In this document: positions 1-37,378 of the stretch, one piece after another
Numbering within the stretch: position 1 is the stretch's first letter
Layout of the letters: each line of letters starts with the position of its first letter
From: Microbacteriaceae bacterium
GTDB lineage: Bacteria > Actinomycetota > Actinomycetes > Actinomycetales > Microbacteriaceae
Direction: 5' to 3'
Assembly: GCA_947448845.1 (NCBI GenBank)
Contig: CANFOX010000003.1
Location: forward strand, 1 to 37,378
Length of the DNA: 37,378 nt
Program-made: the position numbers and the translations under genes
The notes under the pieces: generated by a model
Databases searched by the model: none
Seen by the model: the letters and a program-made list of their open reading frames with translations, nothing else
Told to the model about the DNA's origin: nothing

Positions 1-1344
1 ACTCGAGCCTGGGAATTCGCGGCCGGTGCCCTACTGGCGGTTTGGTTGAGTAGCGGCAATGCCGGCGCCGACCGCTCAAGGGCGCAGAGTCGCAACCCAC
101 TTTGGTGGTGGCTTGGGCTGGCTCTTATTATCACCAGCTTCTCGGTGCTAACCACCCGCACCCCCTACCCAAGCTTCTGGGCGGCGATTCCGGTGGCTGG
201 GGCGGTGGCATTCTTGTTCGGCGGCGAATCGGCGTCTCGTTGGGTTCCGCAGCCAGTTTTGGCTTGGCGACCGATTCAGTTCTTGGGCGACATCTCTTAC
301 TCGCTCTACCTTTGGCACTGGCCTATTCTCACCCTTGCCCCCTGGTTTATTTTGGGCAAGGCCAACGACCTTCAGCAAACCGAGCTGGTTGCGCTGGCGA
401 TTTTAATCGGATGGCTGAGCAAGAAATTTATTGAAGACCCAATTCGCTTTGGGGCCCTTTCTCGCCTGCCAAACTGGAAGCAGTTGGTGGCTGCCGCGGT
501 GGGCATGGCGGTTGTGGTGGCATCGGTCACTTTGGCCACCCACTCGGCCAAGGCGACCCTAGCCGCCAACGGCGGTGAAGATCGAGTTTGGGGTAACTCG
601 CAGTCGATTGCGAATATTGACTTCAAGCCTCAAGAAAATGGCAGCTGCCTGGTGACCCGAGACAACTTCGGCTTCAAAACCTGCACCAAGGGTGACAAGA
701 ACGGTAAGTTCCGAGTTGGTTTCATTGGCGATTCTCACACCAGGCAATACTTTGTTCCGGTCGATAATTTGGCTTTCAAATACCACTGGAAACTCACCAT
801 GATTTCTAAAAGCGCCTGCCCAATTGCTAACACGAAAATCTTTCCAGCCTCGGTGCCAGACCCAAGTTGTAAAGACTGGAATGCGCACCTGCAGAAATAC
901 CTTGCCTCGGTGAAACCGTTCGACATGATTATTAACTCGAACTCATCTCTGGTTACCTTTGGTGACCCAAAAGTTGCCGCCGCCTACGCCATGACGGTGA
1001 AGAGTCAGTTGGCCAGGGGCACCAAATGGTTTGTGATTAAAGACAACCCGAAGCCAATGGAAAACTTCATTCCCTGCATTGCCGCTGCTGGCCTCAAGGC
1101 ACCGGTGGCCTGCGCCAACTCGCGCAAAGCGGCTCTGACACCGCCAGACATTCTTCCAACCGCTATCTCAAAACTTCCTGGCGTCACCGTAGCCAATTTC
1201 ACGAATGTGTTCTGCCACACGGTTTGCCCGCCGATTTTGCACCAGATTATGGTTTATCGCGACAATAGCCACATCACATCCAAGTTTTCGCGGTTGCTGC
1301 AACCTAAACTCAGAGCACGAATACCGGCGGAGTTTAAAAGATGA
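1..1344 (+). CDS. Acyltransferase family 3 (OafA/YrhL-like) with C-terminal SGNH domain, 5'-truncated by window edge
   Basis: Frame stays open to base 1 (TRAWEFAAGALLAVW..., typical acyltransferase_3 motif); ISYSLYLWHWPIL motif; GDSH (VGFIGDSHTRQY) and DNSH near the C-terminus as in SGNH domains. Confidence 0.9.
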   Translation, partial: TRAWEFAAGALLAVWLSSGNAGADRSRAQSRNPLWWWLGLALIITSFSVLTTRTPYPSFWAAIPVAGAVAFLFGGESASRWVPQPVLAWRPIQFLGDISYSLYLWHWPILTLAPWFILGKANDLQQTELVALAILIGWLSKKFIEDPIRFGALSRLPNWKQLVAAAVGMAVVVASVTLATHSAKATLAANGGEDRVWGNSQSIANIDFKPQENGSCLVTRDNFGFKTCTKGDKNGKFRVGFIGDSHTRQYFVPVDNLAFKYHWKLTMISKSACPIANTKIFPASVPDPSCKDWNAHLQKYLASVKPFDMIINSNSSLVTFGDPKVAAAYAMTVKSQLARGTKWFVIKDNPKPMENFIPCIAAAGLKAPVACANSRKAALTPPDILPTAISKLPGVTVANFTNVFCHTVCPPILHQIMVYRDNSHITSKFSRLLQPKLRARIPAEFKR

Positions 1345-1883
1345 GACCAGCATGGCTAAAAGGCGCCGGGCGTTCTTGGCGGTTTTGGTTGGCAATTATT
1401 GTGCTAATTCTGGTGACCGTGGCGAACCTAAAAGTTGCACCCTGGCGATTGCCGTTCACCAAGGGCAACCGAGACTTCAACGTTGCGCAAATGATCGAAA
1501 GCCGTCGTTGGGTTGAAGCCGCACCAGTTGTGCTCACCAATCATTTTCGCAAGGTGACCGTCACCAATACGGGCGATCGTTTCAAAAACGGTTTCGGGTT
1601 CGAACGCGAACTGGTTGGCATCTTCGGCGTTACCGCCGTGCACAGAAAAAATAACCCGGTGGATGTTCGAGACCGCCTCTCGGCCTCTCAACTGGCGTCA
1701 TTCAGCAAATACAAATCCACGGTGCACTGTTCCGGGCGAACCTCGAAGTATTGCGGGTTTCAGATTTTTTGGGATCAAAAGCAGGCTCCGCGCGATGCCA
1801 CTTTTGTAGGGCTTCTAACTTCAGATAATGCCTATGGGCTAATCGAAGCCTCTCTTCTAAAAAGATTGCTCGGGGGCAACTAA
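1341..1883 (+). CDS. Hypothetical protein with single N-terminal TM helix
   Basis: ATGA overlap with upstream CDS; hydrophobic FWLAIIVLILVTVANL near N-terminus; no recognised family. Confidence 0.75.
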   Translation: MRPAWLKGAGRSWRFWLAIIVLILVTVANLKVAPWRLPFTKGNRDFNVAQMIESRRWVEAAPVVLTNHFRKVTVTNTGDRFKNGFGFERELVGIFGVTAVHRKNNPVDVRDRLSASQLASFSKYKSTVHCSGRTSKYCGFQIFWDQKQAPRDATFVGLLTSDNAYGLIEASLLKRLLGGN

Positions 1884-3310
1884 TGTTGACCGAACTTTTA
1901 GTGCTTTCACTGATTGCAGTTGGCGGGGTGTCTGGCGCTTGGCTACTCGGCGCTCGAAATACCTGGTTGGCGATTCCGGTTGGTGTTGCGATTGCCGTGG
2001 TGCTTCGAAACCTAAGTTTTTCTGCCCTCAACCTGGTTGGGCTTCGCCAGTTCGCCAGCGTTACCTTTTTTGTGCTGCTGGCAGCCGTTGCCCTACTTGC
2101 CGCCTGGCGCGCCAGAGTTGGGCTGTGGCGCCCGCTTTCGCTTGCGGTTGGGTTCGCCCTGCTCTCGGTTCTCACCACCCGATGGCTCGGCTTTTTGGGC
2201 ACCTCACACGGTGATTCGCTCTGGATTCTCTCGTTTAGTCACCTGATCGAAAATAACGGTTCGATGGAGATTCTGAACGGTCACACCTCGATCAAGCGCG
2301 GCTTCGCTTACCCGCTGTTGCTTGCTCTTGGGCCGAACCAGCAGTTCTTGTCTGGGCTCACGCCATACCTGTTTGCCGCACTGGCCAGCGCTGCCATTTG
2401 GTTGGTTACCACTCTGCTCGCCAAATACGACTGGCGGCAGGTTGCGCTGATAGCCGGCCTCGTGCTGCTGGCAACTTTCAGCTCGGTAATGCCACTTCGT
2501 TCGATTTACTACATCAACGGTCACACCCTTGCCGGCATTGGCATGCTGTTGGCCGCCGGTGCCACGGTGCTGGCAATTCGCGACGGTGCACTGAGCCTTC
2601 AAAACACGCTGGTGGCCTGCGTAGGAATTTTCACCGTGAGTTCGTCGCGAGCCGAAGGCATTGCCCTGGCAGCGCTCATCGTGCTTCCGCTAATAGCCGC
2701 TCGCTTCATTGCGCGCTGGCAAATCATTGCGCTGATCTCGTCGGCAACGGTTTCACTCGGGGTGTGGCTGGCAACCTATCATTCCTACATCATTCATTCG
2801 ACTCATCTGAACTGGGTGGTTTTCGATGCGCTACTGGTTGGCTTAGGCTGCCTGCCGGCTCTGCGCTGGCTCGACTGGCTGCGACACCGCTTGGTGCCAA
2901 TCGCGCTCATCAGCATGCCGTTGGTGCTAGTGCTGGCCGAGCTTCGTTACTCGCGCGACCTAGCCAAAGGCAATCGCAGTCTTTTCGCCAATCTGGTGCT
3001 TGGGCAAGGATTTTGGGGCTTCGGTCTGGTTGCCATTCTGGTTTTGATTGCCATTTTCTCGGCGCGCAAGTGGTCTAGCCTCACAAGCGAACACCGCACG
3101 TTGGTGATCATCACGGCTTCGCTGGTGTTTGGTTCGCTGATTGCCAAAATGCTCGACGGGGGCCAGTTTGGCCACCCAACTCTTGGCCGACTCGGCTGGT
3201 CAGACTCGTTAAACCGCATGTGGATTCAGTCGTTTGGTATCTTCTTAGTTGCGGCCGTGGTGGCGCTGGTTCAAAGCATCTGGCAGCCGACGAGCGAACA
3301 AACAAGTTAG
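1883..3310 (+). CDS. Polytopic membrane protein, function unknown (possibly glycan-related)
   Basis: 475 aa with many hydrophobic segments; TAATG overlap with upstream CDS. Confidence 0.8.
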   Translation: MLTELLVLSLIAVGGVSGAWLLGARNTWLAIPVGVAIAVVLRNLSFSALNLVGLRQFASVTFFVLLAAVALLAAWRARVGLWRPLSLAVGFALLSVLTTRWLGFLGTSHGDSLWILSFSHLIENNGSMEILNGHTSIKRGFAYPLLLALGPNQQFLSGLTPYLFAALASAAIWLVTTLLAKYDWRQVALIAGLVLLATFSSVMPLRSIYYINGHTLAGIGMLLAAGATVLAIRDGALSLQNTLVACVGIFTVSSSRAEGIALAALIVLPLIAARFIARWQIIALISSATVSLGVWLATYHSYIIHSTHLNWVVFDALLVGLGCLPALRWLDWLRHRLVPIALISMPLVLVLAELRYSRDLAKGNRSLFANLVLGQGFWGFGLVAILVLIAIFSARKWSSLTSEHRTLVIITASLVFGSLIAKMLDGGQFGHPTLGRLGWSDSLNRMWIQSFGIFLVAAVVALVQSIWQPTSEQTS

Positions 3311-3316
3311 GTCAAC

Positions 3317-4288
3317 ATGAAGGTCTTTATTCAGATTCCGTGCCTCAATGAGTCGGAATTCTTGCCAGCCACCCTCAAAGAGCTGCCGCGCAAACTTGAA
3401 GGCGCCAGCGAGGTCAAGTGGCTGGTTATAGATGACGGCTCGAGCGACAACACCACCGAGGTTGCACTTGCAAACGGTGTTGACTACGTGGTTCGGTTTC
3501 CGCACAACCAGGGCCTAGCCTCGGCCTTCCAAGCCGGCATCGATGCAGCGTTGAAACTTGGCGCCGACATTATTGTGAACACAGACGCCGACAACCAATA
3601 TGACGCCTCGGCCATTCCGGCTCTGATTAAGCCAATCGTTGAGGGCACCGCCGACGTGGTTGTTGGCGACCGCGACACCGGCAACGTGCAAGAGTTTTCG
3701 CGCCTCAAGCGCTACCTGCAGGGCCTTGGCACCAGCGTGGTGCAGCGTTTTTCTGGTACCAACGTTCACGATGCCACCAGTGGTTTTCGCGCCTTCAGCC
3801 GCCATGCCGCCCTACAAATCAACCTGGTAACCAAGTTCACCTACACAATCGAATCTCTAATTCAAGTGGATGACGCATCACTCGCACTCACCAACGTGCC
3901 CGTAAAACGAAATGCCAGTGTGCGCCCCAGCCGCCTGTTTGGCTCAACCTGGAAATATGTTCGCCGCAACGCCTGGACCATGATTCGTATTTACGTGCAA
4001 TACCGCCCATTGCGGTTGTTCGTTCCGGCGGGTCTGACGCTACTTGTGGCGGGCATTTTGTCTTGGCTTCCGTGGCTAATTGATGCCTTGAAAGGCAGCA
4101 ACACTGGGCACTTGCAAAGCATTATTCTGGGTGCCGTGCTCTTCATTTCAGGCATTCAGGTGCTTCTTTTCGGCATCTTGGCCGACTCGATTAACTCGGT
4201 TCGCTCGCTCACTACAAAGACCCTGCACCGGGTGCGCGACGTAGAACTCAGTGTCGGGGTTGAGCCAAAGATTTACCGCAAACGGTAA
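3317..4288 (+). CDS. Glycosyltransferase family 2 (DPM1/polyisoprenyl-phosphate sugar transferase-like) with C-terminal TM helices
   Basis: IQIPCLNESEFLPATLKEL, VIDDGSSDNT, NTDADNQYD motifs; two C-terminal hydrophobic helices. Confidence 0.9.
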   Translation: MKVFIQIPCLNESEFLPATLKELPRKLEGASEVKWLVIDDGSSDNTTEVALANGVDYVVRFPHNQGLASAFQAGIDAALKLGADIIVNTDADNQYDASAIPALIKPIVEGTADVVVGDRDTGNVQEFSRLKRYLQGLGTSVVQRFSGTNVHDATSGFRAFSRHAALQINLVTKFTYTIESLIQVDDASLALTNVPVKRNASVRPSRLFGSTWKYVRRNAWTMIRIYVQYRPLRLFVPAGLTLLVAGILSWLPWLIDALKGSNTGHLQSIILGAVLFISGIQVLLFGILADSINSVRSLTTKTLHRVRDVELSVGVEPKIYRKR

Positions 4289-4298
4289 CAATAGAGGC

Positions 4299-5948
4299 GT
4301 GAACGAAACCACCGGTGAAATAACCCTGCCGAGCGCCTGGGTTGTTATCCCCGCGCGCGGTGGGTCAACCGGGGTTCCTCGAAAAAACGTTCGACTGCTA
4401 GACGGCAAACCCCTGATTGCCTATGCCATTCAGGCGGCGCTGAAGGTGTGCGAACCCGGCCACGTGGTAGTCATCACCGACGACGACGAAATCGATGAGG
4501 TTTCACAAAGTTTTGGCGCCCAAGTGGTTCGCGAACAAAAAACCACGGGAAAGGCAACCCTCGACGAGGTTATGGTTCGCACCATTCCGTTTCTGAAAGA
4601 ACTTGGCGCCGCTGATAGCGACGTGCTACTCACCATTCAGCCCACCTGCCCGTTCATTTCGCACCGCCGCATTCGCGAGGCGCTCAAACGCTTTGCCGCT
4701 GGCGCGGGCTCGGTAATCACGGTGGTTGATGATCGCCACCTCGGTTGGCTCTTCGACGAACAAGGCAATCCAAAACCCGACTACAGCGCACGAGTGAATC
4801 GTCAGCAGCTGCCGCCCCATTTTCGCGAATCGGGTGCCATTATTGCAGCGCGCATTGGCGACATCCTTGAATTTAAGACTCGAATTGTTGCGCCCATTTC
4901 GCTACTTGAGCTACCAGAAAAAGAAGCAGTCGACATCGACACCTTTGCCGACTGGGCGATCGCCGAACACTTTGCTACCCGCCGCAAAATTCTGCTTCGC
5001 ACCGATGCCGCCAAAGAGCTTGGCATGGGTCACGTTTATCGAACGCTTGCCCTGGCTTATGCGCTTGCGCGACACGACCTCACCATCGTGCTAAGTAAAG
5101 ACAAACCGCTTGGCATTGAGTTCTTCGATCAATACCCGTTTGCCTATGAAACCATCGAAGACGATCTGCAGTTTGTTGGCCTAGTGGCTGCCGCGAAGGC
5201 AGATCTTGTGGTGCTCGACCGCCTCGACAACTCGGCCGAATTCGTTGAGTTGGTGAAAGAGCAGGCCAAGGTAATCACCTTTGAAGACCTGGGCAGCGGG
5301 GCCGAGGTTGCCGACCTTCTGGTTTCTGACCTCTATGAAAATCCGCGGGTGCCACTTGACCGTCAACTTTCCGGGGTTGAAAACGCCATCTTGGCCCCAA
5401 GTTTTGAAACCATTCCTCGCCAAATTGAGTTTCGCGATTCGGTGAAAGACATTCTGGTGCTGTTCGGGGGCACCGACCCCTCACACCTGATTGAACGCAC
5501 CCTTCGTGCCCTCGAGGGTTATGCCTTTACCGGGCTGATTACCGTGGTGCGCGGCATCGGCTCAGAGCTGATCAACCCGGCCGATTACCAACTCAAGTTG
5601 CGCGTGCTAACCGACGTAAAGAACATGCCGGCCGTTATGGCCCAGGCCGATGTTGCCATCTCTTCTGCCGGCCGCACTATTACAGAGCTCAGCAGCATCG
5701 GGGTGCCCACGCTGTGCATGGCGCAAAACGTAAAAGAACTAACACACACCCACACCAGCCCGAACAACGGCGTGGTCATGCTTGGCCTCGGCACCCTGGT
5801 AAGCCAAGACACTCTCGTGGCGCACATTGCCAAACTGGTTGAAGACACCGATTTCAGGCGCACCCTTCACGAGCGGGCCCTGCAGGCAACTGCCGGCCGT
5901 AGCAACAACTCAATCGTGCGCCGCATTATGCGCTCGGTTGGCCTCTAA
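4299..5948 (+). CDS. Fusion: N-acylneuraminate/nonulosonate cytidylyltransferase (NeuA/PseF-like) + PseG-like UDP-sugar hydrolase/GT-B domain
   Basis: N-terminal VVIPARGGSTGVPRKNVRLLDGKPLIAYAI and EAVDIDTFADWAIAE (NeuA-like); C-terminal RTDAAKELGMGHVYRTLALAYAL and SSAGRTITELSSIGVPTLCM (PseG-like). Start moved to GTG 4299 from the ORF track start at 4251. Confidence 0.88.
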   Translation: MNETTGEITLPSAWVVIPARGGSTGVPRKNVRLLDGKPLIAYAIQAALKVCEPGHVVVITDDDEIDEVSQSFGAQVVREQKTTGKATLDEVMVRTIPFLKELGAADSDVLLTIQPTCPFISHRRIREALKRFAAGAGSVITVVDDRHLGWLFDEQGNPKPDYSARVNRQQLPPHFRESGAIIAARIGDILEFKTRIVAPISLLELPEKEAVDIDTFADWAIAEHFATRRKILLRTDAAKELGMGHVYRTLALAYALARHDLTIVLSKDKPLGIEFFDQYPFAYETIEDDLQFVGLVAAAKADLVVLDRLDNSAEFVELVKEQAKVITFEDLGSGAEVADLLVSDLYENPRVPLDRQLSGVENAILAPSFETIPRQIEFRDSVKDILVLFGGTDPSHLIERTLRALEGYAFTGLITVVRGIGSELINPADYQLKLRVLTDVKNMPAVMAQADVAISSAGRTITELSSIGVPTLCMAQNVKELTHTHTSPNNGVVMLGLGTLVSQDTLVAHIAKLVEDTDFRRTLHERALQATAGRSNNSIVRRIMRSVGL

Positions 5949-5960
5949 CTCGAAAACCCT

Positions 5961-8072
5961 CTAGTTTTTCTTAGCGGGGAAACCAGCCTGAACCCTGATT
6001 GATTCAGGGGTTGCGCCCATTGGCAGCGCGTAATAGATGTAAACCGGATAAACGCCGAGCCTTGGCACATATCGACCTTTGGCGGTTAGCTGAATGCTCT
6101 GAAGCGAGCTACGCCCCGAAACATTGGTAACCAAATTGTCAAAGAAGATTTGCCCATATTCATCGGAGTAGCCATTGAGTGGTGTTCGGCTTTTGGAAAT
6201 GTTTAGCCGGTTTGGTGGCGTTAGCGTTGCGATCTGGTAGTCATAGCTGAATGGCTTCGCCAAGCAATTGTCTGATCTGTTTGAATCGCAGGCAATGCGG
6301 TTCGAAGCCGCCCATACTCTCAAAACTTTATTAGACAAAAATTCGTAGCTAGTGATCGCAGATGGCGACTTTGCAAAATTGTAGGCATTCGCCGGAATGC
6401 CCGCGCTCATTTGACCAGACCAGGCTTGCAGCGAAACGGTGAAATCAGAATTCAGCACATCAACACCGGTTAGGTAAGTGCTGAAAGAGGTGGCAAAGTG
6501 GCCAGTTCCGTTTTTGTAGAAATCTTGCTGAACCCAATCAACCGAGGTTCCCGAAACCGTGAGCTCCAGGTAACCAACGTTGGTCGACGGCACGTCGTTC
6601 CAGGTCACATGCAGTTCACCGTCACTGTCGAGTGTGTAGTTCAATGCGGTTGGTGTTGGAAGGTTTGTTGGTTCATCTTGGGGCACGCTGTATAGCTGCG
6701 GGAAAGACGTTTCATCGTGACCCGCATAGTGGGCAATCAACTGGATGTAGGAGTAATCATTGATCGTTAGCCACGGAATCGTGCCGCGAACCTGGTTGCC
6801 GTCGAAGTTGAAAGTGGTTACGGTTCCAGAGGTTTTTTCGATTATCTCTAGATCGTAGCTGGTAGGCAGGGTGCTCTCTTGTGGTGCATCCCAAAGGAAT
6901 GTTAGAGAGTCGCTGAAGTTATTTGCTGGTCTGCCACCAGTGAGGCGAAGATACGGTTGCCCCGAAAGCGAAGTTTGAACTGCGTCTGCGCCAACCAGCG
7001 CGGCGGCATCAACCAAGCCGGCCCCGGTGTATGGGTCCCATCCGGCTATTGCAGTCATGTCGGTTGCCGATTGCTCAAGATGGGTTTTGGTTTCAGCCGG
7101 GGTTGGGTTTCCTGCCTTTTCAATGTAGAGCGCAGCGGCTGCGGCTACGTAAGGGGAAGCCATGCTGGTGCCGCTCATCTCCATGTAAGGAAAATCTTGG
7201 TAGTAGGTGCTTTCGTAGTTTGTTGGAATCGTTGAGATGATGCTTTCGCCTGGGGCAGTTATGTCAACGCCGGGGTCAGTGGTGCTGAAGTAAGAGGTGC
7301 TCGTTGAATTCGGCGCCTCGGAGGCTACCGAAATAGCACCAGAGCAAGTCGCCGGCACGAGCGATGGGTTCCCCTGTTGGTAATAGTTTCCGGCGGCAGC
7401 AACCACAACCACACCGGCGTCATTGGCTGCAGTAACCGCGTTACAAATCGCGGTGGTGTAGACCTTGTAGGCAATGTCATCTGGCGTGAGGTCAACGAAC
7501 GCCGACTCTTCGAGGGCTGGGCCCCCAAGGCTTAGATTCACCACCTTGGCACCGTGGTCCACTGCATAGTTCAAACCATCCACAAGCGACTGCGAAAACG
7601 CCGGAAGGTCCATTGCGTCTAGGTTTGATAGCTTGATTGGCATTATTTTGGCGCCATAAGCCAAGCCGGTAACTCCGAAATTGTTGTGAAGGGCGGCAAT
7701 GATTCCAGAGACATGGGTTCCGTGTCCATACTCGTCGGTGAAGTCATTGGCAGCCGTGTCGGTTATGGTGACACCGTTATCGATTAGGTTCGCAGGGTCA
7801 TAGCTAATGGTGGCCCCATTTACGATCTGCCCCGATAAATCTGCATGCGATGCGTCAACCCCGGTGTCAATCACCGCAACTTTTACGCCGTTTCCGGTAT
7901 AGCCGGCACCCCAAGCAGCTTGAGCTCGAACGGCTTTGAGCCCCCACTGCAGGTTCTGATAGTTCGCAGAAACCAAATCATCTACTACGTTGGCCGAGCT
8001 CGGGGAAATTGCAAGCGCTGCCACCACTATTGATGTTGAAACAGCCGACGCCAGGATGCTTTTGATTTTCAC
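5961..8072 (-). CDS. Secreted S8 family serine peptidase (subtilase) with ~330-aa C-terminal extension
   Basis: Signal peptide; catalytic motifs VAVIDTGVDASHADL, GHGTHVSGIIAA, SGTSMASPYVAAAAAL; GTG start with AGGAA RBS. Confidence 0.95.
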   Translation of the reverse strand: MKIKSILASAVSTSIVVAALAISPSSANVVDDLVSANYQNLQWGLKAVRAQAAWGAGYTGNGVKVAVIDTGVDASHADLSGQIVNGATISYDPANLIDNGVTITDTAANDFTDEYGHGTHVSGIIAALHNNFGVTGLAYGAKIMPIKLSNLDAMDLPAFSQSLVDGLNYAVDHGAKVVNLSLGGPALEESAFVDLTPDDIAYKVYTTAICNAVTAANDAGVVVVAAAGNYYQQGNPSLVPATCSGAISVASEAPNSTSTSYFSTTDPGVDITAPGESIISTIPTNYESTYYQDFPYMEMSGTSMASPYVAAAAALYIEKAGNPTPAETKTHLEQSATDMTAIAGWDPYTGAGLVDAAALVGADAVQTSLSGQPYLRLTGGRPANNFSDSLTFLWDAPQESTLPTSYDLEIIEKTSGTVTTFNFDGNQVRGTIPWLTINDYSYIQLIAHYAGHDETSFPQLYSVPQDEPTNLPTPTALNYTLDSDGELHVTWNDVPSTNVGYLELTVSGTSVDWVQQDFYKNGTGHFATSFSTYLTGVDVLNSDFTVSLQAWSGQMSAGIPANAYNFAKSPSAITSYEFLSNKVLRVWAASNRIACDSNRSDNCLAKPFSYDYQIATLTPPNRLNISKSRTPLNGYSDEYGQIFFDNLVTNVSGRSSLQSIQLTAKGRYVPRLGVYPVYIYYALPMGATPESIRVQAGFPAKKN

Positions 8073-8083
8073 AGGGTTCCTAT

Positions 8084-9151
8084 CTAGAGATCTTCAGGCT
8101 GCAACGGCAAATCAGCCGCCACGGCGCGCTTCAGTGATTTGCCCATAACGGAATCCCACTGAGCAATTTCAATGCCGGTATTTGAGCGAAGCGCAATAAG
8201 GTCGGCTTCTTCGAGCACGTGACCGGCAGGCAAATCTCGAACCGCAATTATGCGGCGGCGAGCGTTGCTGATGGCTTGCGACTGCGCAGATAGCGAGTGC
8301 TCGCGGGTGCCATAGAGGGTTGAGTAGACGTCGAGTTTGTCAACAAACCGGCGAAGGTCGGCTTCATCCATGGCGTGGTAGTGGTCGTTGCCAACACCCT
8401 GCTTGTTGTCGGTGAAGTGCTTCTCGATAACTCTCGCGCCAAAGAGTGCCGCAATCTCAAGCGCTGGCAGTTCGCCATCATCTTCGGGGCGAACGTGGTC
8501 GCTGTAGCCGATGGCAACGCGCGAACCGAACTTTTCTTGCAGAACCTGAATCTGCGAAAGCTGTGCGTTTTCGCGCGGGGTTGGGTAGTTCAAAATGCAG
8601 TGCAGCAAAGTGACCGAGGCCGCGCCATCGGCTAGCAGTACCTCGAGCGAGTGCTCAATTTCAGCGTGACTCGAGGCGCCACATGACATAACCACTGGGC
8701 GCTTGGTGCGGGCGATTTTGCGAAGCAAAGGAATGTTGGTGAGGTCGGCACTTGCCACCTTGGTTACCGGCATAAGCGGCGTAAGCATGTCGACGGCGTC
8801 GAGGTCGAACGGGGTCGACATGAAGTCAATGCCCTGATCGACGCAGTGTTGAGCCAGTTCGGCGTATTCGGCAGGGCCAAAGTTATCCCAGCGTTGAAAG
8901 AGTTCATACTGGCTTGAAGTTGGCTCTTTGGTTTGATCCCAGTAAGCAGGGCTGGTGGTTTTGGCTGCCAGGGTGGCAGCCTTGTAGGTTTGAAACTTTG
9001 CGGCGTGGCCACCGGCGCGCGCGACCTGCTCAATCATGCGCTTGGCGCGGTCTAGCGAGCCCTCGTGGTTCACGCCGATCTCGGCAATTAGGTATGGCTT
9101 TAGGTAACCGAAGGTGCGGCCGCCAAGTTCAAAATCAATCATTTCGCTCAT
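8084..9151 (-). CDS. N-acetylneuraminate/pseudaminate/legionaminate synthase family (NeuB/PseI/LegI)
   Basis: LIAEIGVNHEGSLDRAKRMIEQ, KFQTYKA, VMSCGAS, LLHCILNYPTP, EKHFTDNK, C-terminal SAF-like domain. Confidence 0.93.
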   Translation of the reverse strand: MSEMIDFELGGRTFGYLKPYLIAEIGVNHEGSLDRAKRMIEQVARAGGHAAKFQTYKAATLAAKTTSPAYWDQTKEPTSSQYELFQRWDNFGPAEYAELAQHCVDQGIDFMSTPFDLDAVDMLTPLMPVTKVASADLTNIPLLRKIARTKRPVVMSCGASSHAEIEHSLEVLLADGAASVTLLHCILNYPTPRENAQLSQIQVLQEKFGSRVAIGYSDHVRPEDDGELPALEIAALFGARVIEKHFTDNKQGVGNDHYHAMDEADLRRFVDKLDVYSTLYGTREHSLSAQSQAISNARRRIIAVRDLPAGHVLEEADLIALRSNTGIEIAQWDSVMGKSLKRAVAADLPLQPEDL

Positions 9152-10533
9152 TTCGCGTAGTAGCGCTCTGGGTGCTCGGCCGGCTTGGCTTGACGCATCA
9201 ACAGCGTTATGTCTTCAAGATTACTAATCAGGGTGATGTCGCCGGCATCAATTGCTGGCTGCAAGTTTTCGAAACCGGGTAGCGGAAGGCAAAGCACCTT
9301 GCAACCAAGCGCGAGGGCCTCAAACAGGGTGGTCGAGAACGCCCCGATGACATACTCGCTGCTGGCCAGCAAATCTAAGAAGATGGGGTCTTTGTGGCTG
9401 AGCATGAAGTTGCTTGGCAGGTTTCGCCCCTCGGCTTGCGAAATCGATTGGGCCAGCGCGATGTAATCATCGAGCGATTCGTTTGGGTGCAGCCGAAAAA
9501 TCACCTCGTGCTTGGGCAACTTGCGCGCCGCCTCAATTGCCTGACGGCAAAGTTCTTGACCGATGGCACCCTGCGAAGAGAACAACACCTGTCGAGTAGC
9601 CCGATCGAGGCCGGCAACCCGCTGGCGATATTCGCCGAAGGCACGAGTTGGGCCAGAAACCTGAGTGGTGGTTCCGCGAGGCAACTTGAGGTTCGAGCCC
9701 CAGTATTCACCCCAGGTTAAGATCACGTGAGGCGCGGCATCTACTTTGCGACGCCCAAAAGTTTTGGCAAACGAATAAGCCGGATGCAACGGCGAGATAA
9801 ACCCATGCTGAATCTCGTAAACCTTAACCCCGGCGGCCTTGGCGCCGAGCACGATTGACGGTTCAGAATAAGCGTTCACAAGATAGAGCTTTTTGGTGCC
9901 CATGGCCTCGAATAGTTCGGCAAAACCGCGCTGCTCAACCAGGGTGCGGCGAATCAGCCACTGCGGGTATTTATGAAACTTCTCGAGCTTCACGGCAAAC
10001 TCACGTTCGAACCCTCGAATAATGAAGTGATAGCGAAGTTCCGCCGGGCGACGAGACTTTCGCCTCAGAATCTTGTTAGCCCAGGCTTCATGCTCACGTG
10101 CGAAATATTCGCGCAGACGAGTTAGGTCTAGGTCGGCGGCTTTCATGGGTGAGTTCACACCAAGACTTTGCTCTGCTGGTAAAAAGTCGATTGTTACCGG
10201 TGTTTTACCGGCAGCCGACAACTGCTCGCGAATGCGATCAGAGTAAGGCTCGCCGCCTGCCACGCGGCGGCGAAACGGCACGATTACGGTTTCGGCCTGG
10301 GGCACGCCAATCAAACTTTCGTATCTGGCGACCCCGTCATCAAGTTCTGGTTTTTCAAAGGTTGGATGTGGGTTTTCAAATAAACCAAGTTCTTGAGCTA
10401 TCGCGTAAAACAGGCGAACTCGAAGCAAACCGTAAAGCTGAACCCCGGCAAAGCGCATGCCAAAGTAACCGCGACGGCGTTCCACCTTGGTGAAGCGGTT
10501 GAAAAACTGCTCGAAGCTTAGTTCTTTAGCCAT
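9148..10533 (-). CDS. Putative GT-B-fold glycosyltransferase (capsule/sialyltransferase-like), family not assigned
   Basis: EIQHGFISPLHPAYSF, HEVIFRLHPNES, VIGAFSTTLFEALALGCKVLCLPLPG motifs; ATG at 10533 (MAKELSFEQF) preferred over upstream start; ATGA overlap with the neuB-like gene. Confidence 0.7.
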   Translation of the reverse strand: MAKELSFEQFFNRFTKVERRRGYFGMRFAGVQLYGLLRVRLFYAIAQELGLFENPHPTFEKPELDDGVARYESLIGVPQAETVIVPFRRRVAGGEPYSDRIREQLSAAGKTPVTIDFLPAEQSLGVNSPMKAADLDLTRLREYFAREHEAWANKILRRKSRRPAELRYHFIIRGFEREFAVKLEKFHKYPQWLIRRTLVEQRGFAELFEAMGTKKLYLVNAYSEPSIVLGAKAAGVKVYEIQHGFISPLHPAYSFAKTFGRRKVDAAPHVILTWGEYWGSNLKLPRGTTTQVSGPTRAFGEYRQRVAGLDRATRQVLFSSQGAIGQELCRQAIEAARKLPKHEVIFRLHPNESLDDYIALAQSISQAEGRNLPSNFMLSHKDPIFLDLLASSEYVIGAFSTTLFEALALGCKVLCLPLPGFENLQPAIDAGDITLISNLEDITLLMRQAKPAEHPERYYAK

Positions 10534-11701
10534 TGGTTGCCTCTCGAATTGCGGTGGCAATCTGCTCACAGTATGCCTCACCAATTACGGCGATGTCATA
10601 GCGCTTGGCTGCCTCGGCGATGCCGGCGGCCACTTTAGTTCGAAGCTGTGTGTCGTCGAGCAGACGCTCAATGGCCAGCCCCAACTGGGCCGCGTTGCGT
10701 TGCTCAACAAGCAGGCCACTTACCTCGTGCTCGATTACCTCGTCGATTCCAGGCAGGCGGCTGGCCACTACTGCAATGCCGCCGGCAGCCCCCTCGAGCA
10801 AAGTCACTGGCAGCCCCTCTTGATCGCCAGAGCTAGCGGTAATCGACGGAATGGCCATCAGCTGACTTTCAGCAATAGCCGCAAGCACATCGCTTCGACC
10901 ACGCTGGCCCAAAAACTCTACGGCGAGCCCTTCGGCTAGCGCCTCTAACTCGCCTCGCATTGGGCCGTCGCCAATTACCTTCACCGTAATGCGCGAACCA
11001 ATCGAAGTGGTGCGCATGGCTTCGAAAAGATACCCGATTCCCTTTTTCTCAACCAGGCGACCAACCACCAGAAGTTGCCCGTCTATGGTTTTAACATCTT
11101 TTTTCGAAACCACACTGGTGTCTACGCCCATTGGCAACACCGCAATCTTTTTGGCTGGAATGCCAAGCTGCACCAGCCGGTCGAACATCTGACGATTCAC
11201 GGTGGTGATTTGAGCGGCGCGTTTGAACACCCAGCGCTTTAGTGCCAGAAGCGGTTTTTGGTTGAGCGCGTAAATGTCGCCGCCGTGCGTGGTGACCACC
11301 AGCGGCACTCGAGGTGCGCAAATCGCGGCCACTAGCCCCTGCGGAATGACCCAGTGAGCATGAATGGCCGCCGGTTTTAGCAGCCGAACCTGGCGACGCA
11401 AGGCACGCGCCAGGCCGAACATCAACGCCGGCACCTGCAGCCACAGCGAGCGCCGTGCCTTCAGGTTGTCAAGAATGGCCCCGTCGGCTAGTGCCTCAAG
11501 GGGTTTGAAGAAATACGGATACCGCACCACAGCAACGCCATCAATCACTTCTTGTGGTGCAGCACCACGAACCCGAGGGGTTAGCACCGTCACGTTGAAG
11601 CGCATTGCCTCTCGCCTAGCGAGGTCTAGCACGAAAGCTGGAGTTCCATCGTTCGGGTTCCCCGGAAAGGTCGATGCCAGCACCAAAAGATTTGGTTTCA
11701 C
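10526..11701 (-). CDS. Glycosyltransferase family 4
   Basis: LVVTTHGGDIYAL, VVGRLVEKKGIGYLFEAM, GLPVTLLEGAAGGIAVVAS; GTG start. Confidence 0.93.
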   Translation of the reverse strand: MKPNLLVLASTFPGNPNDGTPAFVLDLARREAMRFNVTVLTPRVRGAAPQEVIDGVAVVRYPYFFKPLEALADGAILDNLKARRSLWLQVPALMFGLARALRRQVRLLKPAAIHAHWVIPQGLVAAICAPRVPLVVTTHGGDIYALNQKPLLALKRWVFKRAAQITTVNRQMFDRLVQLGIPAKKIAVLPMGVDTSVVSKKDVKTIDGQLLVVGRLVEKKGIGYLFEAMRTTSIGSRITVKVIGDGPMRGELEALAEGLAVEFLGQRGRSDVLAAIAESQLMAIPSITASSGDQEGLPVTLLEGAAGGIAVVASRLPGIDEVIEHEVSGLLVEQRNAAQLGLAIERLLDDTQLRTKVAAGIAEAAKRYDIAVIGEAYCEQIATAIREATNG

Positions 11702-11766
11702 CTCGACCGCCTTTCGCCCAATTGAATGCGATTAAATGCCCATATCTAGGCTAATTTTAGAGCAGT

Positions 11767-13311
11767 ATGAAAATTCTCATTTTGAACAGTGACTCGCCCA
11801 ATAATCGCGGCGACCGCGCCATTCTTGCTGGCAACATCGAATTGATTCGCAAGTCGATTCCAAATGCCCAGATCACCTCGCTTTCGCAGTTCGCCGAGCG
11901 CGATGCCGCCTGGTTTGGAATTCGTTTTTTGCCATTCTCGCCATACTCGGTGAACCCGAAACACATGCTGCAACTGATTCAAGAAGCTAAGCAGTCAGAC
12001 CTTGTGCTTTGGGGTGGCGGCGAGCTGCTGAAAGATTACACAAATAAACTTTCGCTGAATTACTGGGCCCTCAAACTTACCCTGCTGCGTTTTGCCAACA
12101 AAAACATCTACGGCCTGTTTCAGGGCATTGGCCCTACCAAAGCCGGCTCTAGCAAGCGCCTGATTGCCTACACGGTAAACCAGACCCGCGGCTTCACGGT
12201 TCGCGACGCCGAATCGAAAGAGAAGCTTGAGGCCTGGGGTGTTCGCACTCCGATCATTGAAAGCTTCGACCCTGCCGTCTATTGCCCATCGCCGAGCGTT
12301 GCCGATGGCATCAATGTGATGCGCCGTTATGCCAACGAAATTGGCATCGACTCTGAGTTTTTTCACAACTTCGCCGGCTTTGGCGTTCGACGCTGGTTTC
12401 ACTATCGCCCAGGCGGTTTACTGCCGGCTAAGCTACGTTTCTGGTCTCGCGGCTCAAAGCGCATTGGCGCAAAAGAGCAGGCATACATCAAGCACCTGGC
12501 AGACATTGCCGATTCGCTTGTTGAACTTCGCGATGTAAACCTGGTGTTTTTTCCGATGCATGTTTCGGCTAGCGAAAACGATGAGGCGTTTGCAAAGCAG
12601 GTAGTTGCTCAAATGCAGCACGGCTACCGGGCCCACGTTATCGAAGCAGACACCTTCTCGCCCAGCGACTTTTTGGCACTTCTTAGCCTCTCTAAGTTCT
12701 TTGTAGCATCTCGACTGCACTCGGCAATCTTGGCTACCGTGGCTCAGGTTCCTGCCTTCTGCCTTTATTACGTAGACAAAGGTCGTCTGTTCTTCGAGCA
12801 GATCGGCTTGGCCCAGTTCAGCGCCAGCATCGACGAAACCCTCACTCAAGAATCTGCCAACGAGGTAACCAAATCGATCATTGCTCTTACTGGTCTCTCT
12901 GGCGTGGTTAGAAACAGCGAGCAGCGAGCCGTGCAATCTATGCGTGCTCGAATCTATGCCGACTTCTTCACCCTGCTTGCCGAAAAGATTGTGAAGCCAC
13001 GCACGGTTTCAGAAGAACTAGCGGTTCGCCGGGCAGCAGCCATTGGCATTAGCTCTAAGAAAGCGCCAACCTATCGCGCCAAGAGCAACCTAAAGCCAGC
13101 CCAAAAGCCCGCGGCGAAAGCGCCAACCACAAAGTCGACACCCGCCAAACCGGTTGCGAAGACTGCCGCCAAGGTAACGCCGAAAGCCGTAGCAACCAAG
13201 CCGGTTTCGAAGACTGGCGCCAAGCCAAAACCAGCGGCGAAAGCCACCGCTAAAGCGAAAGCCACCGCGCCTAAGGTTGCCGCGCCTAAGACTGCCAAGC
13301 CAAAGAAGTAG
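11767..13311 (+). CDS. Polysaccharide pyruvyl transferase family protein with Lys/Ala/Pro-rich C-terminal tail
   Basis: MKILILNSDSPNNRGDRAIL, LVLWGGGELLKD, GLFQGIGPTKAG, FTVRDAESKEKL; ~70-residue AKPTK-rich tail. Confidence 0.88.
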   Translation: MKILILNSDSPNNRGDRAILAGNIELIRKSIPNAQITSLSQFAERDAAWFGIRFLPFSPYSVNPKHMLQLIQEAKQSDLVLWGGGELLKDYTNKLSLNYWALKLTLLRFANKNIYGLFQGIGPTKAGSSKRLIAYTVNQTRGFTVRDAESKEKLEAWGVRTPIIESFDPAVYCPSPSVADGINVMRRYANEIGIDSEFFHNFAGFGVRRWFHYRPGGLLPAKLRFWSRGSKRIGAKEQAYIKHLADIADSLVELRDVNLVFFPMHVSASENDEAFAKQVVAQMQHGYRAHVIEADTFSPSDFLALLSLSKFFVASRLHSAILATVAQVPAFCLYYVDKGRLFFEQIGLAQFSASIDETLTQESANEVTKSIIALTGLSGVVRNSEQRAVQSMRARIYADFFTLLAEKIVKPRTVSEELAVRRAAAIGISSKKAPTYRAKSNLKPAQKPAAKAPTTKSTPAKPVAKTAAKVTPKAVATKPVSKTGAKPKPAAKATAKAKATAPKVAAPKTAKPKK

Positions 13312-13312
13312 T

Positions 13313-14245
13313 TTGCGCAAAGCTCTCACCCGCTTCGTGGCTCCGGCTTTCTACCTTGCCATTGCCGTCTTCGCATTCTTTTACCTAAAAGGCATCGACT
13401 GGGTGGCACTTTCGCGGGTGAACATCAACTGGTGGTTCATGCTTGCGGCAACCGTGTCATCGGTTTTGGTTCGTTTTTGGTTCGCCGAAATCTGGATGCT
13501 GCTGCTTCGACGCCTTGGCGCCAAGTTGGCCGGTCAAAGACTTGAACTTTTCGTGGTGTATTCGAAAAGTTGGCTGGGGCGCTACATTCCAGGTGGCGCT
13601 ACCTGGATTCTTGGCAAGATATATTTCGCCACCAAACTTGGCATTTCGAAGGCAAAACTAGCCATCAGCAGCTTTCTTGAAGGCGCGTTGCAGATCGTTG
13701 TGGTGCTTATTACCGCAAGCGCAATGTTGGCTTTTGACCCACATGTGGCTAGCCTCGGGCGCGGTTGGGTAGTTGCCCTGCTCGGCGCAGCCATTCTTGG
13801 TCTCATTTCGGTTTACCCACCGGTTTTCAATCGCGTGATTAGTTTTGGGTACTCAAAACTAGGGCGCGGAACGCTCGATTTCGAACATCTGCCCTCGAAT
13901 TCAACTGTTGGCGTTGGCATTGGCGCCTTTGCGCTCTCTTCGGTTCTTAGCGGCCTTAGTTTCTTCTTTGTGGCACAGGCGGTTGCACCAAACATTGGCC
14001 TGCAAGACCTGCTTTTCATTGTGGGTTGCTCGAACCTTGCCAGTGCGCTTTCGATGCTTGCCGTGTTCGCACCAGCCGGTTTGGGCGTGCGCGAAGCCGT
14101 GCAGTTAAGCATGCTGCTTCTTGTTATGCCTGCAGAAGCTGCACTAGTTGCCACAGTGCTGATGCGCCTCTGGAGCATTGTGATGGACGCCCTCTTCTTT
14201 GCACTGGCTCTTCTTGCCCGCCGAATCGTTAGGCTAAAACCATGA
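13313..14245 (+). CDS. Lysylphosphatidylglycerol synthase TM region / flippase-like (UPF0104/AglD-like) membrane protein
   Basis: Polytopic; SWLGRYIPGGATWILGKIYFATKLGISK and FAPAGLGVREAV motifs; likely TTG start 13313, directly after the upstream stop. Confidence 0.85.
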   Translation: MRKALTRFVAPAFYLAIAVFAFFYLKGIDWVALSRVNINWWFMLAATVSSVLVRFWFAEIWMLLLRRLGAKLAGQRLELFVVYSKSWLGRYIPGGATWILGKIYFATKLGISKAKLAISSFLEGALQIVVVLITASAMLAFDPHVASLGRGWVVALLGAAILGLISVYPPVFNRVISFGYSKLGRGTLDFEHLPSNSTVGVGIGAFALSSVLSGLSFFFVAQAVAPNIGLQDLLFIVGCSNLASALSMLAVFAPAGLGVREAVQLSMLLLVMPAEAALVATVLMRLWSIVMDALFFALALLARRIVRLKP

Positions 14246-15141
14246 CTAAGCACCCGTTCAAGGTCACTAAGGCCGTTATTCCAGTTGCTGGACTCGGCAC
14301 CCGCTTCTTACCGGCAACAAAGTCGATGCCAAAAGAAATGTTGCCGATTGTTGATAAACCCGTCATTCAGTATGTAGTTGAAGAAGCCGTTTCGGCTGGA
14401 CTTCGCGATTTGCTTATGATCACCGGTCGAAACAAAAACACTCTTGAAAACCATTTTGACCGAGTTGCCGAACTCGAGCACACGCTAGAGCAAAAGGGCG
14501 ATGCCAAGAAACTTTTTGCTGTTCAAGAATCAAACCACCTTGCCGACATTCACTACACCAGACAGGGCGACCCTAAGGGACTTGGGCACGCGGTGCTTAG
14601 AGCCAAGAGCCATGTTTCACATCACTCTTTTGCCGTGTTACTTGGCGACGACGTAATAGATGCCCGCGAACCGGTTTTGCCAAAAATGCTTTCGGTGCAT
14701 GAGAGCACCGGCTTCAACGTAATTGCCCTCATGGAGGTTGACCCCTCACAGATTCACCTCTATGGGTGTGCCTCGATAGAGACCACCGATGACCCAGATG
14801 TTGTAAGGGTTACTGGGCTGGTTGAGAAGCCGGCAAACGAAGACGCACCTTCAAACCTGGCGGTGATTGGCCGTTACGTCTTGCGCCACGAAATGTTCGA
14901 GATTCTCGAAGAAACGAACCCGGGGCGTGGAGGCGAGATTCAACTCACCGATGCACTTGAGACAGCAGTTGAGCACCCAGAACGTGCCGGCGGTGTTCTC
15001 GGAGTAATCTTCAGGGGTCGTCGTTACGACACCGGTGACAAGCTTGACTTCATCAAAGCCACGCTTCGTATCGCAATCGATCGCGAAGATCTTGGTGCCG
15101 ATCTGCGCGAATGGCTAAAAGAATTCGCTAAAACTATTTAG
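14242..15141 (+). CDS. galU: UTP--glucose-1-phosphate uridylyltransferase
   Basis: KAVIPVAGLGTRFLPATKSMPKEMLPIVDKPVIQYVVEEA, canonical GalU. Confidence 0.97.
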   Translation: MTKHPFKVTKAVIPVAGLGTRFLPATKSMPKEMLPIVDKPVIQYVVEEAVSAGLRDLLMITGRNKNTLENHFDRVAELEHTLEQKGDAKKLFAVQESNHLADIHYTRQGDPKGLGHAVLRAKSHVSHHSFAVLLGDDVIDAREPVLPKMLSVHESTGFNVIALMEVDPSQIHLYGCASIETTDDPDVVRVTGLVEKPANEDAPSNLAVIGRYVLRHEMFEILEETNPGRGGEIQLTDALETAVEHPERAGGVLGVIFRGRRYDTGDKLDFIKATLRIAIDREDLGADLREWLKEFAKTI

Positions 15142-16210
15142 TTGCCGAAGCGCTTGGCGTAGGGCTGGCGGTTGGCGCTGCCTCAATTGTTAGGCTGCCA
15201 ACATCCTTCGGTTGAAGTTCGAACCAGGTGTTTCCAACAGCGAGCTTGATTGGGCTGCCAGCAGCATCAAAAAGTTGGATTGGCGAGGTCTTGTCGGCTT
15301 TCTTATAAGTTGCCTTGAGAACCTTACCTGCGGTGAATATGTAAGCGGTTCCGCTGCCGATTAGCAGGCTGCGCGGAACGAATCCGTATCGCTTGTCTAG
15401 ATAAGAGCGGTCAATAGTTACCGGAATCACCACCACGTTCACGGCGTGAATTTGGCTTTTGTCGTTGGCGTCAATGTGCGGCTTTCCGTCTTGAACGCGC
15501 AGCCAAACGCCCTTCGAAGCGCTCCAGTTCCAGGTTGCGGTTGCGGCTGGAAACTTTACTGTGAAACCGAGCACTCCCGAGCCGGCAACCGCGGCGCTGG
15601 CCTCGGCCGCGCTGGTTGCGAAACTAAACGGCGACGCCGGCGCGGCCAGGTCGAGGTGCTGACCTTGCAGGTGCTGTGCCGAGATCATCACGTTGTGTGG
15701 CGCAAAACGGTCTGTAACGCGCTTGAAGGTGTGTTTTCCCTGCTGATTAGTCTCGGTTGCACTGAACACCGGCGAGGCCGCCATGGCGCTCACAAAGGCC
15801 GCCTGGCCACCAGAGAAACAGATGATGCCTTTATATGGCGAAGCAATGTCTGGGTCCATCGGGCGAACCGACCTAACCGGGCCGAGCAGCGTTGGCATAT
15901 TGCTATGCCAAACCGCCAGCAGACGGGTGAGGCCGCCTTCTACCATCTCGTCGTAAACGACATCCGTCTGATTTAAGCCAGCTTGGGGGCGGGCATCGGA
16001 AACGTTGTCAATCTTGGCCATAATGGCTGGGCCGGCAAGCCACTGGTTGGTTCCAGCGTCAAAACTAGCCCCGGTTAGTGGGGAAATAACCTTTTGTGCA
16101 CTTTGAGACGGATTCCCGGATTCACCGCCTGCACCACTTATTGGCGACGAACATGCAGAAACTGCCAAAAGTAACCCAGTTGCCAGAGCAATGTGGCGAA
16201 TACTAATCAA
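15134..16210 (-). CDS. DUF3048 domain-containing lipoprotein (YerB-like)
   Basis: Lipobox LLAVSACSS; PAIMAKIDNVSDARPQAGLNQTDVVYDEMVEGGLTRLLAVWHS, GPVRSVRPMD; TTG start overlapping the upstream stop. Confidence 0.88.
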   Translation of the reverse strand: MISIRHIALATGLLLAVSACSSPISGAGGESGNPSQSAQKVISPLTGASFDAGTNQWLAGPAIMAKIDNVSDARPQAGLNQTDVVYDEMVEGGLTRLLAVWHSNMPTLLGPVRSVRPMDPDIASPYKGIICFSGGQAAFVSAMAASPVFSATETNQQGKHTFKRVTDRFAPHNVMISAQHLQGQHLDLAAPASPFSFATSAAEASAAVAGSGVLGFTVKFPAATATWNWSASKGVWLRVQDGKPHIDANDKSQIHAVNVVVIPVTIDRSYLDKRYGFVPRSLLIGSGTAYIFTAGKVLKATYKKADKTSPIQLFDAAGSPIKLAVGNTWFELQPKDVGSLTIEAAPTASPTPSASATK

Positions 16211-16713
16211 GTTCTAGCTACTTTCGGCCCTGGAGGTCCTGGAGGCCCTGGGCGAGGGTGCGGGCTAGGAGTCCAAGTGGGGGTCGGTGTTGGTTTCGGT
16301 GGGCGCCCACCGCCAGACCCAGACCCAGACCCAGACCCAGACCCAGACCCAGACGATGATCCTGACTGCGTTGCAGAAGGGGTTGGCGTTGCAGAAGGTT
16401 TCGGCTTCGAGGACTTCTTTTTGTGCTTCGTAGCAGGTGCCTTACCGCCTGGCTTAGCGCTGGAACCATCGACCCGATAGTTGTTGCGGTCGAGCGAAAT
16501 GCCCTCGCCAGAGCTAGATGCAGAAGGGCTAGGGTTCACTACGGCACCGTTTGAATCGGGCCCGTTCGCGTTCGGTTGATCATTCGAATGAAGAAAGAAA
16601 CCGGCTCCAATAAATAGTGCTGAACCAAGCGCCGCAGCGCTAACTGCCAAAGCCAAAACTTTAGCCCCAAGAGATTTTCGCTTCTTGGCAGTTTTAGAAA
16701 GATTGCTACCCAT
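16207..16713 (-). CDS. Single-TM low-complexity protein with (GS)n and Pro-rich extracellular region
   Basis: MGSNLSKTAKKRKS then TM (VLALAVSAAALGSALFIGAGFFL); S/P/K-rich, GSGSGSGSGSGSG, PGPPGPPGP; RBS upstream of ATG 16713. Confidence 0.75.
   Translation of the reverse strand: MGSNLSKTAKKRKSLGAKVLALAVSAAALGSALFIGAGFFLHSNDQPNANGPDSNGAVVNPSPSASSSGEGISLDRNNYRVDGSSAKPGGKAPATKHKKKSSKPKPSATPTPSATQSGSSSGSGSGSGSGSGSGGGRPPKPTPTPTWTPSPHPRPGPPGPPGPKVART
16315..16354. repeat. Hexanucleotide tandem repeat (AGACCC)n, six full copies plus a partial
   Basis: agacccagacccagacccagacccagacccagacccagac read directly; encodes Gly-Ser repeats on minus strand. Confidence 0.97.
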
Positions 16714-16817
16714 TTTTATTTCACCTAGGTAGTCAAAGTCGCTCAACTTAATTCCTTCACACGTTCAAAGTTTTCAGGCCAACCCCGAACCGAAATTCTA
16801 TCTCAGTTGAACAGAGC

Positions 16818-17420
16818 CTAGTCTCCGTGGTCTTCTGATTCACCGTCGGAGTGACCTGAATCTTCGTGCGAATCGTCACCCGATTCGTGTTCGCCAGAAC
16901 CTGAACCAGCCTGGGTTGAATTGGTGGTGTTGCCAGTGCCCGAGCCAGAACCCGAACCAGCTTGCGTTGAGTTCGTGCTGTTTCCAGAACCCGAACCGTA
17001 CCCACCACTGGCCTGTGTTGCCGAGGTCGTGGTTCCAAAGTTTATTTGAGTGAGCCCCGCGGTGGCCTGCTGGTTCGGCAAAACTGAACCCTGCTTTTGA
17101 GTTGTGCCCGTCGAGAGCACCAAACCCGCCGATGGTGAAAATGCCTGCGAGGGTGAACTCGTTGCGCTTGCCCCAACAGCTGGGGCTTTCCGTGATGGTG
17201 AATCTGCAAAAGCTTCATCATTTGAAATCGGATTCTGCGAATTTGATTCGGCTACGTTGTTGGTAATCAGCAGGTTGCCCGCAAATATGCCACCGGCAAC
17301 CGCTGCCCCGCTGGCTAGGGTGCCTAGCATTCTCGAAAGAGAACTAGGGGTTTTCGAACCTAGACCCGAAACACTCTGATCGTGAGGTGCAAGTTCGACC
17401 ACTTCTTCGTTATCTGGCAT
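16818..17420 (-). CDS. Single-TM protein with Ser/Gly/Thr/Asn repeats and His/Asp/Glu-rich C-terminus
   Basis: RBS AAGGAGG before ATG 17420; TM LGTLASGAAVAGGIFAGNLLI; repeated NSTQAGSGSG; tail GEHESGDDSHEDSGHSDGESEDHGD. Confidence 0.78.
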   Translation of the reverse strand: MPDNEEVVELAPHDQSVSGLGSKTPSSLSRMLGTLASGAAVAGGIFAGNLLITNNVAESNSQNPISNDEAFADSPSRKAPAVGASATSSPSQAFSPSAGLVLSTGTTQKQGSVLPNQQATAGLTQINFGTTTSATQASGGYGSGSGNSTNSTQAGSGSGSGTGNTTNSTQAGSGSGEHESGDDSHEDSGHSDGESEDHGD

Positions 17421-17523
17421 TCCTGCCTCCTTTGAAATCAAATCTATTTTGAGTGTATTGAAAACTCGTAGCCAAAAAGGGCACCGATTTAGATTCACAG
17501 TAAATGCACAAATTAAAAGAAGG

Positions 17524-17554
17524 AAAGGCTCGCCTAACTAGCAGGCGAGCCTTT
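17524..17554. terminator. Intrinsic terminator-like hairpin downstream of the carbonic anhydrase gene
   Basis: AAAGGCTCGCC ... GGCGAGCCTTT perfect stem followed on minus strand by a T-rich tract. Confidence 0.85.
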
Positions 17555-17567
17555 CGATTGCGGCTAA

Positions 17568-18269
17568 TTAGCTCAGCGAAACCTTCTTGGTGGCAAGGTC
17601 GTAAACACCATGGGTAATTATGAGTTCGCCCTTATCGAAAGCCTCTTTAAGAATGTCGCTCTGATCGAGAAGTTGAATCGAGCTCTGAACCGAGTTTGCA
17701 CTGACAGCCTCGGCAAGAGTGTGGCCAGCAGGCAAGCCTTTTAGCGCAGGAAGAATGCGCTCGACCAGGCCGGTAACGTGACCGCCAGGCATTACGCCCG
17801 AGGCCAAGGTTGCCTCTGAAGCCTTGACGGCACCGCAAAGACTGTGGCCTAGAACTACGATTACCTGAACGCCAAGGTGCTCAACTGCGTATTCCAAACT
17901 TCCTAGAACGTCATCATCAACAACGTTTCCAGCATTTCTAACAACGAACAGGTTGGCTGGGGTTAGGTCAAATAGTTCATCTGGCTGAACCCGTGAGTCT
18001 GCACAACCAAGCACGGCGGCGATTGGCCATTGACCATCGATTGCCTTTGCACCCTTTGGTGCGTACGACCAGCGAATTGGCTTTCCCTTCGCCCAGCGAA
18101 TGTTTCCGCGACGCAAGAATGCAATCACGCGGCCTGGTTCGATTACCTTGCCATCTGGGCGAGCACCCCAAGCTGCGGCGGATGAGAAAATATTTGGAAT
18201 GAACGCGGCAACAGCAGCCGCCGAAGCGCCAACAATTGCCTTACGACGAGATACTTCTGCTTTCAACAT
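17568..18269 (-). CDS. Beta-class carbonic anhydrase with Tat-type signal peptide
   Basis: SRRKAIVGASAAAVAAFIPNIFSSAAAWGA leader; zinc-site motifs AVLGCADSRVQ and VLGHSLCGAV; start at second ATG (18269) fits RBS AGGAAC. Confidence 0.92.
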   Translation of the reverse strand: MLKAEVSRRKAIVGASAAAVAAFIPNIFSSAAAWGARPDGKVIEPGRVIAFLRRGNIRWAKGKPIRWSYAPKGAKAIDGQWPIAAVLGCADSRVQPDELFDLTPANLFVVRNAGNVVDDDVLGSLEYAVEHLGVQVIVVLGHSLCGAVKASEATLASGVMPGGHVTGLVERILPALKGLPAGHTLAEAVSANSVQSSIQLLDQSDILKEAFDKGELIITHGVYDLATKKVSLS

Positions 18270-18289
18270 ATGTGTTCCTATCAACTATT

Positions 18290-18304
18290 TGGGGGAATCC
18301 CCCA
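18290..18304. promoter_or_regulatory. 15-nt palindrome TGGGGGAATCCCCCA upstream of carbonic anhydrase
   Basis: Perfect odd-centred palindrome 21 bp upstream of start codon. Confidence 0.5.
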
Positions 18305-18361
18305 CGCCTATAACTTACTAAACCCAAGTTCTATATTTGCCTAACTAACAGTTAAAAAGTT

Positions 18362-18397
18362 AAAAAAAGCCCGAGCCTTTCGGCCCGGGCTTTTTTT
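18362..18397. terminator. Bidirectional intrinsic terminator
   Basis: AAAAAAAGCCCGAGCC-TTTC-GGCCCGGGCTTTTTTT. Confidence 0.93.
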
Positions 18398-18404
18398 GTT
18401 GGTT

Positions 18405-20795
18405 CTATAGCGAAACGTTGAAGGTTACTACTACGTTTCTTGCCGATGAAGACGACTTAGCCTTTCCGCTGTTGTTCACAGTGGTGAAGCTGGCGGTTAC
18501 GCCAAGAGTCTTCAGGTAAGCAGCTACTGCCTTGGCACGCGAAGTTGCACGCTTTTTGTCAAGTGCAGTTGCTGAACCATAGGTGTTTGCAATGACGCGA
18601 AGTGCTACTGGGGTCAGGCTGGTGCCGTTTACCAGTTCGCGCAACTTGTGCTTCTCGGTTGAGGTTAGCTTCACAGAACCGAAAGCGAACTTGACCGCCT
18701 TCGAGGTTACAAGAAGTGTTCCGGCCGAGTTGGCGCCAATCGAGGCTGACAGCAAGTTGTTCATAGTTGAAACTGCGTTGAGCTGCAACACGAAGGTTCC
18801 CTTGGCCAGCGAAACTGGAAGTTTAGCGACGAAGCTAACCTTTCCGTTCGCATCGGCAACTGCGCTGCCGATGCTTGTAGCGGTTCCGCTTACATAGAGA
18901 CGAGCACGGCTTCCAGCTTTTAGACCGGTAGCAGAGACCGCAACCTTGTTACCAGCGTAAATAACCAGCTGGTTAGAGGTGTTTAGCGGCAAAGCCAAAC
19001 CAAGGCTGTCAAGAGACTTGAACGTTACCAAGGTTCCTGCGGCGCTGGCGCGGAACACACCGCTGCTGGCGGTAGGAACTGCGATTGCGCCAAGGCTTGA
19101 CTGATTGTCGAGAATCGAAACTGCACCGGCAGAAAGGCTGCTTGGAACCTGATCAAGAGCCGGGGTGCCCAGGCTGTTGGTTGGGGTGACGGTCGAAGCC
19201 GAAACGGTAGCAGTTGAGAAACCGATGTTGGTTTTAGTGCTCACTCGGAAGTAGTAGCCCACAGAGTTTGCCAAACCAGTCACACGAATGCTCGGGTTGG
19301 TTGACGCGGTGTGAACGAAAGTGTTCCAGGTGCTTGAGGTGCTGGCGCGGTATTCAACCTTGTAATCGCTAATGGTTTGACCGTGTAGGTCTGCCGTTAG
19401 CGGTGCGGTCCATCCGAGGTCTACTGCACTGTTGTTTGGCGAACCAATCAAGTTCAGCGGGCCACCAGGAAGCGGATTAGGAGTTACTGCATCTGCGGTT
19501 GAAATACCGGTTTGGTCATCGCCTTCGATGTTCACGGCGCGAACGCGGAACAGGTAGGCGGTGCCATTGGTAAGGCCGGTGATGGTTGCGGTTTCCAGTA
19601 CCGAATTGGTATCAACGGTGGTGTGAGTCGAAGTCCAACTTCCACTACTGGCCAAACGGTAATCAACGTAGTAATTGGTGATCGGCGAACCGCCGTTGCT
19701 TGCCTTAGTCCAGGTAAGTGTTACCTGAGAATCTGCAGGAGTTGCGGTCAGCGCGGTCGACGGAGCTGGGCGAGTTAGCGGAATGACCGGAACAACTAGC
19801 TCACGCACTGCTCCGTAAACGGTGCTTGCCGAAAGCAGGCTTACCGAAATGCGAACGTTGTAAGAAGTGCCTGGCACAAAGTTTGCGCTGCCGAAAACAA
19901 CTGAGCCGCTTACCGGGTAAGTGGTGATGTAGCTGTGTGCAGAAGTCCAAGCTTCAGTGGTTGCTTTGTATTCGATCTTCACTTTACCTGCGGCACTTGG
20001 AAGAATCGTTGGGTCTTCGAAAGCCACGCGAATCTGAGGGGTTCCGAATTCAACACCGTGAACGGTGTCGGCAACAACGCTTTCAACAATGCCAGGAAGC
20101 GTGTTCGCGGCAGGTGTGATGATGTCTGAACGAGGCGAAAGTGCAGAGTAACCAGAGCTGTTCTTGGTCTTCACCGCAAACTGCCAAGTGTGGCCGGTGG
20201 TTACGGTGTAATCGTCGTTGGCTGCAATGCTAGATGCCTCTACATAACCTGGCGAAGCGATTGCCGAGCCGTCTTTGTAAACATAGATGAGCGCTTTTTT
20301 GTAGTCTCCAGCGCTAAGGGCAGTGTCTTGATCCCAAACCAGGTGAACATTCAATCCAGAACCAGTTGTAGTAACAACCGGAGCATCAGCCGGCGCTGAG
20401 GGAACCGTTACAAGTCTTGTGACCCATCCCGACTCGTAGCGAGTGCCGTTGTCTTGGAAAGACTTTACGCGCACGTCGTAAGACAGGTCGTCGGTGAGAC
20501 CCGTGAAGTCTTTGGTGGTAGGCACATTGGCGTTTGCAACATCAGCAGAAGCCAAATCTGGTAGCCAAGTGCTTGAAGTGGTTGCCTTGTACTGAAAAAT
20601 AAGTCCGGTACGGGCAATTGAGCCACTTCCTGCGCCGACGTCAAAGTGCAACGTTCCTGCGTTGTAAGTGGTGGTGTAGGACGGTGTCGGCGGGGTGCCG
20701 TTGGCGGCCTGTGCAGGCGCGGAAACGACAAGCGCCGAGAAAATGGTTGCGACCGCGGCAATGATGCCGGCAACCTTACGTTTTGTCTGAAGCAT
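18405..20795 (-). CDS. Secreted multi-fibronectin type III protein with C-terminal OmpA-like domain
   Basis: Signal peptide ...VVSAPAQAA; repeated FnIII motifs (PASNGGSPITNYYVDYRL-type, TITGLTNGTAYLFRVRAVN); C-terminal LDKKRATSRAKAVAAYLKTLGV. Confidence 0.88.
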   Translation of the reverse strand: MLQTKRKVAGIIAAVATIFSALVVSAPAQAANGTPPTPSYTTTYNAGTLHFDVGAGSGSIARTGLIFQYKATTSSTWLPDLASADVANANVPTTKDFTGLTDDLSYDVRVKSFQDNGTRYESGWVTRLVTVPSAPADAPVVTTTGSGLNVHLVWDQDTALSAGDYKKALIYVYKDGSAIASPGYVEASSIAANDDYTVTTGHTWQFAVKTKNSSGYSALSPRSDIITPAANTLPGIVESVVADTVHGVEFGTPQIRVAFEDPTILPSAAGKVKIEYKATTEAWTSAHSYITTYPVSGSVVFGSANFVPGTSYNVRISVSLLSASTVYGAVRELVVPVIPLTRPAPSTALTATPADSQVTLTWTKASNGGSPITNYYVDYRLASSGSWTSTHTTVDTNSVLETATITGLTNGTAYLFRVRAVNIEGDDQTGISTADAVTPNPLPGGPLNLIGSPNNSAVDLGWTAPLTADLHGQTISDYKVEYRASTSSTWNTFVHTASTNPSIRVTGLANSVGYYFRVSTKTNIGFSTATVSASTVTPTNSLGTPALDQVPSSLSAGAVSILDNQSSLGAIAVPTASSGVFRASAAGTLVTFKSLDSLGLALPLNTSNQLVIYAGNKVAVSATGLKAGSRARLYVSGTATSIGSAVADANGKVSFVAKLPVSLAKGTFVLQLNAVSTMNNLLSASIGANSAGTLLVTSKAVKFAFGSVKLTSTEKHKLRELVNGTSLTPVALRVIANTYGSATALDKKRATSRAKAVAAYLKTLGVTASFTTVNNSGKAKSSSSARNVVVTFNVSL

Positions 20796-20818
20796 TGAGC
20801 TTCTCCCCTTTCTTAGGT

Positions 20819-20835
20819 GATACCTCTAAGGTATC
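20819..20835. promoter_or_regulatory. 7-bp inverted repeat GATACCT-CTA-AGGTATC in leader of FnIII/OmpA-like gene
   Basis: Read directly; ~24 bp upstream of start codon, before SD AAAGGGGAG. Confidence 0.45.
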
Positions 20836-20892
20836 GCTAAAGACTGACGTTGGCGAGAATTGTTACGAAAACTTGAGGTAAAGTTTTGGCGC

Positions 20893-21828
20893 CTAAACGC
20901 CAGCGTCGTCGAGTGCCATGAGTTCGGTGGCGTCGAGCTCAACCTCAACCATGATCGACCTGAGTTGTTCAACAGTTCGGGCGCTGGCAATTGGCACCGC
21001 AACCGTAGGTTGGGCGCGCAGCCAAGCCAATGCAATTGCGGATGGTGTTACCTGGCGAGACGCAGCGATTGACTCGACAACCGCCAAAACCTTGTAGCCC
21101 TTCTCGTTGGCATAACCCTCGGCACCTTGAGATCGTTTAGAGTCAACTGTTACTCCTGGCTGATATTTGCCAGTCAAAAAGCCAGCTGCCAAAGAATAAT
21201 AGGGGATGCCCTGAAGGCCCGTCTCGGCGAGCACCGGGGCGGCATCCGCCTCATATTCAAATCGCGAAACCAAGTTGTATTCGTTTTGCAAAGCCACATA
21301 AGAAGAAAGCCCCAAATCGCGGCTAACGGCGAGCGCCTCTTTCAACCTGGCACCGCTGTAGTTAGAAGCGGCAATGTAGCGAACCTTGCCGGCTTTCACC
21401 AGCGAGTCGAAGGCGGTGAGAGTTTCAACCAGAGAAACGCTTTGGTCGTCGGCGTGTGCGTAGTAAAGGTCTATGTAGTCGGTGTTGAGTCGGCGAAGCG
21501 AGTCGTCTGCCGCAGCAACAATATTGGATGCGGTGAGCCCAGGTCGGCTAGAAAGTTTAGAAACCTTGGTGGCAATAATGATGTCGGCTCGGCGACCTGA
21601 CCGCATGGCCCAGTTGCCAATCACCGACTCGCTTTCACCACCCTGGTTTCCAGGAGCCCACTCAGAGTAAACATCGGCGGTGTCAATGAAGTTGCCGCCG
21701 GCATCAACGAACTCGCTGATTACCTCGTGCGACTGGGCTTCATCGGCGCTCCAGCCAAACACGTTGCCGCCCAAACAAAGGCTGGAAAGTTGAAGGTCGG
21801 TGTTGTTCAGGTTTATGCGTTCGCTCAT
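20893..21828 (-). CDS. Aldo/keto reductase
   Basis: LCLGGNVFGWSADE, FIDTADVYSEW, YIDLYYAHADD, ALAWLRAQPTVAVPIASAR; start ATG 21828 (MSERINLNN) preferred. Confidence 0.93.
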   Translation of the reverse strand: MSERINLNNTDLQLSSLCLGGNVFGWSADEAQSHEVISEFVDAGGNFIDTADVYSEWAPGNQGGESESVIGNWAMRSGRRADIIIATKVSKLSSRPGLTASNIVAAADDSLRRLNTDYIDLYYAHADDQSVSLVETLTAFDSLVKAGKVRYIAASNYSGARLKEALAVSRDLGLSSYVALQNEYNLVSRFEYEADAAPVLAETGLQGIPYYSLAAGFLTGKYQPGVTVDSKRSQGAEGYANEKGYKVLAVVESIAASRQVTPSAIALAWLRAQPTVAVPIASARTVEQLRSIMVEVELDATELMALDDAGV

Positions 21829-21923
21829 ACCGCTATTTTGCACCATCTATTGGGTACTAAGACACGGTTTATTTTCAGCGACTATTCAGTAGCTTCACAG
21901 AAATCACTGCCAAGGTTTCACCT

Positions 21924-23807
21924 ATGACTGAACTGATAGCCCGCTTCAAAACCAACCGCAGCTGGAACCTCTCGGTTATTTCACTAGGTGTAATCTCTGG
22001 TGTTCTCTATCTATTCAATCTGGCAGGCGGCCAGCGCTCTGAGTACTACGCGTCAATTGCCGTCAGCATGAGCAAATCGTTCAGTAACTTCTTTTTTGGT
22101 GCTCTCGATGGCGCCGGCAACCTAACCCTCGACAAGATTCCTGGTTCTTACTGGATGCCGGCCATTTTTGTGAAACTCTTCGGCATGAGCACCTGGTCGG
22201 TAAACGCACCTAACGCTATTGCCACGGTTGGGCTGGTGTTGGTGATGGCCTTCACCGCCAAGCGCCTATTTGGCAACACCGCGGGAATAATTGCCGGGGT
22301 GCTCATTGCCGCAACGCCAATAATCACGGCGGTGGCTCGATCGAACCAGCCTGAGACCTTCTTCTTGCTTATGCTCGGTCTGGCGCTGAACCGAGCGGTT
22401 GCAGCCTTTCAAGCAAATAGCCGACGCTCGCTAATTGCCGCTGGCGCATGGATAGCCGCAGCATTTCACATGTACATGATCGAAGCCTGGGCGGTTTGGC
22501 CAGCCCTGATTATTGCTTGGTTCTTCACTGAGCAAAAACTTCTTAAAAAGGTAACCGACCTTGCCATCGCTGGGTCAATCAGCCTAGCTCTCTCGCTGGT
22601 TTGGATAGTTACAGTTTGGCTAATTCCAGCTTCAAACCGCCCCTACATTGGCGGCACCTACCACAACAACCCGTGGGAGATGGTGTTCGGCTATAACGCC
22701 CTGGGCCGCTTCTCGGCTACCTCCGAAGCCAATAGCACCACAGTAACGGGATTGGATTACAGAACTTTCACTCCGCCATTCGGAGGAACCGCAGGCATCG
22801 GCCGCATGTTCAACAACCAGGTTGCGGGCCAGATATCGTGGCTGATTCCGGCCACGGTGGTTGCCATCATCCTGTTGATTTGGATGAAGCAAAACCGAGC
22901 CCTAACTATTTTTCTTGGATCTTGGTTCGCGGTTTTCTTTGCAATGTTTTCGGCAGTGGCAGGAATGCACCAGTTCTATGTGAGTTCGCTCGCAATTCCA
23001 ATGGCGCTTCTGATAGCCATGGCGATTGGCGCCGCCCTAAGGGTTAATAAGCCTTGGCTGCTATTGCTGTTGGCAGCACCAACCGTAATTTGGAGCGCGG
23101 GCATGTCTCAGCTCTACCCCGGTTACTTCACCTCTCTGCCTTATGTGCAGGCAGGGCTGTTGGTTGTGGCAATCGGGTTGATTCTGTTTGCCGGCGAAAA
23201 CGCCCAGAAAAATTGGCAGAAAGTTTTGGTTGCATTTTCAGTTACGGCTGCAATGACCCTAACCCCGCTGGCTTGGTCGGTGGATGTAACCAATCACCCG
23301 AGTTCGATTAACCCAGCCGCCGGCCCAACCGAACTGCAATTCGGTGGCTTCGCCGGTCGCCCCGGCATGGGTGGTCGCCCGGGTGGAAACTTCGGTGGCC
23401 CCGGAATGGGTGGTCGCCCGGGTGGCGCACCTGCCGGTGGGTTTGGCCAACAAGACAACACTGCGCTACTCAAGTACCTTCAGACAAATCGCGGCGAGTT
23501 CAAGTACCTATTGGTTACCTTTGGAGCCCAAACTGCTGCCAGTTTTACCACCGCCACCGGCGACAACATTTTGCCAATTGGCGGTTTTGACGGCCAAGAC
23601 CCATCCCCAACTCTTGCTCAATTCAAGAAAATGGTGAAGGCGGGCGAGATCAAATTCGTCTTAATGGGCGGTCAAGGCCGTGGCCCGGGTGGTCAGACTC
23701 AAACTGGGGTTGGCAGCCAAATTCAAAACTGGGTTACTAGCAACTGCAAGGTTGATGTGAACGCACCGACTGGCGCAGGTCTATACGATTGCTCGCCAAG
23801 CTACTAG
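21924..23807 (+). CDS. Glycosyltransferase family 39 / ArnT-like membrane glycosyltransferase with Gly-rich insert (YkcB-like)
   Basis: YYASIAVSMSKSFSNFFFGALDGAGNLTLDKIPGSYWMPAIFVKLFGMSTW; polytopic; GGRPGGNFGGPGMGGRPGG insert. Confidence 0.88.
   Translation: MTELIARFKTNRSWNLSVISLGVISGVLYLFNLAGGQRSEYYASIAVSMSKSFSNFFFGALDGAGNLTLDKIPGSYWMPAIFVKLFGMSTWSVNAPNAIATVGLVLVMAFTAKRLFGNTAGIIAGVLIAATPIITAVARSNQPETFFLLMLGLALNRAVAAFQANSRRSLIAAGAWIAAAFHMYMIEAWAVWPALIIAWFFTEQKLLKKVTDLAIAGSISLALSLVWIVTVWLIPASNRPYIGGTYHNNPWEMVFGYNALGRFSATSEANSTTVTGLDYRTFTPPFGGTAGIGRMFNNQVAGQISWLIPATVVAIILLIWMKQNRALTIFLGSWFAVFFAMFSAVAGMHQFYVSSLAIPMALLIAMAIGAALRVNKPWLLLLLAAPTVIWSAGMSQLYPGYFTSLPYVQAGLLVVAIGLILFAGENAQKNWQKVLVAFSVTAAMTLTPLAWSVDVTNHPSSINPAAGPTELQFGGFAGRPGMGGRPGGNFGGPGMGGRPGGAPAGGFGQQDNTALLKYLQTNRGEFKYLLVTFGAQTAASFTTATGDNILPIGGFDGQDPSPTLAQFKKMVKAGEIKFVLMGGQGRGPGGQTQTGVGSQIQNWVTSNCKVDVNAPTGAGLYDCSPSY
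23360..23425 (+). repeat. Two 27-bp near-identical copies (39-bp offset) in Gly-rich coding segment
   Basis: CCCCGG[C/A]ATGGGTGGTCGCCCGGGTGG at 23360-23386 and 23399-23425. Confidence 0.9.
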
Positions 23808-24019
23808 GCGCCACCGTTTTCGCTTCGAAACACGTGAACAATCGCGTTGGCGTGACCGTGCCCCATGGAGTGATCGTTCTTCAAAAACGCCACCTGTTCC
23901 ATGTGAGTCTTGCCGGCCACTTTGGCTAACACTTTCATCCAGTGTGAAATCGGCTGCCCGTAGGTTTTTTCAATCGAAGGAAAATATGATTTTGGGCCTT
24001 TGACCTTTTCTTCGCTCAT
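23804..24019 (-). CDS. DUF4287 domain-containing protein
   Basis: YFPSIEKTYGQPISHWMKVLAK...HGHANAIVHVFR. Confidence 0.85.
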   Translation of the reverse strand: MSEEKVKGPKSYFPSIEKTYGQPISHWMKVLAKVAGKTHMEQVAFLKNDHSMGHGHANAIVHVFRSENGGA

Positions 24020-24050
24020 AGAACCATTCTGGTGGAATAAAGTCTGTCTA

Positions 24051-24077
24051 GGTGCACTTTACTTAGTTGAATGCACC
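24051..24077. promoter_or_regulatory. 27-bp interrupted palindrome between DUF4287 gene and pirin genes
   Basis: GGTGCA-cttt-ACTTAGT-tgaa-TGCACC; outer and inner repeats share the same centre (24064). Confidence 0.5.
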
Positions 24078-24094
24078 GACATAAAGGAGCCAAA

Positions 24095-25063
24095 ATGCCA
24101 GCAGTAACCGCAGACACTCTGACCCTGCCCCGGCTTGAAACCGTGGTTGGTGCGGCTCGAACCATAAAGTCGGTCACCTATGGCCCGAAGGCTTACGAGG
24201 GCGAGGGGTTTCCGGTTACTCGAGCTTTCGCCGGCATTGCGTTTGCCGACCTCGACCCGTTTATTCACATGGATCAAATGGGTGAGGTCGAGTATGCACC
24301 GATGGAACCGAAGGGAACTCCGTGGCATCCGCATCGCGGCTTTGAAACCTTTACCTACATGATTGATGGCACCTTTCAGCATCAAGACAACCACGGTGGC
24401 GGTGGCATCATTGAGGATGGCGCGACCCAATACATGACTGCAGGCGCTGGAATATTGCACATCGAAACCCCACCGGAATCACTGGTTATTTCGGGTGGCA
24501 TCTTTCACGGCATTCAGCTTTGGATCAACCTTCCAGGCGAAAAGAAGATGCTCACCCCGGCCTACCAGAGCCTCGAAGGCGAAGATGTCACTCTGCTTTC
24601 AAGTGCCGATGGCGGGGCGCTCATTCGAGTGCTGGCTGGCGAAATCGACGGCCACACCGGGCCAGGTAAATCGCAAACCCCGATGTCGATTGCGCACATA
24701 ACCCTTGCCCCGGGGGCCTCGGTTTCTATTCCGTGGAACCCCATGTTCAACGCGCTGGCTTTCGCGCTGGCGGGTTCTGGCTCGGTTGGTGAAGGTGCCG
24801 CCGCTGCTCCCATTCACGAGAGTGGGCTGGCGGTGTTTGGCGCGGGCGACCGCGTAGTGCTTACCGCAGATGCAAAACAAGACGCCCGCACCGGCGCGCT
24901 CGAGATCTTCTTGCTTGGCGGCAAACCAATTCGCGAGCCGGTAGTGCACTACGGGCCGTTTGTGATGAACGACAAGGCGGGCGTGGTTCAAGCCATGGAG
25001 GATTACCACTTCGGTCGCTTCGGCCAGATTCCACCTGACGCAATTCAGCCCTATCGCGGGTAG
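24095..25063 (+). CDS. Pirin family protein
   Basis: WHPHRGFETFTYMIDG, MTAGAGILHIE; RBS AAAGGAG before ATG 24095. Confidence 0.92.
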   Translation: MPAVTADTLTLPRLETVVGAARTIKSVTYGPKAYEGEGFPVTRAFAGIAFADLDPFIHMDQMGEVEYAPMEPKGTPWHPHRGFETFTYMIDGTFQHQDNHGGGGIIEDGATQYMTAGAGILHIETPPESLVISGGIFHGIQLWINLPGEKKMLTPAYQSLEGEDVTLLSSADGGALIRVLAGEIDGHTGPGKSQTPMSIAHITLAPGASVSIPWNPMFNALAFALAGSGSVGEGAAAAPIHESGLAVFGAGDRVVLTADAKQDARTGALEIFLLGGKPIREPVVHYGPFVMNDKAGVVQAMEDYHFGRFGQIPPDAIQPYRG

Positions 25064-25072
25064 ATTAGCCAC

Positions 25073-25951
25073 ATGTTGCTTGAACCTCGGTTGGTGAAAC
25101 TAACCACACGCACCGAGATCGAGGTTCGCCGCCTACTGCCCCACCTGCGCCAACGCTATATTGGCGCCTGGTGCTTCGTAGATCACTTCGGCCCAACCAA
25201 TCAAACTAACGGAATGGTTGTTGCCGCTCACCCACACACCGGCTTACAAACGGCAACCTGGGTTTTCGAGGGTGAGGTGGAACACCGAGACAGTGTTGGT
25301 TCGGTGCAAGAAATCAAACCAGGCCAGCTAAACCTAATGACCGCTGGCCACGGTATTGCCCACAGTGAGCTTTCGTTGAAACGTGAGGGTAGGTTGCACG
25401 CCGTGCAACTTTGGATTGCCCTGCCCGATGCCGAACGAGAACGAATTCCAGATTTCGCACATCACGCCGATTTGCCAGTGGTGAACCTTGGTGCAGCAAC
25501 AGTCAAAGTTTTTGTTGGCGAACTTCTTGGTGCCCGCTCATATGCTCGCACTTACACCAAACTGCTTGGTGCAGAAATTCGCATGCCAGCAAGTGCCTCG
25601 GTTACCGTTCCGCTAGAGGCCAACTTTGAACATGGCGTTCTAGTAGCCGAAGGAGCCGTCACCGTAAACAGTGAGCCGGTTGCGCTCAACCAAATGGAAT
25701 ATCTCGAAACCGGTCACCAGAACCTAACCCTCACAGCCACCGAAGACTGCACGCTGGTTCTGTTGGGCGGGGAACCGCTCGGCGAAAAATTACTCATGTG
25801 GTGGAACTTCATTGCCCGCAGCCACAGCGAAATAGTTGAGATGCGTCGCTCGTGGAACGCTCGCGAGCCACGGTTCGGCGAATTTTCAGACCAAATCGGT
25901 GGCTGGATTCCCGCCCCCGATTTGCCCAACGTAGAACTTCGCCCCCGCTAA
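25073..25951 (+). CDS. Pirin family protein (second, divergent copy)
   Basis: AHPHTGLQTATWVFEGEVEHRDS, LMTAGHGIAHSE. Confidence 0.92.
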   Translation: MLLEPRLVKLTTRTEIEVRRLLPHLRQRYIGAWCFVDHFGPTNQTNGMVVAAHPHTGLQTATWVFEGEVEHRDSVGSVQEIKPGQLNLMTAGHGIAHSELSLKREGRLHAVQLWIALPDAERERIPDFAHHADLPVVNLGAATVKVFVGELLGARSYARTYTKLLGAEIRMPASASVTVPLEANFEHGVLVAEGAVTVNSEPVALNQMEYLETGHQNLTLTATEDCTLVLLGGEPLGEKLLMWWNFIARSHSEIVEMRRSWNAREPRFGEFSDQIGGWIPAPDLPNVELRPR

Positions 25952-25970
25952 CCACTCAGGTTAAAGCGAA

Positions 25971-25994
25971 TCGGGCCACCCGAAGGTGACCCGA
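25971..25994 (-). terminator. Terminator-like hairpin with UUCG tetraloop (minus strand) between convergent genes
   Basis: Minus strand TCGGGTCACC-TTCG-GGTGGCCCGA, one mismatch (A/C), weak T tract. Confidence 0.6.
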
Positions 25995-26008
25995 CCCAAA
26001 GTTTTTAA

Positions 26009-27541
26009 CTAGTCGTCGTCGCCAACGATTTCGGCGTCAATGGCACCGTCTTCTGAAAGCTTGTAGTCGTCAACGCTAAAGCCCTGGCGTTTGGCTGCCT
26101 TGATTTCTGGCTGAGCGCTTGGCTTTACGTCGTCGATGCTCGACTCGATCATTGAAAGAACGCTGTCTTCTGAAACTAGACCCTTGAGGGAGCCCAAGAA
26201 GTCTTGAAGTTCGTCTTGCTCTTTCTCCATCTTCGCAAGGCGTGATTCGGCATCGCGAATCGAACCCATGGCATAGAACTCTGCCTTCTTGGCGATAAGT
26301 TCGCTCTGGCGACGTGCCTCAACCAATAACTGGTAGGCGTTGTTGCGAGCGGTCTCCATAAGGTTGTTGGCCTGCTGCTCGGTTTCGCGCAGGTGAGCCT
26401 CGGCTTCGGCAGAAAGTTCTTGACCACGGTTCATGGCGTCGTCTAGAACTTCGATTGCCTGCTGGTTGATTTCAGCGGCGCGCTGCGCAGCACTTTGAAT
26501 CATGTCGTTCGACTCACGCTCTGCTTGGTTGCGCTTTTCAGCAATTTCGACATCCGTGTTAATTCGCATCTGCTCAACCGAACGAACTACCGAGTCAGAC
26601 TCTGACTTCTGGCGGCTGAGTTCGTTGCGAATCTGCTGTGACTCTTCGGCAACCTCGCTGCGCATGCGAGCGGCTTCGGCCTGAGCGTTGGCAAGCAACT
26701 GCTGAGCTTCTTGCTGCATGTCCATGAGGTATTGCTCGGCCTCGCGGCGAACGTTCTCGGCGTTGTTGCGAGCAGCGCGGGTGAACGAATCGGTTTCTGC
26801 CTTCTGGCGTGCCAACTCGTTGCGCAACTGCTGCGACTCTTCTGCAAATTCATTACGGATGCGAGCTGCTTCTACCTGTGCGTTGGCAACCAACTGCTGG
26901 GCTTCTTGCTGCATGTCCATGAGGTATTGCTCGGCCTCGCGGCGAACGCCTTCGCTGCCGTTCTTGATGGTTTCAACTTCTTGGCGTGCATCGGCCTTGA
27001 TCTTGGCGATCTCTTCTTCGGCCTGCATCTTGAGCACGGCAATTTCTTGCGTGGTGCGGGCAAGAGATTCACTGTTCTGCTGTTCAACCTGCTTGAGGCG
27101 GTTGGCGATGCGAGATTCAATGTGCTTGGCACCAAGTTCGCGTTCTGAAACTCGAACTTCAGCCTCTGCGATCATCTTTTCTGCCATCTTTTCGGCAGTG
27201 CTGATGGCCTTGCGAACTTCGCGCTCGGCATCTGCCATAGCGGTTTCGCGAATGCGAATGGCTTCTTGGCCAGCAACTTGAATCAGCTTTCCAGCCTGTT
27301 CTTCAGCTAGGCGCAGGGTGTTGCCAAACTGTGAACCAAGCTCGGCATAGTTGCCGGCAGCGTTCTTCTTGCTGTTCTGGCGCAACTCGATAATCTCGTT
27401 GCGCATCGATTCCATTTCGGCACTCGCACGCTGGTTGGCCTGAAGTTGTGTTTTGAGGTCGTCGACCAGGCGCGCAACAGCTGTGTCTACCTGATTAACG
27501 TCGTAGCCACGAAGTGCATACGAGAAACTGATTTCTTCCAT
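26009..27541 (-). CDS. DivIVA-like N-terminus + long coiled-coil protein
   Basis: MEEISFSYALRGYDVNQVDTAVARLVDDL (DivIVA-type N-terminus) followed by ~400 aa E/A/Q/R-rich coiled coil. Confidence 0.85.
   Translation of the reverse strand: MEEISFSYALRGYDVNQVDTAVARLVDDLKTQLQANQRASAEMESMRNEIIELRQNSKKNAAGNYAELGSQFGNTLRLAEEQAGKLIQVAGQEAIRIRETAMADAEREVRKAISTAEKMAEKMIAEAEVRVSERELGAKHIESRIANRLKQVEQQNSESLARTTQEIAVLKMQAEEEIAKIKADARQEVETIKNGSEGVRREAEQYLMDMQQEAQQLVANAQVEAARIRNEFAEESQQLRNELARQKAETDSFTRAARNNAENVRREAEQYLMDMQQEAQQLLANAQAEAARMRSEVAEESQQIRNELSRQKSESDSVVRSVEQMRINTDVEIAEKRNQAERESNDMIQSAAQRAAEINQQAIEVLDDAMNRGQELSAEAEAHLRETEQQANNLMETARNNAYQLLVEARRQSELIAKKAEFYAMGSIRDAESRLAKMEKEQDELQDFLGSLKGLVSEDSVLSMIESSIDDVKPSAQPEIKAAKRQGFSVDDYKLSEDGAIDAEIVGDDD
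26590..26948 (-). repeat. 195-bp (65-aa) internal tandem repeat in coiled-coil gene, with a 48-bp identical core
   Basis: gcttcttgctgcatgtccatgaggtattgctcggcctcgcggcgaacg at 26706-26753 and 26901-26948; outer limits approximate. Confidence 0.9.
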
Positions 27542-27660
27542 ACCCTGCCTATCAAAAAAATGGCGCGCAAGCGTCCCTGTAAAAGTGTAAAGGCTACGGC
27601 AAGCACCTGCAAACCATATTTATAATGTTTGGCCGAAATTTAATTATGCCTCACGTCAAA

Positions 27661-27697
27661 AAGAAACGACCCGAGATTGCTCCCGGGTCGTTTCTTT
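27661..27697 (-). terminator. Intrinsic terminator downstream of fructose PTS genes
   Basis: AAGAAACGACCCG-agattgctc-CCGGGTCGTTTCTT stem; minus strand continues TTTCTTTTTG. Confidence 0.9.
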
Positions 27698-27713
27698 AGC
27701 TAATTCTTACGAA

Positions 27714-28865
27714 CTAGGCCTTCTGACCGATGCCCTTAGCAACGAGCACTAGAAGTGCGGTCACTACGGTACCGATGGCGAGAGCCAAGATGTATAGAAG
27801 TGGGCTGCTCACCAGTGGGAACACGAAGATTCCACCGTGAGGTGCGCGTAGCTCGTTACCGAACAGTGCAACCAAAATGCCGGTTAGACCGGAACCGATC
27901 ATGATCGAAGGGATCACGCGGATTGGGTCAGCAGCGGCGAATGGAATTGCACCTTCCGAGATGAACGATGCGCCAAGCAGCCAAGCTGCCTTGCCGTTCT
28001 CTTGCTCTGATTCGGTGAATGCGCTCTTGCGCAAAACGGTTGCAAGTGCAAGACCAAGTGGTGGGGTCATACCTGCAGCCATAACGATAGCCATGATTAC
28101 TAGACGGCTGTCACCTGATGCAGCGGTTACACCGGCAAGACCGGTAACTGCGAAGGTGTAAGCAACCTTGTTAACTGGGCCACCCATGTCGAATGCCATC
28201 ATCAGACCAAGAATCAAACCAAGAACGGCAAGTGCGCCGCCGCTTAGACCGGTCAACCAGGTGGTTAGACCGCTGATAAGACCGCCGATTGGAACCTTGA
28301 GAACGAGAACCATTGCGAAACCTGCAACCAAAGTAGCTAGAAGAGGAATAACAACAACTGGCATTACCGGACGAATCCAGTTTGGAACCTTCCAGCGTGA
28401 GATCCAAAGTGCTACACCACCGGCGATGAAACCGCCGAGGATAGCGCCGAGGAATCCGGTGCCGGTGCCCAGTGGGTTGCCGTCAAGACCGGTTGCAAGT
28501 GCACCGGCGACGAAACCTGGGGCTAGACCTGGACGGTCGGCGATTGCATAAGCAATGTAACCAGCGAGAACTGGCACGAAGAATGCAAAGGCTGCCTTAC
28601 CAAGCCAGAAAATAATGAATGCCCAGTTCGCACCGTTGGTTAGGTCGAAACCGGTGATGCCGCCATTGGCATCGAGTGGAACTCCAGCTAGTTTTGCGTC
28701 GTAAACGCGAATACCACCGGTTGCTGCGTCTGAACCCATGAAAATCGATCCAAACAAGAAACCAAGGGCAATGAGGATACCGCCTGATGCAACAAACGGA
28801 ATCATGTAGGACACACCGGTCATCAACCATTGGCGGATGCGCGATCCAATACCTGCGTTAGCCAC
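27714..28865 (-). CDS. PTS fructose transporter subunit IIC
   Basis: WLMTGVSYMIPFVASGGILIALGFL, FDMGGPVNKVAYTF, GASFISEGAIPFAAADP motifs. Confidence 0.95.
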   Translation of the reverse strand: MANAGIGSRIRQWLMTGVSYMIPFVASGGILIALGFLFGSIFMGSDAATGGIRVYDAKLAGVPLDANGGITGFDLTNGANWAFIIFWLGKAAFAFFVPVLAGYIAYAIADRPGLAPGFVAGALATGLDGNPLGTGTGFLGAILGGFIAGGVALWISRWKVPNWIRPVMPVVVIPLLATLVAGFAMVLVLKVPIGGLISGLTTWLTGLSGGALAVLGLILGLMMAFDMGGPVNKVAYTFAVTGLAGVTAASGDSRLVIMAIVMAAGMTPPLGLALATVLRKSAFTESEQENGKAAWLLGASFISEGAIPFAAADPIRVIPSIMIGSGLTGILVALFGNELRAPHGGIFVFPLVSSPLLYILALAIGTVVTALLVLVAKGIGQKA

Positions 28866-28925
28866 TAGGACTTACCTTTCTTTATGTTCTTGGATTACGG
28901 TCGCAACCCAAGTTTTACTGCTTTG

Positions 28926-29357
28926 TTACTTCTTACCGAAAAGGCCGCCAAAAAGGCCGCCCTTTTTCTCGCTAGGGTTGGCATCGCTCTTTTTGGCAGG
29001 CTCTTGTGAAGCCGCCGGCGCGGTGCCAGCTACCTTTGCAGCGGAACCATTCGCCACTGCGTCGAGAATCTGTGTGATAACGCCAGGGGCGTCTTTCATT
29101 GCCTTGGCAACCGGAAGCTCAATGTAGGGCTTGCCGGCAAAACGTTCGCGGTCTTTAACCTCTAGGTCAACTGCAAAAATAACGGCATCGGCTGCATCGA
29201 TAACCGACTGCTTCAGCGGGTTTGAACCGGCTGAACCCTGAGTTTCAACTACTAGGTCATGACCCATTTTTTTGCCAGCCTGCTCTAGCGCCTCAGCTGC
29301 CATATAGGTGTGTGCAATTCCGGTGATGCACGATGTAACACAAACAATCTTGGCCAT
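28926..29357 (-). CDS. PTS fructose transporter subunit IIB
   Basis: KIVCVTSCITGIAHTYMAAEALEQAGKKMGHDLVVETQGSAG. Confidence 0.93.
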   Translation of the reverse strand: MAKIVCVTSCITGIAHTYMAAEALEQAGKKMGHDLVVETQGSAGSNPLKQSVIDAADAVIFAVDLEVKDRERFAGKPYIELPVAKAMKDAPGVITQILDAVANGSAAKVAGTAPAASQEPAKKSDANPSEKKGGLFGGLFGKK

Positions 29358-29887
29358 TAGCCCTGTACCTCTCTGGTGATGATCTCGGCGATTTTCGCCG
29401 CACTCTTTTCAGCGCGAAGCGATTCGCGAAACTCTTCGTTCATAACCTTGCGCGCCAACTTGGCGAGAATCTCGAGGTGAGCGTTACCCTCACCCTTGGC
29501 AGGCGCCGCGATTAGAAAAATTAAATTGGATGGCCCGTCATCCGCACCGAAATCAATGCCGGTTGCGCTGGTTGCCACTGCCACCGATGGGGTGACAACG
29601 TAATCGCTCTGAGCGTGGGGAATGGCGATGCCACCCTCAATGCCGGTTGGAAAGTGCTCTTCTCTTTTGGCAACTGCCTCGAGGTAAGGTTCGATTTCGG
29701 TAATGCGACCTTCGGCTAATAGTCGCTCTGCTAGTTCTCTGACTGCTTGCTCTTTGGTGCTAGCTGCTATGTCAACGATGACAATCTGTTCGGTAGTTAC
29801 CGCATTACTCAATGAAACGCCTTTGTTAGGTTGTGTTGCCACTTCTGTTGAAACTTTAGTGCTAGATAAAAGTGAATAAACGTTCAT
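29357..29887 (-). CDS. PTS fructose subunit IIA (start codon uncertain)
   Basis: FPTGIEGGIAIPHAQSDYVVTPSVAVA, FLIAAPAKGEGNAHLEILAKLAR; ATG 29887, TTG 29812 or ORF-track start 29959 all possible. Confidence 0.88.
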   Translation of the reverse strand: MNVYSLLSSTKVSTEVATQPNKGVSLSNAVTTEQIVIVDIAASTKEQAVRELAERLLAEGRITEIEPYLEAVAKREEHFPTGIEGGIAIPHAQSDYVVTPSVAVATSATGIDFGADDGPSNLIFLIAAPAKGEGNAHLEILAKLARKVMNEEFRESLRAEKSAAKIAEIITREVQG

Positions 29888-29934
29888 TTTGCATTTTTCT
29901 ACAACGAAAACGTTATGAAAAACCGTGTGTTTTT

Positions 29935-29961
29935 GCTTGATTTTCTTGTTCGCAATCAAGC
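29935..29961. promoter_or_regulatory. 8-bp inverted repeat GCTTGATT-N11-AATCAAGC between divergent PTS clusters
   Basis: Read directly in the fru/ptsH divergent region. Confidence 0.5.
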
Positions 29962-30005
29962 GAGTAACCTTAGTTCATTGATTTCTAGACGTTTGGAGCA
30001 ACAAT

Positions 30006-30275
30006 ATGTCTCTTATTAAAGGCGTGGTCGAAGTTCTCGACCCAATCGGTTTGCACGCCAGACCAGCTAGCCAGATTGTGAAGCTAGTAAAAGAAAGTGG
30101 CCTCGAAATTGAGATTGGCCGTGAGGGTGAAGAATTCGCCAAGGCAAACTCGGCACTTCGACTAATGAGCCTGCAAATTAAACCAAACGAAAAACTAACA
30201 GTCACCGTAGCCACCGATGACAGCACTCTGGGTCAGAGCCTGATCGCTCAGATTCAGGAATTTCTAAAGGGCTAG
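30006..30275 (+). CDS. ptsH: Phosphocarrier protein HPr
   Basis: PIGLHARPASQIVKLVKESG with active-site His. Confidence 0.95.
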   Translation: MSLIKGVVEVLDPIGLHARPASQIVKLVKESGLEIEIGREGEEFAKANSALRLMSLQIKPNEKLTVTVATDDSTLGQSLIAQIQEFLKG

Positions 30276-30277
30276 CG

Positions 30278-31903
30278 GTGTCGCTCAGCGAAGGAGCCGT
30301 GCTCGCCGGTCTCGGCGTTGGCCTGATTTCGGCGGTTGGCGAAGTGCACGTTGTAAAGCCTGCGGCAGCTCTGCCCGAATGGTCGAAAGACGGCGGTGAC
30401 GCTGATGCAAAAAAGGTGGCACTTCGCGAGGCGATTGACGCGGTTTCGAAGCATCTCGACGAGCTTGGCGAAAAAGCCGGCGGCACCAGTGCTGAGATTT
30501 TTGATGCTCTCAAGATGTTTCTTGAAGATGACGAACTTATTGACATGGCAAACGACGCCATTGACGAAGGCTGGTCGGCTGCAGCTGCCTATGGAAAGTC
30601 AGTCGACACCTTCGGTGAACTCATTGGCGGCGACCCAACTTTTGCCGAGCGAGTTGCCGACCTGCAAGACCTTTCAAAGCGAGTTCAGGCTCACCTAGCC
30701 GGAATCGAACTGGGGCTTGAACTACCCGAGACCGGTTCAATCATTTTGGTTGGCGAAGATTTTTCGCCTGCCGACACCGCACAGTTCACGCCGGCTGTGG
30801 TTGGCGTAATCACCACCAAGGGTGGCCCAACCTCGCACACCGCAATCATTTGCCGTTCTCGTTCGATTGCCGCGGTGGTTTCATGTGCCGGTGCAAAAGA
30901 CTTAGCCGACGGTGACCTGGTGCTGGTTGACCCGGTTGGCGACCGCGTGGTTCTAAGCGGCGATGCGTCTTTGGCAACCAAGCCAATTTCGTTTATTGCC
31001 GTGAACGACAAGCCGGTGATTCCGGTTCGCGCCAACATTGGCACCCTGAACGATGCCGAAGAAGCTGCCAAAACCGATGCCGAGGGTGTTGGGTTGTTTC
31101 GCACCGAACTTCTATATCTTTCGGCGGCAACTGCGCCGAGTGTTTCCGAGCAAACCGCGTCTTACGCGGCCATCTTGACGGCGGCACCCGTGGGCCCAAT
31201 TGTGGTTCGAACCATTGATGCCGGAAGCGACAAGCCAGTTCCCTTCTTGAACATGCCTCACGAAGAAAACCCTTCGCTCGGCGTTCGCGGTTTTCGATTG
31301 ATTGTTGAGCACCGCAGTTTCATTGAAGATCAGCTTCGCTCACTTGAAGCCGCCCGACAGCAAACCGGTCGTGAGGTTTGGGTGATGGCACCAATGATTG
31401 CCACCCTCGACGAAACCAAGCAGTTTGCCGAACTCGCTAGAAGCATCGGCAAGTTCAAGGTTGGCATCATGGTTGAGACGCCTTCCATTGCGGCTCTAGT
31501 TGACCAACTTGGCTCGGTAGTTGATTTCGTGAGCATTGGCACCAATGACCTTTCGCAATACCTCTTTGCTGCCGATCGCATGAACCCATCTCTCGGAGCT
31601 CTGCTAAACCACTGGCAGCCGGCACTGATTCGCACCCTGGCCCGCATTGCGGCCGGCGGTGAAAACGGCGGTTTCTCGGTTGGCGTTTGCGGTGAGAGCG
31701 CCTCAGACCCAGCCTTCGCAGTTGTGCTCGCCGGTCTTGGCATAAGTTCGGTTAGCGTTTCGCGTTCGCAAGTTGCAGCCGTTCGAAACGCACTTGAGTC
31801 GCTGAACCTGGGCACCGCTAAAGAGATTGCCAACAAGGTGCTAAAGGCAACCAGTGCTGAAGAAGCCAAAGCCATAGCGCTTGACGCCTTGGCTAGTCTC
31901 TAA
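30278..31903 (+). CDS. ptsI: Phosphoenolpyruvate--protein phosphotransferase (PTS enzyme I)
   Basis: GGPTSHTAIICRS active-site His region; GLFRTELLY, SLGVRGFRL, DFVSIGTNDLSQYLFAADR. Confidence 0.96.
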   Translation: MSLSEGAVLAGLGVGLISAVGEVHVVKPAAALPEWSKDGGDADAKKVALREAIDAVSKHLDELGEKAGGTSAEIFDALKMFLEDDELIDMANDAIDEGWSAAAAYGKSVDTFGELIGGDPTFAERVADLQDLSKRVQAHLAGIELGLELPETGSIILVGEDFSPADTAQFTPAVVGVITTKGGPTSHTAIICRSRSIAAVVSCAGAKDLADGDLVLVDPVGDRVVLSGDASLATKPISFIAVNDKPVIPVRANIGTLNDAEEAAKTDAEGVGLFRTELLYLSAATAPSVSEQTASYAAILTAAPVGPIVVRTIDAGSDKPVPFLNMPHEENPSLGVRGFRLIVEHRSFIEDQLRSLEAARQQTGREVWVMAPMIATLDETKQFAELARSIGKFKVGIMVETPSIAALVDQLGSVVDFVSIGTNDLSQYLFAADRMNPSLGALLNHWQPALIRTLARIAAGGENGGFSVGVCGESASDPAFAVVLAGLGISSVSVSRSQVAAVRNALESLNLGTAKEIANKVLKATSAEEAKAIALDALASL

Positions 31904-31905
31904 AT

Positions 31906-32856
31906 ATGACCGCACCAAAACACAGCAAAGTAAGCATCGTTGGCGCTGGTGCCGTTGGGTCTTCGATGGCCTATGCCATGTTGATTCGCGACTCCGCCCA
32001 AGACCTTGTGCTTTACGACACCAACACCGCCAAAGTGACCGCCGAGGTGCTTGACCTGGCCCACGGCACACAGTTCACTGGCGGCTCTTCTATTAATGGT
32101 GGCGACGACATTGCGCTAACTGCCGAGTCAGACGTGATTGTGATTACGGCTGGCGCGAAGCAAAACCCCGGTCAAACCCGGCTTGAGTTGGCAGCCGTGA
32201 ATGTTGGCATTCTGCGCCAATTGCTTCCAAGCCTGCTGAAACTTTCCCCGAACGCAATCTTCTTGCTCGTAACCAACCCGTGCGATGTGTTGGCTACCGT
32301 TGCCATCGAAATCACTGGCTTACCTGCAAATCGGGTGTTCTCATCTGGCACGGTTCTCGACACCTCTCGCCTGCGCTGGTTGCTTGGCGATCGACTCGGT
32401 GTTAGCACCAGCAGCGTTCACGCCATCATTGTTGGCGAGCACGGTGACAGCGAGTTTGCGCTGTGGTCGCAGGCTTCGATTGGGCCGGTGCCCCTTGCCG
32501 ACTGGAAAGATGACGGCGGGCAAACGCTAACATCCGGTGAACTCGACTCGATCTCAAATCTTGTGAAGCGCGCGGCCTACCGAGTTATTGAAGGCAAGGG
32601 CGCCACGAACTATGCCATTGGGCTTTCCGGCGCACGAATTGTTGAAGCGATACTCACCGATGAAAATGCCATTTTGCCAGTGTCATCGTTATTGAATAAC
32701 TACCACGGCGTGAGCGGTGTTGCCATGTCGGTTCCAACACTGGTAAATCGCCAAGGCGCGGCAAAGGCCATCGAAGTGGCAATGAACGCCAAAGAGCTCG
32801 AACTTTTCAAAGCCTCGGCTGCGGCAATTGCAGCCTCTCTAGAAAGTGTGCGCTAA
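31906..32856 (+). CDS. ldh: L-lactate dehydrogenase
   Basis: KVSIVGAGAVGSSMAYAML, VITAGAKQNPGQTRLELAAVN, VTNPCDVLA, IIVGEHGDSEFALWS. Confidence 0.92.
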   Translation: MTAPKHSKVSIVGAGAVGSSMAYAMLIRDSAQDLVLYDTNTAKVTAEVLDLAHGTQFTGGSSINGGDDIALTAESDVIVITAGAKQNPGQTRLELAAVNVGILRQLLPSLLKLSPNAIFLLVTNPCDVLATVAIEITGLPANRVFSSGTVLDTSRLRWLLGDRLGVSTSSVHAIIVGEHGDSEFALWSQASIGPVPLADWKDDGGQTLTSGELDSISNLVKRAAYRVIEGKGATNYAIGLSGARIVEAILTDENAILPVSSLLNNYHGVSGVAMSVPTLVNRQGAAKAIEVAMNAKELELFKASAAAIAASLESVR

Positions 32857-33596
32857 TGGTTACCTCAAAAGAGTGGTCAAAGTTTGCCGCGAGCCGACGC
32901 AGCAAACGTGACTTTCTGCCCAAAGCCGTTGCGCCAGAACTTATCGACGAGCTACTCACCGACGCCATGACGGCACCGAGCTGGTCGAACACCAGACCCT
33001 ATATTGTTGCCGTGGCTAGCGGCGAGGTGCGCGACCGCATCAGTGCCGCCATGGTTGAGCGGTGGCGGATTGGTAGCGAGGCCAGGGCAATCGGATGGCG
33101 TGGCTGGCTTACCTTGGCAAGAAACTTGAAGGTGCTTCCTCGGTCGGAATATCGCATGGTTCTGAACTACCCGAGCCCACTAAAGCGTCGCGCTCAAATC
33201 ATCGGGCGCGACCTTTACGCCGTGCTCAAGGTTCCTCGCGGTGACCGGCGCGCTCGCGATGCGCAGTGGCAGCGCAACTACGAGTTTTTCGGTGCCCCGG
33301 TTGAGGTTTTCGTTTTTTACCACAACGGTCTGGGCATTCCTGCCGCCAGTGATGCCGGCCTCTTTATGCAGAACTTTATGCTGGCTGCGCATGCGCGGGG
33401 CTTGGGAACCTGCGCCCAGGGCGCACTTGCCATTTGGCCAGACCTAGTTCGCGCCGAGTTCCACGTTCCGAAAGATTACAAGTTGCTCTGCGGAATAGCC
33501 CTCGGCTACCCTACCGACGCCGAAGTAAACAGCTTCGGTGCCGAGCGAATTTCTGCCGCCGAGATCACGGCAGAAATTCGAACCACTAGTAAATAG
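32856..33596 (+). CDS. Nitroreductase family protein
   Basis: SRRSKRDFLPKAVAPELIDELLTDAMTAPSWSNTRPY; AHARGLGTCAQGAL; IALGYPTDAEVN. Confidence 0.93.
   Translation: MVTSKEWSKFAASRRSKRDFLPKAVAPELIDELLTDAMTAPSWSNTRPYIVAVASGEVRDRISAAMVERWRIGSEARAIGWRGWLTLARNLKVLPRSEYRMVLNYPSPLKRRAQIIGRDLYAVLKVPRGDRRARDAQWQRNYEFFGAPVEVFVFYHNGLGIPAASDAGLFMQNFMLAAHARGLGTCAQGALAIWPDLVRAEFHVPKDYKLLCGIALGYPTDAEVNSFGAERISAAEITAEIRTTSK
33546..33580. repeat. 13-bp perfect inverted repeat (9-nt loop) at 3' end of nitroreductase CDS
   Basis: CGAATTTCTGCCG-CCGAGATCA-CGGCAGAAATTCG. Confidence 0.9.
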
Positions 33597-36252
33597 TTAT
33601 TGAACCCGAATAGGTAACCTGACCACCAGGGGTAGTTACCGTAAAGTTTCCGCTGGTCGCTGAGCCAGGAACCACAAATGTTATTTGAGTGGCAGAAATA
33701 ACCGTAAACGAGCTCACCACCGTGCCGTTGAAGCTGATGGCAGAAACCCCAGATAGGTTTGTTCCGCTAACCGTGATGACTGACCCCACTGTTGCCACGG
33801 TAGGAGCCACTCCGGCGCTCGATATTGTTGGCGTAGCTGAGTTCGACTGATATGAATAGGTGAGCAGCCCAGAGTTACCGCCAGCGGTGGTTACCTTGAT
33901 GGCAGACCCGCCCGAAGACACAACCGGAACCGTTGCCAGAATCGAGGTTGAGCTGAGAACGATAAACCGGGCACTGGTGGTTCCAAATGTGACGGCAGTT
34001 GCAGAAGCCAGGTTGCTTCCCGTTATTGTGACTGCCGAGCCAGGCCCACCCCTTGACGATGAAACTCGAGAAATTGTTGGCGCCGTGACTCCAGTTGAAA
34101 TAGTTATGTTTGGCGCCGAAACGTTAGGGGTTGCGTTCGGGGTGTTCAAAATAATTGTTTTTGCTGAACCAGCAGTCACCCCAGACGGAACCCCCACATA
34201 AATAGTCGACGCAGTTGCCGTGAAACTGGTAGCAGCCACGCCGCCGATGGTAACCGAGCGCACCAGATTTAGGTTGCTTCCGGTGATGGTTAGGCTCGAA
34301 CCCACTTTGGCTGTGGTTGGTGAAACAGATCTTGCCGAAACCGTTGGGTAAGTGACCGTGAAGTTTGTGCCTGAGGTTGCGGTTTGGTCGTCAGAGGTCT
34401 TTACCCAAACCTGACCACCAGAGGTTCCTGGCGCTACGGTCGCAGTAACGGTTCCAGCTGATGCCACCACGTTGGTGGCACCGATGCCGCCAATCTTTAC
34501 CTGGTTCACCTTCGCCAAAGAGGTTCCGGTAATGGTGATGGTGGAACCGATGGCGCCCGAGTTAGTAATCGAACTGATTGCCGTGGCAGGTGCGGCACAG
34601 TTCAAGAACTTGAACTTTGAAATGTAGGTTTGCCAGTTAAAAACGCCGTCTGCGGCAAGATATTCGGTTGCGGCCCAGAAGGTGCAGTCATCGGCTGGGT
34701 CAACTGCCATCGCCGAATAGTCGCCCCAACGTGAATAGGTAATTTGAGAGCCAGTGCCAGACTTTACGATCGATTCTCCTTGAGCCAAGGTTCCAAGAGT
34801 GTCGTTTACGAGTCGGCCAGCCACCGCCATTGCCGGATTCATGGCGCTCGAACTAACCGAGTAAACCATAGCGATATTTCCAACCTGATCCATGGCAATC
34901 GACGGCATCCAACGGTGGTTACTGTTTGGGTTATAGGTTCCCGATTGATATGTGGTTAACGAACTACCGCTTGGCCTAAATTCATACCAACGCACCGAAG
35001 TAGCGGTTGAACCATCAACGGTGTGAGAGGCAACAAACGAATCTTGACCGCCTATTCTGCGATAGGCAAAACGATTCATGAGGCGATCTGCAAGCGTGTC
35101 TAGGGTCATCGAGGTTCCTAGCTGCGGCACACAGGTGTAGTCGGGAACGGCTGGGCAGGCCAGGTTAAAGTTTGGAATCGTAACCGAATTCAGGTTCGAT
35201 TTTGTGAGCGAAGAACTTCTCGCCCCGAAGGTTGGGCTTAATCGCCACATTGCCATAGTGCTAGAAGTGTCTAGTGCCATGGCATAGGCCTGGGTTCCTT
35301 GAGTTGGTGGCGTGCTGCCATCAATCGTGGCAACCAGAACGCCGCCGTAATTCGGGTCACTTGCCGTGCAGGCTTGGGTTGCGGCTTGCCCAGCTAGCAT
35401 TTTGACCCGGTCATAGGCGCAAATGAACGAGCCAGTCCAGCCAGAGCCATCAACATCGAAGCCGTTGAAGGTTGTGTAGTAGGCGTCAGGCCAAACCGCT
35501 AACTTCGGGTAGTCGGGGAACACCGTGTATCCGAAACTGTAACGGTAATACTGACCAGTGGCATCGCTGGTTTTACTTACGGCAACGCATTGCAAGTAAG
35601 GATTGCGAAGACCGTTAGTGGTGTGAGAAACCGCGAACTGGCTGATAATCCAGCGGTTCGCAAGCCGATCGTATGCCACAGTTGGGTCGCCATCGTTGTC
35701 AGTCTGGCAACCGCCACCGAAACCAGACCACAGGGTGTTGATTGCCACCGGGCCATAGAGTCGAGCACCCGCCTTACTGAAGACGGCTAATCCGCTGTTC
35801 ACAACCTCAACAATTTGAGAGGCGCTCACATCCATGTTGGTGTCTGGTGGAACCGAGTTAACCGTGAAGCCATTGGTTCCATCGCCAAGGCCGTTAAAGC
35901 CAGTTGAGGTTGGTAACTTCGGTGTTGCCGCGGTCTTGGACGACTTGACCGTGAATGACTTTTGCACCTGAGTGTCAGGTTTCGTGAAATTGGCCTTGTT
36001 CAGTTTGGGGTAAGACTCTTCGCGAAGCCTTTCAAGTTTTTCGCCAAGGGCATCGTCTTCTTCGATTTTGTTTTTGGCGGCACTAATTTTTAGCAGCGGC
36101 GCTGAAACGTCTTGATGCAACTGATTGGTAATAGCTGGGCCGTTATTCGAACGCTGCGCATTCAATGTGGCAGGCAAGTTAATTGCCACGATGCCGCCAA
36201 CCACTATGGCAGAACCTAAAACGCCTGCAACCAATCGCTTCAACTTAGTCAA
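33586..36252 (-). CDS. Secreted protein with beta-propeller-like N-terminal region and four IPT/TIG repeats
   Basis: N-terminal hydrophobic signal; VNSVPPDTNMDVSASQIVEVVNSGLAVFSKAG; four repeats of the G(S/T)xxTITGxxL type with TV/TI-rich strands. Confidence 0.85.
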   Translation of the reverse strand: MTKLKRLVAGVLGSAIVVGGIVAINLPATLNAQRSNNGPAITNQLHQDVSAPLLKISAAKNKIEEDDALGEKLERLREESYPKLNKANFTKPDTQVQKSFTVKSSKTAATPKLPTSTGFNGLGDGTNGFTVNSVPPDTNMDVSASQIVEVVNSGLAVFSKAGARLYGPVAINTLWSGFGGGCQTDNDGDPTVAYDRLANRWIISQFAVSHTTNGLRNPYLQCVAVSKTSDATGQYYRYSFGYTVFPDYPKLAVWPDAYYTTFNGFDVDGSGWTGSFICAYDRVKMLAGQAATQACTASDPNYGGVLVATIDGSTPPTQGTQAYAMALDTSSTMAMWRLSPTFGARSSSLTKSNLNSVTIPNFNLACPAVPDYTCVPQLGTSMTLDTLADRLMNRFAYRRIGGQDSFVASHTVDGSTATSVRWYEFRPSGSSLTTYQSGTYNPNSNHRWMPSIAMDQVGNIAMVYSVSSSAMNPAMAVAGRLVNDTLGTLAQGESIVKSGTGSQITYSRWGDYSAMAVDPADDCTFWAATEYLAADGVFNWQTYISKFKFLNCAAPATAISSITNSGAIGSTITITGTSLAKVNQVKIGGIGATNVVASAGTVTATVAPGTSGGQVWVKTSDDQTATSGTNFTVTYPTVSARSVSPTTAKVGSSLTITGSNLNLVRSVTIGGVAATSFTATASTIYVGVPSGVTAGSAKTIILNTPNATPNVSAPNITISTGVTAPTISRVSSSRGGPGSAVTITGSNLASATAVTFGTTSARFIVLSSTSILATVPVVSSGGSAIKVTTAGGNSGLLTYSYQSNSATPTISSAGVAPTVATVGSVITVSGTNLSGVSAISFNGTVVSSFTVISATQITFVVPGSATSGNFTVTTPGGQVTYSGSITIY

Positions 36253-36281
36253 AGTACCCTCTTATATTCGTGTGTTTGCTG

Positions 36282-37319
36282 CTATTTAAATAGTAACTCG
36301 CGCACCCTTGGAATCACCTGTGAACCATAGAGACCAATGGATGCAAGTAACTTCGAGTGCGGAACTGGGCCGTTGGCGTATTTCAGATCGAACCGGCTGG
36401 CTTGAACCGCGTTCATGGCGTAGGCGATTTTTTGGGCAACGGTCTCTGGCGAGCCAACGTAAAGTGAACCAGACTCAACCTCATCGATGAAGCGGGCGTA
36501 GGTGGTTGGAGGCCAACCGCGCTCACGACCTAGGCGCCCCACGAATTGCTCGTAGTGCGGCCATAACTCTGCGATGGCCTGCTCATCGGTCTCGGCGATG
36601 TGACCCGGCGAGTGAATCGAAATGGGCAGCGGCGTGCGGTCGAACTGCTCTAGGGCGTGATGGTAAAGCCCGCTGAACTGGTTAAACCTAGCCGGGTCAC
36701 CGCCGATGATGGCAAGGGCCAGGGGCAGCCCCAAGCGAGCAGCTCGAATCACCGATTCTGGGCTGCCACCAACGCCCACCCGCATGGGAATCGCACCGCG
36801 CTCGGTCTTCGGGTAAACCTCTTGATTTTCAAGCGGGGCTCGCACCGTGCCGCTCCAGGTAACAGCCTTTTCGGTGAGCAACTCAACTAGCAGCTCTAGC
36901 TTCTCTTCGAAAAGGGCGTGGTAGGCACTTAGCTCGTAACCAAAAAGTGGAAACGACTCGGTGAACGAACCGCGGCCAGCGGTGATTTCGGCACGCCCGT
37001 TAGATAGTGCATCCAGCGTTGAAAAACGTTGAAACACTCGCACCGGGTCATCACTCGAGAGCACGGTCACGCCGGTGCCGAGCACAATCTTTTCGGTGCG
37101 GGTGGCAATGCCGGCCAGCACCGTGTCGGGGGCTGAAACCGCAAAGTCATCGCGGTGGTGCTCACCGATGTTGAAATGATGAATGCCAAGGTCGTCGGCC
37201 AAAATGGCTTGCTCAACAATGTGGCGAATCACGGTGCCTGCCGACTCGGTCTTACCGTTTTCGTCAACCGTGATGTCGCCGAAGGTGTCAAGGCCAAATC
37301 GTAAATCTTGCGGGTTCAT
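36282..37319 (-). CDS. LLM class flavin-dependent oxidoreductase
   Basis: LGIHHFNIGEHHRDDFAVSAPDTVLAGIATRTEKIVLGTGVTVLSSDDPVRVFQRFSTLDALSNGRAEITAGRGSF; RBS AGGAATTA before ATG. Confidence 0.95.
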   Translation of the reverse strand: MNPQDLRFGLDTFGDITVDENGKTESAGTVIRHIVEQAILADDLGIHHFNIGEHHRDDFAVSAPDTVLAGIATRTEKIVLGTGVTVLSSDDPVRVFQRFSTLDALSNGRAEITAGRGSFTESFPLFGYELSAYHALFEEKLELLVELLTEKAVTWSGTVRAPLENQEVYPKTERGAIPMRVGVGGSPESVIRAARLGLPLALAIIGGDPARFNQFSGLYHHALEQFDRTPLPISIHSPGHIAETDEQAIAELWPHYEQFVGRLGRERGWPPTTYARFIDEVESGSLYVGSPETVAQKIAYAMNAVQASRFDLKYANGPVPHSKLLASIGLYGSQVIPRVRELLFK

Positions 37320-37336
37320 TAATTCCTATTGATTGA

Positions 37337-37378
37337 TTAGTCGTTTGCAGCGGCAAGTTGGCCGCAGGCGCCGTCGAT
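37337..37378 (-). CDS. Possible 3' end of an upstream minus-strand CDS (...IDGACGQLAAAND*), truncated by window edge
   Basis: Open minus-strand frame to window edge ending in TAA, ~17 bp before the next start; too short to assign. Confidence 0.4.
   Translation of the reverse strand: MDGACGQLAAAND

Follow-up and report, generated by a model that had tools for sequence, protein, structure and literature searches.

The gene at 4299–5948 of the window (plus strand; the window is the whole stretch of 37,378 nucleotides analysed here) joins a NeuA/PseF-type CMP-sugar cytidylyltransferase domain to a PseG-type nucleotide-sugar hydrolase domain. We consider it fairly likely that its product is a bifunctional ulosonate enzyme, which acts both before and after NeuB and leads to a sugar other than pseudaminic or legionaminic acid.

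The Fusion Gene

The gene is a single intact open frame of 549 codons. Translation from the GTG at 4299 gives a protein of 549 amino acids. The same frame reaches back to a GTG at 4251, where it overlaps the 3' end of the upstream glycosyltransferase gene; homologous fusions have starts that agree with 4299 or lie slightly downstream. The original prediction of one ORF with both domains is confirmed: the frame 4299–5948 is uninterrupted, and the NCBIfam models for PseF and PseG match in one chain. A frameshift, or a sequencing error that merged two genes, has a negligible probability and is already refuted, as the same full-length fusion recurs in five independent congeneric genomes (68–71% identity to the window fusion in four, 30% in one) and at 57 loci elsewhere. 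Judged from the codons, the C-terminal half is under purifying selection: differences between the window and its relatives amount to 0.56–0.61 at the third position and 0.14–0.21 at the second, in both halves. The GMGH motif noticed earlier is retained at residues 242–245, and the motif GGSTGVPRKN corresponds to residues 21–30.

A phage or plasmid origin of the fusion is rejected. Phage records gave one match only, to the N-terminal half, plasmids gave no match covering more than 80% of the fusion query, and viral contigs match the query only as far as residue 240.

Distribution and Origin of the Fusion

Among 59 congeneric genomes, the full-length fusion is seen in G009, G012, G015 and G030, and in a divergent form in G057. 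G001 contains only its C-terminal part, cut by the contig end. In the phylum sample, 4 of 397 genomes, including the own genome, have a match that spans the entire fusion. At least 57 fusions emerged from a scan of 84,980 species; these 57 lie among the best 80 loci, which were picked by similarity to the fusion and analysed further. These 57 are distributed over about 10 bacterial and archaeal phyla (20 in Methanobacteriota, 12 in Bacillota, eight in Bacteroidota, six in Pseudomonadota, four in Campylobacterota, and the rest in others). The taxa include gut methanogens, Lachnospiraceae, Bacteroidota, Campylobacterota and freshwater actinobacteria. The fusion architecture is thus real, but it is not unique, and it is far more widespread than had been implied. 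No published description of the fusion was found in the open-access literature.

In quick tree searches, the NeuA halves of the fusions group in a single clade (SH-aLRT 99), the sole unfused member of which is a contig-edge fragment. The fusion-linked NeuBs likewise group together (support 99), in a clade that includes the contig-edge case G001. The trees indicate that the fusion and the fusion-linked NeuB are each of single origin within the sample of the best 80 loci, to which the clade statements apply. A tree of the PseG half was set aside because of long branches meeting.

The N-Terminal Half

The N-terminal half (4299–4982, residues 1–228) was assigned with Pfam, NCBIfam and Foldseek, and its NeuA/PseF-type CMP-sugar synthetase domain spans residues 15–224. 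Pfam CTP_transf_3 (PF02348) matches residues 15–135 (E 6e-20) with 72.4 bits, above the cut-off of 22.6. NCBIfam PseF (TIGR03584) matches residues 16–224 (E 7e-28) with 97.7 bits, below the curated cut-off of 205.7. At the top of the Foldseek matches are CMP-Kdn and CMP-Neu5Ac synthetases (E 7e-16, TM by target 0.81–0.86), and CMP-Pse synthetases are also among the leading matches. By family score and NeuA fold, this half is a NeuA-type CMP-ulosonate synthetase. NeuA core residues are near-invariant across the 57 fusions. The fold and the core residues, including R165 and D212/D214, are shared with the CMP-ulosonate synthetases 9T4Z (CMP-Kdn), 6IFD (CMP-Neu5Ac) and 9FTB (CMP-Pse), from which the fusion differs by the additional PseG-type C-terminal domain and, in the window lineage, by S-T-G in place of S-K-G.

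The lysine of the S-K-G motif is replaced by T24 in the window lineage. Lysine is present in 52 of the 57 fusions, and the other five have S-T instead of S-K. GGSTGVPRKN had been taken as a hint of a substrate other than Neu5Ac. The change from S-K to S-T is a feature of the lineage and says little about the substrate, because V-S occupies this place in 9T4Z, a CMP-Kdn synthetase of solved structure. Nor is the lysine strictly defining for NeuA-type CMP-ulosonate synthetases. The ST motif as a sign of a KdsB-like substrate is ruled out, since the motif varies inside the fusion family.

The C-Terminal Half

The C-terminal half (4983–5948, residues 229–549) was assigned with NCBIfam, phmmer and Foldseek, and the PseG-type UDP-sugar hydrolase domain covers residues 230–549. 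NCBIfam PseG (TIGR03590) matches residues 230–475 (E 4e-31) with 108.8 bits, below the curated cut-off of 153.55. As the scores for PseF and PseG are far above chance yet below the curated cut-offs, both halves are, by sequence, relatives rather than certified members of the pseudaminic acid enzymes. In a phmmer comparison with Campylobacter jejuni PseG (3HBM; E 1e-6), H17, E239 and N255 (chain positions of 3HBM) align with H245, E463 and N477. We take His17 of PseG to be a catalytic residue. Foldseek finds C. jejuni PseG (3HBM and 3HBN; E 7e-10 and 2e-9, TM by target 0.68–0.69) as the first match for this half, the entries ranked above it being cytidylyltransferases and related nucleotidyltransferases. 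The half thus has the PseG fold, the GxGH histidine, and the active-site asparagine and glutamate. These features are shared with C. jejuni PseG. The fusion differs from it in being joined to a cytidylyltransferase, in scoring below the family cut-off, in the signature GRTxxE...QNxRExxH instead of the GTSAWD...DNQ carried by stand-alone congeneric PseGs, and in that most fusion-bearing relatives are without PseB or PseC.

PseG has the same fold as MurG-type transferases, and the C-terminal half could instead be a GT-B glycosyltransferase which uses the CMP-sugar made by the N-terminal half, so that the fusion would join consecutive steps. MurG scores 27.7 bits, the QNxRExxH signature is unlike stand-alone PseG, and GT-B transferases appear lower down in the Foldseek list. 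We regard this as improbable, however, since PseG is both the best HMM and the first fold match. A separate glycosyltransferase gene adjoins NeuB, and without hydrolysis at this domain several genomes would have no known means to free the NeuB substrate. An unrelated glycosyltransferase, which the original prediction had set as its counter-hypothesis, is rejected, as PseG outranks MurG and other GT-B proteins in both the HMM and the Foldseek comparisons.

The deviation of the last-motif region from canonical PseG would also fit a catalytically dead domain whose only role in a CMP-sugar synthetase is structural or regulatory. This is very improbable given the purifying selection on the half and the conservation of its residues in many phyla: H245 is kept in 55 of the 57 fusions, E463 in 56, and N477 in 53.

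The Domain Junction

Both domains are detected by HMM in all 57 aligned fusions. The distance from D214 to H245 is exactly 31 residues in every one of them, whereas eight of nine other intervals vary. In an AlphaFold model built with 57 sequences (mean pLDDT 94.2, pTM 0.88), the helix 216–227 leads directly into the first PseG strand (230–235), with no flexible linker. The fixed spacing between the domains, together with a NeuB partner specific to the clade, suggests that the fusion may be a scaffold around the NeuB step, an idea also consistent with the rigid junction in the model and the dedicated NeuB clade.

The NeuB Partner

The NeuB-like gene expected near the fusion is present at 8084–9151 on the minus strand. 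It encodes a NeuB-family ulosonate synthase with a SAF domain (Pfam NeuB, E 9e-69) and is the putative partner of the fusion. NeuB/NnaB (TIGR03569) scores 283 bits, below the cut-off of 399.65, and PseI scores 224 bits. NeuB requires a free or phosphorylated hexose. R314 of NmNeuB aligns with R322 of the window NeuB, and this residue presumably contacts the N-acetyl group. Because R322 is kept, a 2-acetamido substrate would be favoured.

NeuB is found within the fetched stretch at 54 of the 57 fusion loci from the best 80, on the same strand in 52. In nearly all cases it is directly downstream of the fusion, with gaps mostly below 20 bp, often 17 bp or less, or with an overlap of a few bp. Of the three loci without NeuB, two have a fusion that is truncated close to the end of a contig. 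In the genus of the window, NeuB and the fusion are convergent, unlike the same-strand order elsewhere. In the window itself, an S8-type serine protease-like gene (5961–8072, minus strand) lies between them. At this site, other congeneric genomes have different genes or none, and it looks like an insertion hot spot.

Upstream Pathway Enzymes

The draft genomes of the genus are 81–99% complete, and the own genome 83%. In the drafts of G001, G009, G012, G015, G030 and G057, no PseC-type aminotransferase match exceeds 22 bits. In the same set except G001, which has a 284-bit relative, no PseB match exceeds 46 bits. PF02350 (NeuC/LegG/WecB) is not seen in the own genome, G009, G012, G015 or G030. 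G057 shows only a weak sub-threshold match inside the fusion itself, and G001 is again an exception, with the enzyme present. A DegT gene and one SDR gene of the own genome were rejected as Pse enzymes, both lying beside dTDP-sugar genes; its other SDR gene resembles an ordinary epimerase. Separate PseG genes of the same genus sit with PseB and PseC: G013 and G039 have separate PseG and cytidylyltransferase genes, with strong PseC and PseB matches.

Among 37 distant fusion genomes, PF02350 and PseC-type matches above 35 bits are both missing in five: G099, G102, G105, G118 and the isolate Aerococcus kribbianus (G134). Many other fusion genomes encode DegT aminotransferases and PF02350 enzymes elsewhere. 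As sources of ManNAc, AGE (PF07221) was absent in all 12 genomes tested, and NanE (PF04131), absent in 12 of 14, is rejected as a general supplier; it is seen only in the Aerococcus genome and G414.

The original prediction is therefore retained in part. A single chain does carry the NeuA/PseF-type and PseG-type domains, which flank the NeuB step. The pseudaminic acid context is not supported: the PseF and PseG cut-offs are missed, the NeuB/NnaB score is higher than that for PseI, PseC is missing from the fusion-bearing relatives, and PseB likewise in all but one.

Could the fusion still be an ordinary enzyme for pseudaminic or legionaminic acid, with partners of PseB/PseC/PseH or LegB/LegC type located elsewhere, missed in drafts, or replaced by unrecognised enzymes? 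PseF and PseG are the best-named families, and many distant fusion genomes have DegT enzymes, seven of them above the PseC cut-off. Methanobrevibacter smithii is reported to contain pseudaminic acid (PMC6137143), and the genus Methanobrevibacter often carries the fusion. We consider this explanation unlikely, because PseC-type enzymes are missing in five other congeneric genomes and in five distant ones including A. kribbianus, PseB-type matches stay at or below 46 bits in five relatives, and NeuB is better described as NeuB/NnaB than as PseI. Furthermore, G414 has a PseB-PseC-NeuA-NeuB-PseG-type cluster and, apart from this Pse-type operon, a separate fusion-NeuB module. Against our main reading, it can be said that the absences come from drafts, and that in the window NeuB is convergent with the fusion and a protease-like gene lies between the two.

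Proposed Function

We propose that the fusion is a cytoplasmic enzyme with two functions in the biosynthesis of sialic-acid-type sugars (ulosonates). The PseG-type domain would convert a UDP-hexose to the free sugar and UDP, the separately encoded NeuB would condense the freed sugar with phosphoenolpyruvate, and the NeuA-type domain would combine the NeuB product with CTP into a CMP-ulosonate for a surface glycan. The activities of the fusion, its substrate, and any channelling through NeuB we infer from sequence. Because most relatives with the fusion have no PseB, PseC or NeuC/LegG/WecB, this lineage probably makes neither pseudaminic nor legionaminic acid, but a sugar that derives straight from an ordinary UDP-sugar. 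A 4-amino group is not expected on the UDP-sugar that is hydrolysed if PseB and PseC are missing. In genomes without PF02350, the PseG-type domain is the sole visible candidate to release the hexose for NeuB, which argues that it is a working hydrolase.

It can be speculated further, although the whole of it is rather doubtful, that the fusion and NeuB, two genes with three activities, suffice to turn an ordinary UDP-sugar into a CMP-ulosonate. In that case NeuC would be replaced by the PseG-type domain, which might, for example, hydrolyse and 2-epimerise UDP-GlcNAc, or use another primary UDP-sugar and so lead to a new ulosonate. The fused enzyme would hand the freed sugar to NeuB and receive the NeuB product in return.

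Product predictions for sialic-acid-type clusters depend on the upstream enzymes found with NeuB and NeuA. By homology, they would call the route of the fusion Pse. As the fusion is monophyletic, goes with a NeuB clade of its own and occurs in genomes that lack PseB/PseC or NeuC, this assignment is probably wrong. The fusion is also a natural test of whether joining the enzymes before and after a third enzyme aids the third step.

Comparison with Known Systems

SpsE, SpsF and SpsG of Bacillus subtilis belong to a route to legionaminic acid, in which they act with SpsM, SpsC and SpsD (PMC7439481). They are the same three kinds of enzymes (NeuB-type, cytidylyltransferase and PseG-like), but encoded by separate genes. 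NeuC-NeuB-NeuA is a three-enzyme route to Neu5Ac (PMC10919079) and, like the fusion with NeuB, has three activities from a UDP-sugar to a CMP-ulosonate. Here NeuC (PF02350) is missing, and a PseG-type domain is present instead.

In G003, G053 and G065, NeuA is fused to a HAD-type KDN-9-phosphate phosphatase, likewise a cytidylyltransferase with an extra C-terminal pathway enzyme. Theirs is a phosphatase, not a UDP-sugar hydrolase, and their NeuA belongs to a separate clade. Fusions of NeuA with a KdsC/KDN-9-phosphatase-type HAD domain are seen in the genus and the order at L036:9603-10769, L038:9021-10184 and L037:3489-4670; with them, there are at least three ulosonate gene layouts in the group. 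A PseG-PseH-type fusion (G087, L042:9802-11397) likewise joins a PseG-type domain to another pathway enzyme, but its partner domain matches the PseH acetyltransferase model.

Neighbouring Genes

The gene at 9148–10584 (minus strand), adjoining NeuB in related genomes, encodes a GT-B glycosyltransferase-like protein, a candidate CMP-ulosonate transferase or polymerase. Its family is present at 20 of the 57 distant fusion loci. The second Foldseek match is a polysialyltransferase with CDP (5wcn), with TM of only 0.42–0.51. Tandem pairs of related glycosyltransferases are found at L039:9129-12322 and L040:6238-9788, beside separate NeuA and NeuB genes. A family-2 polyprenyl-type glycosyltransferase (3317–4288, plus strand; Pfam Glycos_transf_2, E 1e-22) is encoded immediately before the fusion, and adjoins it in G012 and G015 too.

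Common neighbours at the 57 fusion loci, called from sequence clusters with Pfam tests on examples, are Wzx-type flippases (28), hexapeptide acetyltransferases (18) and pyruvyl transferases (15). In the window, a CsaB-like polysaccharide pyruvyl transferase (11767–13311, plus strand) has a Lys/Ala/Pro-rich tail of about 90 residues, resembling histone H1-like tails. Two small proteins encoded at 16207–17498 (minus strand) have low-complexity C-terminal tails rich in Ser/Gly or Pro.
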